From contig NZ_JAJTBG010000010.1 of the NCBI RefSeq assembly GCF_021287045.1, positions 1 through 64,000 of the forward strand: DNA of 64,000 bases, written 5' to 3'. The notes under the pieces were generated by a model. The model searched no databases, was not told the origin of the DNA, and worked only from the letters and a program-made list of their open reading frames with translations. Source of the stretch: Oryzomicrobium sp. (GTDB lineage: Bacteria > Pseudomonadota > Gammaproteobacteria > Burkholderiales > Rhodocyclaceae). The translations under genes were made by a program, and so were the position numbers. How positions within the stretch are numbered: position 1 is the stretch's first letter; each line of letters begins with the position of its first letter. Below are positions 1 through 64,000 of this stretch, one piece after another.

Positions 1-52
1 CCGCCCCCAGAACCGCCGCCTTGCGTACTACTAGTTTGCTGGTCTCGCTCAT
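1..52 (-). CDS. 3-hydroxyacyl-CoA dehydrogenase family protein, N-terminus only (partial)
   Basis: Only the first 17 codons lie inside the window; the gene runs off its left edge. The peptide is short and basic and ends in VLGA, which reads as the start of the glycine-rich Rossmann loop (VLGAG) of NAD-dependent 3-hydroxyacyl-CoA dehydrogenases of fatty-acid beta-oxidation (FadB/HCD type). The ATG is preceded by an AAGGA ribosome-binding site, and the stop of the acyl-CoA synthetase lies 14 bases upstream on the same strand, so the two are probably co-transcribed. The family call rests on a very short stretch plus context; other Rossmann-fold dehydrogenases are possible. Confidence 0.55.
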   Translation of the reverse strand, partial: MSETSKLVVRKAAVLGA

Positions 53-66
53 GGTGCAGGGTTCCT

Positions 67-1710
67 TCATTTGACGAGTTGTTCGCGCATGGCGCGCTTG
101 TTGAGCTTGCCCACGCTGGTGCGGGCCAGGGCGTCCACGAAGCGGACGTTCTCGGGCACGCCGTACTTGGAGATGTGCCCCTGGTCGGCGAAGGTCTTGA
201 CGTGGGCCTGGATGTCGGCGGCTTCCACCTTGCCGGCGAAGTCGGGCTTGAGCACCACCAGGGCCAGGGGGCGCTCGCCCCACTTCTCGTCGGGCACGCC
301 GATTACCGCCACCTCGCTCACCGCCGGGTGGCGTCCGATCAGGTCTTCCAACTCCAGGGACGACACCCATTCGCCGCCGGTCTTGATCACGTCCTTGATG
401 CGGTCGGTGACTTGCAGGTAGCCGCGTCCGTCGATGTGGCCGATGTCCTGGGTGTGCAGCCAGCCGCCGTCCCACAGGTGCTCGGAGGCTTCCGGGCTGT
501 GCAGGTAGCCCTGGGTGAGCCAGGGGGTGCGGGCCACCACTTCGCCGGCGCTCTTGCCGTCATGGGGGCAGTCGTCCATGTGGGCATCCACGGTGCGCAG
601 GGCCACCAGGGGAACGGGACGGCCGGTCTTGACCCGCACCGCCACGCTGGCGTCGGCCTCCGCCTCCAAGTCGGTGGCGTCGAGCTGGGCCAGGGTCAGG
701 ATGGGACAGGTCTCGGACATGCCGTAGCCGGTAAAGACGTCGATGCCGCGCTCCAGGGCGGCCTTGGCCAGGCCGGTGGTGAGGGCCGAGCCGCCGATGA
801 TGACCTTCCAGTGGGACAGGTCCACCTGCTTGCCGTAGGGCGTCAGCAGCAGCATGTGCAGGATGGTGGGGACGCAGTGGGAGAAGGTGATCTTTTCCTT
901 TTCGATCAGCTTGAGGATGGCCTCGGGCTGGTAGCGCCCGGGATAGACCTGCTTCACCCCGGCCAGGGTGGCGATGTAGGGCACGCCCCAGGCGTGGACG
1001 TGGAACATGGGCGTCAGCGGCATGTACACGTCGTCCCGGTGGAAACGGCCTTGCTTCGGTGCCAGGGCGATGGCGTTGCACACCGCCAGGGTGTGCAGCA
1101 CCAACTGGCGGTGGCTGAAATAGACGCCCTTGGGCAGGCCGGTGGTGCCGGTGGTGTAGAAGGTGGTGGCCCGGGCGTTCTCGTCGAAATCGGGGAAATC
1201 GTAGTGGTCCGGGCAGTCGGCCAGCAGGGCCTCGTACTCGCCGGCGAAGCCCGCCGGGGGAGCGGGGTCTTCGTCGGAGAGCAGGACGATCTTCTTCACC
1301 GTGGCCAATTCGCCCTTGATCTGCTCCAGCACCGGCAGGAATTCCCGGTTCACCAGCAGCACGTCGGCCTGGGCGTGGTTCAGGGTGTAGAGGATCTGGT
1401 CCGGCGACAGGCGGATGTTCACCGTCTGCAGCACCGCCCCCAGCATGGGCACGCCGAAGAAGCATTCCAGGTAGCGGTGGCTGTCCCAGTCCATCACCGC
1501 CACCGTGTCGCCGCCCTGGACGCCCAGGCGGGTCAGGGCGTGGCCGAGGCGGTGGATGCGCCGGGCGAATTCCCGGTAGGTGAGACGCCGCTTGTCCGCG
1601 TAGACGATCTCCTGGTCCGGCGCCACGGCCAGGGGCGTATGGAGCAGCTGCTTGATCAGCAGCGGGTAGGTGTAGGCGGAAGGGGTGACCTGGATGGGCT
1701 GCACGGACAT
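67..1710 (-). CDS. AMP-forming fatty acyl-CoA synthetase
   Basis: This 547-residue enzyme should activate a fatty acid with ATP and CoA to give acyl-CoA, AMP and pyrophosphate in the cytoplasm. The adenylate-forming signature TTGTTGLPKG lies at about residues 186-195, the YGMSET motif at about 329-334, the hinge/TQDIG region near 420 and the C-terminal catalytic lysine in SVGKLNK near 537. Length and motif order fit the AMP-binding superfamily, in particular the medium/long-chain acyl-CoA synthetase (AlkK-like) branch. The gene lies 14 bases ahead of a 3-hydroxyacyl-CoA dehydrogenase start on the same strand, which supports a role in fatty-acid degradation. An AraC-type regulator is divergently transcribed and may control it. 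Exact chain-length specificity cannot be read from the sequence. Confidence 0.9.
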   Translation of the reverse strand: MSVQPIQVTPSAYTYPLLIKQLLHTPLAVAPDQEIVYADKRRLTYREFARRIHRLGHALTRLGVQGGDTVAVMDWDSHRYLECFFGVPMLGAVLQTVNIRLSPDQILYTLNHAQADVLLVNREFLPVLEQIKGELATVKKIVLLSDEDPAPPAGFAGEYEALLADCPDHYDFPDFDENARATTFYTTGTTGLPKGVYFSHRQLVLHTLAVCNAIALAPKQGRFHRDDVYMPLTPMFHVHAWGVPYIATLAGVKQVYPGRYQPEAILKLIEKEKITFSHCVPTILHMLLLTPYGKQVDLSHWKVIIGGSALTTGLAKAALERGIDVFTGYGMSETCPILTLAQLDATDLEAEADASVAVRVKTGRPVPLVALRTVDAHMDDCPHDGKSAGEVVARTPWLTQGYLHSPEASEHLWDGGWLHTQDIGHIDGRGYLQVTDRIKDVIKTGGEWVSSLELEDLIGRHPAVSEVAVIGVPDEKWGERPLALVVLKPDFAGKVEAADIQAHVKTFADQGHISKYGVPENVRFVDALARTSVGKLNKRAMREQLVK

Positions 1711-1968
1711 GGGCGTGTCTCCAAATTCGTTCTGTTTATCGCCTGTCGGGCCGGCGTGGGCGCCTGGAAAACATGCGCATCGCGCCGCCCTTGGCGGTTT
1801 GCGGCACTATGAGCCGCTTGCCTGAACTGCACGGGCGAAATCGCAAAAATCCCGAAAAACCGTGGACTTCTCGGTGGATTCTATAAATCTGCCGCCTCCG
1901 CACCGATAACCGGTTGCGCCGAAATACTTGCATAATCGGCCAAACTTCCTGCGGCACTGCACAACACC

Positions 1969-2982
1969 ATGGCGTTTGACGACTCCGCTTCCAGCACCGT
2001 TCCCATGTCCTTCGTCCACAGCCTGCTGCGGGGCACGCCCCTGGCGCCGGCGGCCCAGGCGGACGCCCTGTCCCGGGCCGGGGTCTCCCCGGCCCTGCTG
2101 GGGGCGGATACGGCCCGGGTGACCACGGAGCAGTTCGCCGCCCTCTACCAGTTGCTGGCGCGGGAGCTGGACGACGAACTGCCGGGCATGTTCTCCCGGC
2201 CGGTGCGGGCCGGAGCCTTCAAGTTCCTGTGCCTGAGCCTGATGGAATCGGCCAACTTGCAGACCGCCCTGTTCCGCTTCACCCGCTTCTTCCACCTGGT
2301 GCTGGACGACTTCGCCATCGAGCTGGCCCGCCAGGGTGGCCTGGTGCGCATGGCCCTGATTCCCCAGACGCCGGCGGCGCCGGCCAACACCTTCGGCCAG
2401 GAGATCATGCTCAAGCTGATCCACGGCGTGGCCTCCTGGCTGACCGGCCACCGCATGGTCATGGCCCGGGTGGATTGCGCCTATCCCCGGCCGCGCCATG
2501 CCTCCGAATACGGCTTTCTCTACCCGGGACCGGTGCATTTCGACCAGCCGGTGTCCGCCCTGCATTTCGAGGCCAGCCAGCTGGCCGCGCCGATCCGCCA
2601 GGACCGCCGTTCCCTCAGCACCTTCCTGGCCCGGGCGCCGGGGGACTGGCTGTTCGTCTCGTTCAAGGAGCACCCCACCAGCCAGCGGGTGCGCGAGCTG
2701 CTGCGGGCGCGGCTGTCACAGCCGCCCACGGCCGGCGCGGTGGCGGCCGAGCTACACCTGTCGCTACGCACCCTGACGCGGCGCCTGGCGGACGAAGGGA
2801 CCACGTTCCAGTCCCTCAAGGACGAGTTGCGCCGAGACACCGCCATCCACCGCCTGACCACCGGCGACACGCCCATCGCCGCCATCGGCCAGGAGGTGGG
2901 CTTCGAGGACCCCAACACCTTTCACCGGGCCTTCCGCAAATGGACCGGCAGCACGCCGGGGGCCTATCGCCTGCGGCGCTGA
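1969..2982 (+). CDS. AraC family transcriptional regulator with arabinose-binding-like N-domain
   Basis: The product is a 337-residue DNA-binding regulator. Residues 1 to about 230 look like the AraC-type ligand-binding domain found in OruR-like regulators, and the last 90 or so residues form the double helix-turn-helix (SLRTLTRRLADEG for the first HTH, GFEDPNTFHRAFRKWTG for the second). It is divergent from the acyl-CoA synthetase gene, with 258 bases between the two starts, which is the usual arrangement for a local regulator. Control of fatty-acid use is therefore a reasonable inference, but the ligand is unknown. Confidence 0.9.
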   Translation: MAFDDSASSTVPMSFVHSLLRGTPLAPAAQADALSRAGVSPALLGADTARVTTEQFAALYQLLARELDDELPGMFSRPVRAGAFKFLCLSLMESANLQTALFRFTRFFHLVLDDFAIELARQGGLVRMALIPQTPAAPANTFGQEIMLKLIHGVASWLTGHRMVMARVDCAYPRPRHASEYGFLYPGPVHFDQPVSALHFEASQLAAPIRQDRRSLSTFLARAPGDWLFVSFKEHPTSQRVRELLRARLSQPPTAGAVAAELHLSLRTLTRRLADEGTTFQSLKDELRRDTAIHRLTTGDTPIAAIGQEVGFEDPNTFHRAFRKWTGSTPGAYRLRR

Positions 2983-3205
2983 GCCGGGTTCCGGCCGGGG
3001 CCGGCAGGCGCCAATCCTGGATACAAGCCATTCCACCCAGCGGGGCCACCGCCCTCCTCCGTAAATCCCCGGATTGCCGGCGCCATGGAAGGGAGTAAGG
3101 TCCTGTCCTCAGGCGTTCCGGCCCTGCGGTCACGGGCGCCGTTGCGGCCTATTCCCGCGCTTCCTTCGCCTTCCACACTTTTTACCGGCTTTGGCCCCCG
3201 CTCCC

Positions 3206-3970
3206 GTGCTCGACGATCACCTTCTGCTCGCCCTCACCCTGGTCCTGGTCGGCTTCGCGGCCTGGGTCCACGGTTTCATCGGCATCGGCTTCCCGCTCAT
3301 TTCCACCCCGACCCTGGCGGCAGTGACCGACCTGAAGACGGCGGTGGTGCTGACGGTGATCCCCAACATCGCCCTCAACACCATGTCGATCCTGCGCGGC
3401 GGCAACCTGGGGGCCAGCCTGCTACCCCACTGGCGGCTACCCTGCTACGTGCTGCTGGGCAGCCTGGTGGGCACCCATTTTTTGATTGGCATCCCCGGAG
3501 CGCCACTCAAGATTCTGCTGGCGGTGATGATGCTGGTGTCGGTGGCGATGAACCGCATCAAGGGCTTCGACTGGGGCTTCATCCGCCGCTCGCCGCGCAC
3601 CTGGGAGGCGGTGGCAGGCCTGACCGGCGGCCTGCTGTCGGGGACGGTGAACGTCTCGGTGCCGCCGCTGGCCATCTATTTCATGGCCCTGGGCCTGGCG
3701 CCCACGGCCACCATCCAGATCTTCAACCTGTGCTTCATCGTCGGCAAGCTGACCCAGGCCGGCTCCCTGGCTGCCGCCGGCGAGATCGGCTGGAGCGACC
3801 TGCCCGGCAACCTAGGGTTGACCGTGCTGGCGGTGGGCGCCCTGCTGCTCGGCATGCGCCTCCAGGCCCGCACCTCGCCGGCCCAGTACCGGAAGTATTT
3901 GAACCTGTCGCTGGTGGCCATGGCCCTGCTGCTGCTCGGCCAGGAAGGCTGGCGCGCCCTGGCCCGCTAG
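3206..3970 (+). CDS. TauE/SafE (TSUP) family membrane permease
   Basis: This is a polytopic inner-membrane protein of the sulfite exporter TauE/SafE family, which moves sulfur-containing or other small organic anions. Several hydrophobic segments are visible, with the family-typical first repeat around WVHGFIGIGFPLIST followed by a second repeat starting near LTGGLLSGTVNVSVPPLAIY. I chose the GTG at 3206, which gives 254 residues, the usual family size. Reading from the in-frame TTG at 3074 would add 44 arginine- and proline-rich residues that look like untranslated leader. No substrate hint comes from the neighbours. Confidence 0.8.
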   Translation: MLDDHLLLALTLVLVGFAAWVHGFIGIGFPLISTPTLAAVTDLKTAVVLTVIPNIALNTMSILRGGNLGASLLPHWRLPCYVLLGSLVGTHFLIGIPGAPLKILLAVMMLVSVAMNRIKGFDWGFIRRSPRTWEAVAGLTGGLLSGTVNVSVPPLAIYFMALGLAPTATIQIFNLCFIVGKLTQAGSLAAAGEIGWSDLPGNLGLTVLAVGALLLGMRLQARTSPAQYRKYLNLSLVAMALLLLGQEGWRALAR

Positions 3971-3979
3971 GGCGGGCTG

Positions 3980-4642
3980 TCAGTACTCCACCGGCAAGGG
4001 GTCCAGGCTGCGCCACAGGTACCAGGTGGCCACGGTGCGCCAGGGGCGCCAGCGTTCGCCGAATTCGGCCAGCTCGGCCAGGGATGCGGCCTCGCCGGCG
4101 AAGTAGTGCAGCCTGATGGCCCGGACCAGCCCCAGGTCCTGGAGCGGATACACGTCCGGGCGCAGCAGGTTGAAGATCAGGAACATTTCCGCCGTCCACC
4201 GGCCGATGCCCCGCACCCGGGTCAGCTCGGCGATCACCGCCGCGTCGTCCATGACGCGCCAGCGGCGGGGGTCCAGTTCCCCGTCGTCGAAATGCCGGGC
4301 CAGGTCGCGCAGGTAGTCGGCCTTGCGCCGCGACAGCCCGCAGGCGGCCAGCCCGTCGCCCTCCACCGCCAGCACCTGGGCTGGCGTGGGTGCCGCCGCT
4401 GCACGTCCTTCGACCTCCGCCAGCCGGGCGACGAAGCGCCCCCACACGGCGTCGGCGGCCTTCACCGAAATCTGCTGCCCGACGATGGCCCGGGCCAGGG
4501 TGGTGAATGGATCGCCCCGGCACACCAGGCCGCCGCCATGGCGCTGCACCAGCCCGGCCATGACGGCATCGCCGGCAGCCAGCTCCCGGACCGCATCGTC
4601 CCAGTATGCAGGCGTCGTCCGCTTCACAGGCACCGACTTCAT
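3980..4642 (-). CDS. DNA-3-methyladenine glycosylase II (AlkA-like, HhH-GPD)
   Basis: A 220-residue base-excision-repair glycosylase that removes alkylated purines from DNA. The helix-hairpin-helix is at VRGIGRWTAEMF (about residues 143-154) and the likely catalytic aspartate is D169 in PLQDLGL. The WRPWRTVATWYLW segment near the C-terminus matches the corresponding AlkA region. It lacks the extra N-terminal domain of Escherichia coli AlkA, so it is the short catalytic form. The gene is convergent with the TauE-like permease and divergent from mobA, and its start region lies close to the mobA start. Confidence 0.88.
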   Translation of the reverse strand: MKSVPVKRTTPAYWDDAVRELAAGDAVMAGLVQRHGGGLVCRGDPFTTLARAIVGQQISVKAADAVWGRFVARLAEVEGRAAAAPTPAQVLAVEGDGLAACGLSRRKADYLRDLARHFDDGELDPRRWRVMDDAAVIAELTRVRGIGRWTAEMFLIFNLLRPDVYPLQDLGLVRAIRLHYFAGEAASLAELAEFGERWRPWRTVATWYLWRSLDPLPVEY

Positions 4643-4692
4643 TTCCCGCCTCCTTGCCCATCCTTGCCGGAAAAGCCGGCTACCATCCGCCC

Positions 4693-5379
4693 ATGACGAT
4701 CGACACCCGTTCCACTTCCCATCTCCCGGCCGCCGATTCCACTATTCATCGGGTCGCCGGCCTGGTCCTGGCCGGCGGCGAAGGACGCCGCATGGGCGGC
4801 CAGGACAAGGGACTGCTGCCCTACCATGGCGTTCCCCTGGCCCTCCACGCCGCCCGGCGCCTCGCCGCCCAGGCGTGCCCGGTGCTGATCAGCGCCAACC
4901 GTCATTTGGAAGAATACCGGGGCTTCGGCTACCCGGTGGTGCAGGACACCCTGCCCGGATTCAACGGCCCCCTGGCCGGCATCCTGGCCGCCATGGCCGC
5001 TCTCGACACCCTGGCAACGGAGGGTGAGCCCCCCGCCTACCTGGCGGTGGTGCCCTGCGACACCCCCCATTTTCCCGCCGACCTGGTGCCGCGCCTGCTG
5101 GCGGCGGCCTCCGGCGGAAAAGCCGTCGTCCACGCCGCCGCGGGAGGCCGGGACCACTACGCCTGCGCCCTGCTGCGCACCGACCTGGCCGCCGACCTGG
5201 CGGCCTATCTGGCGGGCGGAGGACGCTCGATCCGCGGCTGGTATGAACGCCACGGGGCGGCCACTGTCATATTTGCCGACCCGGACGCCTTCGCAAACCT
5301 AAACAGCCCCGATAGCCTCTTGGCGGCGGAAGCGGCGGAAAAAGGCAAAAAACCCCAGGGAAAAACGCAAAAGCATTGA
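4693..5379 (+). CDS. mobA: Molybdenum cofactor guanylyltransferase
   Basis: MobA transfers GMP from GTP to molybdopterin to make the bis-guanine dinucleotide cofactor used by DMSO-reductase-family enzymes. The nucleotide-binding signature LAGGEGRRMGGQDKG is at about residues 26-40, followed by FNGPLAGILA and the VVPCDTPHFP motif typical of this transferase fold. The ATG at 4693 gives 228 residues; an upstream in-frame start at 4606 would add a weakly conserved tail and overlap the divergent alkA-like gene. A C-terminal Lys-rich tail is present. No other molybdenum genes are nearby. Confidence 0.9.
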   Translation: MTIDTRSTSHLPAADSTIHRVAGLVLAGGEGRRMGGQDKGLLPYHGVPLALHAARRLAAQACPVLISANRHLEEYRGFGYPVVQDTLPGFNGPLAGILAAMAALDTLATEGEPPAYLAVVPCDTPHFPADLVPRLLAAASGGKAVVHAAAGGRDHYACALLRTDLAADLAAYLAGGGRSIRGWYERHGAATVIFADPDAFANLNSPDSLLAAEAAEKGKKPQGKTQKH

Positions 5380-5665
5380 CGCAAATACATGACCAAAATC
5401 AAACAGCTAGGCCTGTTGCGCGTCTAACCTTGCCTTGGCCCGCATTGGTGTTTCCGAGCCTTCGCGTTATTCTCTGGCGAAAAGAACTCAGGCGGCATCC
5501 TCACTCGCTTCCGGCACCATGCATTCCGTTTGCACCCGCGCCCCGGCGCACAACAACAACGATTACGACGATTTGGCAGCGGCGTTGACCGGGCAGTATC
5601 CGACTTTCACCTTCCGGCCGGGCTTAGCCGGGTAAACGCGGAATTTAGCGAGGAATCCAGTCATC

Positions 5666-6910
5666 GTGACGACCCGATACGCCTTCCTGCGGCCGCTGCT
5701 CGCCCCGAATCTGGCCTGGGCGGCCATCGACCTGGCGCTGGGCGCCCCGCAGGATTCACCTTCCGCCCCTATTTCCCCCAATCTCGTCGCCGCGGATTTT
5801 GGCGACGCCTTCGGCCCGACCCGGGCGACCCGTTGGCCCGTGCTGATCCGGGGCCTCCACCCGGACGACGACGCCGGCGCCCCCGCCCGGGCGCCCGCCG
5901 GCTACGGTCGGGAACAGCCCCTCACGCCGTTTGCCGTCCCCCTCCCGGCCGACCCAGCGAACCCTGCCCCAGCCCGCATCGCCGCCCTGGCCGATGCCGG
6001 CCTGATCGCCGCCCTCTGGCACCGGGAACCGTCCTCCTTCAAGGCCCTCATCGACGGGCAACTGCCCGGCACCGGCTGGGACGTGGTGGATGCCCAACTG
6101 GCCCGAGACAGCATCTCGCCCCACCTGCTGCTGCATTTCCGCGAGGAAGGCCGGCCCCTGGTGGGGCTCCAGGTAGCCAGTGCCGATCTGTTCGACTGGT
6201 GCGCCAGCCGCGGTTTCACCCTCCTCGGCGCCGAATTCGTCAGTCGCCCCGAGGTGGACCCCCACTCCCCCGCCGATCCGACCAAGCTCAAACTGCTGCG
6301 GTTGCTCTCCCTGGTGGTCCAGGACGCCCACACCAGTGAGCTGGAAGAAGTGTTCCGGGGCGAACCGAAGCTGCTCTACAACCTGCTGCGGCTGGTCAAT
6401 TCGGTGTCGGTGGGCAGCCCCACCAAGGTCACCAGCCTGTCCCAGGCCCTGCTCCTGCTCGGCCGGCGCCAGCTGCAGCGCTGGCTGCAACTGCTCATCT
6501 ACGCCAACCAGTTCAGCCAGCCCCAGCAGCCCAATCCCCTGCTCAAGCAGGCCGCCTACCGGGGAAGCCTGCTCGAAGGGCTGCTCCACAACGCCATTGC
6601 CCAGAGCAACGCCGAGGAATGCCCGGACTGCGCCTACATGGTGGGCGTGTTCTCCCTGCTGCCCACCCTGCTCCACCTGCCCATGGCCGACATCCTGGCC
6701 AACCTGCCCCTGCCCGAGGAAGTGGCCGCCGGCCTGCTCCACGGCGAGGGCATCCTGGGCTGGGGGCTGGGCATCGTCGCCGCCGCCGAACAGGGCGACT
6801 TCGACATCGGTACCAAGGCCCTGGCCCAGGCCGGCGTCGATCCGGTCCAGTGGCTGCGCATCCAGCAGCAGGCGTTCGGCTGGACCAGCCAGCTGGACAC
6901 GGACAACTAG
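5666..6910 (+). CDS. EAL-like/HDOD signalling protein (YuxH type)
   Basis: This 414-residue cytoplasmic protein has an N-terminal half with the layout of a degenerate EAL-type domain (no EAL signature or metal ligands visible) and a C-terminal HDOD domain from about residue 205 to 400, recognised by LLYNLLRLVNSVS and the following TSLSQALLLLGRRQLQRWL. HDOD domains are non-catalytic relatives of HD phosphohydrolases found in signalling proteins. The next gene, a PAS-GGDEF-EAL protein, starts 17 bases after this stop, so the two are very likely co-transcribed and may act together on cyclic-di-GMP. I read from 5666 (GTG codon); upstream is a 286-base gap. Confidence 0.8.
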   Translation: MTTRYAFLRPLLAPNLAWAAIDLALGAPQDSPSAPISPNLVAADFGDAFGPTRATRWPVLIRGLHPDDDAGAPARAPAGYGREQPLTPFAVPLPADPANPAPARIAALADAGLIAALWHREPSSFKALIDGQLPGTGWDVVDAQLARDSISPHLLLHFREEGRPLVGLQVASADLFDWCASRGFTLLGAEFVSRPEVDPHSPADPTKLKLLRLLSLVVQDAHTSELEEVFRGEPKLLYNLLRLVNSVSVGSPTKVTSLSQALLLLGRRQLQRWLQLLIYANQFSQPQQPNPLLKQAAYRGSLLEGLLHNAIAQSNAEECPDCAYMVGVFSLLPTLLHLPMADILANLPLPEEVAAGLLHGEGILGWGLGIVAAAEQGDFDIGTKALAQAGVDPVQWLRIQQQAFGWTSQLDTDN

Positions 6911-6927
6911 GCCGCCGCACCGCGCCC

Positions 6928-9540
6928 ATGCCCTCGACCCGGATCACCGTGGCCCCCGAACTCGACCCGATTCCTGCCGCCCTGGCCACCCAAGCCGCCC
7001 GCATCGGCGACCTGGATTTGGCCGGGCGCCTGGCCGCCGCCCTGCTCGGCGGCAACGGCGCGCTGCCGGACGAACTGATCCGCGCCCTGTGTTGCAGCGC
7101 CCTGGAAAGCCCCGACGGCTGCTTTGTCAGTTGCCTCGACGACCTGGCCGCCGACGACGCGGCCGCCCCCCGGGGCGCCCTGGGACCCGAAATCCGCTTC
7201 GCCGCCTACCGGGACGCCCTGCCCGCCCCCTGGCGCCAGCTGTTCCGCCAGGCCCTGGAAAGCGGCCTGCCGGTGGTGGCCGACGGCCACCTGAGCGATG
7301 ACGGCATCCCCCGCCTGGGCGTGACCCTGCGCCACGGCCCGGCACCCCTGGGCATGGTCGGCGTGGCCGGCCGCCCCGGCGGCTACAGCGCCACGGAACA
7401 GCAGCGCTTCGCTGCAATCGCCGGCCTGCTCGCCCAGGGGCTGGAGGTGCGCCGGCAGTTGGCCGAGCGCCAGGCCGAGCTGGCCCGCAGCGAAGCCAAG
7501 GTGGCCCACCAGAGCCTGATCCTCGACCAGATCCACGATTCGGTCCTGACCCTGGACCTGTCCGGCTTCATCACCGGCTGGAACAAGGGTGCCGAGCGCC
7601 TCTTCGGCTACACCGCCGACGAGGCCCTGGGCCGCCACATCCTCTTCCTCTACGCCGACGAGCGGGAGGAGGACGAGATGTTCAACGCCTTCCTCGAAGG
7701 CAACCAGCGCGAGTTCGAGGTGCGCGGCCGGCGCAAGAACGGGGAAGAATTCTGGGCCAGCATCACCCTCTCCCTGGCCCGGGACGGCCAGGACCGGCCC
7801 CAGTCAATCATCGGCTACCTGATCGACATCACCGACCAGCTTTCCGCCCAGGAAAAACTGCGCCTGCACGCCCGCATCTTCGAACAGAGCAGCGAGGCGG
7901 TCGTGGTGGTGGAGCGCGGCGGCAACGTGGTTTCGGTGAACCGGGCGTTCACCGAGATCACCGGCTTCCGCGAGGACCAGGTGCTCGGCTACCCTCCGCG
8001 CATGCTCCTGGCCCTGCGCGACGACCCGGAAGCCACCGCCGTGGTCGAAGCCGCCCTGGCCGCCACCGGCACCTGGCAGGGCGAGCTGGAGGACGAGCGC
8101 AGCAACGGCGAGCGCTACCCGGCCGGGGTGTCCCTGGCCTTGGTGCGCAACGCCAGCGGCGAGGAAACCCACCGCTTCTTCGTGTTTTCCGACCTGACCG
8201 AGCGCAAGGCCCACGAGCAGCAGGTCTACCGGCTGGCCTACTACGACAGCCTGACCGGGCTGCCCAACCGCTCCCTGCTGTTCTCCCTGCTCGCCCAGGC
8301 CCTGCTCGAATCCCAGCGCCGCCAGAGCCACGGCGCCCTGCTGTTTGTCGACTTGAATCGTTTCAAGACGGTGAACGATTCCTACGGCCATGCCGCCGCC
8401 GACTCCCTGCTGCGCGACGTGGCCGAACGCCTGATCCGGACGGTGCGCGCCGAGGACGTGGTGGCCCGTCTGGGGGGCGACGAGTTCGTCATCGCCCTGA
8501 TGGACATCGCCCACCGGGACGACGCCGCCCGGGTGGCCTACAAGATCCACGACGCCCTGGCCCTGCCCTTCGTCGCCGGGGACGGCAGCCGGGAGGAAGT
8601 GCGCATCTCGGCGGCCATCGGCATCGCCCTCTTCCCCGACGACGGCCGCGACGCGGAAACCCTGCTGCGCCACGCCGACGTGGCCATGTACCGGGCCAAG
8701 CAATCCACCGCCGACGGCTTCCTGTTCTATTCCCAGGAGATGAACCGCCGCTCCCGGGAACGCCTCAAGCTCGAAGGCGCCCTGCGCCGGGCCCTGGAAC
8801 AGGGCGAGCTGAGCCTGCACTTCCAGCCCCAGCTATGCTTGTCCACCCAGCGCATCGTGGGCGCCGAGGCCCTGCTGCGCTGGCGCCACCCCGAGCTGGG
8901 GCCGATCCCGCCGGCGGAATTCATCCCCCTGGCCGAAGAAACCGGCCTGATCATCCCCATCGGCACCTGGGTCATCAACGCTGCCTGTGCCCAAGCCCAC
9001 GCCTGGCAAAAACAGGGGCTGCCCCAGGTGCGGCTGGCGGTGAACCTGTCGTCGCGCCAGTTCCTGCCCGGGCTGCCCCAGCAGATCAGCGAAATCCTGA
9101 CCCGCCATCAGTTGTCCGGCGACGTGCTGGAACTGGAGATCACCGAGTCGATGCTGATGCACAACACGGAGCGGGTGGTGGCGATGATGGAAGAATTCCA
9201 GCAGGCCGGCCTATCCCTCTCCCTGGACGACTTCGGCACCGGCTATTCGAGCCTGTCGTACCTGAAGCGCTTCCCCATCGACAACCTGAAGATCGACCAG
9301 TCCTTCGTCCGCGGCCTGCCCGAGGACGCCAACGACTCGGCCATCGCCCGGGCCATCATCGGCATGGCCAAGGCCCTCAAGCTGTGCGTCATCGCCGAAG
9401 GGGTGGAAACCGAGGCCCAGCTTCGCTTCCTGGCCGAAGCCGGCTGCGACGAGATCCAGGGCTACCACTTTTCTCCCCCGCTCCCCGCCGACCAATTCGC
9501 CGCCCTGCTGCTGCGGGTGAACGGCCCGGCCGGCCAGTAA
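6928..9540 (+). CDS. PAS-PAS-GGDEF-EAL cyclic-di-GMP turnover protein
   Basis: An 870-residue signalling protein. Residues 1-190 form a GAF-like region ending in a coiled linker, two PAS domains follow at about 195-305 and 310-428, then a GGDEF domain with an intact GGDEF at 516-520 and an inhibitory-site RAED at 507-510, then an EAL domain with EALLRW near 647, NLSSRQF, TESML, DDFGTGYSS, KIDQSF and AEGVETE. All catalytic residues of both domains appear present, so it could act as cyclase, phosphodiesterase or both. No transmembrane segment is seen, so sensing is cytoplasmic. It starts 17 bases after the HDOD gene. Confidence 0.93.
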   Translation: MPSTRITVAPELDPIPAALATQAARIGDLDLAGRLAAALLGGNGALPDELIRALCCSALESPDGCFVSCLDDLAADDAAAPRGALGPEIRFAAYRDALPAPWRQLFRQALESGLPVVADGHLSDDGIPRLGVTLRHGPAPLGMVGVAGRPGGYSATEQQRFAAIAGLLAQGLEVRRQLAERQAELARSEAKVAHQSLILDQIHDSVLTLDLSGFITGWNKGAERLFGYTADEALGRHILFLYADEREEDEMFNAFLEGNQREFEVRGRRKNGEEFWASITLSLARDGQDRPQSIIGYLIDITDQLSAQEKLRLHARIFEQSSEAVVVVERGGNVVSVNRAFTEITGFREDQVLGYPPRMLLALRDDPEATAVVEAALAATGTWQGELEDERSNGERYPAGVSLALVRNASGEETHRFFVFSDLTERKAHEQQVYRLAYYDSLTGLPNRSLLFSLLAQALLESQRRQSHGALLFVDLNRFKTVNDSYGHAAADSLLRDVAERLIRTVRAEDVVARLGGDEFVIALMDIAHRDDAARVAYKIHDALALPFVAGDGSREEVRISAAIGIALFPDDGRDAETLLRHADVAMYRAKQSTADGFLFYSQEMNRRSRERLKLEGALRRALEQGELSLHFQPQLCLSTQRIVGAEALLRWRHPELGPIPPAEFIPLAEETGLIIPIGTWVINAACAQAHAWQKQGLPQVRLAVNLSSRQFLPGLPQQISEILTRHQLSGDVLELEITESMLMHNTERVVAMMEEFQQAGLSLSLDDFGTGYSSLSYLKRFPIDNLKIDQSFVRGLPEDANDSAIARAIIGMAKALKLCVIAEGVETEAQLRFLAEAGCDEIQGYHFSPPLPADQFAALLLRVNGPAGQ

Positions 9541-9607
9541 ATCCGGCTCCGACGCCTGGCCCGTTCCGGCATGTCCGCCGGAGTGTAGCTCGCCATTGTC
9601 CGCGTCC

Positions 9608-10027
9608 TCAGTCCGGCTTTTTTTCCCCCAGATAGCGCAGGTGGCTGACACAGCCTGCCTTGCAGTCGCTGGCACCGAAGCCGGGCGCCACCACCGTGCC
9701 GCCCACGGCCCGGTTGGCGGCGCACTCGGCCATGGTCAGCCGCTCCACCGCCAGCACCGCCGCCTCATCCCGGGCCAGCAGGTAATCGATGTGCCAGCGC
9801 AGGGGCTTGGGCCGCTCCGCCGTGCCGCGCCGGCAATGGCGCGCCACCCGGGCCTCGAAATTGCGCCGGGCCGAGCCGGTATAGACGTAGTCCCCGGCCG
9901 GAAAGAGAAAGGTGCCGAGCCGCCCCACGGTCACGGATAACGGAGCGGCCAACCGGATGTGCAGGCGGTAGGTGGTGGGGGCCGCCGGCCCGCCGTCCGC
10001 CACGTTGCCCGCCACGTTGCCCGCCAT
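9608..10027 (-). CDS. GIY-YIG nuclease superfamily protein (DUF123 type)
   Basis: A 139-residue protein that matches the DUF123 branch of the GIY-YIG fold. It has GDYVYTGSA in place of the YIG strand, an R-x-x-R-H helix and KPLRWHIDYLL, which is the hallmark segment of that family. Such domains occur alone in bacteria or next to endonuclease III in archaea; their substrate is not established. Several cysteines sit near the C-terminus. The start at 10027 lies 11 bases after the stop of the metallopeptidase-like gene, so it is probably the last gene of a four-gene minus-strand transcript. Confidence 0.75.
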   Translation of the reverse strand: MAGNVAGNVADGGPAAPTTYRLHIRLAAPLSVTVGRLGTFLFPAGDYVYTGSARRNFEARVARHCRRGTAERPKPLRWHIDYLLARDEAAVLAVERLTMAECAANRAVGGTVVAPGFGASDCKAGCVSHLRYLGEKKPD

Positions 10028-10038
10028 GGCAGCCGGCC

Positions 10039-10614
10039 TTAGCGGAGGCGCTCCGCCGCCGCCCACAGGTCCTGCCCCGCCAGGGAGGCCTCCCACCGCC
10101 CGTAGCGCTCGCGCCAGCCCTGGAAGGGTTGCGACAGGGACTGGCGCGGGTCTTCGCTGCGTCCGTAGGCCATGCCCTCGATGAACCAGGAGGGCGTGAA
10201 CAACCACATTTGCAGGGTGCCCAGCCGCTCGTACTGCAACACATGGATCAGTTCGTGGCGGACATAAAAGGGCTGCCAGCCGCGCTTGGCCATGACCACC
10301 CCCAGAGGCCCCACCGTGATGCCGGCGGCGCCCGCGAGACCGAAGGCGCAGGAACACTCGTCGGTGCTGCAAAACACCACCGTCGGCCGGCGCTGGATCG
10401 ACCCCAGCTCGCGCCCGACGAAGGCCTCGGCCTCCGCCAGCAGTGCCCGCGCTTCGGGCAGCCGGGCGGGGTCGTCGATGCACAGGCGCTCCTGGGTGCA
10501 GGCCACTCCGTTCAACTCAGGCGCAACCAGCCGCAAGGGCTTCACCGCCGCCCAAGCGATGGCCGGAATGGCGTGGGCGAGAAAAACGATGGTGGCGGCG
10601 TGTCTGAGCTTCAT
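10039..10614 (-). CDS. Secreted HExxH metallopeptidase-like protein (peptidase MA type)
   Basis: The 191-residue product begins with a signal peptide (MKLRHAATIVFLAHAIPAIA), which would export it. The motif HELIH gives two zinc ligands and the glutamate base, and the later WFIEGMAY supplies a glutamate in the place expected for the third ligand of gluzincins of the MA/DUF family. It is too short for a classic peptidase with extra domains, so activity is uncertain. The ATG at 10614 overlaps closely with the stop of the upstream unknown gene (one base apart), indicating translational coupling. Confidence 0.7.
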   Translation of the reverse strand: MKLRHAATIVFLAHAIPAIAWAAVKPLRLVAPELNGVACTQERLCIDDPARLPEARALLAEAEAFVGRELGSIQRRPTVVFCSTDECSCAFGLAGAAGITVGPLGVVMAKRGWQPFYVRHELIHVLQYERLGTLQMWLFTPSWFIEGMAYGRSEDPRQSLSQPFQGWRERYGRWEASLAGQDLWAAAERLR

Positions 10615-10615
10615 G

Positions 10616-11083
10616 TCAAGGGCACAGCCGCGACTGCCATGCTTCATAAGCAGCAATGACGGCAGGCAACAAGGGTTTTTCTGTGCCGTCATCAAGGATC
10701 ACGATGATCTGTGCCGCCTCCGCGAACACACCTTCTCCGAAAGGAGCGGAAAAAAGGCCTGGCGTCATCGAAAGATTGTCTACCGTTGATACGTCACGAA
10801 CCAGCACTTTTGTCAGCTTTGCATGTTTGGACACGTCGGCAACATCGCGGATGAATTTAATTTCATCGCAAACAGACTGCATATCGTCGCGAACGCCCTT
10901 CAAGCGGTGGTTCATCACTTGACGGGTATCTGCGGGCTTCCCTTCCTGGGCCATATAGTCAGCAATATGGTTCAAAACAATTGCGGCGAGCATGCCTCGC
11001 CGCAGATCAAGCGGGAACTTGCAAAATTCTGCAACGGTTGGCTCAACAACAAGACGAAAGAAACTTACCGGATCCGACAACAT
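10616..11083 (-). CDS. Conserved-looking protein of unknown function, low GC
   Basis: I do not recognise this 155-residue protein. The N-terminal two thirds look alpha-helical (FFRLVVEPTVAEF, then a segment with IRDVADVSKHAKL), and the last third looks beta-rich. No signal peptide or membrane segment is visible. The reading frame averages roughly 50 percent GC while its neighbours exceed 65 percent, suggesting later acquisition. It is nevertheless perfectly embedded: one base separates its start from the stop of the MBL gene, and one base separates its stop from the metallopeptidase start. No clear ribosome-binding site precedes it, so translation probably depends on coupling. Confidence 0.65.
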   Translation of the reverse strand: MLSDPVSFFRLVVEPTVAEFCKFPLDLRRGMLAAIVLNHIADYMAQEGKPADTRQVMNHRLKGVRDDMQSVCDEIKFIRDVADVSKHAKLTKVLVRDVSTVDNLSMTPGLFSAPFGEGVFAEAAQIIVILDDGTEKPLLPAVIAAYEAWQSRLCP

Positions 11084-11084
11084 T

Positions 11085-11726
11085 TCAGCCGGCCCGGCCG
11101 CTGACGAAGGGGTTGTCGGCCCGCTCGTCGCCGAAGGTGGACATGGGGCCGTGGCCGGGGATGAAGGCCACGTCGTCGCCCAGGGGGAAGAGGCGCTGTT
11201 TGATCGAGGCGATCAGGGTCTGGTAGTCGCCCTTGGGAAAATCGGTGCGGCCGATGGAGCCGGCGAACAGCACGTCCCCCACCAGGGCCAACCGGGACGG
11301 CGCGTGGAAGAACACCACGTGGCCCGGGGTATGGCCCGGGGTATGGATCACCGCCAGGGTCGCGTTGCCCACGGTCACCGTGTCGCCATCGTTGAGCCAG
11401 CGGTCGGGCAAAAAAGCGTCGGTGTGGGGAAAGCCGAACATCTGGGCCTGGCGCGGCAGGCCGTCGAGCCAGAAACGGTCCTCCTCCTGGGGGCCTTCCA
11501 CCGGCACGCCGTAACGCTCGCGCATCGCCACCGTGCCGCCCACGTGGTCCAGGTGGCCGTGGGTGAGCAGGATGCGCTCCAGGGTCAGGCCGTGGCGCTC
11601 CAGGGCGGCGGCGATGCGCTCCACATCGCCCCCCGGGTCCACCACCGCGGCACGGCGGGTTTCCTCGCACCACAGCACGGTGCAGTTCTGGGCGAAGGGG
11701 GTGACCGGGACGATCTCGAACTTCAT
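11085..11726 (-). CDS. MBL-fold metallo-hydrolase (glyoxalase II-like, YcbL type)
   Basis: A 213-residue cytoplasmic hydrolase of the metallo-beta-lactamase fold. The full dinuclear metal site is visible: THGHLDH, the HTPGHTPGH histidine, the aspartate of VGDVLF and the last histidine in IPGHGP. Length and motif spacing fit the small glyoxalase-II-like thioesterases (YcbL/GloC) that split S-lactoylglutathione or related thioesters. It is the first gene of the four-gene minus-strand cluster. A TACAAT box at 11798-11803 could be its -10 element. Confidence 0.88.
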
Positions 11727-12139
11727 GGACGGGCTCCGAAGATGGCGGTGGGCGGTGCCGAGCCAGGGCAGCGATGCCGAACCGTGGCCGGGTCGGCATT
11801 GTAGCCTGTAGCCCGCCTTTGCCGCCCCGCCCGCCAACCCCCACCAACCCCCACCAACCCTTTTGGTGCATCGCACGGCATCCTGGCCCGCGCCATGCAC
11901 CAGGCCGGCACAGGTGCTCCGGTCCTCGGCCGCCCTTCCTGGCGCGGTACGCCCCCAACATTCCGGCGCCATCCCCCGGCGGGAACGATGCAGCCAGGGC
12001 AGCGCAGCCCCGGAGCCCTCCGATACACCGGGCAACTATCTTATTGGCATGGAAATCGCTGCATGTCAGGCATCACTTTCCGATACGCGGCCGGGTCCAC
12101 AAGGCCCGCGTCCCTTCCGCCCAGAACCAAGACAATGCC
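11727..12139. other. Intergenic region between divergent genes
   Basis: This 413-base gap separates the MBL hydrolase from the small hypothetical gene. It holds a -10-like TACAAT for the minus strand at 11798-11803, a short direct repeat of CCACCAACCC (11841-11860), and a small hairpin CACCAA/TTGGTG at about 11853-11868. No convincing reading frame or RNA gene is seen. Confidence 0.5.
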
Positions 12140-12445
12140 ATGGACGCCACCCCGCCCGATCCCCTCGAAACCGCCCGCCTGCTGGCCCGCTTCAAGCTGC
12201 ATGTACGCCGCACCCTCGACCAGTCCGTGAACCTGGAGCAGTTGGCCAACGACCCGGCCTACGCCAAAACGAGGCTCGCCGAGATCGAGGACGCGGCCGA
12301 GGACGAAGACCTGCTGGTCATGGTCCTGCGTCTGCGCGCCCTGTTGCTGCCGCCTCCCGTAGCAGCCGCTCCGCCGCCCGCAGCCCCGGAGCCCGCTGCC
12401 CCCCAGGAGACCCGCAACTACAAGTTCGGCGCCCGCTCCTGGTAG
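12140..12445 (+). CDS. Small hypothetical protein
   Basis: A 101-residue protein I cannot assign. The first 70 residues look helical and acidic (LARFKLHVRRTLDQSVNLEQL, then AEIEDAAEDEDLLVMVLRLRALLL), followed by an Ala/Pro-rich linker and a short basic end, NYKFGARSW. No signal peptide is visible. The ATG at 12140 is the first start that excludes the arginine/proline-rich leader upstream. It stands 104 bases before pepD and may be co-transcribed with it, although a promoter for pepD could lie in that gap. Confidence 0.6.
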   Translation: MDATPPDPLETARLLARFKLHVRRTLDQSVNLEQLANDPAYAKTRLAEIEDAAEDEDLLVMVLRLRALLLPPPVAAAPPPAAPEPAAPQETRNYKFGARSW

Positions 12446-12549
12446 GGCCACGCGGCGCCTTCCGGGTCGCCATGCCCGGAGAGCTCGGCGACAATAGGGG
12501 CTTTTATTTCCCGCAGGCATCGGCACCGCCGGCCTGGGCCCCTACCGTC

Positions 12550-14055
12550 ATGAACGCCGTTGCCCCTCTCCCCTTCGCCGACCTCACCCCCGCCCCCGTC
12601 TGGCGCCACTTCGCCACCCTGTGCGCCATTCCCCGCCCGTCCAAGCATGAGGCGGCTTTGCGTGGGCACCTGGCGGCCTGGGCGGCGGGGCGTGGGCTGG
12701 CGACTGAGCAGGACGGGGCCGGCAATCTGCTGATCCGCAAGGCCGGCAGCCCGGGGCGTGAGAACGAGGCCGGGGTGATCCTGCAAGGCCATCTGGATAT
12801 GGTCTGCCAGAAGAACGGCGGCACCGAGCACGACTTCCACCGCGACCCGATCCGCCCGGTGCGGGACGGCAGCTGGCTGGTGGCGCCGGACACCACCCTG
12901 GGGGCCGACAACGGCCTGGGGGTGGCCCTGGCCCTGGCGGTGCTGGAGGCGGACGGCCTCTCCCACCCGCCCCTGGAGGTGCTGCTCACCGTCGATGAGG
13001 AAGCCGGCATGGGCGGCGCCCTGGGGCTGCAACCGGGCTGGCTGCGGGGCACCCGGCTGATCAACATCGACACCGAGGAATGGGGCCACTTCTACCTGGG
13101 CTGCGCCGGCGGGCTGGACGTGAATGTGGACTGGACCCTGCCCAACGAACCCGCGCCGGCGGGCTGGACCGCTGGGCGCATCGAGGTGGCCGGGCTGCGC
13201 GGCGGCCACTCGGGCATCGACATCGACAAAGGCCGGGGCAACGCCATCAAGCTGCTGGTGCGCCTGCTGCGCGACCTGACGGATGCCCACCCGGGCGCCT
13301 TCCGCCTGAGCGGCCTGGGCGGCGGCACGGCGCGCAACGCCCTGGCACGGGAAGCCTCGGCCACCATCGCCCTGAACCCCGCGTCCCTGGCCGATCTTCA
13401 GGCCACCCTCGCGGAGAGGGCCGCCGTTATTGGCCGGGAATACGCGGGCGTTGAAGATCGTTTATCGGCGCGGCTTTCCACGGGGGCTCCCGGCGAGGCC
13501 CCCTCCCCCATCCTCACCGCCGCCGCCCAGGCCGCCCTGCTGGCGGCCTTCAACGCCGCGCCCCACGGGGTGGCGCGCATGAGCCAGAGCGTCGCTGGCG
13601 TGGTGGAAACCTCCAACAACCTGGGGGTGCTGACCCTGGCCGCGGGCCGCGCCCGGGCCAACTTCATGGTCCGCTCCCTGGTGGATTCGGCCGCCCTGGC
13701 CCACGCCCGGGCGATTGCCGACCTGTTTGCCTTGCTCGGCCCGGACTGCCGCGTCACCACCGGCGACAACTACCCGGGCTGGCGGCCCAACCCGGATTCG
13801 CCCCTGCTGGCCCTGGCGCAGCAGGTCTTTGCCCGGGAATTCCCAAACGACAACGGCGGCACGGCCAAGGTGGAGGTGATCCACGCCGGCCTGGAGTGCG
13901 GCATCATCGGCGCCGCCTACCCGGAACTGGACATGCTCTCCTTCGGCCCCACCATCCGCGGCGCCCACGCCCCGGGGGAACGGGTCGAGGTGGCCAGCGT
14001 GGCCAAGTGCTGGCACCTGCTCACAGCCCTGCTGGCGGCCCTGCCGGCACGCTGA
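12550..14055 (+). CDS. pepD: Aminoacyl-histidine dipeptidase (peptidase D)
   Basis: PepD is a cytoplasmic zinc exopeptidase of the M20 family that splits dipeptides such as Xaa-His. The metal-binding and catalytic motifs are in order: GHLDMV near residue 93, GADNGLGVA near 118, TVDEEAGMGGA near 146, INIDTEEWG near 170 and the late HAGLECG histidine. At 501 residues it has the standard PepD length including the inserted dimerisation (lid) domain. ATG 12550 removes a long unrelated upstream extension. It is convergent with the PBP gene. Confidence 0.92.
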   Translation: MNAVAPLPFADLTPAPVWRHFATLCAIPRPSKHEAALRGHLAAWAAGRGLATEQDGAGNLLIRKAGSPGRENEAGVILQGHLDMVCQKNGGTEHDFHRDPIRPVRDGSWLVAPDTTLGADNGLGVALALAVLEADGLSHPPLEVLLTVDEEAGMGGALGLQPGWLRGTRLINIDTEEWGHFYLGCAGGLDVNVDWTLPNEPAPAGWTAGRIEVAGLRGGHSGIDIDKGRGNAIKLLVRLLRDLTDAHPGAFRLSGLGGGTARNALAREASATIALNPASLADLQATLAERAAVIGREYAGVEDRLSARLSTGAPGEAPSPILTAAAQAALLAAFNAAPHGVARMSQSVAGVVETSNNLGVLTLAAGRARANFMVRSLVDSAALAHARAIADLFALLGPDCRVTTGDNYPGWRPNPDSPLLALAQQVFAREFPNDNGGTAKVEVIHAGLECGIIGAAYPELDMLSFGPTIRGAHAPGERVEVASVAKCWHLLTALLAALPAR

Positions 14056-14230
14056 AAAATTCCGGATGCCCCGGGCCGCCTAAAAACCAACCGGCCGGAA
14101 ACCCAATAGGGACGCGGACTTTCAGATAGGCCGCCTTAAACGCAAGAATTGGCGCGGGTTTCCACAGGCACCTTCTGGAAATCAAGGCAGGGCGCGGCGT
14201 TCCGGCCAGCGCCAGGGCGGCGGCGGGTGA

Positions 14231-16747
14231 TTACGGCTGGGGGGCGCCACCGGCCGGGCCGGGCACGGCGCCCCCCGGGGCGTTGCCCGGGGGATTGGCG
14301 GCGCCTCCGGGCGGCGCGCTGCTGCTTCCACCGTTGTTGCCGCCACTGCCACCACTGCCACCTGATCCCGCCGGCGCCCCCGCAGGTCCAGGCAGCCCCC
14401 GGGCCTCGGGGGGCACCAGGTCCGGCGGCAGATCCGGGTTCGGCTGGGAGGTTCCCATGTCCTCCACCGGCGCCGCCTCCTGGGGTTCGGGCAGGGGCTC
14501 CGGCGGCGCCACGGGAGGCGCCTTGGGCGCTTGCGGCTTCGGCGCCGGGCCGAACAGTCGGTCGTGCAGGGTCTCGTACAGGCCCTGGGCCCACTCCGCC
14601 ACCCAGTCAGTGAAGCGGTTCCACCAGCGCACGACGAAGCGCTTCTCCGGTTCCTCGAAGCGGGCCTTGGCGTCGATGGCCTTGCCGCGCAGGGCGCGCT
14701 GGAAGAAGTCGCCCACCATGGGCAGTGCGCTGTGGGCGCCCTGGCCCCAGTAGTCGCTGCGCAGGGTGATGCGGTTGTCGTTGAAGCCGACCCAGGCCCC
14801 GGCCACCAGCTCCGGGTGCATCAGGATGAACCAGCCGTCGGTGTTGCCCTGGGTGGTGCCGGTCTTGCCCGCCACGTCGGCGCGGATGCCGTAGCGGCTG
14901 CGGATGGCCACGCCGGTGCCCTTGTCCACCACCCCGCGCATGGCGTCGAGCAGGGTGTAGGCAGCATTGGCCGGGAGGGCCGGCTCCGCGTCTGCCGGGG
15001 CGAACTCGGCCAGGACCTTGCCGTTGCGGTCCTCGATGCGGGTGACCATGGTGGGGGGAATGTAGGCGCCGCCGTTGGCGATGGTGCCGTAGGCGCTGAC
15101 CATCTCCTTGAGAGTCACCGGGCTGGTGCCGAGCGCCAGGGACGGCACCTGCTCCAGGGGGCTCTGGCGCACCCCCATGGCCTGGGCCAGCTTGGCCACC
15201 TTGGCCGGGCCCACGGTCTGCATCAGCTGGGCGGTGATGGTGTTCTTGGAATAGGCCAGGGCATCGCCCAGGGTCATGGGCTGGCCGCTGGGCGGGGAAT
15301 GGTCGCCGGGGCGCCACACCTCGCCGCCTTTGAGGGGGATTTCCACCGCCTGGTCCACCAGGGTGTCGTCGGGCTTGGCGCCCTGGGCGAAGGCGACGCC
15401 ATAGACGAAGGGTTTGAAGGTGGAGCCGGGCTGGCGGCGGGCCTGCTGCACGTGGTCAAAGCCGTCTTGCAGGTAATCCCGGCTACCCACCCAGGCCCGC
15501 ACCTGGCCGGTACGCGGGTCCAGGGCGAGGAAGCCGGCCTGGATGGTGGCCTTCTGCTTGCGCAGGGTTTCCATGAAGGCCCGGTCGGCGAGCAGCTTCT
15601 TCATCGCCTGGGCCTGATCCAGGCCGGCGTCCCGGGCGGCCTTGTAGTCCGGCGTTTCGGCGACGAAGGCGGCCAGCAGCGGATCGGCCGCCCCCTTGGC
15701 GCCACGGCGGAAGCGGCCGGCCCACATGCCGTCGGCCAGGCCCTGGAGCTGGGCGCCCTGGCGCGCCACCGCCTGGGTGGCCCAGGCTTGCAGGCGCGAA
15801 TCGACGGTGGTGCGCACCACCAGGCCGTCGGCGTAGATGTTGTAGTCGTGGTCGTCGGCCCAGGCGATCAGCCACTTGCGCAGCTGCTGGGCGAAATGGG
15901 GTGCCGGCCCGGGGGGCTCGGTCTGGCGCTCGAACTCCAGCTTGAGGGGCTTTTTCTTCAGGGCCTCGAACTGGGCCGGCGCCAGGCGCTCGCGCTTGAC
16001 CATCTGGGCCAGCACCGTGTTGCGCCGTTGCAGGGCCCGCTCCGGGTTGAGCACCGGGTTGTAGTAGCTGTTGCCCTTCAACATGCCCACCAGGGTGGCG
16101 CTTTGCAGCACGTCGAGCTTGCCGGCGCTGCTGTCGAAGTAGGTGCGCGCCGCCATCTCGATGCCGTAGGCGTTGTAGAGGAAGGGCACCGTGTTCAGGT
16201 AGGTCTCGAGGATCTCGTCCTTGGTGTACAGGGCCTCGATCTTGAAGGCGGTGATGGCCTCCTTGAGCTTGCGCGTCAGGGTCGGCGCCCGGCCGATATC
16301 GTCCGGGTAGAGGTTGCGCGCCAGCTGCTGGGTGATGGTGGAGCCGCCCTGGCGGTCGCCGGAAAAGGTGCGCAGGGCCGCCCCGGCGGTGCGCCGCCAG
16401 TCGATGCCGTGGTGCTGGTAGAAGCGGTGGTCCTCGGTGGCCACCAGGGCTTCCACCACCCGGGGCGAAATGTCGGCCAGGGACACCCATTCCCGGTTGG
16501 CGCGCTTGAACACCGCCAACTCCTTACCGTCGGCGGAGAGCACCTGGGCCGGCTGCTCCTGCTTGGCCTTGCGGATGTCGCTGATGCCCGGGGTGAACGG
16601 GATCAGGACGAGGACGTAGAGCAGGAACAGGGCCGGCGGCGCGGCCAGGACGATGGCCACGGTCCGGCGGGTGGGCCGGGGCAGTCGGGACAGCAGGCGC
16701 AGGAAGGGAGCAAGGCGGGACTTGAGCTGGTCTGGGGCCAGATTCAT
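14231..16747 (-). CDS. Bifunctional class A penicillin-binding protein (PBP1A family)
   Basis: An 838-residue peptidoglycan synthase anchored by one N-terminal transmembrane segment (about residues 29-50). The glycosyltransferase domain carries EDHRFYQHHGIDW with the catalytic glutamate and GGSTITQQLARNL. The transpeptidase domain has PGSTFKPF (active serine), YSKN and GKTGTTQG, the three penicillin-binding motifs. After the catalytic domain comes a Pro-rich and then Gly/Ser/Asn-rich low-complexity tail of about 110 residues (PAGSGGSGGSGGNNGG region), longer than needed for catalysis. It is transcribed alone, convergent with pepD, and divergent from the Ala-rich unknown gene. Confidence 0.92.
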   Translation of the reverse strand: MNLAPDQLKSRLAPFLRLLSRLPRPTRRTVAIVLAAPPALFLLYVLVLIPFTPGISDIRKAKQEQPAQVLSADGKELAVFKRANREWVSLADISPRVVEALVATEDHRFYQHHGIDWRRTAGAALRTFSGDRQGGSTITQQLARNLYPDDIGRAPTLTRKLKEAITAFKIEALYTKDEILETYLNTVPFLYNAYGIEMAARTYFDSSAGKLDVLQSATLVGMLKGNSYYNPVLNPERALQRRNTVLAQMVKRERLAPAQFEALKKKPLKLEFERQTEPPGPAPHFAQQLRKWLIAWADDHDYNIYADGLVVRTTVDSRLQAWATQAVARQGAQLQGLADGMWAGRFRRGAKGAADPLLAAFVAETPDYKAARDAGLDQAQAMKKLLADRAFMETLRKQKATIQAGFLALDPRTGQVRAWVGSRDYLQDGFDHVQQARRQPGSTFKPFVYGVAFAQGAKPDDTLVDQAVEIPLKGGEVWRPGDHSPPSGQPMTLGDALAYSKNTITAQLMQTVGPAKVAKLAQAMGVRQSPLEQVPSLALGTSPVTLKEMVSAYGTIANGGAYIPPTMVTRIEDRNGKVLAEFAPADAEPALPANAAYTLLDAMRGVVDKGTGVAIRSRYGIRADVAGKTGTTQGNTDGWFILMHPELVAGAWVGFNDNRITLRSDYWGQGAHSALPMVGDFFQRALRGKAIDAKARFEEPEKRFVVRWWNRFTDWVAEWAQGLYETLHDRLFGPAPKPQAPKAPPVAPPEPLPEPQEAAPVEDMGTSQPNPDLPPDLVPPEARGLPGPAGAPAGSGGSGGSGGNNGGSSSAPPGGAANPPGNAPGGAVPGPAGGAPQP

Positions 16748-17079
16748 CGCGGGTCGTCAGGCGGGGAGGCAACGAGCGTTGCAAAAAAGGACGCGGCCAA
16801 TCCGGCGCCCTGAGAGGTATAGCCCGCCATTGTCCTCCTCCGGCGCCAGGATTTCACGTGACGTTTTGTGCCGCCGCATTGTGCCGCCGGACAGCAACGG
16901 TTTGAAACACAGGCTTACAAATACCCTTGCATTATCAGGGAATTATCCAAACCCGAGAACGTCGACTACAGTGAAAGCAACGGGCATCCCGCTCGTGCCT
17001 CCGGGTTCGGATCGATGGACGGTGAGGCAGGAATGGAGGGGCGGGTACGGATCGTTTCCACATCATGCAGGGCAGTGCC
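16748..17079. other. Intergenic region upstream of PBP and Ala-rich gene
   Basis: About 330 bases between divergent starts. It is less GC-rich than the neighbours around 16860-16970 and contains several -10-like elements (CATTAT at 16930, TACAGT at 16967), but no pair of boxes has good spacing, so I do not call a promoter. No RNA structure or reading frame stands out. Confidence 0.4.
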
Positions 17080-18195
17080 ATGGATGTTTCGCTCACCACC
17101 GGAGTTGCCGGCTTTGCCGCGACGCCTCGCCTCACGGCGCTCATACCGGCCACGGTAGGAACCAGTGCGGACGCCTCCTTGCCGCAAGCCACGCTCGACT
17201 ACAGCCCGAGCGCGATCGTGGACTTATCGGCGGCGGGGCTGCTCGCCGCCGCCGGCGACAGCCAGAGTGGCAACGACGGCAGCCTGTTGCAGCAAAGCCT
17301 GAGCGACATCGCCGCCACGGACCAGGGTAGCGGCACCACCCCTTATGCCTCGCTGCTGATCAACGGCGTGCTGGGCGCGAGCCCCACCGTCTCGCCAGAC
17401 GCCCTCACCGCCGCCAGCCTGGCCGATACGACGCTGGAAACGGCCATCGCCGCCAATCCTGACAACGCCGCCGCCCTGGTGTCCCAGGCAACGAGCGCCC
17501 TGGCCGCCCAGGCAACCGCCTTCGAAAACCAACTCGCCACCAGCACCCAATCCCAGGACAACGCCGCCCTGCTCACCGCCGCCGCGGTCCTGCCGGTAGG
17601 GGAAAGCTCATCCCTGACCTCGGACGTGCTCCTGCTGCAAGCCGGACTGGCCAGCGCCAGCCCCCTGCTCGACACGACCAGCCCCCTCGAAGACCTGCTG
17701 GCTGCAAGCCAGCCGGCGGTTCAACTCCCGACTACGACGGTGCCGGCCGCGGCGGCGGCCGCCAACGCCGCCTCCCAGCAAAACTCCGCCGCCGGAGCGC
17801 CTTCGACCCAGGCCACCACCACAGCGCAACTGGCTACCAGCCTCGCCGACAACCAGACCACCGCCCAGGAGTTGGCGGCCACCACTGCGACGCCCAGCGA
17901 CTCCGCCACCGCCGACCTGCTCGCCTCCCAGGCGACCCAGGCGCTACAGAACCTGCTTTCCGACCCCGTGGCCCAGACCCAAAGCATCCTGGACACGCCC
18001 CTTTACGCGGCCCTGATCGCCAGCAGCCACCTGGGCGACTTCGTCCAGCCCGCCCAGGCGACGTCCCGCGCCCCCACGGCGTCGGACAGCCCTGCGCCGG
18101 TTTCCGCCACGTCCCGGGCGCGCTACATCGCCTACTACAACCAGCAGCTGGAAAACGAAGGACAGAACCAGCGCGTTCAGCAGGTGCTGTCCTGA
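17080..18195 (+). CDS. Ala/Ser/Thr-rich protein of unknown function
   Basis: A 371-residue low-complexity protein, extremely rich in Ala, Ser, Thr, Leu, Asp and Gln and poor in aromatic and basic residues until the end. The last 25 residues differ sharply (RARYIAYYNQQLENEGQNQR) and may be a functional tail. No signal peptide, membrane segment or known domain is seen. I prefer the ATG at 17080, preceded by AGGG seven bases upstream; the ATG at 17065 would add five residues. A strong terminator follows 50 bases later, so it is a single-gene unit. Its composition resembles secreted or surface-filament proteins and flagellar accessory proteins, but this is only a compositional likeness. Confidence 0.65.
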   Translation: MDVSLTTGVAGFAATPRLTALIPATVGTSADASLPQATLDYSPSAIVDLSAAGLLAAAGDSQSGNDGSLLQQSLSDIAATDQGSGTTPYASLLINGVLGASPTVSPDALTAASLADTTLETAIAANPDNAAALVSQATSALAAQATAFENQLATSTQSQDNAALLTAAAVLPVGESSSLTSDVLLLQAGLASASPLLDTTSPLEDLLAASQPAVQLPTTTVPAAAAAANAASQQNSAAGAPSTQATTTAQLATSLADNQTTAQELAATTATPSDSATADLLASQATQALQNLLSDPVAQTQSILDTPLYAALIASSHLGDFVQPAQATSRAPTASDSPAPVSATSRARYIAYYNQQLENEGQNQRVQQVLS

Positions 18196-18244
18196 GAGGC
18201 AGCCCCACCGCTGTCGACGACACGCCCTGTTTTTCCCTTCATCC

Positions 18245-18276
18245 GCAGCCCCGCCCCTGGCGGGGCTGCGCTTTTT
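18245..18276 (+). terminator. Rho-independent terminator after the Ala-rich gene
   Basis: An 11-base-pair perfect stem, GCAGCCCCGCC paired with GGCGGGGCTGC around a CCT loop, followed by a T-run. It ends the upstream unit and separates it from guaD. Confidence 0.9.
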
Positions 18277-18347
18277 GACGGCGGCGGCGACAATGGCCCC
18301 CATACCTTCCGCCAACTCCTCGCCAGCCGCCCGCGCGGCGCCACACC

Positions 18348-19679
18348 ATGGACCTGCACCTCGGCACCCTCTTCCACTGCCTCGACGACCCGGACTCCAA
18401 AGAGAATGAAGCCCCGGCCCCGCCCGCCTGGGAATTCATCCCCCAGGGCGCCCTGGCCGTGGAAGGCGGACGCGTGGCGGACCGGGGCCCGGCGGCAGTG
18501 CTCGCCGCCCGCTACCCCGACGCCCGCCGTCACGACTGGGGCACCGGCCTGATCGTGCCGGGCTTCGTGGATACCCACATCCACGCCGCCCAGGTGGACG
18601 TGATCGCCTCCCACGGCAGCCAGCTGCTCGACTGGCTGGAGCGCTACACCTTCCCCGAGGAAACCCGCTTCGCCGACCCGGACCACGCGGCGGCGGCCTC
18701 CGCCTTCTTCTTCGACCAACTGGCCGCCCACGGCACCACCAGCGCCTGCATCTTCCCCACGGTGCACGAGGGCGCCACCGAGGCGGTATTCGCCGAGGCG
18801 GCCCGGCGCCGGCTGCGCATCGCCTGCGGCAAGGTGGCGATGAACCGCTTCTGCCCCGAGGCCCTACGCGACGGCCCCGACCTGGGCCGGGCCGCCACCG
18901 AGCGGCTGATCGCCCGCTGGCACGGCCACGGCCGACTGCGCTACATCCTCACCCCCCGCTTCGCCCCGGCCTCGACACCGGCACAACTGGCCTGGCTGGG
19001 CGGATTGCGCCGGGAGGTACCCGGCCTGGCGGTACAGTCCCACGTGGCGGAAAACCGGGCCGAAGTGGCCTGGGTGCAGGAGCTGTACCCGGAAGCGCGC
19101 AGCTATCTGGACGTCTATGAGCGCCACGGCCTGCTCGGCCCGGGCTGCGTCTACGCCCACGGCATCCACCTGGACGACGCCGACCGGGCCCGGCTGGCGG
19201 CCACCGGCACCGCCATCGCCTTTTGCCCGACGTCCAACGAATTTCTCGGTAGCGGCCTGTTTGACCTGGCCCGGGCGCAAGAGGCAGGCGTCACGGTGGG
19301 CCTGGGCAGCGACGTGGGGGCCGGCACCTCCTACTCGCTGCTGCGCACCCTGGCCTCGGCCTACGGGGTGTTGCAGTTGCAGGGGCAGAGCCTCAGCCCC
19401 TGGCGCGGCTTCTACCTGGCCACCCTGGCCGGCGCCCGGGCCCTGGGGCTGGACGGCCTGATCGGCAACTTCGAGACCGGCAAGGAGGCGGATTTCGTGG
19501 TGCTCGACCCCGAGGCCACGCCGGTGCTGGCCCGGCGCTGCGCCCGGGCCCTGGAACGGGCCGGGGGCGACCTGGCGGCTGCCGCCGGGGAAATCCTCTT
19601 CGCCCTGATGCTGCTCGGCGACGACCGGGCGGTGCGGACCACCCACATCCTGGGCGAGGCGGCCTACCGGCGGACGTAG
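18348..19679 (+). CDS. guaD: Guanine deaminase
   Basis: GuaD hydrolyses guanine to xanthine and ammonia in purine salvage or degradation. The 443-residue protein has the amidohydrolase zinc ligands in order: DTHIHAAQ (about residues 79-86), QSHVAEN, YAHGIH, and the aspartate of GLGSDVGAG. Length matches Escherichia coli GuaD (439). The call over other amidohydrolases rests on the PGFVDTHIH and SDVGAGTSYSLL contexts. It is a single gene between two hairpins; no other purine-degradation genes are adjacent. Confidence 0.9.
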   Translation: MDLHLGTLFHCLDDPDSKENEAPAPPAWEFIPQGALAVEGGRVADRGPAAVLAARYPDARRHDWGTGLIVPGFVDTHIHAAQVDVIASHGSQLLDWLERYTFPEETRFADPDHAAAASAFFFDQLAAHGTTSACIFPTVHEGATEAVFAEAARRRLRIACGKVAMNRFCPEALRDGPDLGRAATERLIARWHGHGRLRYILTPRFAPASTPAQLAWLGGLRREVPGLAVQSHVAENRAEVAWVQELYPEARSYLDVYERHGLLGPGCVYAHGIHLDDADRARLAATGTAIAFCPTSNEFLGSGLFDLARAQEAGVTVGLGSDVGAGTSYSLLRTLASAYGVLQLQGQSLSPWRGFYLATLAGARALGLDGLIGNFETGKEADFVVLDPEATPVLARRCARALERAGGDLAAAAGEILFALMLLGDDRAVRTTHILGEAAYRRT

Positions 19680-19726
19680 GACACCAGGGCGGCAAGCGGC
19701 CGCAAGGAAGGCCAACGCAAACCGAA

Positions 19727-19746
19727 GGGGAGCCTCGCGGCTCCCC
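19727..19746. terminator. GC-rich hairpin between convergent genes
   Basis: GGGGAGCC pairs with GGCTCCCC around a TCGC loop between the convergent ends of guaD and the secreted protein gene. There is no T-run on either strand, so it may be a weak terminator or only an mRNA-end structure. Confidence 0.4.
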
Positions 19747-19806
19747 CGGTGATGGACGCGTGGGGTAGCGCCCGGCCAACCCTTGCCGGACGCGGCAGGC
19801 TAACGA

Positions 19807-20256
19807 TCAGTCGCGCCGGCCCCGGTCGCGGTCATAGCCGCGATCATGGTCGTGGCCCCGATCCCCGTCCCAGCCACGGCCCGGTCCCGGGCCACGGCGG
19901 TCGTCCCAATGGCGATCCCGGTGCATTTCCCGGTAACGCGGCACATAGACGTTGTTGTACCAGCGCTCCTGGACGAAATAGACCGGCCGGCCGCAGGCGT
20001 TGTACTGGTAGCAGTAGCGCCGCCAGTCGCGGGCCTGCCAGGGCGGCACATACAGGTAGACGGGGGGCGGCAGGGACGGACCGCGCTGGATGATCATCGG
20101 CTGGGGATAGACGAGCGCCGGGGCCGGGTAGTTGCCGATGTCGATGCGGCCGTAGAACCCGGGATCGCCCACGCTCACCGAAACGCCCACGTCGGCCAGG
20201 GCCGGCGTCGCTGCGGCCGCAGCGCTCAGGATCAGGGCGGAAAGAATTCGTTTCAT
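19807..20256 (-). CDS. Secreted Tyr/Pro/Arg-rich hypothetical protein
   Basis: A 149-residue exported protein with a clear signal peptide (MKRILSALILSAAAAATPALA). The mature part has a valine/glycine strand, an aromatic and proline-rich middle (PPPVYLYVPPWQARDW), two cysteines that could form a disulfide, and a C-terminal tail of Arg/Asp/Gly/His repeats. Such small periplasmic or outer-surface proteins are common in betaproteobacteria and have no known function. The start has a strong GAGGAGG ribosome-binding site. It is downstream of trxC on the same strand with 142 bases between them. Confidence 0.75.
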   Translation of the reverse strand: MKRILSALILSAAAAATPALADVGVSVSVGDPGFYGRIDIGNYPAPALVYPQPMIIQRGPSLPPPVYLYVPPWQARDWRRYCYQYNACGRPVYFVQERWYNNVYVPRYREMHRDRHWDDRRGPGPGRGWDGDRGHDHDRGYDRDRGRRD

Positions 20257-20398
20257 GGCCGGAACCTCCTCTGTCAGTGGTTCCTATTTGACGCACGGCC
20301 ATGGGGAAACGTTGACCCGCTTTCCCGCCATTCGCGTAATCAACTGCAAGCAATTGCAAACACGGCCCCGGCGGGCAGCACCGCCGTACTACGGGGTT

Positions 20399-20851
20399 TC
20401 AGGCGCTCCCCGCTTGGCGCAGCCAGGTCTCGATCTGCTCGACGGACAGGGCGCCGGACTGGCGCGCCACCTCCCGTCCGCCCTTGAACAGGATCAGGGT
20501 GGGAATGCTGCGGATGGCGAAGCGCGCCGCCAGGGCCTGGTTGGCCTCGGTATCCACCTTGGCGAACCGCACGCCCGGGGTCCGCCGGGCCGCCGCCGCG
20601 AAGGCCGGGGCCATGGCCCGGCAGGGGCCGCACCAAGCCGCCCAGAAATCCACCAGCACCGGCTGGTCGGAACGGCCAACGTAACGCTCGAAATCGACGG
20701 CGCCGGCCCCCAGGGCGACGGGTTCCCCCGGCAGCAACGGTGCCTTGCACTGGCCGCAGGCGGGCCCTTCGCCAATCCGTTCGGCGGCGATGCGGTTGAT
20801 GGCGCCGCAGGACGGGCAGACGGCGTGCAGGGCGGAAGCGGTGGCGGACAT
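20399..20851 (-). CDS. trxC: Thioredoxin 2
   Basis: TrxC is a cytoplasmic disulfide reductase of the oxidative stress response. The 150-residue protein has the TrxC-specific N-terminal zinc module of two CxxC pairs (CPSCG near residue 12 and CGQCK near 32) and then the thioredoxin domain with the active site WCGPC near residue 74 and the cis-proline in SIPTL. The upstream region has a small inverted repeat, ATATG/CATAT, about 20 bases before the start; its meaning is unknown. No other redox gene is adjacent. Confidence 0.93.
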   Translation of the reverse strand: MSATASALHAVCPSCGAINRIAAERIGEGPACGQCKAPLLPGEPVALGAGAVDFERYVGRSDQPVLVDFWAAWCGPCRAMAPAFAAAARRTPGVRFAKVDTEANQALAARFAIRSIPTLILFKGGREVARQSGALSVEQIETWLRQAGSA

Positions 20852-20951
20852 GAGCGTCTCCGGTCAATCAGAATATGCTCATATATGCGGCCGAAGCGGC
20901 GGATTTCAAGCCGCCCCGACGCCGGGGCGACGCCCTTTCAGACGCCAGGTC

Positions 20952-21293
20952 TCAGCCGAACTTGAGGCCGAGCACCCCGCCCAGGATGAGGGCCACGCAG
21001 AGCATGCGCAGGACGGTTAGGGGTTCGCCGAACAGCAGGATGCCGAGCAGCACCGTGCCCGCCGCCCCCAGACCGGTCCACACCGCATAGGCGGTGCCGA
21101 TCGGCAGGGTACGGGCAGCCCAGCCCAGTAGAATCACGCTGACGGCCATGGCCGCCAGGGTCAGGACGGAAGGCGCCAGGCGGGTGAACCCGTCGGTGTA
21201 CTTGAGGCCGATGGCCCAGGCCACCTCGCACAGGGCGGCCGCCACCAGCACGGTCCAGGCCATGGGAATGGAAAGCAGGGGGAGAAACGACAT
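20952..21293 (-). CDS. gdx: Guanidinium exporter (SMR family, SugE/Gdx)
   Basis: This 113-residue, four-helix small multidrug resistance protein is a close match in pattern to SugE/Gdx: [22 protein letters not shown] with the membrane glutamate, then [15 protein letters not shown] and the terminal GLKFG. Gdx proteins export guanidinium in exchange for protons. I take the ATG at 21293 because GAGGA lies eight bases before it; the ATG at 21263 corresponds to the shorter start common in the family. A guanidine-II riboswitch immediately upstream supports the Gdx subtype rather than a quaternary-ammonium pump (Qac). Confidence 0.93.
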
Positions 21294-21309
21294 GGGGACA
21301 ATCCTCACA

Positions 21310-21353
21310 CGGGGCCGTCCCCAGACGATCAGCACGCTCCGGGCCGTCCCGGA
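21310..21353 (-). promoter_or_regulatory. Guanidine-II (mini-ykkC) riboswitch before gdx
   Basis: On the minus strand two hairpins lie in tandem. The first (21353-21338) is a perfect 6-bp stem, TCCGGG and CCCGGA, closed by an ACGG loop. The second (21323-21310) has a GGGG/CCCC stem, with a flanking U-G pair, and again an ACGG loop. A 14-base linker joins them. Paired hairpins with ACGR loops are the defining mini-ykkC pattern. The gdx ribosome-binding site GAGGA starts four bases after the second stem. GUCCCC just before the start codon could pair with GGGGAC from the second hairpin and hide the ribosome-binding site, consistent with guanidine-induced translation. Confidence 0.9.
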
Positions 21354-21592
21354 GGCCGGAGGCGCGGCGGACCCGCCCTCCTCAGGCCCATGCCGAAAAA
21401 TGCCGGCAGCGCCGTCCATGGTGAAGGCAATGGATGCGACGCCAATCGAGGCTGGACCTGCCCGGGAATGCTAGCCGAAATTCGCCCGGCATTTGGTGAC
21501 GGACTGTGCCAAACTGGCCCCATCGGGCCGAACCGGCCGGTCCGCTCCCATGACGGGAGCGTTCCCAGAACGAAGAACATGCGGCGCCACCC

Positions 21593-23797
21593 ATGACCAC
21601 CAGCCCACCCGATTCCCTCACCGCTGCCACCTGCGCGGCCGGCCGCCCCTCTTCCCGCCTGCCCTGGCCCCTGCTCACCGGCCTGGCCCTGGTGCTGCTG
21701 GCGCTCTGGCTGCTGCCCCTGGAAGGGGTCAAGCGCAGCCACGGCCTCTTTCCCCTGGCGCTGCACACCGTCTCCGAAATCTTCGCGGTGATCGTCGCCA
21801 TGCTGGTGTTCGCCGTGGCCTGGAACGCCTACGCCCGGGAGCGGGCCGGCAACATCCTGATCCTGGCCTGCGCCTTTCTCGGCGTGGGGCTGCTCGATTT
21901 CGGCCATGCCCTCTCCTACCAGGGCATGCCAGACCTGGTCACTCCCGCCTCGCCGGGCAAGGCCATCGACTTCTGGCTCACCGCCCGCCTGCTGGCGGCC
22001 CTGGCCCTGCTGACCGCCGCCCTGCGGCCGTGGACGCCGCTGCGCCGCAGCGAATCCCGCTACCGCCTGCTGGCCGGCGTGCTCGCGGCCACCGGCGCCG
22101 TGTTCGTCCTGCAACTGTACTGGCCCGAGGTCTGGCCCCTCACCTTCGTCCCCGGCCAGGGCCTGACCCCGTTCAAGGTCGGCACCGAGTTCGGCATCAT
22201 CGCCATCCTGGCCCTGGCGGCCTGGCGCTTCCACCGCCTGCACCGAGCCAAGGCCCCCTGCGATGCGGCCAACCTGTTCGCCGCCTGCCTGATCGGCATC
22301 CTGAGCGAGCTGTGCTTCACCCTGTACACCAACGTGCACGACCTGTTCAGCCTGGTCGGCCACCTGTACAAGATCGTCGCCTACCTGTTCATCTACCGGG
22401 CGATCTTCGTCGCCAGCGTGCGCGAGCCCTACCGGCGCCTCGAAGTCGCCATCGCCGAGCGCCAGGCGGCGGAAAACCGGGTCGAGTACCTGGCCTACCA
22501 CGACGCCCTGACCGGCCTGCCCAACCGCATGCTGCTCCAGGACCGGCTCGAACAGGCCATGGTCTGGGCCGGCCGGAGCGGCACCAAGCTGGCCCTGCTG
22601 TTCCTGGACCTGGACAACTTCAAGGCGATCAACGATTCCCTCGGCCACGCAGCCAGCGACGACCTGCTCAAGACCCTGGCGGCCAACCTGAAGGCCAGCC
22701 TGCGCAACACCGACACCATCAGCCGCCAGAGCGGCGACGAGTTCGTGATGGTTCTGTCCGGCCTCGACAACCGCGAGGACTGCACGCCGCTCCTGGCCCA
22801 GATCATGGAGGGCATCCAGGCGCCGATCCACCTGGGCGACACCGAAATCGCCCTGTCGGCCTCCATCGGCATCGCCCTCTATCCGGACGATGGCCAGACT
22901 TTCGACGCCCTGCTGCAAAAGGCCGAAACCGCCATGTACACCGCCAAGGAGGCGGGACGCAACGCCTACCGGTTCTTCGACGAATCCATGAGCACCGAGG
23001 CAGTCGCCAACCTGGCCCTGCGCAACGGCCTGCGCCGGGCCTTGGAACAAAAGCAGTTCGTGCTGCACTACCAGCCCCAGATCGACCTGGCCAGCGGCGC
23101 GGTGATCGGCGTCGAAGCCCTGATCCGCTGGCAGCACCCGGACCTGGGCCTCCTCGCCCCGGGCCGCTTCATCGCCGTAGCCGAGGACAGCGGCCTGATC
23201 GTACCCATGGGCGAATGGGTCATCGAAGAAGCCTGCCGCCAGGGCGCCCGCTGGCGGCGCGCCGGGCTGCCGCCCCTGGTCGTGGCGGTCAACCTCTCGG
23301 CCATCCAGTTCCGCCGCGGCAACGTGGAGCAGACGGTGATGCGCGCCCTGGAGGCCTCGGGCCTGCCCCCGGAATGGCTGGAGTTGGAACTGACCGAGTC
23401 GATCCTGCTCCAGGGCACCGACAGCGTGTTCGCCATCGTGCGCGAACTCAAGCGCCACGGCGTCAAGTTCTCCATCGACGACTTCGGCACCGGCTACTCC
23501 AGCCTGTCCTACCTGAAGCGTTTCGCGGTGGACAAGCTGAAGATCGACCAATCCTTCGTCCGCGACCTGGCCCCGGATTCCGACGACGCCGCCATCATCC
23601 GCGCCATCGTCCAGATGGCCCATAGCCTGGGTCTGCGCACCATCGCCGAAGGCGTCGAAACCGAAGACACCCTGGAACTGCTGCGCCACTTCGGCTGCGA
23701 CGAGGCCCAGGGCTACCACTTCGCCCGCCCCATGCCGGCGGAGGCCATAAACGCCTACCTGGCAAAAAACCACCCGCCCTTGGCCATGAGCGCCTAA
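21593..23797 (+). CDS. MASE3-GGDEF-EAL membrane cyclic-di-GMP protein
   Basis: A 734-residue inner-membrane signalling protein. Residues 25-275 contain several transmembrane segments and match the MASE3 sensor layout (HTVSEIFAVIVAMLVFAVAWN region and DFGHALSYQGMP). The GGDEF domain has SGDEF at 380-384, with serine in place of the first glycine, and keeps the RNTD inhibitory site at 371-374. The EAL domain keeps EALIRW, NLSAIQF, TESILL, DDFGTGYSS, KIDQSF and AEGVETE and looks catalytically complete. Cyclase activity is uncertain because of the SGDEF variant; phosphodiesterase activity is likely. It is a single gene ended by a strong terminator. Confidence 0.92.
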   Translation: MTTSPPDSLTAATCAAGRPSSRLPWPLLTGLALVLLALWLLPLEGVKRSHGLFPLALHTVSEIFAVIVAMLVFAVAWNAYARERAGNILILACAFLGVGLLDFGHALSYQGMPDLVTPASPGKAIDFWLTARLLAALALLTAALRPWTPLRRSESRYRLLAGVLAATGAVFVLQLYWPEVWPLTFVPGQGLTPFKVGTEFGIIAILALAAWRFHRLHRAKAPCDAANLFAACLIGILSELCFTLYTNVHDLFSLVGHLYKIVAYLFIYRAIFVASVREPYRRLEVAIAERQAAENRVEYLAYHDALTGLPNRMLLQDRLEQAMVWAGRSGTKLALLFLDLDNFKAINDSLGHAASDDLLKTLAANLKASLRNTDTISRQSGDEFVMVLSGLDNREDCTPLLAQIMEGIQAPIHLGDTEIALSASIGIALYPDDGQTFDALLQKAETAMYTAKEAGRNAYRFFDESMSTEAVANLALRNGLRRALEQKQFVLHYQPQIDLASGAVIGVEALIRWQHPDLGLLAPGRFIAVAEDSGLIVPMGEWVIEEACRQGARWRRAGLPPLVVAVNLSAIQFRRGNVEQTVMRALEASGLPPEWLELELTESILLQGTDSVFAIVRELKRHGVKFSIDDFGTGYSSLSYLKRFAVDKLKIDQSFVRDLAPDSDDAAIIRAIVQMAHSLGLRTIAEGVETEDTLELLRHFGCDEAQGYHFARPMPAEAINAYLAKNHPPLAMSA

Positions 23798-23824
23798 GCA
23801 TGAGGCAAGTGGGATAACCCCATG

Positions 23825-23857
23825 AAAAAAGCCCTTGGGATTGCCAAGGGCTTTTTT
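23825..23857. terminator. Bidirectional Rho-independent terminator
   Basis: A-run, GCCCTTGG stem, GATTG loop, CCAAGGGC, T-run. It ends the MASE3 gene on the plus strand and the autotransporter gene on the minus strand. Confidence 0.92.
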
Positions 23858-23913
23858 CTGCGGGAATGCAACAGGGCGCCGCCAGGAAACGGCGGTGCCA
23901 AGCAAATGCGCGG

Positions 23914-25866
23914 CTAGAACATCCAGAGTGCCTTGAGGGATGCGGTCTGGTTGAGGAACCCCTGGCGCACGTCGGCATCGTAGCGAAGATTGATTTCCGT
24001 GCCGCCGTCGGTGGTATAGGCGTACCCCACGCCCCCCCGCAGGGACCAGGGCTGAGGCTTCGCACCGGTGGCGATGAAGGTCGTATCGGGGACGGAGGCA
24101 AAGGCCGCAACCAGATTGTCCCGTTTGGCCAGCGCATCGTAGGCAATGCCGGCATTGGCGCTGAGGCTGCTGCGCTTGTCCAGCCGGTAGCCCAGCTTGG
24201 TATCCACGCCGAGCAACAGTTGCTCGGCGGTACGCCCCTGAACGGACAAGTTGAGCGGGCCGGCGCCGGATTCCTGATAGCCCTCGTCCCGGACGCGGGC
24301 GTAGTCGGCGCGTAGCGAGGGGGTCAGCGTGGTCTTAGCCCCCAGGGCAACGGTGCGCGACAGGGCCGTTCCCAGGTACAGGGTCGTGCTGTCGTAGCGA
24401 GCGCTGGCGATGTCGCCGACGAAAGCGACGTTGCGCGTGCTTTTGTTGCTGTTTCTGCCCGCTCCCAGTTGGAAGCGGAGGTCGGTGCTTTCATCCAGGG
24501 CCAGATTCCCGTAAGCGGCCAACTGGAATAAGGAAATCTTGGCGCTTTGGGGCGCCACGCTGGCGTTGCTGTTCACGTTGGCTTGCGCGTACGAGAATGC
24601 GCCCCCCAGGCGTAGGGAGTCGCTGACCATGCGGTCGGTGCCGATGGTCATGCCGCTGGTCTCGGCACTGAAGCCGGAAATGCTTTCCCGGTCATTCTGA
24701 TGGGCCCAGGAACCGAAGAACTTCATCCATACCTGCCTCCCCACCGCATCGTCGCCGGAGGCCAGGCCGCGCTGGGCGTCGAGACGGGATTGCACGACCC
24801 GGCTGATGTCCCCCATGACGCTGTGTGAGACCCGGGCACCGGCACCGTTGAACAGCGGGAGGCTCTGGGAAATGGCAGTGTTGATGTGCCGGTCGGTGAT
24901 GAGATTGGCACCGTCGAAGATGGCACCGAGTGTTGCGTTGTTTTCGATCAACCGCCCGACAGAGACTGCTGTGCTGTTGCCCTGGGCCCGGGCCGGATCG
25001 GAGTAGCGCGTGGGTGAGATGGTCTGCAATACCAGGTCCCAGGTGCGGCCATCCCCATTGCGGTCCACCAACTTGTACTTGATGCCGCTGATGGCTTCCA
25101 GGTTGGTGATGTTCAGCCGCTGATCGGCGGTGATCACTCCCGCGTAGGTGCCGGTGACGTAGCTGGTGTTGGGGGCGATACGCAAGCCGTAGGTATTCAG
25201 GTTATAGGCACCGAGGTATTTGAACTGGATGGTGCCGAAACTGCCGGGGGTGCTGAAGTAGGTGAAGTACCGGGTGGGAATGGTGCCGGCTTCCAGATAG
25301 ATGCCATCGTAGTAGCCGCCAAGGGTCAGGCCGGATTGGGCATTGATGAGGTTTTCAATGGTGCCTCCACCGTTGCCGCCCGTAATGATATTGAGGTCCG
25401 GGTGTAGGACAGAGGAAGCCATGGTCCCCAGATTGATGACGGTGCCGATGCTGGCGAAGCCGGAAACCTGCACCCCGGTACGCATGTGGCCCAGGTTGAT
25501 GAAGGTTTCCATCCGGCTCGATCCGGCAACGTTGACGCTGCTCATTTCGCCGTAATTAGTCAGTGAGTTCCAGGTGACGCGATTGGCCAGGATTATGGAA
25601 CTGACAGTCTGCCCCTCCCGGACGACAAGGGTGGGATCGGCACTACCGCCGACGTTGACGCCAGGCCCGTTGTAGCCGACCCACATGGTGCCGCCGGTCC
25701 AGTCGATGGAAGTGTCGGCGGTGCAGGAGGCGTCAATGTAGTCGCGGGTGTTCCAAGAGGTGGGGCAAGCTGCGGCCCGGGCATTCGAGGTGTTCAGCGT
25801 GCACAACAGAATGGCGGTGGTGCATACGGCATGGGCGGTCTGGCGCAGGAGGGCGTGCGTCATCAT
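23914..25866 (-). CDS. Autotransporter outer-membrane beta-barrel protein
   Basis: A type V secretion protein of about 650 residues. The N-terminus is a probable signal peptide (AHAVCTTAILLCTLNTSNARA), then a short passenger of about 330 residues rich in Gly, Asn, Ser and Thr, typical of a beta-helix, and a C-terminal autotransporter barrel of about 280 residues ending in aromatic phenylalanine (KALWMF). I chose the tandem ATG at 25866; an ATG at 25932 would add 22 residues. Neither start has a clear ribosome-binding site. GC content is lower than the surrounding genes and it is bordered by a gene-poor stretch, so horizontal acquisition is plausible. The function of the passenger is unknown. 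Confidence 0.82.
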   Translation of the reverse strand: MMTHALLRQTAHAVCTTAILLCTLNTSNARAAACPTSWNTRDYIDASCTADTSIDWTGGTMWVGYNGPGVNVGGSADPTLVVREGQTVSSIILANRVTWNSLTNYGEMSSVNVAGSSRMETFINLGHMRTGVQVSGFASIGTVINLGTMASSVLHPDLNIITGGNGGGTIENLINAQSGLTLGGYYDGIYLEAGTIPTRYFTYFSTPGSFGTIQFKYLGAYNLNTYGLRIAPNTSYVTGTYAGVITADQRLNITNLEAISGIKYKLVDRNGDGRTWDLVLQTISPTRYSDPARAQGNSTAVSVGRLIENNATLGAIFDGANLITDRHINTAISQSLPLFNGAGARVSHSVMGDISRVVQSRLDAQRGLASGDDAVGRQVWMKFFGSWAHQNDRESISGFSAETSGMTIGTDRMVSDSLRLGGAFSYAQANVNSNASVAPQSAKISLFQLAAYGNLALDESTDLRFQLGAGRNSNKSTRNVAFVGDIASARYDSTTLYLGTALSRTVALGAKTTLTPSLRADYARVRDEGYQESGAGPLNLSVQGRTAEQLLLGVDTKLGYRLDKRSSLSANAGIAYDALAKRDNLVAAFASVPDTTFIATGAKPQPWSLRGGVGYAYTTDGGTEINLRYDADVRQGFLNQTASLKALWMF

Positions 25867-25932
25867 GGCAATAAGAATGGGTTGGCAAAGGGTTTCCGAG
25901 GCGATGGGCGGGCACTGCCCTGCGGGGGCCAT

Positions 25933-26582
25933 CGAATGCCGGCAATCGGCCTGGAAGCGGCAATACGGGCGGCATATTAAACGACATCGGCGTAATTAAT
26001 CAGTGTGGATTGCCGAAACATAACCCGCGCACCGTCGAGAGCCGCAGGCGATGGTGGGGTGGCCTGCACCACCATATGAACATCCTGCAAAAGGCACCAC
26101 CTACTCTGCCAAGGAGCCCCGGTAAGGCAGACCTTCATCAAGCCGGGGAAGAGCGGCATCCCGTGCGGCGGCGGTGCCAGATGATGACGGCAGCGCGTCC
26201 GGGCGGTTACTGCGCTTGGCACGCCGAGCCGTTTCCACCCGGGGCAAAGGCAACCAATGGCTCTTGGGACTGATCAGACAGTCGTGGTGGGAAAGCGATG
26301 GGTTTGATGGCTGACGCAAGATCGCCATGGACTTGCGTGACCTGAGGGGGGCCGTGGCAGGTACCGGGCCTATCGGCCGATGCAGATTGATGGGCTATGC
26401 CCTTAGCCGGACCATTGGGCCATCGTCGGCGTCAGAGCCACTACGGCAAGCCGGCGGTCATCGCCAAGAATCGGCTGGGAGGACACGCCGATCCAGAAAT
26501 ACCCAATCCATTCTGGGTCACCGGCATCACCGGGACAACCAATCCAGTAACCGGGCCCGGGTGAGTCAAACGCCCGAAAAGC
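25933..26582. other. Gene-poor intergenic stretch
   Basis: About 650 bases between the autotransporter and tRNA-Ser with no reading frame I can support. Composition is closer to 58 percent GC than the neighbours. Frames on the minus strand give short peptides only, with several stops. No inverted or direct terminal repeats, no transposase fragment and no RNA structure were recognised, so it may be decayed sequence. Confidence 0.45.
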
Positions 26583-26621
26583 AAAAGGCCCGTAAGTTGT
26601 TTTGCAACTTACGGGCCTTTT
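26583..26621 (-). terminator. Terminator downstream of tRNA-Ser
   Basis: A 17-base-pair perfect stem from AAAAGGCCCGTAAGTTG with its complement around a TTTTG loop, flanked by A and T runs. On the minus strand it begins five bases after the CCA end of the tRNA, so it ends that transcript. Confidence 0.93.
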
Positions 26622-26624
26622 AAT

Positions 26625-26717
<93 letters not shown>

Positions 26718-26732
26718 GTGTGGAAGGCGCGC

Positions 26733-26760
26733 ATAGTAGCAAACTTCCCGGATTAGTCAA
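26733..26760 (-). promoter_or_regulatory. Sigma-70 promoter of tRNA-Ser
   Basis: On the minus strand TTGACT (26760-26755) and TACTAT (26738-26733) are separated by 16 bases, with the -10 box about 15 bases before the mature 5' end of the tRNA. Position and match make it a good promoter. Confidence 0.75.
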
Positions 26761-26784
26761 AGCCTTTTGTCGAGTCTGGCCGCT

Positions 26785-27399
26785 TTACCGGCGGCGCAAC
26801 GCGATGTGGGTGCGGATCATGGCCGGCACTTCGGTGCGCAGCCGGTCGCCGGGCTGGCTGGAGAGCCAGTTGTTGAACACGCCGGAGGTGAAGGAAATGG
26901 TATCGAGCGCCAGGGCCTCGGGGCTCATGCCTTCGCGCAGGGTGCCCTTTTCCCGGGCACGGGCATAAGCGATCTCGAGCTTGCCAAGGAACTCCAGGCA
27001 GGGGCCGTTCACTTCATGCAGTACGGGGGCGAATTCGTCCACGTACTCGCAGCGCAGGGACATGATCTCGAAGATCTGGCGCAGTTCCTCCGACTCTTCG
27101 AGAACGCGGAAGAAGGCCAGCATGGACTGTTCCACGGCGTCGAGGGGATCGGCGAAATCCTCGGATAGAACGAGCCGGTCGGCCGGTTCGATCAGGGTGT
27201 GGGAATGCTCGCGCATGGCCGTGAACAGCTCGGCCTTGTTGGCAAAATGCCAATATACTGCCCCACGCGTCACGCCAGCGGCTTGGGCGACTTTTTCGAG
27301 GGAAGACCGGATCACGCCGTGGGCGTGGAACACCTGCCGTGCAGCATCGATGATCTGCTGGCGCGTCCGTTCGGCTTCGGCTTTGGTTTTGCGGGCCAT
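26785..27399 (-). CDS. TetR family repressor (AcrR/TtgR-like)
   Basis: A 204-residue repressor of the adjacent efflux pump. The N-terminal helix-turn-helix is typical (SLEKVAQAAGVTRGAVYWHF, about residues 33-52), and the rest is the variable ligand-binding domain of AcrR/TtgR type. The gene is divergent from the RND operon, with operators lying between, so it most likely represses both the pump and itself and is released by hydrophobic drugs or solvents. ATG 27399 begins MARKTKAEAERTRQQI, the usual form of this family. Confidence 0.92.
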   Translation of the reverse strand: MARKTKAEAERTRQQIIDAARQVFHAHGVIRSSLEKVAQAAGVTRGAVYWHFANKAELFTAMREHSHTLIEPADRLVLSEDFADPLDAVEQSMLAFFRVLEESEELRQIFEIMSLRCEYVDEFAPVLHEVNGPCLEFLGKLEIAYARAREKGTLREGMSPEALALDTISFTSGVFNNWLSSQPGDRLRTEVPAMIRTHIALRRR

Positions 27400-27406
27400 G
27401 GCTACC

Positions 27407-27467
27407 TGTAAAAATTTACAAAACGGATGCTGGGTGTAATTTACATACAACCATGGCTGTATATAAT
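27407..27467. promoter_or_regulatory. Operator-promoter region between tetR and RND pump
   Basis: Three dyads are packed here: TGTAAAAATTTACA (27407-27420), TGTAATTTACA (27435-27445) and ATACA...TGTAT (27445-27462). The segment TTTACATACAACCATGGCTG closely resembles known TtgR and AcrR operators. For the pump a promoter is visible with TTTACA at 27440-27445, 16 bases, and TATAAT at 27462-27467, so a bound repressor would directly block it. Both the dyads and the promoter are direct observations; repressor identity is inferred from the adjacent TetR gene. Confidence 0.85.
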
Positions 27468-27497
27468 AGCACCGTTACGCCTCCAACGGAGAATTCC

Positions 27498-28712
27498 ATG
27501 CAAGACCATAAGAACTCGTGGATCGCCCGCCAAACCCTGCGGGTTGGGGTACTGGCCGTTACCGCGGCCTTGGCCGTCGCCTGTTCCAAATCGGGAACCG
27601 AGGCCGGCGCCGGGGGCGGCATGCCCCCGGGCGGACTGCCGGTGACAGTGCTTGAAGTCCAACCCCAGAACCTCCCGGTGTCCGTCGAAGTCACCGCCCA
27701 GACCGAAGGCGCCAAGGAAACAGAAGTGCGCGCCCGGGTGGGCGGCATCCTGCTCAAGCGGCTCTACCAGGAAGGCGCCCTGGTCAAGGCCGGCCAGCCC
27801 CTGTTCCAGATCGACCCGGCCCCCTATGAAATCGCCCTGGCCGACGCCAAGGCCAAGGCCGACCAGGCCGCCCGGGAAGAAGCCCGCCTCAAGGGCCTGA
27901 TCGGCCAGCAGGCAGTGAGCCAGAAGGAATACGACGATGCCGCGTCCAACCACGCCATCGCCCAGGCCAACCTGCGCCAGGCCCAGCTGAACCTGTCGTG
28001 GACCACCGTCACCGCCCCTGTCGCCGGCGTTTCCGGCCGGGCGGTGAAGTCGGACGGCAACCTGATCAACACCAGCGATGCCAGCCTGCTCACCTCCATC
28101 TTCCAGACCAACCCGATGTGGGTGCGCTTCGGCCTCTCCGAGTCCGACGTCGCCGCCCTGCCCGGCGGCCAGGTCAAGCCCGGCACGGTCACCGGCGTCC
28201 AGCTGATCCTGCCCGACGGCACCGTCTACGAGAAGCAGGGCAAGATCAACTTCCTCGCCTCCAATATCGACACCACCCTGGGCACCCAACAGCTACGCGC
28301 CGAATTCGACAACGCCGACGGCAAGCTGCTGCCCGGCCAGTTCGTCCGAGTGCGCCTGCTCACCGGCAACCGGGAAGGCGTCTTCCTGGTGCCCCAGGCC
28401 GCCGTCCTGCAAACCGAGCAAGCCCGCCTGGTGATGGTGGTGGACGCCGAGAGCAAGGTCGCCCCGCGTCCGGTACAGACCGCCGAATGGCGCGGCAAGG
28501 ACTGGGTCATCACCGGCGGCCTGAAGGCCGGCGACAAGGTGATCGTGGACAACCTGATGAAGGCCCGCCCGGGCACCCCGGTGGCCCCCCACGGTCCCCA
28601 GGCCGAACAAGGCCCCGGCGCGGGCAAGGGCGCCGCGGCGCCGGCCGCCAAGGCTCCCGCCGCCGACGAGGCCAAGACGCCTGCCCAGCCTGCCGCCCAA
28701 GGCAAGCAGTAA
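27498..28712 (+). CDS. RND efflux periplasmic adaptor (AcrA/MexA/TtgA family)
   Basis: The 404-residue membrane-fusion protein links the inner-membrane pump to the outer-membrane channel. A signal peptide ends in the lipobox ALAVAC, so it is a lipoprotein tethered to the inner membrane. Then come the paired biotin-lipoyl-like halves (VRARVGGILLKRLYQEGALV and TVTAPVAGVSGRAV), a coiled-coil hairpin between them, and a beta-barrel domain. The tail is Ala/Pro/Lys-rich. ATG 27498 has a good ACGGAGA ribosome-binding site. It starts a three-gene operon with the RND permease and channel. Confidence 0.94.
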   Translation: MQDHKNSWIARQTLRVGVLAVTAALAVACSKSGTEAGAGGGMPPGGLPVTVLEVQPQNLPVSVEVTAQTEGAKETEVRARVGGILLKRLYQEGALVKAGQPLFQIDPAPYEIALADAKAKADQAAREEARLKGLIGQQAVSQKEYDDAASNHAIAQANLRQAQLNLSWTTVTAPVAGVSGRAVKSDGNLINTSDASLLTSIFQTNPMWVRFGLSESDVAALPGGQVKPGTVTGVQLILPDGTVYEKQGKINFLASNIDTTLGTQQLRAEFDNADGKLLPGQFVRVRLLTGNREGVFLVPQAAVLQTEQARLVMVVDAESKVAPRPVQTAEWRGKDWVITGGLKAGDKVIVDNLMKARPGTPVAPHGPQAEQGPGAGKGAAAPAAKAPAADEAKTPAQPAAQGKQ

Positions 28713-28739
28713 GCAGCGCGAGAAAGGGAATCGACCCTC

Positions 28740-31700
28740 ATGTCACGCTTTTTCATCAATAGGCCGATCTTCGCCTCGGTCATCTCGATCATCATCGTCA
28801 TCGCGGGCATCATGGCCGCCCGCGGGTTGCCGATTGCCCAGTACCCGGAAATCGCGCCGCCGACGGTGATCATTTCCGCCTCCTATCCCGGCGCTTCCGC
28901 CGAGACCCTGACCAAGACCGTGGCCGGCCCCATCGAGGAGCAGCTGTCGGGGATTGAAAACCTGATGTACTTCAATTCCACCGCCTCGGCCAACGGCACC
29001 CTGACCATCACCGCCAACTTCGAGGTCGGCACCGACATCGACATGGCCACGGTGAACGTCAACAACCGGGTCAAGATCGCCGAGCCGCGCCTGCCGGACG
29101 TGGTGCGCCAGTTCGGCGTAACCGTGGCCAAGCGCTCCAACGACATCCTGCTGGTGGCCACCGTCACCTCGCCGGACAACAGCCGCACCCCGCTCTTTCT
29201 GTCCAACTACGCCCTGGTCAACATTCTCGACGACCTGAAGCGCATCCCCGGCGTGGGCGACGCGCAAATCTTCGGCGCCCTGGACTACTCGATGCGGATC
29301 TGGCTGCTGCCCGACCGGATGGCCCAACTGGGGGTGACCACCACCGAGATCGCCAATGCCATCGCCGCGCAGAACAAGCAGAACGCCGCCGGCAAGATCG
29401 GCCAGGAACCCGCGCCCACCGGCCAGCAGCTGGTCTATACGGTGACCGCCAAGGGACGCCTGACCACTCCGGAAGAGTTCGGCAACATCGTCGTCCGCGC
29501 CGACGGCCCCAAGGGTGCCCTGTACCTGAAGGACGTGGCGCGCGTGGAACTGGGCGCCCAGAACTACGACGCCTCCACCACCCTGCTCGGCAAGCCGGTG
29601 ATCGGCGTCGGCATCTTCCTGCAATCCGGCGCCAACGCCCTGGACGTGGCCGAGAAGGTGAAGAAGCGCATGGAGGAACTGAAGGAAAAGTTCCCCAGCG
29701 GCATGGACTACGTGATCCCCTTCGACACCACCAAGTTCGTCCAGGCCTCGATCAATGAGGTGGTCCACACCCTGATCGAAGCCCTGGTCCTGGTGGCCGT
29801 GGTGGTGTTCGTCTTCCTGCAGAACTGGCGCGCCACCCTGATTCCCCTGGTGGCCGTGCCCGTGTCCCTGATCGGCACCTTCGCCGGCCTGTGGCTGTTC
29901 GGCTTCTCCATCAACACCCTGACCCTGTTCGCCATGGTGCTGGCCATCGGTATCGTGGTGGACGACGCCATCGTGGTGCTGGAAAACGTCGAGCGCCTGA
30001 TCTGGGAAGAGAAGATGAAGCCCAAGGAGGCGGCCATCGAAGCCATGCGCGAGGTCTCCAGCGCCGTGGTGGCCATCGTCCTGGTGCTGTGCGCGGTGTT
30101 CATCCCGGTGGCCTTCCTCGGCGGCATCGCCGGCAAGCTGTACCAGCAGTTCGCCGTGACCGTGGCCATCTCGGTGACCATCTCCGGCGTCGTGGCCCTG
30201 ACCCTGACCCCGGCCCTGTGCGCCCTGCTGCTCAAGGAAAAGCACGAGGAAGTGCCCTTCTTCAAGCCCTTCAACCGGGCTTTCGAGCGGCTCACCAAGA
30301 GCTACACCACCACGGTCAACAAGACCCTGCACCACCGCATCATCGGCACCGTGGCCTGCGTGATCATCGTCGGCGGCAGCGTCTTCATGTTCCGCGCCGT
30401 TCCCGGCGGCTTCGTGCCGGCGGAAGACCAGGGCTACCTGATCAGCGCCCTGATGCTGCCCGACGGCGCCAGCCTGCAGCGCACCCGCACCACCGGCGAG
30501 CAGTTCCAGACCATGATCAAGCAGGACGACTCGGTCGATAAGGTCTTCGTCATCGCCGGTAACGACATCATCGGCGGCGGCATGAAGTCCAACGCCGGTA
30601 CCGTGTTCATCCCGCTCAAGGATTGGAAGGAACGGACCGAGGTGGCCGACGACCTGGCCAAGAAGTTCACCGGCATGGGCATGATGCTGCCGGACGGCCT
30701 GGGCATCGTGTTCAACCCGCCCGCCATCCGCGGCCTGGGTTCCGCCGGCGGCTTCGAGGCCTATATCCAGGCCCGGGGCGATTCCAGCCCGCAAAAGCTG
30801 GCCGGCGTGATCCAGCAGTTCATGGACGCCCTGAAGAAGCGCCCCGAGCTGACCGGCATCAACACCTTCTTCCGCCCCACCTCGCCGCAGATCTACGTTG
30901 AGGTCAACGAGTCCAAGGCCATCTCGATGGGTATTTCGGTGAGCGACGTCTACCAGACGCTGCAAGCCGCCATCGGCACCCTGTACGTGAACGACTTCAA
31001 CCTGAACGGCCGCACCTACCGGGTCCAGCTCCAGTCCGACGCCGCCTACCGCGCCAAGCCGGAGGATCTGGGCAAGGTCTATGTGCGCGCCAACAGCGGC
31101 GCCGCGGTGCCCATCTCGGCCCTGATCAAGGTCAAATCGGTGGTGGGTCCGGAGCAGCTGGAACGCTTCAACGGCTTCCTCGCCGCCAAGGTGATGGGCA
31201 ACTCCCAGCCCAACATCAGTACCGGCGACGCCATCCGCATCGTCGAGGAAGTGGCCAAGGAAACCCTGCCCGCGGGCTACGAACTGGCCTGGACCGGCCA
31301 GGCCTTCCAGGAAAAGCGCACCGGCACCACCTCCGCCGTGGCTTTCGGCTTCGGCATCATCATGGTGTTCCTGATCCTGGCGGCCCAGTACGAAAAGTGG
31401 ACCCTGCCCCTGGCGGTGATCATGGCCGTGCCCTTCGCCCTGTTCGGCGCCCTGGCGGCGGTGATGATCCGCGGCATGCCCAACGACATCTACTTCCAGA
31501 TCGGCCTGGTGGTGCTGATCGGCCTGGCGGCGAAGAACGCGATCCTGATCGTCGAATTCGCCGCCCAGAAACGGGCCGAGGGCATGGGTGTGCTGGAGGC
31601 CGCCGAAGAAGGCGCCCGCCTGCGCTTCCGCCCCATCGTCATGACCTCCATGGCCTTCATCCTGGGCGTGTTCCCCCTAGTCAAGGCTACCGGCGCCGGC

Positions 31701-31901
31701 GCCGCAGCCCGCAAGTCCATGGGTACCGGCGTGTTCGGCGGGATGCTGGCGGCGACCTTCATCGCCACCATCTTCATCCCCATGTTCTTCAGCTGGCTGT
31801 CCCGAGGCAAGATGCGCCGCCCCGCCGGCCACCACCCCCATCATCAACTGGAAGCCGACGAGGCCAAGCCGACCGAGGCCTCCGACAAGGAGGGCCAGTA
31901 A
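28740..31901 (+). CDS. RND multidrug efflux permease (AcrB/MexB/TtgB family)
   Basis: A 1053-residue proton-driven inner-membrane pump of the hydrophobe/amphiphile efflux-1 type. It has the twelve-helix RND layout with two large periplasmic loops. The proton-relay residues are in place: GIVVDDAIVVLENVE in TM4 (two aspartates) and GLAAKNAILIVEFA in TM10 (lysine). It would export drugs, dyes, detergents or solvents. It lies 27 bases after the adaptor gene, and its stop overlaps the start of the channel gene, so the three products are made together. Confidence 0.96.
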   Translation: MSRFFINRPIFASVISIIIVIAGIMAARGLPIAQYPEIAPPTVIISASYPGASAETLTKTVAGPIEEQLSGIENLMYFNSTASANGTLTITANFEVGTDIDMATVNVNNRVKIAEPRLPDVVRQFGVTVAKRSNDILLVATVTSPDNSRTPLFLSNYALVNILDDLKRIPGVGDAQIFGALDYSMRIWLLPDRMAQLGVTTTEIANAIAAQNKQNAAGKIGQEPAPTGQQLVYTVTAKGRLTTPEEFGNIVVRADGPKGALYLKDVARVELGAQNYDASTTLLGKPVIGVGIFLQSGANALDVAEKVKKRMEELKEKFPSGMDYVIPFDTTKFVQASINEVVHTLIEALVLVAVVVFVFLQNWRATLIPLVAVPVSLIGTFAGLWLFGFSINTLTLFAMVLAIGIVVDDAIVVLENVERLIWEEKMKPKEAAIEAMREVSSAVVAIVLVLCAVFIPVAFLGGIAGKLYQQFAVTVAISVTISGVVALTLTPALCALLLKEKHEEVPFFKPFNRAFERLTKSYTTTVNKTLHHRIIGTVACVIIVGGSVFMFRAVPGGFVPAEDQGYLISALMLPDGASLQRTRTTGEQFQTMIKQDDSVDKVFVIAGNDIIGGGMKSNAGTVFIPLKDWKERTEVADDLAKKFTGMGMMLPDGLGIVFNPPAIRGLGSAGGFEAYIQARGDSSPQKLAGVIQQFMDALKKRPELTGINTFFRPTSPQIYVEVNESKAISMGISVSDVYQTLQAAIGTLYVNDFNLNGRTYRVQLQSDAAYRAKPEDLGKVYVRANSGAAVPISALIKVKSVVGPEQLERFNGFLAAKVMGNSQPNISTGDAIRIVEEVAKETLPAGYELAWTGQAFQEKRTGTTSAVAFGFGIIMVFLILAAQYEKWTLPLAVIMAVPFALFGALAAVMIRGMPNDIYFQIGLVVLIGLAAKNAILIVEFAAQKRAEGMGVLEAAEEGARLRFRPIVMTSMAFILGVFPLVKATGAGAAARKSMGTGVFGGMLAATFIATIFIPMFFSWLSRGKMRRPAGHHPHHQLEADEAKPTEASDKEGQ

Positions 31902-33391
31902 TGCAACGCCCTGAACTGAAAACCCTGGCCGCCGCCCTCTCCGCCGCCCTGCTGCTGGCGGGGTGCGCGGTGGGCCCCGACTACCGGCGTCCCGACAGCA
32001 CCCTGCCGGACCGCTTCAGCGAATCCGACGCGGTGCCGCTGGCGCGCTCCGCCGCCGTGCAGCAGGAATGGTGGAAGCTGTTCCAGGACCCGACCCTCGA
32101 CGGCCTGATGGACAAGGCCTTCCAGTACAACACCGACCTGCTGCTGGCGGTGGCGCGGCTGGAAGAGAGCGAGGGCCTGGTGCGCGAGGCCCGCGCCGCC
32201 TTCTTCCCGGAAATCGGCGCCCAGGCCAACAGCGTCCGCACCCGGGCCAGCGGGGTCACCTACTCCCCCATCCCCGCCGGCATGGACCCGGTCTACACCG
32301 ACCACAAGGCGGTGCTCAACACCTCCTTCGAGCTCGACGTGTGGGGCAAGCTGCGCCGCGCCAGCGAGGCGGCCCGGGCCCAGGCCCTGGCCAACCGCTA
32401 CAACCGCGACACGGTGCAACTCACCCTGGCCGGCCAGGTGGCCCAGGCCTACCTCAGCCTGCGCGCCTACGACGCCCAACTGGTGGCCGCCCGGGAAACC
32501 CTGAAGAGCCGCGAAGAGGCCCTGGACATCGCCCGCAGCCGCCAGCGCGGCGGCCTGGCCTCGGCCCTGGACGTGCAGCAGGCGGAAACCAACCGGGCTG
32601 CCATCCAGGCCCAGATGTCCACCCTGCGGCGCCAGCGCGCCCTGTCCCTGCACCTGCTCGCCCTGCTCACTGGCGTGGGCGACCTGGCGATTGGCGAGGG
32701 TGACCTGCGCGTCCTGCCCCAGCCCCCGGTGCCCCCGGCCGGGCTGCCCTCCACCCTGCTGGAGGCGCGCCCCGACCTGCGCCAGGCGGAGGAACTGCTG
32801 GTGTCGGCCAACGCCCAGATCGGCGTGGCCAAGGCCGCCCTGTTCCCCACCATTTCGCTCACCGGCCTCTTCGGCAGCGAAAGCGAGACCCTGTCCAACC
32901 TGTTCACCTCGCCGGGCCGCATCTGGTCCTACGGCGCCGGGGTGAACATGCCGATCTTCGCCGCCGGCAAGTACATGGCCCGGCTCGACCAGGCCACGGC
33001 GCGGCAGAAGCAGGCGGTGGCGACCTACCAGAAGGCAGTGCAGAGCGCTTTCAAGGAGGTCAACGACGCTCTGGTCAACCTGCGCGAAGCCGGCGAGAAC
33101 GAATCCGCTCAGCAGACCCGCTACGACGCCGCGAAGAAGTCCCTGGACCTGGCCCAGCTGCGCTACAAGTCGGGCTACTCGCCCTTCCTGGAAGTGCTCG
33201 ACGCCCAGCGCACTTCCAATGACGCCCAGGTGGACCTGATCTCGGCCCGCCAGGCGCGCCTGAGCGCCACGGTGGACCTGTTCAAGGCTCTCGGTGGCGG
33301 CTGGCAGGACGGCACCCCGCGCAATCCGGAGGCCCAGCCCCCGGCACCGGTGGCGGCCAACGCCACCGCGCCGGGCAAGCCAGCCAACTGA
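31901..33391 (+). CDS. RND outer-membrane factor lipoprotein (NodT/OprM/TtgC family)
   Basis: A 496-residue outer-membrane channel that completes the pump. The signal peptide has the lipobox LLAGC, followed by the typical AVGPDYRRP start of mature NodT-family proteins, then two repeats of the outer-membrane efflux protein domain with long helices (LRQAEELLVSANAQIGVAKA). Its start codon overlaps the stop of the permease by one base (TAATG), so translation is coupled. A strong terminator follows. Confidence 0.95.
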   Translation: MQRPELKTLAAALSAALLLAGCAVGPDYRRPDSTLPDRFSESDAVPLARSAAVQQEWWKLFQDPTLDGLMDKAFQYNTDLLLAVARLEESEGLVREARAAFFPEIGAQANSVRTRASGVTYSPIPAGMDPVYTDHKAVLNTSFELDVWGKLRRASEAARAQALANRYNRDTVQLTLAGQVAQAYLSLRAYDAQLVAARETLKSREEALDIARSRQRGGLASALDVQQAETNRAAIQAQMSTLRRQRALSLHLLALLTGVGDLAIGEGDLRVLPQPPVPPAGLPSTLLEARPDLRQAEELLVSANAQIGVAKAALFPTISLTGLFGSESETLSNLFTSPGRIWSYGAGVNMPIFAAGKYMARLDQATARQKQAVATYQKAVQSAFKEVNDALVNLREAGENESAQQTRYDAAKKSLDLAQLRYKSGYSPFLEVLDAQRTSNDAQVDLISARQARLSATVDLFKALGGGWQDGTPRNPEAQPPAPVAANATAPGKPAN

Positions 33392-33405
33392 GCGCAAGCG
33401 CAACG

Positions 33406-33437
33406 AAAAAGCCCCGCCAAACCGGCGGGGCTTTTTT
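33406..33437. terminator. Terminator of the first RND operon
   Basis: AAAAAGCCCCGCC, loop AAAC (partly paired), GGCGGGGCTTTTTT. A perfect GC-rich stem with A and T runs, so it can work in both directions between the pump operon and the convergent HD-GYP gene. Confidence 0.93.
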
Positions 33438-33636
33438 CATGGGGCAACCGCAAGGATGTCGGGAAGGCGGCGACGGCCACCTGATGCAACCCCCGCGCCA
33501 GTAGGGCATCTCCGGGCAGCCCCCTTCAAACGCCAAGCCAGGCGCGGATCTCCAGGCCACCATGCTCGAACGCCGCGACTGGCACGGCGTTCCGGGCTGC
33601 GGTACTAACGGCGTGGCGACGCCGCCCCGACTCGGA

Positions 33637-34920
33637 TCAGGCCGAACCTTCCACGTAGTAATCGACCCGTCCCCGGGGCGCCAAGTATTCCACCACCGCC
33701 AGGGGCAGGCTGGCCGGGCTGACCACCGCTTCGATCGCCAGTTCGGCCTCCTTCAGGTCCATCACCAGGGCCTCGCTGCGCGGAATTTCGGCGTCGTGGA
33801 GCATCACCGTGGGCGACAGCAGCCGGGCCGGATCGGTCTCGATCACCAGGCCGGTGGCGCCGTTGGACAGGGCCACGAAGCTGCCCGGCGGATAGACCCC
33901 CATGGTCTTGATGAAGCGCTGCAACAGGTCCGGGTCGAAGTGGGCCGCCTCCTTCTTGAACAGCTGGGCCAGGGCCTCCGCCGGGGTCAGGGCGCGCTTG
34001 ACGTCGTAGGGGTTGCACAGGTTGTCGTAGCGGTTGGCGATGGCCACCACCCGGGCCAGGCGGGGGATGCGCTCGCCGGCCAGCTTGTTGGGAAAGCCCG
34101 TGCCGTCCCAGCGCTCGTGGTGGCAGGCAATCACGTTCTTGGCCGCTACCGACAGGTTGCGCGCCCCGGCCACGGCCTTGATGCCGTAGCCGATGTGGGC
34201 CCGGTAGAACTCCTCCTCCGGCGGCGTGCGCTGGGGAGTGCGCAGGATGCGCGGCGGAATCTCGCCCTTGCCCGCGTCGTGGAGCAGCGCCCCCAGACCG
34301 GCCTGGCGCATTTCCTCGGCGGTCAGCCCCACGGCCTTGCCAAGCAGCAGGGTCAGCACCATGACGTTGAGGGAATGGAAGGCCAGGCCACTGTCCCGGC
34401 TTTTCTGGTTGACCAGGTGGATGGCCACGCTGGGGGCATCCATCAGCCCATCCACCACCCGCCCCACCAGTGCCGAGGCGTCGCCGTGGGCATCCGCCGG
34501 CCGGGCGGCGAAGGTGCGCAGGATGTCGGCGATGGACGCCGCCTCGCTCTCGTATTCCCGCTCCCGCCGGGCAAACACGTCCCGCTGGGCGCGCACCCGC
34601 TCGATGCGGCGTTGTTTCTCGTCGAGCATGCCGGCCAGGGCGGCGGCGGCGAAATCCATGTCCTCCTCGCCCGCCCCCTCACCCGCGCCGCTTTCCCCCC
34701 TGGCCGTGACCGGCAGGGGTTCGGCGATGCTGCGGGCCGGGTCCCAGGTGACCTCGGTCAGGCCCAGGCCGTGCAATACCTGGATTTGTTTGTCGCTGGC
34801 GATGCGGAAGGCGTTGAGCAGGAACGGATGGTGAATCCAGCCCAGATCCCCCAGGGAAATGAAGACGCCGGGCTGGAGCCGGTCGATGGCAAGACGGGGC
34901 AAAGCGGACATGACGATCAA
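33637..34920 (-). CDS. DUF3391/HD-GYP domain protein, probable cyclic-di-GMP phosphodiesterase
   Basis: A 427-residue cytoplasmic protein. Residues 1-60 match DUF3391 (RLAIDRLQPGVFISLGDLGW, HPFLLNAF), then a coiled linker, and an HD-GYP domain from about 160 to 350. The HD pair is intact (LLHDAGK), as are the later histidines (AHIGYG, CHHERWDGTGFP), but the GYP tripeptide is GFP, so tyrosine is replaced by phenylalanine. The family degrades cyclic-di-GMP. It is a single gene on the minus strand. Confidence 0.9.
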   Translation of the reverse strand: MIVMSALPRLAIDRLQPGVFISLGDLGWIHHPFLLNAFRIASDKQIQVLHGLGLTEVTWDPARSIAEPLPVTARGESGAGEGAGEEDMDFAAAALAGMLDEKQRRIERVRAQRDVFARREREYESEAASIADILRTFAARPADAHGDASALVGRVVDGLMDAPSVAIHLVNQKSRDSGLAFHSLNVMVLTLLLGKAVGLTAEEMRQAGLGALLHDAGKGEIPPRILRTPQRTPPEEEFYRAHIGYGIKAVAGARNLSVAAKNVIACHHERWDGTGFPNKLAGERIPRLARVVAIANRYDNLCNPYDVKRALTPAEALAQLFKKEAAHFDPDLLQRFIKTMGVYPPGSFVALSNGATGLVIETDPARLLSPTVMLHDAEIPRSEALVMDLKEAELAIEAVVSPASLPLAVVEYLAPRGRVDYYVEGSA

Positions 34921-35101
34921 AAAGTCAGGGGGCGGACAGGCAGCGCCGCAAACGGTGCGCCCGGTGGAAAAATGCCGAATTCCTCACGGCATTTTGGCGG
35001 CATTTTTCATTACCATAGCGCAACATGGCATGCCTTGCTTCTAGTGCCCGCATCCTATCGCCCTCCATCTGACCGCCCGCTGATTCCGCCCCCACCGGCG
35101 C

Positions 35102-36783
<1,682 letters not shown>

Positions 36784-36787
<4 letters not shown>

Positions 36788-37140
36788 AAGTACTGGTAGT
36801 CGACGACCAAGACGTCAACCGCATGCTGCCCAGCGCCATCCTGCGCAAGCTGGGCGTGGACGTGGAAGAGGCCTCCTGCGGCCAGGAGGCCTTGGACAAG
36901 ATGCGCCAGAACCCGGACATCCGGCACGTGCTGCTCGACGTGAGCATGCCGGACATGAGCGGCACCGAGGTCTGCCAGACCCTGCGCAAGGAACGGGACG
37001 GCGAGGGCCTGCACATCGTCGCTTACACCGCCCACGCCTTCCCCGGCGAAAAGGTCCAGATCATGGAAGCCGGCTTCAGCGAACTCCTGATCAAGCCGAT
37101 CACCCGGGACGCCCTGATTCGCGCCCTGGGCATCGACTGA
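36784..37140 (+). CDS. Single-domain response regulator (REC)
   Basis: An 118-residue stand-alone receiver. It has the acidic pair (VDDQD), the phosphorylated aspartate in LLDVSMPDMSG and the lysine in LIKPI. There is no DNA-binding or enzymatic output domain, so it may pass phosphate to another protein or bind a target. The start overlaps the histidine kinase stop (ATGA), so production is coupled. It is convergent with the hybrid kinase gene, with only six bases between them. Confidence 0.93.
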
Positions 37141-37146
37141 TCCGCC

Positions 37147-40100
37147 TCAGGCGGACGATACCGCCAGAAATTCCCTCAGGGCCGCGCAGAAGCGTTCCAG
37201 TTCGGCCGCCAGTTCCTCGACCCGAGCCGGATCGGCCATCCCTGCCGCCGCCACCTCCTCCAGGGCTGCCGCTTGGCGCACCACCGCCCCGTTGCCGAAA
37301 TTGGCCACACTACCCTTGATGGTGTGGGCCACCCGGGACAGGGTCTTCCAATCGCTGGCGGCCAGGGCCGCCTTCAAGGCCGCCGTATCCCTGGGTGCCT
37401 GGTCGAGGAACACGTCGCCGATGATGGAAAGGATGTCCGCATCCATCTGGCCGAGCAGGCGGGCGTAATTCTCGGGCCGCGCACCCTGAATGGGTATGCC
37501 CCCCCTCCCGACCTCCTCACCCGCAATGCCCGCCAGCACGGCCAGCAGGTCGTCCCGGGTGAGGGGCTTGCCCAGGTAGCCATCCAGCCCGGCCGCATTG
37601 CCGGCCTCCCGATCAATATCCTCCGCCGCCGCAGACAGGGCATAGACGGGCACCCGCCCCCTGCCAGCCTCGGCTTCGGCCGCCCGGATGCGGGCCGTGG
37701 CCTCAAGCCCGCCCAGGCAGGGCATCTGCACGTCCATCAGCACCAGGTCCGGCGCCTCGTCCGCAGCCCAGGCGGCCAGGGTCTTGTTCACCGCCTCTTC
37801 GCCGTTCTCGGCCAGGGTCACCCGGTGCCCCAGCCGTTCGAGCAAATTGGTGATGAGGCGTTGGTTAACGGGATGGTCCTCAGCCACCAGGACGTGCAAT
37901 GCCCGGACGGGCCGGGTTCCGGACTCCTCACCGCCGATCCAGCGGACCAGCGCCCGGCCGAGCTCACCCGCGGTAGCCGGACGGGCCAGGGCCAGGGGCG
38001 CGCCCCACTCGCGCAGTTCGCCCCCCGACGGCGCGGAAGGCCGACTGAGCAGGATCACCGCCTCGGGCGCCACGCCCGCCGCCGTGAGGGTGGCGGCCAG
38101 GGGCTGGCCCAGGGCCAGGGGCAGGTCCACGTCCAGCACGCATAGATCGAAAGGCAAGACGCCGCCGCCGCCCCCCTCCCCGCGGGTGGCCAGGCGCAGG
38201 AGATCGGCATCGCTGCCGGCCCACAGGCTCTCCGCTCCCCAGCGGGCGAGATGCCCCTGGAGAATGCGGGCCTGATCGGGGTGGTGCACCGCTACCAGGG
38301 CGCGCAACCCATCCGGCAGATCCGGCGTTTCGAGGGTGCCAGGCAGGCAATGGGCCTGGACGGTGAACCGGAAGGTGCTGCCGTTGCCCACCTGGCTCTC
38401 CACCCAGATGCGGCCCCCCATCAGCTCCACGAGGCGGCTACAGATCGTCAGCCCCAGGCCGGTGCCACCATAGTTGCGGGTGGTGGAGGAATCTTCCTGG
38501 GCGAAGGGTTCGAAAATCAGCTGGCATTTCTCTGCGGCAATGCCGACCCCCGAATCGCGCACGGCGAAATGCAGCCGTACGGCATCGCCTTCACGGCACT
38601 CCGTCGTCACCGTCAGGACCACCTCACCCCGCTCGGTGAACTTGACGGCGTTGCTGAGCAGATTGAGCAGGATCTGGCGCAGCCGCCCCGGGTCCCCGAG
38701 CAGGCGGGCGGGCACGTCGGGAGCCACGTCCACCAGCAGCTCCAGACCCTTCTGCTCGGCGCGCAGGGCCACGGTGCGCAGGGCGTCGGCCACCACCGGG
38801 TCCAGGTCGAAGGGAATGGACTCCACGTCCAGCTTGCCGGCCTCGATCTTGGAAAAATCGAGGATGTCGTTGATCACCGTGAGCAGGGAATCGGCGGAAC
38901 GCTTCACCGCCTCCAGGTATTCGCGCTGCTCGGCGTCCAGCTCCGTATCCAGGGTCAGTTCGGTCATGCCGATGATGCCATTCATCGGCGTGCGGATTTC
39001 GTGGCTCATGTTAGCCAGGAAGTCGCTCTTGATCCGGTTGGCGGCCTCCGCCGCCTCCTTGGCCTGGAGGATTTCGCTCTCCCAGCGCTTGCGCTCGGAA
39101 ATGTCGATGATGGTCCCGACCATGCCCCGGGAACTGCCGTCCGGGTTAGTCAGGGGCGCCTTGCTGTAAAAGGCGTGGCGCTTCGTCCCCTGGCGGGTGA
39201 CCACCTCGGTTTCGTAGCTCTGGTGCTGGCGGGTGCGCATCAGCTCCAGGTCGCGGCTGGCGTGGAACTCGGCCAGTTCGGGGGGCAACAGGTCGTACAC
39301 GTGGCGGCCGATCCATTCGCTGCGTTCGAGGCCGAAGAATTCCTCGAACGCCTTGTTGAAGCCGAGATAGCGCCCTTCCGTGTCCTTGAAGTAGATCGGC
39401 ACCGGGATATTTTCGACCAGCTCCTGAGTGAAGTGGAGCTGGGCATCGAGCTTTTCCTCAACCGCGATGCGGGAAGTGATGTCGTTGCGAATCGCCACGT
39501 ACTGGTAAGGCCGGCCCGTGCCGTCGAGAAAGGGCACGATGGTGGCGGTCACCCAATAGCGGCTACCATCCTTGGCCCGGTTGCAGATGTCGCCGCGCCA
39601 CACCCGGCCGGACGAAATCGTCTTCCACAATTCGGTGAAGAACTTTCTGGGATGGCGGCCGGAATTGAGGATGCGGTGATTCTGGCCGAGCATTTCGGCC
39701 CGGCTGTAGCCGCTGATTTCCACGAACCTGTCGTTGGCATAGAGGATGGTGCCATCCACGTCGGTGATGCTGACGATGGCGTGCTGGTCCAGGGCCGACT
39801 TCTGCTGCTCCAGACTGGAAAGCGCGTCGCGCAATTGCTTCTGGTTGGCCTCCCGCTCCATCACCAAGTCGGAAAGCAGCTGGGTCAGCGCCTCCAGGCT
39901 GCCGTCCAGGGCGCTGATAGCGGGCAGCCCGGTCTGGCGCAGCATGTGGTTGGCGATTTCGCGCAGGGAATCGATGGTCTCCTGACGCGCCGCCAGATCT
40001 TGAGCCAGGCGGGCGTTGGCCGCGGTCAGCTCGGCCGAGCTGATCTCCAGGCTGCGGGTGCGCAGCGCCAGGTCCCGGTCGCTTTGTTCGTAGGCCTGCT

Positions 40101-40269
40101 CCACCGCCTCGAACAGGCTGGAAAGGCCCGCCAGTGCCACCGCGCTGCCGGCCTCCACATCGGGCCGGGCCGCCACCTTGAGCAATTCTTCCTGGATGGC
40201 GGCAAGCTGCTCCGGGCTGTCGATGCCGAGAAAGCGCTTGAGCTGGCGGGACAGCAGGCGGTGGGTCAT
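37147..40269 (-). CDS. Hybrid sensor histidine kinase, PAS-PAS-HK-REC-HPt
   Basis: A 1040-residue phosphorelay protein with no transmembrane segment. A helical N-terminus (1-160) is followed by PAS domains at about 160-285 and 290-400, HisKA with the histidine in [12 protein letters not shown], HATPase, then a degenerate receiver (about 665-785) that lacks the acidic pair, a complete receiver ([12 protein letters not shown]) and a histidine phosphotransfer domain ([11 protein letters not shown]). Its ATG overlaps the stop of the FIST gene by four bases (ATGA), so it is translationally coupled to it. The likely partner is the REC-HD-GYP protein in the same operon. Confidence 0.93.
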
Positions 40270-41414
40270 GCTTCGCCGATCAGGGTGACGGTCATGGTCT
40301 GGTTGTGCAGTTGGCAGCAGCCCCCGGGCTCGCTCGGGCTGATCTCGCCGTAGGAATAGAAACCGCCGAGGACCGTGCCGGGGCCGAGGACGTCGGCCAC
40401 CGCCTCCACCTCTTCGTCCACCCGCCCTCCCATCACCAGCTTGCGCCCGACGCAGCTGACCAGCAGGGCGAAGCGGGGAGCGGTGCCGTCGGGCAGTTGT
40501 TCCCGGGCCTGGCCGGCCGCCTGCTCGGCCCCGTCCACCAGGGCGTCGGTCTTGGCATGCATGAGTTTGAGATAGCCCTGGGAGTCGATCTCGCCAGCCA
40601 GGATCAGGCTGCCGGCGGCCTCGTCCACCCCCAGGATGGTCCGGATCAGCCCCAGGTCGGTCTGGTCGTTGCGGGCCATGGAGAACGGAAAGAGCAGGCC
40701 CGAGGCCGGCAGGTCCCGGGCGTACTCGCCCAGGTAGCGTTTGTAGATGGCCAAGGCCGGCTCGCCGTCCAGTTCATAGAGGATGTTGCCCTCGCAGCGG
40801 GTCACCCGGCGGGCCGGGCCGAAAGACTCCCAGCCCCCCGCCGAACCGTGGCAGAGCCGGACGGCCTCGCCATACAGGCCGATGGCGACCACGCCGCTGG
40901 AATCGCAGCCCGCCGAGGACAGGACCCAGGTCTGGCGGAAGGCGCCGCCATCGCCGGCCAGGCCGCCGCTGATCGGCACCTGGTCGCCGACCGCCGAAGC
41001 CAGGCCCGCCACCAGGGAGCTGCCGTTGACCGCCACGCCGGGGCCGAACAAGAGGACGCCGCGCAGTTCAGGGTCGGCCAACGATTGGCCCACCCGCTGA
41101 CCGGCGGCGAACGAATCGGCCATGTCGGCCAGGTGGGTGGCGGACTGGCGCACCCGGCCTTTGCCGAAATGCAGGGCGGTCAGGACGCCGCTGTTTTCCA
41201 CCACCAGCCGATCACCGACGATCTCGCCGGCGGTACTGCAACCGGCCAGGCTGGCCTTGGGAAAGGCCTGGGCGAGCCGGTCGCGGAGCCCGGGCTGGGC
41301 GATGAATCCTGGCGCGCCGAAGGCCAGCACCAGATCGGGCTGGATGGCCTGCAACGCGGCGAGTCCGGCATCGAGCGAATCACCGTCCTGAAAAACCCAC
41401 TGGCGAATGTCCAT
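40266..41414 (-). CDS. FIST domain sensor protein
   Basis: A 382-residue protein with FIST N- and C-terminal domains (SLAGCSTAGEIVGD at the front, LGGFYSYGEISP at the end). FIST domains are predicted small-ligand sensors; the ligand, possibly amino acids, is not proven. No transmembrane segment is visible. The gene lies between a REC-HD-GYP phosphodiesterase gene (34 bases upstream on the same strand) and a hybrid kinase gene it overlaps by four bases, so it probably feeds a signal to the kinase. ATG 41414 gives the expected start MDIRQWVFQ. Confidence 0.88.
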   Translation of the reverse strand: MDIRQWVFQDGDSLDAGLAALQAIQPDLVLAFGAPGFIAQPGLRDRLAQAFPKASLAGCSTAGEIVGDRLVVENSGVLTALHFGKGRVRQSATHLADMADSFAAGQRVGQSLADPELRGVLLFGPGVAVNGSSLVAGLASAVGDQVPISGGLAGDGGAFRQTWVLSSAGCDSSGVVAIGLYGEAVRLCHGSAGGWESFGPARRVTRCEGNILYELDGEPALAIYKRYLGEYARDLPASGLLFPFSMARNDQTDLGLIRTILGVDEAAGSLILAGEIDSQGYLKLMHAKTDALVDGAEQAAGQAREQLPDGTAPRFALLVSCVGRKLVMGGRVDEEVEAVADVLGPGTVLGGFYSYGEISPSEPGGCCQLHNQTMTVTLIGEA

Positions 41415-41448
41415 GGCTGATAGTCCCGAAAAAAAGCAGTGACCCCAT

Positions 41449-42507
41449 TCAGGCGGCCGGGTTCGCGTCCTCGTCCTGGAAGCGCGCATGAATGGCCAGC
41501 ACCGCGGGCCAGTCGGCAAAAAAGGCGGCAACGCAGTCCGGATCGAAATGCCGGCCGGCCGATTCCTTCAGGTAGTCGCTGGCCCGCTCCAGGGACCAGG
41601 CCGTCTTGTAGGGCCGCGCCGAGGTCAGGGCGTCGAATACGTCGGCCACGGCGACGATGCGCCCGTAGAGGGGAATGTCCGCTCCGGCCAGCCCGCGCGG
41701 ATAGCCACTGCCGTCGAATTTCTCGTGGTGGGTCAGGGCGATGCTGGCCGCCGCCTTGAGGATCGGCGAGTTGCTGCGGGAGAGGATTTCGTAGCCCTTC
41801 AGGGCATGCTGCTTCATCACGTCGAACTCGGCCGCATCCAGGCGCCCGGGCTTGAGCAGGATGTAGTCGGGAGTGCCCACCTTGCCCATGTCGTGCATCG
41901 GCGCCGCCTCCAGGATCAGGTGCTGCTCCTCTTCGGGCAGCCCCAGGTTGCGAGCGATCAGTTGCGAGTAGTGGGCCATGCGCAGGATGTGGGCGCCGGT
42001 TTCCGGGTCCCGGTATTCCGCCGCCTGGGCCAGGCAGAGGATGGTTTCCCGCTCCCGCTCCACCAGGACGGCGGTGGCCTTGGCCACCTCGTCGGCCAGC
42101 CAGGCGGCCCGGTCGGCCATGTAGCGCTGGCCGCGCCGCAGGGTGCACATGTTGCGCACCCGGGCGAGGAATTCGTGCTTGTCGATGGGCTTGGTGAGGA
42201 AGTCGGTGGCCCCCTCATCCAGGGCCCGGTAGCGCACGTCCTTCTGCTCGTTGGCGGTGACCATGATTACCGGCACCTCGGCCATGTCCGGAATGGCGCG
42301 GAACTGGCGGATGAATTCCAGCCCGTCGGGGGCCGGCATCATGTAATCGACCACCACCACGTCGACCGGCTCCCGGCTGCACCACTCCAGGGCCTCGGCG
42401 GAGGCGAGGAAAGGCCGCGGCACGGCCCCTTCGATGCGTCCTACCAGCGCCCGGAACAGGGTCAGATTGATTTCCGAATCATCGACGATCACCACATTGA
42501 GCGTCAC
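41449..42507 (-). CDS. REC-HD-GYP response regulator, RpfG-like cyclic-di-GMP phosphodiesterase
   Basis: A 352-residue two-domain protein. The receiver has the acidic pair in VIVDDSE and the phosphorylated aspartate in VVVDYMMPAPDG. The HD-GYP domain is complete (MHDMGK, HHEKFDGSGYPRG), so cyclic-di-GMP hydrolysis is likely. The first in-frame codon at 42525 is also a GTG, but I prefer the GTG at 42507, preceded at six bases by AAGGGAG. It is the first gene of the operon with the FIST sensor and hybrid kinase, the probable phosphate source. A -10-like CATAAT lies at 42540-42535. Confidence 0.92.
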   Translation of the reverse strand: MTLNVVIVDDSEINLTLFRALVGRIEGAVPRPFLASAEALEWCSREPVDVVVVDYMMPAPDGLEFIRQFRAIPDMAEVPVIMVTANEQKDVRYRALDEGATDFLTKPIDKHEFLARVRNMCTLRRGQRYMADRAAWLADEVAKATAVLVERERETILCLAQAAEYRDPETGAHILRMAHYSQLIARNLGLPEEEQHLILEAAPMHDMGKVGTPDYILLKPGRLDAAEFDVMKQHALKGYEILSRSNSPILKAAASIALTHHEKFDGSGYPRGLAGADIPLYGRIVAVADVFDALTSARPYKTAWSLERASDYLKESAGRHFDPDCVAAFFADWPAVLAIHARFQDEDANPAA

Positions 42508-42861
42508 GGCGCACTCCCTTGGCACGATGTTCTAATTATGCGGCCGCCCCGGACCGGCGCCTGTGCGGAAATTCCTCTGCCCCGGGGGATTTCCTCCCCG
42601 TCCGCAACCGCCCCGCTCCGCTGCGCCGACCGGCAGGCCGTCCCAATCAGCATAGCCTAACCGCAAAAGCTGACCGGCAGCGGCGGCAGGGGGCCGCGGC
42701 AAGCCCGCCATGCCCCGCGATGAATTGCGCCGCTACGCCCGACCCCATGTATCGGTTTTAGTACCAAGCGCACACGGGGCCGATACAGGGGGCCGGAAGA
42801 CTGGCAACGCCCGCCGTGCGTCCGCATGGCGGACATCATCCCATTTGCAAGGAGTGAAGCC
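42508..42861. other. Intergenic region with long inverted repeat
   Basis: About 350 bases between the divergent REC-HD-GYP and EF-hand genes. An inverted repeat is visible: TGTATCGG at 42748-42755 and CCGATACA at 42780-42787, with extra C/G pairing on both sides and a 24-base loop. It lies about 75 bases before the EF-hand start and could be an operator or leader hairpin. No gene is seen. Confidence 0.55.
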
Positions 42862-43674
42862 ATGATTAGCGGAGTCAGTAGCGGCAGTTACGCTTCCTAC
42901 GCACTCTCCGGCAGCAGCGGGCGGAGCGCTCAGGAGGCGGCGAAGCTGCAAGAAAAGCTGTTCGCCAAGGCCGACACCAACAGCGACGGCAGCATCGATA
43001 AGACCGAGCTGTCGTCCCTGTTGCAGAGCGATTCGTCGTCCGGCAGCCCGAGCAGCGACATCGATTCCCTGTTTTCCGCCCTGGACAGCGACGGTAGCGG
43101 CAGCGTTTCCAAAGACGAAACCTCGACCGCCATCAGCAAGGTACTGGAGCAGTTGCAGAGCCAGTTCGCCGCTGGCATGGACGGCGGCCCCGGAGGGCCT
43201 GGCGGTCCCGGAGGCCCGGGCGGAGGCGATCCGTCCCAGATGTTCTCGAACGCCGACAGCGACGGCGATGGCTCGATCAGCAAGAGCGAGCTGACCAGCC
43301 TGCTCCAGAGCCAGTCCGGCGATGGCAGCGACGTCTCGTCCCTGGTGGACGACATCCTCAGCCGGGACGACAGCGACAACAGCGGCTCGATCAGCCTGAA
43401 CGAGTTCACCTCGGCCCTGGAAAAAGGCCAAGGCAGCCAGGGCGGTCCGGCCGGCGCCGGCAATCCGCCGCCTCCGCCTCCCAGTGGCGCGGGCGGCGGC
43501 TCGTCCGGCACCTCGGCCGCGTCAGCGTCCTCCAGCGACAGCAGCACGTCGTCGTCCAGTGCCTCCAGCTCGGATCAGCTCAACGCCTTCCTCACCGCCC
43601 TGCTGCAGCAATACCGCAGCAACAGCGGCAGCCTGGCCGACACCCTGGCGAGCAGCCTCAGCGTCACGGCCTGA
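42862..43674 (+). CDS. EF-hand calcium-binding protein
   Basis: A 270-residue protein with four EF-hand loops (DTNSDGSIDKTE, DSDGSGSVSKDE, DSDGDGSISKSE, DSDNSGSISLNE), each with the acidic ligand pattern. A Gly/Pro linker divides the two pairs, and a Ser/Gly-rich stretch precedes a short amphipathic end. No signal peptide is seen. A strong AAGGAG at 42849-42854 fixes the start at 42862 rather than the upstream 42826. It is a single gene with its own terminator. Bacterial multi-EF-hand proteins of this kind are often linked to surface or calcium-dependent processes, but the role here is unknown. Confidence 0.88.
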   Translation: MISGVSSGSYASYALSGSSGRSAQEAAKLQEKLFAKADTNSDGSIDKTELSSLLQSDSSSGSPSSDIDSLFSALDSDGSGSVSKDETSTAISKVLEQLQSQFAAGMDGGPGGPGGPGGPGGGDPSQMFSNADSDGDGSISKSELTSLLQSQSGDGSDVSSLVDDILSRDDSDNSGSISLNEFTSALEKGQGSQGGPAGAGNPPPPPPSGAGGGSSGTSAASASSSDSSTSSSSASSSDQLNAFLTALLQQYRSNSGSLADTLASSLSVTA

Positions 43675-43725
43675 GCAACGCCAGCGCCCCCTACCCCCGC
43701 GCCGGAATCCCATCCGGCGCCTTGA

Positions 43726-43752
43726 CGGCCTCCCCTGCGGAGGCCGCTTTTT
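43726..43752 (+). terminator. Terminator after EF-hand gene
   Basis: CGGCCTCC and GGAGGCCG form an 8-bp stem around CCTGC, followed by C and five T residues. Confidence 0.9.
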
Positions 43753-43801
43753 CGTGGGTGCCCCCCCATCCGGCCGGCGCTCGCATGTTCTACGGCGGCG
43801 G

Positions 43802-43851
43802 TTGACAATTAGTTCTAACTCGAACAATATTGGTTCTAGTTAGAACTAATT
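43802..43851 (+). promoter_or_regulatory. marR promoter with twin operators
   Basis: A -35 box TTGACA (43802-43807) is followed by a -10-like CAATATT at about 43825-43831. Two copies of a dyad GTTCTA-NN-T(A/C)GAAC lie at 43812-43825 and 43833-43846, centred 21 bases apart (two helical turns). They are also arms of a larger perfect inverted repeat, AATTAGTTCTAACT with AGTTAGAACTAATT. This is what a MarR-type dimer would bind, so the repressor probably covers the promoter and represses its own operon. Confidence 0.88.
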
Positions 43852-43874
43852 AGCCGATCCACTGCCTCATCTTT

Positions 43875-44348
43875 ATGCCCCGCGAAGCCTATCTGACCAC
43901 CCTTGCCGCCCTGGTGCGCTGCTACCAGGCCTTCGAGGCCTTTTCCGGCAGCCACGTACGCGCCCTGGGGCTGACCCCGCCCCAGTTCGACATCATCGCC
44001 ACCCTGGGCAACACCCAGGGCATGACCTTCCGCGAGCTGGGGGAACGGACCCTGATCACCAAGGGCACCCTGACCGGGGTGGTGGACCGCCTCGAAGAGC
44101 GTGGCCTGGTGCGCCGAGTGGGCCTGGAATCGGACCGCCGGTGCACCCGGGTCGAACTGACGCCGGAAGGCCATGCCCTGTTCCAGCGCATCTTCCCCGC
44201 CCACATGGACTATTGCCGCCCGGCCTTCGAGCGTCTTTCTCCGGCAGAACGTGCCCAACTCGACGCGGGCCTGGACGCCCTGCGCCGTGCCTTCACCGAC
44301 CACCAGACGGCCAACCAGGCCGCAACCGACCCCGCCCCCACCGAGTAA
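43875..44348 (+). CDS. MarR family transcriptional regulator
   Basis: A 157-residue winged-helix repressor. The DNA-binding part is typical (TFRELGERTLITKGTLTGVV with the wing at RVGLESDRRCTRVELT), flanked by the helices of the dimer interface. It leads a unit of cytochrome b561 and two YceI-like genes that follow with short gaps. Two MarR-like operators lie in its promoter, so it probably represses the whole unit in response to a small ligand or stress. Confidence 0.92.
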   Translation: MPREAYLTTLAALVRCYQAFEAFSGSHVRALGLTPPQFDIIATLGNTQGMTFRELGERTLITKGTLTGVVDRLEERGLVRRVGLESDRRCTRVELTPEGHALFQRIFPAHMDYCRPAFERLSPAERAQLDAGLDALRRAFTDHQTANQAATDPAPTE

Positions 44349-44353
44349 CAACA

Positions 44354-44887
44354 ATGACCCCAGACCGCTACACCCGCACCGCCGTCCTGCTCCACTGGCT
44401 CGTCGCCCTGCTGATCTTCGCCGCCTTCCCCCTGGGCGTGTACATGGCCGATCTGCCTTTCTCGCCGACCAAGCTGCAGCTTTACTCGTACCACAAGTGG
44501 ATCGGCATCACCGTGTTGCTGCTGGTGGCCGTGCGCCTGGCCTGGCGGGCCACCCACGCCGCCCCGGCGGCCGCTCCCGCCCCCCGCTGGCAGCAGGCGG
44601 CGGCCGCCGCCACGCACCATCTGCTCTATGTGCTGATGGTGGCCGTGCCCCTGACCGGCTGGCTGATGAGCTCGGCCAAGGGCTTCCAGACCGTCTGGTT
44701 CGGCGTGCTGCCCCTGCCTGACTTGGTGGCCAAGGACAAGGCCCTGGGCGACCTGCTGCAAACCGTGCACAAGCTGCTCAACTTCACCCTGCTGGCCCTG
44801 GTGGCCGTCCACATCGGCGCCGCCCTCAAGCACCACTTCATCGACAAGGATGGCCTGCTCAGCCGCATGAGCTTCAAGCGGGCGTAA
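44354..44887 (+). CDS. Cytochrome b561 family membrane protein
   Basis: A 177-residue, four-helix inner-membrane cytochrome. The haem-ligand histidines are seen in VLLHWL, YHKWIGI, HHLLYVLM and the VHKLLNF...VAVHIG pair. It transfers electrons, perhaps from quinol, as part of an oxidative-stress or redox function. It starts five bases after the MarR stop and precedes the two YceI-like genes, an arrangement common in proteobacteria. Confidence 0.93.
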   Translation: MTPDRYTRTAVLLHWLVALLIFAAFPLGVYMADLPFSPTKLQLYSYHKWIGITVLLLVAVRLAWRATHAAPAAAPAPRWQQAAAAATHHLLYVLMVAVPLTGWLMSSAKGFQTVWFGVLPLPDLVAKDKALGDLLQTVHKLLNFTLLALVAVHIGAALKHHFIDKDGLLSRMSFKRA

Positions 44888-44946
44888 CCTGCCACCACGC
44901 CCCCTCGTCCCGCCACGCTCCCCCTCCCCTACCCCAGGAGAACCTC

Positions 44947-45534
44947 ATGAAACAACGCCGCATCCCCGCCCGCCTCGCCTTTACTGGCCTCATCGCCTTG
45001 GCAGCCCTGGGCAGCGCCCAGGCCGCCGAATTCAGCCAGGTGGCCAGCGACAAGAGCCAGATCACCTTCGTCAGCAAGCAGATGAACGTGCCGGTGGACG
45101 GCCGCTTCAAGCACTTCGCCGCCCAGGTCAAGTTCGACCCGGCCAAGCCCGAAGCCGGCCAGGCCCGCATCGAGGTGGATCTGGCCAGCATCGACACCGG
45201 CAACAGCGAAGCCGACGGCGAAGTGAAGGGCAAGTCCTGGTTCAACACTGCCGCCTTCCCCAAGGCCGTGTTCACCGCCAGCAGCGTCAAGAAGCTCGCC
45301 GACGGCCGCTTCGAAGCCCGGGGCCCCCTGTCCATCAAGGGCATCAGCCGCGACGTGGTGGCCGTGTTCGCCCTGCGCAACGAGGGCGCCGGCGCCTGGT
45401 TCGACGGTGGCTTCACCCTGCAACGCCTGCCCTACAAGATCGGCGAGGGCTCCTGGTCCGACACCTCGGTGGTGGCCGACGACGTGCAGGTCAAATTCAA
45501 GTTCTACGCCACCGCCGGTGGCGCCAAGAAGTAA
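44947..45534 (+). CDS. YceI family periplasmic protein (first copy)
   Basis: A 195-residue exported protein. The signal peptide ends in GSAQA, then comes the YceI lipocalin-like barrel that binds an isoprenoid (ITFVSKQMNVPVDGRFKHF, GKSWFNTAAFPKAVFTASS, LSIKGISRDV). Its function is not settled, but it is often linked to electron-transfer and acid or base stress. It has an AGGAGA ribosome-binding site and lies in the MarR-cytochrome b561 unit. Confidence 0.93.
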   Translation: MKQRRIPARLAFTGLIALAALGSAQAAEFSQVASDKSQITFVSKQMNVPVDGRFKHFAAQVKFDPAKPEAGQARIEVDLASIDTGNSEADGEVKGKSWFNTAAFPKAVFTASSVKKLADGRFEARGPLSIKGISRDVVAVFALRNEGAGAWFDGGFTLQRLPYKIGEGSWSDTSVVADDVQVKFKFYATAGGAKK

Positions 45535-45600
45535 GCCGCAGTCCCCTAAAAAGCCGTAATCCCCCTCCCCTGCCTTACAACACAACGGAGATAGACCACG

Positions 45601-46170
45601 ATGAAACGCAGCCTGATCGCCCTGGCCCTCGGTGCCACTCTGAGCGCTTCCGCCTTCGCCGCCCCCGAGACCTACGTCCTCGACACCAGCCACACCTTCT
45701 CCCGCTTCTCCTACAGCCACTTCGGCTACTCCACCCAGCTGTCCCGCTTCGACAAGACCAGCGGCACCGTGGTGTTCGACAAGCAGGCCCGTACCGGCGC
45801 GGTGGACGTGACCATCGACATGAAGTCGGTGAGCACCGGCATGCCCCTGTTCAACGAGCACATCCAGGGCCCGGACTTCCTCGACACCGCCAAGTACCCC
45901 ACCGCCACCTTCAAATCCACCGCGGTGAAGTTTGACGGCGACAAGCCGGTGTCCGTGGACGGCAACCTGACCATCAAGGGCGTGACCAAGCCGGTGACCC
46001 TGACCATCACCTCCTTCCAGGCCATGCCGCACCCGATGCTCAAGAAGGACGCCATCGGCGCCAACGCCACCACCGTGGTCAAGCGTTCCGAATTCAACGC
46101 CGGCAAGTACGCTCCCCACGTGGGCGACGACGTGACCATCAGCATCGCCCTCGAAGCGATCAAGCAGTAA
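45601..46170 (+). CDS. YceI family periplasmic protein (second copy)
   Basis: A 189-residue exported protein with signal peptide ending in ASAFA. The barrel has the usual segments (DTSHTFSRFSYSHFGYSTQ, DFLDTAKYPTATFKST, LTIKGVTKPVTL). It resembles the first copy only in the family motifs, so the pair is an ancient rather than recent duplication. It is the last gene of the unit, with a terminator 45 bases downstream. Confidence 0.93.
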   Translation: MKRSLIALALGATLSASAFAAPETYVLDTSHTFSRFSYSHFGYSTQLSRFDKTSGTVVFDKQARTGAVDVTIDMKSVSTGMPLFNEHIQGPDFLDTAKYPTATFKSTAVKFDGDKPVSVDGNLTIKGVTKPVTLTITSFQAMPHPMLKKDAIGANATTVVKRSEFNAGKYAPHVGDDVTISIALEAIKQ

Positions 46171-46214
46171 GGGCCACGCCTCCTGCCCGCCGGCGCCGCC
46201 AGGCACCGGCCATG

Positions 46215-46244
46215 AAAAACCCCGCCTCGAAGGCGGGGTTTTTT
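46215..46244. terminator. Bidirectional terminator
   Basis: AAAAACCCCGCCT, CGA loop, AGGCGGGGTTTTTT between the convergent YceI and 2H phosphoesterase genes. Confidence 0.93.
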
Positions 46245-46287
46245 CGTTGCATACCGTGGAAAGACACGAGGGGCCAGACGCGAACGA

Positions 46288-46971
46288 TCAGCCGCCGGCC
46301 CCCAGAACGAAGGATTCGCGCCGTTCCAGCAACCCGCAATGGTCCCGGGCCGGATAGACCGCCAGGTCGATGCGCCGTACCGGCAAGCGCATGGGGGCAT
46401 CGTCGGCAAAGCCCGCCAGGCGCCGGGCCACTTCGTCCTTGACGAAGGCGTCCCGGTACAGGCCCACGGTCAGGTGGGGGACGTAGGCCTCTTCCCGGCA
46501 CACCTCGTCGCGCCCGGCAGCCAGGGCAGCGCGCAAGGGCGCCAGGCAACCGTCCGGGTCCCGTACGTCGAGAAAGGCCGCCGAGTCGAAACTGGCCAGG
46601 CCGCCCACCTCCAGTTCGAAGGGCCCGACGCCGGCCCGGGCCAGGGCCTGGCGCTGCCGCCCCAGCATGGCCGGGGTGAAATCGTCGTTCCAGGTCGCCG
46701 CCTCGGCGAGAAAGCCGCAGACGAACACGGTGACGTGGGGCTGGCGTTGGGCATCGGCGAGCAGCCCGCCCAGGTGCGCCCGGGCCTGGGCCACCCGGTC
46801 GCGCAGGGGGGCGAGGTCGGCATCGATCAGCCACACCGCGTAGCGGTCACGGCCCCGGTGCCATTCCGGATAGTCCCGGGGCTCGAAGGCCAAGGTGCGG
46901 GGCCCGGGCGAGAAAAAGCGCCGAGCTGCTGCCAAGCGCCGGGGCTCATGGGGGTCCACTACGGGGGCCAT
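46288..46971 (-). CDS. 2H phosphoesterase superfamily protein (RNA ligase-like)
   Basis: A 227-residue protein with the two HxT motifs that define the 2H fold: HVT at residues 79-81 and HLT at 166-168, each in a hydrophobic strand (PHVTVFVCGF, PHLTVGLYR). Members cut or join 2',3'-cyclic or 2'-5' phosphodiester bonds of RNA or nucleotides. Substrate cannot be inferred. It stands alone with no evident operon partner. Confidence 0.8.
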   Translation of the reverse strand: MAPVVDPHEPRRLAAARRFFSPGPRTLAFEPRDYPEWHRGRDRYAVWLIDADLAPLRDRVAQARAHLGGLLADAQRQPHVTVFVCGFLAEAATWNDDFTPAMLGRQRQALARAGVGPFELEVGGLASFDSAAFLDVRDPDGCLAPLRAALAAGRDEVCREEAYVPHLTVGLYRDAFVKDEVARRLAGFADDAPMRLPVRRIDLAVYPARDHCGLLERRESFVLGAGG

Positions 46972-47079
46972 CCGCCTTCCATCCTCTCCTTTTGACCGCT
47001 TCCGCGTGCCACCGGAGATGGCAGCGCCGCCGGAAGCGGGCCGGCCATGGTAGCGGAAAGCGGCCCGGCCGGCGGGACG

Positions 47080-47871
47080 TCAGAGGGAATCCACCACGCC
47101 ACCATCCACCCGCAGGACCGCGCCGGTGGTGGCCGAGGCCTGGGGCGAACAGACATAGACCACCATGTTGGCCACCTCGTCGGTGGTCGCCGCACGGCCA
47201 ATGATCGAACTGGGACGGTGCGCACGGACGAAATCCCGGGCCACCTCCTCGACACTCCTTCCCTGCTCGGCGGCACGGGGTTCGAGCATGGCGCGCAATC
47301 CCTCGGACAAGGTCGGCCCAGGCAGGACCGCATTGACGGTGACCCCGCTCCCCCCGACCCGTTTGGCCAGACCCCGGGCCACGGCCAGTTGGGCGGTCTT
47401 GGAAAAGCCGTAGTGGATCATGTCGGCGGGAATGCTGAAGGCCGACTCCGACGAGATGAACACCACCCGCCCCCAACCCCGGGCCTGCATGGCCGGCAGG
47501 TAGGCCCGGGACAACCGTACCCCGGACATCACGTTGGTATCGAAGTAGCGCTGCCACTCCGCATCGTTGGTGACGAAGAAATCCTGCATCCCGTAGATAC
47601 CGGCATTGTTCACCAGGATGTCCGCCCGGCCTTCGGCTGCCACCAGGGCGGCGCAGCCGGCGGCACTGGATACGTCGGCGGCCACGCCGCGCAGGTGCGC
47701 CCCCGGCACCCGGGCGGCGATGACCGCCAAGGCCCGTTCCACCCGGTCCTGGTAGCGGCTGTTGACGATCACCGTGGCCCCGGCCCGGGCCAACCCTTCG
47801 GCGATGGACAGGCCGATCCCGGCGGTGGATGCGGTGACCAGGGCGGTTTTGGCGGAAAGGTCGATATGCAC
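47080..47871 (-). CDS. SDR family oxidoreductase
   Basis: A 263-residue short-chain dehydrogenase. The cofactor loop is TASTAGIGLSIAEG, the NNAG motif is present, and the catalytic triad is visible (serine in FISSESAF, then YGFSK). The charged residue after the second strand favours NADP or NAD use but I cannot decide. It is a single gene; the substrate is unknown. Confidence 0.9.
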   Translation of the reverse strand: MHIDLSAKTALVTASTAGIGLSIAEGLARAGATVIVNSRYQDRVERALAVIAARVPGAHLRGVAADVSSAAGCAALVAAEGRADILVNNAGIYGMQDFFVTNDAEWQRYFDTNVMSGVRLSRAYLPAMQARGWGRVVFISSESAFSIPADMIHYGFSKTAQLAVARGLAKRVGGSGVTVNAVLPGPTLSEGLRAMLEPRAAEQGRSVEEVARDFVRAHRPSSIIGRAATTDEVANMVVYVCSPQASATTGAVLRVDGGVVDSL

Positions 47872-48031
47872 GGTTCAGCCTCCGGATAAGCCCGTAGCGC
47901 GCCACTCGCGCCGCGCAAGCTGATGGATGCGCCACCGGAGGCGGCGGGATGCTGTGGGGCCGCTCGCCACTGCAAGCGGCTCCCAATGGAGGCGTCATGA
48001 CCGGGCACTCGGCCCGGTCAGGTCGCCTGGA

Positions 48032-48574
48032 TCAATAGCCCGGTGCGTTCGGAGGAGGCGGGGGCGGCGATCCCGGCGGCGGAGGCGGGTAGTAACCGCC
48101 GGAGCTGGGCGGCGGCGCCATATGCCGGCTGCGCACCTGGGAAGTGGCCACGGGGACCTGGTTGCCCTTGGCGTACATGCACTGGACGTAGGCATTGTCA
48201 TAGTTGCGCTGGGTCGCATTGGCGGAGGTCTGGGCAGCACCGGTGCCGGCGGCGCTACCCACCAGCAGGCCGGCACCGGCACCGACACCGGCACCGCTGT
48301 GCCCACCGATCAGGGCGCCGGCAGCCGCGCCGACGGCAGTGCCGATGGCGGCGCTGCCGACCCCGGACTCGATGCTGGACTGGTTGGCGCTGCTGCCGCC
48401 GATCTGGTACTGGGCGTACTGGCGGCAGTCCATGTCGTCGGCGCGGAACTGGTCGAAGCTCTTGCCGCCGCCGGGCAGGGCCATCACGCTGGGCCCGGTC
48501 GGCGCCGAGGCGCAACCGGCCAGGAGCAGCACGGAGGGCACCGCGACGGCCAGTAGGGATGCACGTAGTTTCAT
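48032..48574 (-). CDS. Glycine-zipper lipoprotein of unknown function
   Basis: A 180-residue lipoprotein. The signal peptide has the lipobox LLAGC, then a cysteine-containing region, a glycine-zipper segment (AAIGTAVGAAAGALIGGHSG and repeats) able to insert into a membrane, and a proline-rich tail. Similar YMGG/glycine-zipper proteins are common in the outer membrane; function is unknown. It is downstream of two small envelope genes on the same strand. Confidence 0.8.
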   Translation of the reverse strand: MKLRASLLAVAVPSVLLLAGCASAPTGPSVMALPGGGKSFDQFRADDMDCRQYAQYQIGGSSANQSSIESGVGSAAIGTAVGAAAGALIGGHSGAGVGAGAGLLVGSAAGTGAAQTSANATQRNYDNAYVQCMYAKGNQVPVATSQVRSRHMAPPPSSGGYYPPPPPGSPPPPPPNAPGY

Positions 48575-48618
48575 GTCGCTAATTCCCTGGAAAAAAGTGG
48601 ATCACGAGCCGCAACCCG

Positions 48619-48993
48619 CTATTGCGCGGGAGGCTGGGGCGTCACGCGTTGCCAGCCGCCCGGGCAATCCTTGACGTAGGGGTAGTAACCCTTGGCTGCG
48701 GCGCAGTAGTACCAGTAGTTGCCAGCGGCCCCCGGGTCCGCCGGCGCGGCCGCGGGCTGCTCCACATATACCGGGGGCGCAGCGGGGGTCACCACCACCG
48801 GCGGGTAATAGGGCGGGTAGTAATAGGCCGGCGGGTAGTACCAGGGCCCCCAGGGGCCCCAACCCGGGCCGATCCCCACACCGATGCCGATGCGTACGCG
48901 GCCGTGGGCCGCCTGGGCATCGCCGATGCCGACCGTCCCGAGCAGGCCCAGGGCGAGCAGGACGGCCAGTGATTTGATTGCCAGTTGTTTCAT
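48619..48993 (-). CDS. Small secreted Tyr/Pro-rich protein
   Basis: A 124-residue exported protein with signal peptide ending in GDAQA. The mature part is rich in Gly, Trp, Tyr and Pro (GPWGPWYYPPAYYYPPYYPP), followed by a conserved-looking end with two cysteines (YYCAAAKGYYPYVKDCPGGW), typical of a family of small periplasmic proteins of unknown role. It lies between a Spy-like gene and the glycine-zipper lipoprotein gene. Confidence 0.8.
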   Translation of the reverse strand: MKQLAIKSLAVLLALGLLGTVGIGDAQAAHGRVRIGIGVGIGPGWGPWGPWYYPPAYYYPPYYPPVVVTPAAPPVYVEQPAAAPADPGAAGNYWYYCAAAKGYYPYVKDCPGGWQRVTPQPPAQ

Positions 48994-49074
48994 GATCGTC
49001 ATCCTGAGAGATGTTCCCGCCGGAATTCCGCCGCACCGTGCGGTGGAAGATGGGGCGGTCAACGATTCGCGTCC

Positions 49075-49668
49075 TCAGTTCTTCGGCTTGGCCGGTGCGG
49101 CCTTCGGCGCTCCCTTGGCCGGCGCGGACGGAGCCATGTCGCCGTCGCGGCGCTCGTTGCCTTGCCAATGCCCCCGCCAGTGGTGATGCCAGCCGTGGAA
49201 CTGGGAATGGAGGCGCACCAGTCGGTCGAGCACCTTGCGCTGGTCGTCGTTGAGCGTTGCCTGGAGCCTGGACGTGGCATCGGCCAGGGCGGACAGGCGC
49301 TGGGCGAATGCGCTGGCGTGCTCCGCATGGAGGCGCATCATGGCAGCGGCGTCCAGGTTAGCCGGCAAAGGCTTTTGCTCGCCGCCGGCACTCACCAGAT
49401 CCAGGGTGGCGGCGGCGTAGGCTTCCCAAGCGCTTTCCTGGGAAGCCTTGATTTCAAGCATGGATGCCTCCCGATCCAGATGCTTCTTGACCCACTGGGT
49501 CCGTTCTTCCGGCGTGATCTGGCGATAGTGGCCGGGGAACCCGCCGCCGGCGTAAGCATGTCCCGGAGCGGGGCTATGCTCGTCGGCGAACGAAAGCCCG
49601 GGAGCGGCCAGAAGAGCGGTCAGGGCGGTGGCGACGATGGCGGTGCGGGCGGGGTGGAACATTTTCAT
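49075..49668 (-). CDS. Spy/CpxP-like periplasmic protein (LTXXQ type)
   Basis: A 197-residue exported protein. After the signal peptide (MKMFHPARTAIVATALTALL) come helices with the LTXXQ-like pattern (ITPEERTQWVKKHLDREA, LNDDQRKVLDRLVRL) of Spy/CpxP chaperones, which counter envelope stress. A His-rich patch and a basic end follow. The start has an AGGAG site. Expression may respond to envelope stress, but no Cpx box is evident. Confidence 0.78.
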   Translation of the reverse strand: MKMFHPARTAIVATALTALLAAPGLSFADEHSPAPGHAYAGGGFPGHYRQITPEERTQWVKKHLDREASMLEIKASQESAWEAYAAATLDLVSAGGEQKPLPANLDAAAMMRLHAEHASAFAQRLSALADATSRLQATLNDDQRKVLDRLVRLHSQFHGWHHHWRGHWQGNERRDGDMAPSAPAKGAPKAAPAKPKN

Positions 49669-50201
49669 TTCGACACTCCTTGTGGTGGTGGTTCTGGTTT
49701 TCTTGATTGCATTGTAGAAATCAAGTTTTTCCCAACCATATCCAAGATGTAACACTTGGTTTCCCCCCACGTATCGAAAATGAAACGCCGCTAAAACCCG
49801 GAAGCGATCTGTTACCAAACGTAAAAAAATCGGCCACAGCTCCGGCAACGACGAAAATCGCGCAATAAACATAAGAAACAGGAATAACCGGCAAGGCTCG
49901 CCTGGCTTATCCTTGGCGGCGCAAAACAATGGCCGATGCCTTGGCGCGGCAGGATATGGCGGCATGGTTCCACGGCGTACCCTGCGCAGCTGCTTTTCCG
50001 GCAGGACATAGCCGCCGCCCCCTGCCACCAGCCCTCTCTTGACGGCGATGGAGGCTCGTGGGGAAGCGGGCTAGAATCGCCCTCTTTCGCGCCCCCTCTT
50101 GAACCGTATCCGTGTCGATGGCCCCCAGCAGATCGCCTGTGCCCCGCCCCCGCAGGCCCGGCGTCCACTGTCCGGCCCGCGCAGGAAAGTGACCTTTCCC
50201 A
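49669..50201. other. Intergenic region before second RND operon
   Basis: About 530 bases between the Spy-like gene and the RND permease. A -10-like TAGAAT is at 50072-50077 without a good -35. No reading frame, hairpin or repeat worth calling is seen. Confidence 0.45.
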
Positions 50202-53200
50202 ATGTGGATTGTTGAAACGGCCCTGCGCCGACCCTATACCTTCATCGTGATGGCGATCATCATCCTGCTCGCCACGCCCCTCGCCATCTTCCGCACCCCG
50301 GTAGACGTGCTGCCGGAAATCGACATCCCGGTCATCAGCGTCATCTGGAACTACAACGGCCTGTCGCCCCAGCAGATGGCCGACCGGCTCACCCAGATCC
50401 ACGAGCGGACCCTGACCACCACGGTCAACGACATCGAGCACATCGAGTCCCAGTCGCTCAACGGCATCGCCATCATCAAGATCTACTTCCAGCCCAACGT
50501 GAACATCCAGACCGCCATCGCCCAGACGGTGTCGGTCTCCCAGTCGGTGGTGCGGCAGATGCCGCCGGGCACCACCCCGCCCCTGGTCATCAAGTACACC
50601 GCCTCCAGCGTGCCGGTGATCCAGGTGGGGCTGTCGAGCAAGGAACTGTCCGAGCAGGACGTCTTCGACGTGGCGGTCAACACCCTGCGTCCCCAGCTGG
50701 TGACCATCCCGGGCATCGCCATCACCTATCCCTACGGGGGCAAGATCCGCCTGGTGTCGGTGGACCTGGACATGCAGGCGATCCACGCCAAGGGGCTGAC
50801 CTCGGCGGACGTGGTCAACGCCATCAACAGCCAGAACCTGGCGCTGCCGGCAGGCACCGCCAAGATCGGCGACACCGAATACAACGTGGGGCTGAACGCC
50901 TCTCCCGACACCATCGCCGGGCTGAACGACATCCCGGTGCGCACCGTGAACGGCGCCACCACCTTCCTGCGCGAGGTGGCCCACGTGCGTGACGGCTTTT
51001 CGCCCCAGACCAACATCGTTCGCCAGAACGGCCAGCGCGGCTTGCTGCTGTCGGCCTACAAGAACGGTGGCGCCTCGACCCTGGACGTGGTGAACAACCT
51101 CAAGGACAAGCTGCCGTCGGTGCTGCCGCTCCTGCCCAAGAGTGTGGACGTGGCGCTGCTCGCCGACCAGTCGGTGTTCGTCAAGACGGCGGTGGCCGGG
51201 GTCACCCACGAGGCCCTGATTGCCGCGGCCCTGACGGCGGTGATGCTGCTGCTCTTCCTCGGCAATCTGCGCACCACCTCGATCATCGCCATCTCGATCC
51301 CCCTGTCGATCTTTTCCTCCCTCGTGCTGCTGCACATGATCGGCGAGACCATCAACGTCATGACCCTGGGGGGCCTGGCCCTGGCGGTAGGCATCCTGGT
51401 GGACGACGCCACGGTGACCATCGAGAACATCGAGCGCCACCTGCACATGGGCTCGGACCTGCACACGGCGATTCTCGAAGGGGCGGGCGAGATCGCCATT
51501 CCGGCCTTCGTCTCGACCCTGTGCATCTGCATCGTGTTCGTGCCGATGTTCTTCCTCGAAGGGGTGGCCCGCTACCTGTTCGTGCCCATGGCCGAGGCGG
51601 TGGTGTTCGCCATGCTCGCCTCCTACGTGCTGTCGCGCACCCTGGTGCCGACCCTGGCCCTGCTGCTGATGGGCCACCAGAGCCGCGCCGGCCTCGTCAC
51701 CCTGTGGGTCCATCGGCTGCACGCGGGCTTCAACCGGCACTTCGAGCGCCTGCGCAACGGCTACATCCTGCTGCTGTCGCACCTGCTCACCCACCGCCGC
51801 CGCTTCATCGCCGGCTTCCTCGGTTTCTGCCTGCTCTCCTGCGGGCTGTTCACGATGCTCGGACGCGACCTCTTCCCCACGGTGGACACGGGCCAGATCA
51901 AACTGCACATGCGCGCGCCCACCGGCACCCGCATCGAGAACACCGCCCTGCTCGCCGAGCAGGTGGACAACGCCCTCCGCGAGATCATCCCGGCCGGGGA
52001 CCTGGCCTCGATCATCGACAACATCGGCCTGCCCTACAGCGGCATCAACCTCTCCTACAGCAACTCGGGCACCATCGGCACCCTGGACGCGGACATCCTG
52101 ATCTCGCTCAACCCGGGCCACCGGCCGAGCCAGGAGTACATCGAGAAAATCTCTGCCGACTTCGCCAAGCGCTTCCCCGGCGTCGAGTTCTTCTTCCAGC
52201 CGGCGGACATCATCACCCAGATCCTCAACTTCGGTACCCCGGCGGCCATCGACGTGCAGGTCTTCGGCAACGACTACGCCGGCAACAACGCCTTCGCCGG
52301 CAAGCTGACGGAACGCATCAAGGCCATCGGCGGCACCGCCGACGTGCACATCCACCAGCGCCTCGACGCACCCACCATCGCGTTGGAGATGGACCGGCCA
52401 CGCCTCCAGTCCATGGGCATCAACCCCATCGACGTGGCCCAAAACATCCTGCTGCCCCTGTCGGGCAGCCAGCAGACCCAGCCGGCCTTCTGGCTCAACC
52501 CGAAGAACCACATCGTCTACACCATGCAGTCCCAGGCGCCCCAGTACCGGATCGACGATCTGGACGACCTGCTGCACCTGCCGGTGAACCCGCCGGGCGC
52601 CAAGGACAAGCCGCCCCAGACCCTTGCCAACCTGGTCAAGGTATCGCCGGCCCGAGAGCCGGCCATCGTCACCCGCTACAACCTGCTGCCTTCCATCGAC
52701 ATCTACGCCAACGTGCGCGGCCGCGACCTGGGCTCGGTAGCCAAGGAAATCCAGAAGGTCATCGACGACGCCAGCGCCGACCTGCCCCGGGGCAGCAAGG
52801 TCGTTCTGCGCGGCCAGGTGCAGACCATGCAGTCCTCCTACATCGGCCTGGGCGTCGGCATCCTCGGCGCCATCGTGCTGGTCTACCTGCTGATCGTGGT
52901 CAACTTCCAGTCCTGGCTCGACCCCTTCATCATCATTTCCGCCCTGCCCGCCGCCTTGGCCGGCATCGCCTGGATGCTGGTGGTCACCGGCACCGACCTG
53001 AGCGTGCCGGCCCTCACCGGGGCGATCATGACCATGGGGGTGGCCACCGCCAACAGCATCCTGGTGGTCTCCTTCGCCCGACAACGCCTGGGCGAGGGCC
53101 TGCCGCCCCTGTCCGCGGCCCTGGAGGCCGGCGCCACCCGACTGCGCCCGGTGCTGATGACGGCCCTGGCCATGATCATCGGCATGATCCCGATGGCCAT

Positions 53201-53381
53201 CGGCATCGGCGACGGCTCCGAACAGAACGCCCCCCTGGGCCGCGCCGTGATCGGCGGCCTGCTCTTCGCGACGGTGTCCACCCTGCTGTTCGTGCCCGTC
53301 GTCTTCGCCACCTTCCACCGGCGGCTTGCCGCCCGCAACGCACCGGACGCCGGCGGCGACGCCGCCCCGGCCTCCGCCTAG
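50202..53381 (+). CDS. RND efflux permease lacking the TM10 lysine
   Basis: A 1059-residue RND pump of a different branch from the first. TM4 keeps the double aspartate (GILVDDATVTIENIE), and the LRPVLMT arginine/threonine of TM11 is present, but where AcrB has GLSAKNAIL in TM10 this has GVATANSIL: the proton-relay lysine is an alanine. It is followed after eight bases by an adaptor and then an outer-membrane factor, so it forms a complete tripartite system with the permease gene first. Substrates are unknown. No regulator is adjacent. Confidence 0.93.
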   Translation: MWIVETALRRPYTFIVMAIIILLATPLAIFRTPVDVLPEIDIPVISVIWNYNGLSPQQMADRLTQIHERTLTTTVNDIEHIESQSLNGIAIIKIYFQPNVNIQTAIAQTVSVSQSVVRQMPPGTTPPLVIKYTASSVPVIQVGLSSKELSEQDVFDVAVNTLRPQLVTIPGIAITYPYGGKIRLVSVDLDMQAIHAKGLTSADVVNAINSQNLALPAGTAKIGDTEYNVGLNASPDTIAGLNDIPVRTVNGATTFLREVAHVRDGFSPQTNIVRQNGQRGLLLSAYKNGGASTLDVVNNLKDKLPSVLPLLPKSVDVALLADQSVFVKTAVAGVTHEALIAAALTAVMLLLFLGNLRTTSIIAISIPLSIFSSLVLLHMIGETINVMTLGGLALAVGILVDDATVTIENIERHLHMGSDLHTAILEGAGEIAIPAFVSTLCICIVFVPMFFLEGVARYLFVPMAEAVVFAMLASYVLSRTLVPTLALLLMGHQSRAGLVTLWVHRLHAGFNRHFERLRNGYILLLSHLLTHRRRFIAGFLGFCLLSCGLFTMLGRDLFPTVDTGQIKLHMRAPTGTRIENTALLAEQVDNALREIIPAGDLASIIDNIGLPYSGINLSYSNSGTIGTLDADILISLNPGHRPSQEYIEKISADFAKRFPGVEFFFQPADIITQILNFGTPAAIDVQVFGNDYAGNNAFAGKLTERIKAIGGTADVHIHQRLDAPTIALEMDRPRLQSMGINPIDVAQNILLPLSGSQQTQPAFWLNPKNHIVYTMQSQAPQYRIDDLDDLLHLPVNPPGAKDKPPQTLANLVKVSPAREPAIVTRYNLLPSIDIYANVRGRDLGSVAKEIQKVIDDASADLPRGSKVVLRGQVQTMQSSYIGLGVGILGAIVLVYLLIVVNFQSWLDPFIIISALPAALAGIAWMLVVTGTDLSVPALTGAIMTMGVATANSILVVSFARQRLGEGLPPLSAALEAGATRLRPVLMTALAMIIGMIPMAIGIGDGSEQNAPLGRAVIGGLLFATVSTLLFVPVVFATFHRRLAARNAPDAGGDAAPASA

Positions 53382-53389
53382 GACCTGCC

Positions 53390-54562
53390 ATGACGAGCCA
53401 GCGCCATTCCCACCAGGGCCTTCCCGACTTTCACCTGCACAAAGCCCCCGGCAGCCGCGGCCGTGGCCGCGTGGTCCGCTTCGCCCGGCTGGCCGCCGTG
53501 GCCATCGTCGTCCTGCTCCTGCTTGGCCTGGGCCGGACCCTGTTCGTGCGCTGGGCCAACGCCCAGGCCCTCGCCGCCCGGGCGGCGGAAAGCGCCGTAC
53601 TGCAAGTACGGACGGTGCAGCCCAAGAGCGGCGGCCACGCCGCCCGCCTGCGGCTACCCGGCACCCTCCAGGGCATTTACGAGGCCCAGGTCTATGCCCG
53701 GGCCAACGGCTACGTGCAGCAGTGGTTCAAGGACATAGGTCAGCCGGTGAAGAAGGGCGAGCTGCTGGCGCTCCTGGAAATCCCCGAGGTGAACAAGCAG
53801 GTGGACGAGGCCCGGGCCAACTTCAACCTGGCCCGCACCGCCTTCGAGCGTTGGAGCAAGCTGCGCGAACGGGATGCCGTCTCCCAGCAGGAATACGACG
53901 AGAAGGCCGCCGCTTACCAGCAGACCCAGGCCGTGTTGAAGCGCCTGGAAGAGCAACAGGGCTTCGGCAGGGTGGTGGCGCCCTTCGACGGCATCGTCAC
54001 CCGCCGCAACGTGGACAACGGCGCCCTGGTCAACGCCGGCAACGGCGGCGCCGGCCAGGCCCTGTTCGCCACCGCCCAGATCGACACCCTGCGCCTCTAC
54101 GTTTATGTGCCCCAGGACCGGGCGAGCCGGATCAAGGTCGGCGACAGCGTGGACATCCTGCGCCCCGAGGCCCCGGGTGAACCGATCAAGGGGCGCATCG
54201 CGCGCAGCGCCGGCGCCATCGACCCCGCCAGCCGCACCTTGCAGATCGAAGTCCAGGTGCCCAACGCCGACCACCGCCTGCTGCCCGGGGCCTACGTGGA
54301 CGTGGCCCTGGCCCTGCAAGCCGACGGCGGCCTGACCCTGCCCACCACCACCTTGCTGTTCGGCGCCGCCGGCACCCGGGTGGCGGTGGTCCGCCCCGAC
54401 GGCACAGTGCATCTGCAAGCGGTGGCCCTGGGCACCGACTACGGCAAGGAAGTGGAGATCAAGTCCGGTGTCGGCCCCGACGACAAGGTGATCGTGAACC
54501 CACCGGATTCGATCGCCGAGGGCCAGAAGGTGGCCCTGGCCACCGACAAGAAGGACAGCTGA
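53390..54562 (+). CDS. RND periplasmic adaptor, second operon
   Basis: A 390-residue membrane-fusion protein, inner-membrane anchored by an N-terminal transmembrane segment (residues 27-50), unlike the lipoprotein adaptor of the first pump. The lipoyl-like halves (VYARANGYVQQWF, GFGRVVAPFDGIVTRRNV) and beta-barrel domain are evident. The N-terminus has a His-rich stretch. It starts eight bases after the permease stop and five bases before the outer-membrane factor start, so the operon is tight. Confidence 0.92.
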   Translation: MTSQRHSHQGLPDFHLHKAPGSRGRGRVVRFARLAAVAIVVLLLLGLGRTLFVRWANAQALAARAAESAVLQVRTVQPKSGGHAARLRLPGTLQGIYEAQVYARANGYVQQWFKDIGQPVKKGELLALLEIPEVNKQVDEARANFNLARTAFERWSKLRERDAVSQQEYDEKAAAYQQTQAVLKRLEEQQGFGRVVAPFDGIVTRRNVDNGALVNAGNGGAGQALFATAQIDTLRLYVYVPQDRASRIKVGDSVDILRPEAPGEPIKGRIARSAGAIDPASRTLQIEVQVPNADHRLLPGAYVDVALALQADGGLTLPTTTLLFGAAGTRVAVVRPDGTVHLQAVALGTDYGKEVEIKSGVGPDDKVIVNPPDSIAEGQKVALATDKKDS

Positions 54563-54567
54563 CCGCC

Positions 54568-56007
54568 ATGGGCCGCCCCGCCGTTCCCTTCCGCCTCGCC
54601 TCCACCGCCTGCCTGGCGCTGGTCTGCGCCGCCTGCGCCTCCATCGGCCCGGACTACGCCCGTCCCGTGGTGGACCTGCCCGCCGCCTGGAAAGCCGATC
54701 CCGGCTGGCAGCCCGCCCGCCCCGCCGACGCCGCGCCCAAGGCGGCCTGGTGGCAGGTGTTCGGCGATCCCCAGCTCGACGAATTGGAAGCCCGCTGCCT
54801 GGACGGCAACCCCAGCCTCCAGGCGGCCCTCGCCCGCCTCGACCAGGCCCAGGCCCAGAGCCGGGCCCACGCCGCCGCTCTGTACCCCGCCGTGGCGCTC
54901 AACGCCGGTGCCTCGCGCAGTCGCATCTCGGCCAACCGGCCCCTGACCAACTACAACAGTCCCAACAGCTCCACGATCCAGAACGATCTCAAGCCCAACC
55001 TCACGGTCAGCTACGAGCTGGACTGGCTGGGCCGGGTGCGGCGCGACGTGGAAAGCGCCCGGGCCAGCGCCGAGCAGGCCGCCGCCGACCGGGAGAACGT
55101 GCGCCTGGTGCTCACCGCCCAGGTCGCCTCGGCCTACTTCCAGTTGCGCCAGCTGGATGAGGAAATCCTCGCCGTCGCCACGTCGGCGGACCTTCAGGAC
55201 AAGGTGCTGGAGCTGATCCGCATCCGTCGCCAATTGGGCGCCGCCGGCGAAGGCGACGTGGCAGTGCAGACCGCCCTGGCCGAATCGAGCAAGGCCCAGC
55301 TGGAGCTGTTGAAGAACCAGCGCAAGCTGGCCGAGGACCAGCTCGCCACCCTCACCGGCACCCCGGCCCCCGCCTTCGCCCTGGCCCCGGGCAACCTGCC
55401 CGCCCTGGCCCCGGCGGTGCCCGCCGGCCTGCCTGCCAGCCTGCTCGAACGCCGCCCCGACATCGCCTCGGCGGAACGGGCCATGGCCGCCGCCAACGCC
55501 CAGATCGGCGTGGCCAAGGCCGCCTTCTTCCCCTCCCTCACCCTGGCGCCGGCCCTGGCCGGCTTCGAATCGAACAGCCTGCCCACCCTGCTGACCACCC
55601 CGTCCCTGGTCTGGTCCCTCGGCGTACAGGCCGTCCAGCCCCTCTTCGACGGTGGCCGCATCCGCGCCGGCGTCGATTTCGCCCAGGCCGGCTACGCCAC
55701 CACGGTCGCCAACTACCGCCAGGCGGTGCTGGTGGCTGTCCAGGAAGCCCAGGACGCCCTGGGCACCCTCACCGGCCTGGAGAACGCCCGCCAGCGCCAG
55801 GACGAGGCGGTACGCCAGCAGAACAAGGCCTACGAGATCACCCTGGTGCGCTACAAGGAAGGCCTGGACAACGCCCTGACCCTGGCCACGGTGCAGCAGA
55901 ACCAGTTGGCCGCCCAGCGCACCCAGTCCCAGATCCGCGGCGGCCAGTTCGTCTCCACCGTCAGCCTACTCAAGGCCCTGGGCGGCGGCTGGCAGGCAGC
56001 CGACTAA
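54568..56007 (+). CDS. Outer-membrane efflux lipoprotein (NodT family), second operon
   Basis: A 479-residue NodT-family channel. The lipobox is VCAAC, then SIGPDYARP and two repeats with the long helices (AERAMAAANAQIGVAKAAFF). It completes the second tripartite pump. It starts five bases after the adaptor stop and ends 180 bases before mutS, with no strong terminator between. Confidence 0.93.
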   Translation: MGRPAVPFRLASTACLALVCAACASIGPDYARPVVDLPAAWKADPGWQPARPADAAPKAAWWQVFGDPQLDELEARCLDGNPSLQAALARLDQAQAQSRAHAAALYPAVALNAGASRSRISANRPLTNYNSPNSSTIQNDLKPNLTVSYELDWLGRVRRDVESARASAEQAAADRENVRLVLTAQVASAYFQLRQLDEEILAVATSADLQDKVLELIRIRRQLGAAGEGDVAVQTALAESSKAQLELLKNQRKLAEDQLATLTGTPAPAFALAPGNLPALAPAVPAGLPASLLERRPDIASAERAMAAANAQIGVAKAAFFPSLTLAPALAGFESNSLPTLLTTPSLVWSLGVQAVQPLFDGGRIRAGVDFAQAGYATTVANYRQAVLVAVQEAQDALGTLTGLENARQRQDEAVRQQNKAYEITLVRYKEGLDNALTLATVQQNQLAAQRTQSQIRGGQFVSTVSLLKALGGGWQAAD

Positions 56008-56186
56008 GCCCCCGCGGAGGTTTGCGCCAGGCCAAGACCGGGAAGGCTGACGTCAGGTAGACTGCCGCTTTCCCAGGCGACGCCAACGCGCTTTTCCGGG
56101 CACCGCCCGTGCCGACCGAGACGCCGCACAGCCTGCCCGCTCTGTAGCGGGCGCTTCAACCGTATACGCGGCCCCATGCCGCCCCA

Positions 56187-58868
56187 GTGAAATTGACGAA
56201 AAACGACGTGAAAAACGCCCCCGCCCACACTCCAATGATGCAGCAGTACTTGGGCTTGAAGGCCCAGCACCCGGGCACCCTGCTGTTCTACCGCATGGGC
56301 GACTTCTACGAGCTGTTCTTCGAGGATGCCGAGAAGGCCGCCCGACTGCTCGACATCACCCTCACCACCCGGGGCCAGTCGGCGGGGATGCCGATCAAGA
56401 TGGCCGGGGTGCCGCACCACGCCGTCGAGCAATACCTGGCCAAGCTGGTCAAGCTGGGCGAATCGGCGGTGATCTGCGAGCAGGTTGGCGACCCGGCCAC
56501 CAGCAAGGGGCCGGTGGAGCGGGCCGTGTCGCGCATCGTCACTCCGGGCACCATCACCGACGCGGCGCTGCTCGATGAGAAGCGCGACCTGTTGCTGCTC
56601 GCCTGGCTGCCCGGCGCCGGCGCCAAGGGCGCCCACGGGCTGGCCTGGCTCAACCTGGCGAGCGGCGAGCTGCGCGTCTCCGACGTGGCGCCGGAGCGCA
56701 TCGCCACCGTGCTGGAGCGCATCCGCCCGGCCGAAGTGCTGGTGCCGGATAGCGCCCAGCTCGGCACCCTGGCCCTGGCGGTGGATGTGCCCCTGACCCG
56801 CCGCCCCGACTGGCACTTCGACCTGGACGCGGCCAAGCGCCTGCTCACCGCCCACTTCGCCACCCAGGACCTGAGCGGTTTCGGCGCCGAGGGGGTGAAG
56901 CCCGCCCTGGCAGCCGCCGGCGCCCTGCTGCAATACGCCCAGGCCACCCAGGCCCGGGCCCTGCCCCACGTGCGCGGCCTCACCGTGGAGCGGGAATCCG
57001 CCTACCTGGGCCTGGACCCGGCCACCCGGCGCAACCTGGAACTGACCGAGACCCTGCGCGGCGAGCCCTCCCCCACCCTGTTCTCCCTGCTCGACACCTG
57101 TGTCAGCGCCATGGGCTCGCGCCGGCTGCGCCACGCCCTGCACCACCCGCTGCGCGACCGGACCCTGCCGGTGGCCCGCCACCAGGCCATCGCCGAACTG
57201 CTCGACGAGAACCTGCGCCTGGCCCGCCAGGTGCGCGAGCGCCTGAAGGGCATCACCGACGTGGAGCGCATCACCGGCCGGGTGGCCCTGCGCAACGCCC
57301 GGCCCCGGGATCTCTCCAGCCTGCGCGACACCCTGCACCGGCTGCCGGAGTTGCAGGCCGTGCTCGGCGCAACCGGCCCGGCCGCCCCTCATTTGGGGGA
57401 ACTGCTCGCCGGCCTGGACGCCCCGCAAGGCGTGGCCGACCTGCTCGCCCGGGCGATCCTGCCCGAGCCGGCGGCCCTGATCCGCGACGGCGGGGTGATC
57501 GCCCCGGGCTTCGATCCGGAACTGGACGAACTGAAGGCGATCCACGACAACTGCGGCGCCTTCCTCATCGAGCTGGAGGCCCGGGAGCGGGAGCGCACCG
57601 GCATCCCCAGCCTCAAGGTCGAATACAACCGGGTGCATGGCTTCTACATCGAGGTCACCCACGCCCACACCGCCAAGATTCCCGACGACTACCGGCGCCG
57701 CCAGACCCTGAAGAACGCCGAGCGCTACATCACCCCGGAGCTGAAGGCCTTCGAGGACAAGGCCCTGTCCGCCCAGGACCGGGCCCTGGCCCGGGAAAAA
57801 TGGCTCTATGAGCAGGTGCTCGACGCCCTGCAACCGGCGGTGCCCGGCCTACAAGCCCTGGCCCGTTCCCTGGCCGAACTGGACCTGCTGGCGGCCCTGG
57901 CCGACACCGCCGCCAACCGCAACTGGTGCGCCCCGGAATTTGCCGACACCCCGGGGCTGCTGATCGATTCCGGCCGCCACCCGGTGGTGGAAGGCGAGCT
58001 TTCGGCCAAGGGCGAAGCGTTCATCGCCAACGACGTGGACCTGTCGCCGGAGCGACGCCTGCTGCTGGTCACCGGCCCGAACATGGGCGGTAAATCGACC
58101 TACATGCGCCAGACGGCTCTGATCGCCCTGCTCGCCCACGTCGGCAGCTTTGTGCCGGCCAAGCGCGCCGTGCTCGGGCCCCTCGATGCCATCTTCACCC
58201 GCATCGGCGCCGCCGACGACCTGGCCTCGGGCCGCTCCACCTTCATGGTGGAAATGACCGAGGCCGCCGCCATCCTGCACCAGGCCGGCGAGCACAGCCT
58301 GGTGCTGATGGACGAGGTGGGGCGTGGCACCTCCACCTTCGACGGCATGGCCATCGCCATCGCCATCCTGCGCCACCTGGTGGAAAAGAACCGCAGCCTG
58401 ACCCTGTTCGCCACCCACTATTTCGAACTGACCCGGCTCTCCCACGAATACCCGATGCTGGCCAACGTGCACGTCTCGGCGGTGGAGCACGGCGAGAAGA
58501 TCGTCTTCCTCCACGCAGTGGAGGACGGCCCGGCCAGCCAGAGCTACGGCATCCACGTCGCCGCCCTGGCCGGCATGCCCACGGCGGTGCTCAAGTCGGC
58601 CCGGCGCGAGCTGCGGGAGCTGGAAGCCCGCACCACTCTGGACCCGCTCCAGCCGGACCTGTTCGCCGCCCCCACCCCGAACTCCGCGCCAGACGCGGAG
58701 TTCGACGATGCACCTTGGGAAGCCAATAGGGACGCGGGGTTTGCCATATCCCCGGAAGATGTCCAGGCCAAGGCCGTGGCCAATCGCCTGGCCGGCATCG
58801 ACCCGGACGCCCTGACCCCCCGGGAAGCCCTGGCCGCCCTTTACGAACTGAAAGCCCTGGCCCAATGA
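56187..58868 (+). CDS. mutS: DNA mismatch repair protein MutS
   Basis: MutS binds mismatches and recruits MutL. The 893-residue protein has the mismatch-reading Phe-x-Glu in MGDFYELF (Phe40, Glu42), the connector, lever and clamp domains, and the ATPase with [20 protein letters not shown] and [11 protein letters not shown] beta-clamp motif QPDLFAA lies near 825, and the C-terminal tetramer domain ends LYELKALAQ. The start is GTG at 56187; no better one exists before the conserved [13 protein letters not shown]. Between residues about 830 and 855 lies a hairpin and repeat-like insert. Its stop overlaps the next gene. Confidence 0.95.
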
Positions 58869-59824
58869 CCGTCCGGGCGCTCCGCACACGGACCGCCCCC
58901 ATGGGCGCAAGACTCCTCGCCGCCCTGGCAGTGGCGCTGGCGTGCACCTCCGCCGCCGCCCAGGAGCGCTACACCTTTGCCCTGATCGGCGACGTGCCCT
59001 ATTCGGCCCACGAGCGGGCCGAGCTGCCCCGGATGCTCGCCGCCATCGGCGCCGAAAACGTGGCCTTCGCGGTCCACGACGGCGACATCAAGGGCGGCCG
59101 GGAATCCTGCGCCGACACCCTGCTGCGCGAGCGCCACGCCCTGCTCGACGCCTCGCCGGTACCCCTTTTCTATACCCCCGGCGACAACGAGTGGACCGAT
59201 TGCGACCGCCTGGCCGCCGGCCATTTCCGGCCCGAGGAACGGCTCGGCTTCCTGCGCCGGCTGTTCTTCGCCGACGGCCAGTCCCTGGGCAAAAAGCGCC
59301 TGCCCTACGAGCAGCAGGCCGAGCTGCGCGAAAACGCCCGCTGGACCCTGGGGCCGGTGCGCTTCGTCACGGTCAACGTCACCGGCAGCGAGAACAACTA
59401 CGGCCCCGGCCCCCTGCCCAACCCCGAGTTCGTCCGGCGCAACGCCGCCAACCTGGCCTGGCTGGAGGAATCCTTCGCCCTGGCCCGCAACGAAAAATCC
59501 CGGGGGGTGGTGGTGGTGATGCAGGCCAACCCGGGCTGGAAGCATTACGAAGGCGGCCTCGCCCACCAGGGCTACCGGGAATTCCTCGACCTGCTCAAGA
59601 CCCAGGTGCTGGCCTTCGACGGCCCAGTAGTGGTGGTGCACGGCGACACCCACTGGCACCGCATCGACCACCCGCTGCGGGACCCGGTGACCCGCCAGCC
59701 CCTGCTACGCTTCACCCGGGTGGAAACCTACGGCTATCCGATCATGGGCTGGGTCAAGGGCATCATCGACCCGGCCAGCCCGGAGCTGTTCCGCTTCGAG
59801 AGCCGCCCCTGGCCGCCCCGCTGA
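58865..59824 (+). CDS. Exported metallophosphoesterase-like protein
   Basis: A 319-residue protein with a probable signal peptide ([18 protein letters not shown]). The following part has the calcineurin-like phosphoesterase pattern: [24 protein letters not shown] and a late HGDTHWH. Substrate is unknown. The start overlaps the mutS stop (ATGA), an unusual partner for a repair gene, and translational coupling is implied. The next gene begins after 72 bases with its own -10 box. Confidence 0.82.
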
Positions 59825-59896
59825 GGCATCCTGGGCTGCCGGCGGTAACGGTTCTGCAATAGAATTCGGAATAAATATAATTTTTCAGGGGATACC

Positions 59897-61096
59897 ATGC
59901 ACCGCATCTTCCTCCGCCCGCTCGGCAAACCTGCCAAACGCTCCCTGCGCCTCCTGCGCCGCCTTCCCCTGCTGGCCCTGGGCCTCGGTTTTGCCGCCCA
60001 GGCCGCGCCGCCTGCCGCCCCATCGGGCGGCGGGGAACTGGTGATCGCCCAGTCCGCCCCCTTCTCCGGCCCCCTGGCCCCCACCGGCAAGGGCCTGCGC
60101 GCCGGTGCCCAGATCTACTTCGACGCGGTCAACGCCGCCGGCGGCGTCCACGGCGCCAAGCTGCGCCTGGTGTCCCGGGACGACGGCTACAAGGCTCCGG
60201 AAACCGTGCGGATTGTGCGCGAACTGGCCAAGGAGGCCCAGCCCGTTGCCTTCTTCGGCGTGGTCGGCACCGGCAACGGCGAAGCCCTGATCAAGGAGAA
60301 GGTGCTGGCCGAGCTGGGCATTCCCCTGGTCACGGTACGCTCCGGCGGCCAGGCCCTGGTCAAGCCGCCCTACCCCTGGCTGTTCGTCACCCGGGCCACC
60401 TACGCCGACGAGGTAAAGAAGGTGGTGGACCAGTTCGTGCCCATCGGCTTCAAGCGCATCGCCGTGTTCTACCAGGACGACCCCTTCGGCCAGGACGGCC
60501 TGGCCGCTGCCGAGTCCTACCTGAAGGCCGCCGGCGCCACCCTGGTGGCCAAGGGCGGCTACGAGAAGAACACCACCAAGGTAGAAACGGCGGTCAAGGC
60601 CATCGCCGCCGCCGATCCCCAGGCGGTGATCATGGTGTCCAACACCGCCGCCTCGGCCGAGTTCATGAAGCAGCTGCGCGCCGCCGGCAACATGGCCCAG
60701 CTGGTGGCCCTGTCGGTCACCGACGGCCCCCAGGTGGCCAAGCTGATCGGCAACGGCACCGCCCGGGGCCTGTCGGTGGTCCAGGTGGTGCCCGACCCCC
60801 TGGCCCGCACCACGCCCCTGGCCCGGGAACTGGCGGAGGCCTTCCATCGTTTCCCGCCCAAGGACATCGAACTCAACCACACCGTGGCCGAGGGCTATGT
60901 CGGCGCCAAGGTGCTGGTGGAAGCCCTCAAGCGGGCCGGCCCGAACCCGACGCCCAAGAAGGTGCGCGACGCCCTGGAAACCATCCGCGACTTCGACCTG
61001 GGGGGGCTGGTCCTGAGCTTCTCCCCCAACAACCACGCCGGTTCCCGCTACGTGGACATCACCATCCTCAACCAGGACGGCCGGCTACTGCGCTGA
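59897..61096 (+). CDS. ABC transporter substrate-binding protein (LivJ-like, solo)
   Basis: A 399-residue periplasmic binding protein of the Leu/Ile/Val family (Peripla_BP_6). A long basic N-terminus precedes the signal core (LPLLALGLGFAAQA), then come APFSGPLAPTGKG and the two lobes with GVVGTGNGEA and YQDDPFGQDG. No permease or ATPase gene is nearby, so it may serve a transporter elsewhere or act as a signal-binding protein. A TATAAT at 59876-59881 and an AGGGG ribosome site precede it. Confidence 0.88.
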   Translation: MHRIFLRPLGKPAKRSLRLLRRLPLLALGLGFAAQAAPPAAPSGGGELVIAQSAPFSGPLAPTGKGLRAGAQIYFDAVNAAGGVHGAKLRLVSRDDGYKAPETVRIVRELAKEAQPVAFFGVVGTGNGEALIKEKVLAELGIPLVTVRSGGQALVKPPYPWLFVTRATYADEVKKVVDQFVPIGFKRIAVFYQDDPFGQDGLAAAESYLKAAGATLVAKGGYEKNTTKVETAVKAIAAADPQAVIMVSNTAASAEFMKQLRAAGNMAQLVALSVTDGPQVAKLIGNGTARGLSVVQVVPDPLARTTPLARELAEAFHRFPPKDIELNHTVAEGYVGAKVLVEALKRAGPNPTPKKVRDALETIRDFDLGGLVLSFSPNNHAGSRYVDITILNQDGRLLR

Positions 61097-61192
61097 TCGC
61101 CACGCCCGCCCCCGCCGCTATCCAGGCCGCCCCTCTCCGGGCGACCTTTTTCATATCGATTCCCCAGCGCACCCAGGCCCTGCATAAACGCA

Positions 61193-61217
61193 AACGCCAC
61201 CGCAGCGCGGTGGCGTT
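61193..61217 (-). terminator. Terminator downstream of slyD
   Basis: An 11-bp perfect stem, AACGCCACCGC with GCGGTGGCGTT around AGC. On the minus strand it is followed by T-rich sequence, so it ends slyD; for the plus-strand gene there is no T-run. Confidence 0.75.
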
Positions 61218-61261
61218 CGGACGGCACCCCGCCGCTGGGCGGGGCGCTGGCGGGCCGCAAG

Positions 61262-61783
61262 TCAGTGGCTGGTGCCGATGCTCAGGGTCAGGTCGTCCTC
61301 GTCGTCATCGTCTTCATGGACGTGGCCGTGGGCGATTTCTTCCTCGCTGGCGGGGCGCACTTCCATGACCGTGCCGGTGAACACCAGGGCGGTGCCGGCC
61401 AGGGGGTGGTTGCCGTCGAGCACCACCTTGTCGTCGGCGATGTCGGTGACCCGGTAAAGGATAAAGTCATCCTCGTCGGACTCTTCGGGCGCGCCCTCGA
61501 ACTGCATGCCGATTTCCAGTTCCTTGGGGAAGCGGTTGCGCGGCTCGATCTGGACCAGTTCCGGGTCGTACTCGCCGAACGCTTCCTCGGGCTGGAGCTT
61601 GACCTTGATGGTCTCGCCCACGTTCTTGCCCTGGAGGACTTCCTCGATCTTGTCGAAGATGTCGCCGTAGCCGCCGTGCAGGTACACCATGGGCTTTTCG
61701 CCCGGGTCCACCACGTTGCCGTCCGGGTCGGTCACGCTGTAGTCCAGGGTGACGACGGTATTCTTGAGAATGGTCTGGGTCAT
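61262..61783 (-). CDS. slyD: FKBP-type peptidyl-prolyl isomerase
   Basis: SlyD is a prolyl isomerase and chaperone that helps deliver nickel to hydrogenases. The 173-residue protein has the FKBP core split by the insert-in-flap domain (VYLHGGYGDIFDKIEE, PEEAFGEYDPELVQ) and an acidic C-terminus (HEDDDDEDD). The tail has few histidines, so metal binding is probably weaker than in Escherichia coli SlyD. It is a single gene with its own terminator. Confidence 0.92.
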   Translation of the reverse strand: MTQTILKNTVVTLDYSVTDPDGNVVDPGEKPMVYLHGGYGDIFDKIEEVLQGKNVGETIKVKLQPEEAFGEYDPELVQIEPRNRFPKELEIGMQFEGAPEESDEDDFILYRVTDIADDKVVLDGNHPLAGTALVFTGTVMEVRPASEEEIAHGHVHEDDDDEDDLTLSIGTSH

Positions 61784-62035
61784 GCAAAACTCCGGAAGGC
61801 TGCCGTTCGGCGGGCTGGGGCGGGTACATCCCGTCCCGCGCCGCTTTGGCAATGTGAAAGGGGCGATAGGGGAATTCTAGCGGAGCCCCCCAAGCGCCGC
61901 TACCGCCCCCGTTGCAATCCGGTTGCCCGCCACGCCCGATCCATTTACCGTCCGTCACACCCGGCGCACATTCCGGCCACAGACGGAAACGGCGCCCGCG
62001 CCTAGAATGGCCATTCATTTGTCACAGGAGATGCC

Positions 62036-62770
62036 ATGAGTCCTGACCGCACGTTCCCCCTCGTTCCCGCCGCGCCCCGCCGCCACGGCGCCCGCGTCCT
62101 GCTGCCCCTGATCGTCGCCGGCACCGCCCTGCTCGGCGCCACGGCGGCCCAGGCGGACACCACCGTGGAGCTCTCCGCCGAAGCCAGCCGCACCGCCCCC
62201 AACGACCTGGCCCGGGCCAGCGTGTTCACCGAAGCCAGCGGCGCCACCCCGGGCGAGCCGGGCAAGCAGGTCAACGCCAAGCTGGCCGAGGCGTTGCGCC
62301 TGGCCAAGAACTACGGCGCCGTGCAGGTGCAGAGCGGCGGCACCCAGACCTACCCGACCTACGGCAAGAACGGCAAGGTCGAAGGCTGGCGCGTGCGTTC
62401 CGAGCTGCAACTGGAATCCGCCGATCCCGCCGCCATGTCCGAATTGCTCGGCAAGCTGCAAGGCGCCAACCTGGGCCTGGGCGCCCTGTCCTTCGTGCCC
62501 TCCCCGGTCACCCGGGCCAAGGCCGAGGATGCGGCCACCGAGGAGGCCATCGCCGCCTTCAAGGCGCGGGCCAAGCGCATCTCGGCCACCCTGGGCCAGC
62601 CCTACAAGATCAAGCAGTTGTCGGTGAGCAGCCACAACCGCATGCCCGGCCCCATGTTCCGCATGGCCGCGCCGATGGCGGCCGACGTGGCCTCGGCCCC
62701 GATGCCGGTGGAAGCCGGCGAGAGCCAGGTGACGGTGACCGTGTCGGGCCAGATCGAACTGGACAAGTAA
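62036..62770 (+). CDS. SIMPL domain protein
   Basis: A 244-residue exported protein of the SIMPL (DUF541) family, whose members are found in the periplasm or outer membrane and have little-known roles, including oxidative stress. The signal peptide ends in ATAAQA, then VELSAEAS, RVRSELQLES and the end VTVTVSGQIELD. The start has an AGGAG five bases away, with a TAGAAT box at 62003-62008. It is convergent with ftsB and shares a terminator. Confidence 0.85.
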   Translation: MSPDRTFPLVPAAPRRHGARVLLPLIVAGTALLGATAAQADTTVELSAEASRTAPNDLARASVFTEASGATPGEPGKQVNAKLAEALRLAKNYGAVQVQSGGTQTYPTYGKNGKVEGWRVRSELQLESADPAAMSELLGKLQGANLGLGALSFVPSPVTRAKAEDAATEEAIAAFKARAKRISATLGQPYKIKQLSVSSHNRMPGPMFRMAAPMAADVASAPMPVEAGESQVTVTVSGQIELDK

Positions 62771-62791
62771 CCTGCCAGACGGGCCCCGCCC

Positions 62792-62827
62792 ATAAAAAAA
62801 GCCGGACTAGCGTCCGGCTTTTTTTAT
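62792..62827. terminator. Bidirectional terminator with the ftsB stop in its loop
   Basis: ATAAAAAAA, stem GCCGGAC, loop TAGC, stem GTCCGGC, then TTTTTTTAT. It ends SIMPL on one strand and ftsB on the other. On the minus strand the loop contains the TAG stop of ftsB. Confidence 0.94.
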
Positions 62828-63184
62828 GGCGGCCTTGGCAGGGGATGCCGGCGGCGAGGGCTTGGCCGGCGGAGCCTCCGCGGTTTTTGCCGCCGCCGGG
62901 GATTCGCCGTCGGCCTGCTCCGGCACCTGGACGAAGGTTTCGTCGTTGCGGATCATGCCCAGCTCGAAACGGGCCCGCTCCTCAATGGCGTCGAAGCCCT
63001 GCTTGAGGTCGCGCACTTCCGCATCCAGGCCGGCGTTGCGGGATTGCAGCAGCGTATTGGCCTCGCGCTGCTGTTCCAGCTGCCGGTCCACCTCCCATAC
63101 CCGCAGCCAGCCGCCCTTGCCCAGCCACAGGGGGTACTGGAGCAAGGCCAGGACGGCCAGGAGGGCGACGGATAGCCAGCGCAT
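62807..63184 (-). CDS. ftsB: Cell division protein FtsB
   Basis: FtsB is part of the FtsQLB complex that activates septal peptidoglycan synthesis. The 125-residue protein has one transmembrane segment ([20 protein letters not shown]), a short periplasmic coiled coil and then an Ala/Pro/Lys-rich tail longer than usual. It is preceded on the same strand by eno with a 99-base gap, the usual order. The last codons form one arm of the terminator, so the final residues IKKAGR are constrained by RNA structure. Confidence 0.92.
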
Positions 63185-63283
63185 GGGGTGTGGAGCGTGG
63201 GAGGCGGTGGTGGGAGGCGGCGGATCAAAAAAGAGCGCGAGGGCTTAATGTCCTCGCGCTCCCTTCGTCATGCCGGCAACCGC

Positions 63284-64000
<717 letters not shown>

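Follow-up and report, generated by a model that had tools for sequence, protein, structure and literature searches.

The leader of a gdx/sugE gene in the window, by which we mean the whole 64,000-nucleotide stretch of DNA analysed here, raises the question of how an aptamer as small as guanidine-II reaches the ribosome. An account of this step is what the locus can add beyond its known class. We consider it probable that the leader is a guanidine-II translational ON switch of a Gdx/SugE exporter, with an OFF state formed by a clamp between hairpin P2 and the start codon. Publications are cited by PMC identifier, from the available portions of their text.

A guanidine-II aptamer and its exporter gene

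An earlier note on this DNA had described two hairpins with ACGG loops just upstream of the gdx start, and both are present on the minus strand at 21354-21310; all features of the leader given below lie on this strand. The note had assigned them to the guanidine-II (mini-ykkC) class, and the covariance-model search by which it proposed to check this gave a match above the cut-off. The Rfam Guanidine-II model (RF01068) aligned to 21355-21310; the score was 35.2 bits and the gathering threshold 32 (E = 0.0025 when the window was searched with all Rfam families; E = 3.6e-5 in the genome search). This was the sole Guanidine-II match across the 3.9-Mb genome, and the same genome held no match to the Guanidine-I riboswitch. 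Hairpin P1 (21337-21354), defined by sequence, Rfam alignment and the predicted minimum free energy (MFE) fold, carries an ACGG loop at 21347-21344; its stem is perfect, as claimed, and counts 7 bp instead of 6. Hairpin P2 (21310-21323), defined by sequence and Rfam alignment, has four G-C pairs, one U-G pair and an ACGG loop at 21318-21315. The 13-nt linker between them (21324-21336) pairs with the Shine-Dalgarno region in constrained folds in which P2 is forced. The four bases 21310-21307 separate the CCCC of P2 from the Shine-Dalgarno sequence GAGGA (21302-21306), a gap that had been read correctly, and GAGGA lies 8 bases 5' of the gdx AUG (21293-21291), which starts 16 nt downstream of the aptamer 3' end.

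The element has the architecture of RF01068, with two ACGR-type loops (both ACGG) and a 13-nt linker (guanidine-II linkers range from 7 to 40 nt; PMC7544219), and also its context, directly upstream of a SugE-family gene. It is a true, ordinary guanidine-II riboswitch and a new example of a validated class. A degenerate, non-functional relic or a chance match to the covariance model would be in keeping with the modest margin over the Rfam cut-off (3.2 bits), with the ACGG/ACGG loop pair, seen in 8 of the 137 matches in the exploration set described below, and with a coding repeat (L330) that also scores above the cut-off, so that this small model can be fooled. We regard such an origin as very improbable, as both stems and loops are intact and stand upstream of an intact exporter gene, a relative from the same genus (L175) keeps the element despite a diverged linker and spacer, and ACGG/ACGG placed in an E. 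coli construct retains binding in vitro (PMC9300104). On that construct ACGG/ACGG was the weakest guanidine binder of the four loop combinations (KD 264 µM versus 59 µM for ACGA/ACGA; PMC9300104), and by this analogy the window switch may be less sensitive to guanidine.

The downstream gene (20952-21293, minus strand; 113 aa, AUG start at 21293) had been named gdx, and profile matches agree in identifying a SugE/Gdx-type SMR protein. It scored 131.6 bits against the NCBIfam SugE model NF008512, above the equivalog cut-off of 126, and matched PF00893 (SMR). Its best solved relative was PDB 6wk5 (E = 1.4e-32, residues 11-111), the record of which names the SMR family only; we take this structure to be Gdx-Clo. 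Compared with 6wk5, the window protein has a 10-residue N-terminal extension that is also present in L175. Opposite a 15-residue stretch of the window protein L175 carries MSFLPPLSAAAAWLV, and the internal Met11 is not kept, which makes AUG 21293 the likely start. Guanidine is presumably the transport substrate of this SugE-type protein.

Several other genes were identified around the exporter and elsewhere in the genome. Downstream (3') of gdx, on the same strand and after a 100-nt gap, lies thioredoxin TrxC (20399-20851, minus strand), which may be co-transcribed with it. A MASE3-GGDEF-EAL c-di-GMP protein (21593-23797, plus strand) is encoded divergently, and the riboswitch sits in the intergenic region common to the two genes. 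A guanine deaminase (18348-19679, plus strand; TIGR02967, 499.6 bits) is encoded near the exporter; this is a purine enzyme, with no evidence tying it to guanidine. Two more SMR-family matches occur in the same genome (G000:C16:138983-139261 and G000:C20:162969-163145), both without a guanidine-II leader, because the only match of the genome lies in the window.

Predicted fold of the window leader

The pairing proposed in the earlier note between GUCCCC (21299-21294) and GGGGAC (21322-21317) is part of the predicted MFE structure, in a helix one pair longer than stated: UGGGGAC (21323-21317) and GUCCCCA (21299-21293) form 7 Watson-Crick pairs that include the A of the AUG. Both strands of this OFF helix are found in the MFE and in the ensemble. 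The 5' strand joins the P2 5' arm and two bases of the P2 loop, A and C, and UCCCCA of the 3' strand recurs in L175. The note had also held that the ribosome site is looped out. GAGGA is indeed enclosed by the OFF helix, but its central GG (21304-21303) is paired in the MFE with the CC of the P2 3' arm (21313-21314) and has an unpaired probability of 0.00 in the free ensemble, leaving the outer bases of GAGGA open or half open (MFE and ensemble). The predicted OFF fold dismantles P2 on both sides, the 5' arm and loop going to the spacer and the A of the AUG and the 3' CC going to GAGGA.

The clamp helix had a probability of 0.999 in the free ensemble of a 75-nt leader and 0.985 in that of an 87-nt leader. 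The ensemble free energy of the window leader was -35.3 kcal/mol when free versus -28.5 kcal/mol with P1 and P2 forced, a cost of about 6.8 kcal/mol in secondary-structure predictions computed without Mg2+ or the kissing loop. The 75-nt fold gave a z-score of -1.53, and 21 of 200 shuffles folded equally well. When the sequence downstream of the aptamer was replaced, competition with the aptamer was at least equally strong for 59/2000 downstream-UTR shuffles and for 21/240 foreign downstream sequences. By these models the clamp in the window leader alone is only mildly beyond chance, and the masking idea for this leader is well supported as a prediction.

Related leaders were folded individually. 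In L175, UCCCCA is kept directly 5' of the AUG and pairs with UGGGGA of P2 in the MFE; the cost of forming its P1 and P2 was 1.47 kcal/mol, under its shuffle mean of 2.67; in the controls this value was reached by 1481/2000 shuffles and by 124/240 foreign downstream sequences. In two leaders of the same family, L029 and L168, UCCGGGACG pairs with UGUCCCGGA in a 9-bp clamp helix across the AUG. Together with L170 and L177, also of this family, these guanidine-II leaders precede proteins with long low-complexity N-termini that were neither exporter nor carboxylase by our motif rule; the L177 protein continues ...LPDRVRQIVLF.

The following sequence of events would account for a switch of this kind. 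When guanidine is absent, P1 would be folded and the P2 5' arm, together with the loop bases A and C, would be paired to the spacer that separates Shine-Dalgarno and AUG, clamping the initiation region around the start codon. Guanidine would bind both ACGG loops and lock them as a loop-loop complex, which would require a folded P2 and would occupy loop bases used by the clamp; the clamp would then open and the exporter would be translated. What was computed for this scheme comprises the match to the aptamer model, the identity of the gene, the clamp as a prediction, the similar clamp in the genus mate and the class-wide excess among exporter leaders reported below. Guanidine binding by the window element and the switching itself are inferred. 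A lock of 6.8 kcal/mol may, on these energies, be too tight for the ligand to open at equilibrium.

Forcing P1 and P2 largely opened the AUG, and GAGGA still paired with the linker; with the linker blocked as well, GAGGA paired with codons 3-4. Secondary structure thus does not account for the whole of the ON state. In the loop-loop complex, the linker has to be well stretched out (Huang et al., PMC5486947), and this extension could break the contact between linker and GAGGA. The same contact lends itself to a different scheme, in which an anti-Shine-Dalgarno sequence in the linker masks the Shine-Dalgarno, the kissing loop stretches the linker to free it, and the GUCCCC clamp is incidental. 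This is the published E. coli model (PMC9300104, PMC9094411), and it agrees with the pairing left to the linker and the GAGGA region when P2 is forced in the window leader. We judge it unlikely to apply here. The best linker-Shine-Dalgarno helix of the window has 4 bp (-4.7 kcal/mol versus -16.5 kcal/mol for the clamp), the free ensemble had 0.06 of the initiation region paired with the linker versus 0.52 with the P2 5' arm, and in the window the linker dominated only with P2 forced.

Extending the fold to 117 nt bears on another arrangement, in which the aptamer is real and switching proceeds through a flanking helix of the P0 type, as in P. aeruginosa, or through an upstream element. With these longer flanks a 5' segment, GAGGGCGGG, can pair with coding bases past the AUG, and P0 itself is supported in P. 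aeruginosa by mutants and RelE cleavage (PMC9561414). The 117-nt fold nevertheless retained the UGGGGAC/GUCCCCA helix, with P1 in a different register, and its z-score was only -0.31, so that the longer fold is overall no better than shuffles. We consider switching through the flanks improbable for the window leader, and more so than masking by the linker; the P2 clamp is the reading carried forward.

Exporter and carboxylase leaders

Searches of overlapping genome sets recovered the Guanidine-II motif in the order (64/399 genomes), the family (39/199), the class (27/369), the phylum (84/398) and a different order within the same class (41/250). The order, family and class searches supplied an exploration set of 137 loci, of which 131 were usable (75 exporter, 42 carboxylase and 14 other); the phylum and other-order searches supplied a held-out set of 119 new loci; 110 of these could be used, comprising 74 exporter, 18 carboxylase and 18 other leaders. 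A motif rule, not annotation, served to assign start codons and gene classes. Loci were excluded when the start codon was unassigned or the start lay outside 8-45 nt past P2, which removed 6 of 137 exploration and 9 of 119 held-out loci, six of the latter nine being exporters. The 14 and 18 'other' rows stood outside the exporter/carboxylase contrast, although they include some exporters whose start codons are GTG or atypical. The held-out set is from the same phylum and has some families in common with the exploration set, an overlap addressed by a 70% identity filter. Three places of the other-order set were left unused, one from G1390 plus two from a group of three that overlap in G1339. 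This group is L330 (G1339:C14:41724-41830), whose three overlapping Guanidine-II matches resemble a repeat within coding sequence (repeated GACGGGGACGGCCTCGTCGAC) more than riboswitches; L330, a false positive, stayed among the held-out 'other' rows.

For each leader, the cost was calculated as the free energy needed to form P1 and P2, and compared with UTR shuffles, with shuffles of UTR and first codons, and with downstream swaps between leaders of like GC. The 75 exporter leaders had a mean cost of 3.90 kcal/mol, compared with 1.97 for UTR shuffles, 1.73 for UTR and first-codon shuffles and 2.64 for GC-matched swaps (reached by 0/100 in each case). The 43 exporter representatives below 70% identity behaved in the same way (3.79 versus 1.95, 1.67 and 2.72 kcal/mol, respectively; 0/100 each). 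The cost of the 42 carboxylase leaders was 0.47 kcal/mol, below their controls of 0.87, 0.84 and 0.63. In the held-out set, the cost was 3.66 kcal/mol for 74 exporter leaders versus 2.08 for UTR shuffles (0/100) and 3.09 for swaps (1/100), and 4.27 for the 23 exporter representatives distinct from exploration versus 1.78 for shuffles and 3.00 for swaps (0/100 each). Held-out carboxylase leaders again had low values (0.29 kcal/mol versus 1.40 for shuffles and 0.41 for swaps among 18 leaders; 0.40 versus 1.14 and 0.42 among 10 representatives).

The predicted structures placed the P2 5' arm in the grip of downstream sequence in 42 of 75 exploration and 47 of 74 held-out exporter leaders. Control means were 24.6 and 27.2 for UTR shuffles and 34.8 and 38.2 for GC-matched swaps, and none of 50 control swaps reached the observed count in either set. 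This excess is real, but over swaps it is of moderate size, because swaps between exporters already yield much capture. Among carboxylase leaders, capture of the P2 arm was not above controls (3/42 and 2/18). The capturing partner in exporters mostly flanked the start codon, being centred on the spacer in 17 exploration and 15 held-out leaders and on the AUG with the first codons in 19 and 23; it lay later in the sequence in 5 and 1, and seldom on the Shine-Dalgarno (1 and 8). At codon 2 of the exporter genes (146 of 149 genes), UCC made up 34 of 52 serine codons; the control without an aptamer-like upstream sequence contained only 3 serine codons, too few to support a claim.

Simple complementarity gave a more mixed result. 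Taken over the whole initiation region, complementarity of the P2 arm did not beat swaps (0.082); around the AUG only it did (0.005), as one of 22 uncorrected tests. Pairing of the P1 arm was weaker, with uncorrected swap fractions of 0.010 for the whole initiation region and 0.15 around the AUG. The same analysis bears on masking by the linker. In exporter leaders, the linker was not more complementary to the Shine-Dalgarno than in swaps, 78.6% of which do as well, and in carboxylase leaders the result was only borderline (0.047, uncorrected). A count restricted to the stretch from Shine-Dalgarno to start favours the clamp less clearly. Of the 75 exporter leaders, 22 showed no main partner for this stretch; in the others it was the linker (21), the P2 5' arm (16), the P2 3' arm (14) or P1 (2). 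In the 42 carboxylase leaders it was the linker in 16, P1 in 1, none in 25 and P2 in 0. The linker model may thus hold for part of the class, and linker masking and the P2 clamp may act together in guanidine-II leaders.

These data suggest, with slightly more doubt than belief on our part, that guanidine-II leaders have two architectures that follow gene type, the E. coli sugE leader included: an exporter clamp, and a carboxylase form in which P2 is free. In exporter leaders the P2 5' arm and loop would base-pair either to the spacer or to the initial codons, making the ligand-binding loop the trigger strand; carboxylase leaders would leave P2 free and need other control. Within the open-licence literature, an exporter-specific start-codon clamp was not found in the available portions of PMC7544219, PMC9300104, PMC9094411, PMC12186494, PMC9561414 and PMC5486947, nor in those of PMC10907184, PMC9481103, PMC2864571, PMC3766115 and PMC13064478. 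Such a clamp is a computed generalisation.

Relation to published guanidine-II systems

The E. coli sugE/gdx leader (RF01068) resembles that of the window in having two ACGR-loop hairpins just 5' of an SMR exporter. Our folds of the E. coli leader (L340) pair the P2 5' arm with the G of the AUG and the next four bases (probability 0.68-0.77), so that the clamp lies on the AUG and codon 2 in E. coli and on the spacer in the window. The cost of P1 and P2 is 6.4 kcal/mol in the window versus 1.8 kcal/mol in E. coli, in folds extending 15 and 20 nt beyond the start codon, and the loops are ACGA and ACGG in E. coli and ACGG twice in the window. The published E. coli platform locates the anti-Shine-Dalgarno in the linker (PMC9300104, PMC9094411), and simulations of the E. 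coli aptamer at high Mg2+ show P2 opening and pairing with the linker (PMC9094411). A 20-bp deletion over E. coli P2 accompanies constitutive gdx expression (Kojima and Ito, PMC13064478), a phenotype that fits P2 as part of the OFF state; that study had one RNA-seq sample per condition and reads the OFF state differently.

In Pseudomonas aeruginosa, the same aptamer class also controls an exporter gene, as a translational ON switch whose P0 helix, formed between the 5' and 3' flanks and backed by the mutants and RelE cleavage cited above, holds the Shine-Dalgarno (PMC9561414); the platform is P0 there and a predicted P2 clamp in the window. A 2024 review describes the ribosome site as part of the ligand-free aptamer and released by ligand (PMC10907184). 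For Gloeobacter violaceus, Huang et al. (2017, PMC5486947) suggested a possible stem-loop that overlaps P2 and the ribosome site and is exclusive with the folded riboswitch. The idea of a P2-overlapping stem-loop is already in print for this organism; it is the same masking idea, put forward for one leader, with neither pairing bases nor a comparison of genes given in the available text, and in the window the predicted MFE helix likewise overlaps P2 and encloses GAGGA. Taken together, published platforms vary by species, and our comparison suggests that many exporter leaders use one solution, pairing of the P2 arm around the start codon, which carboxylase leaders do not.
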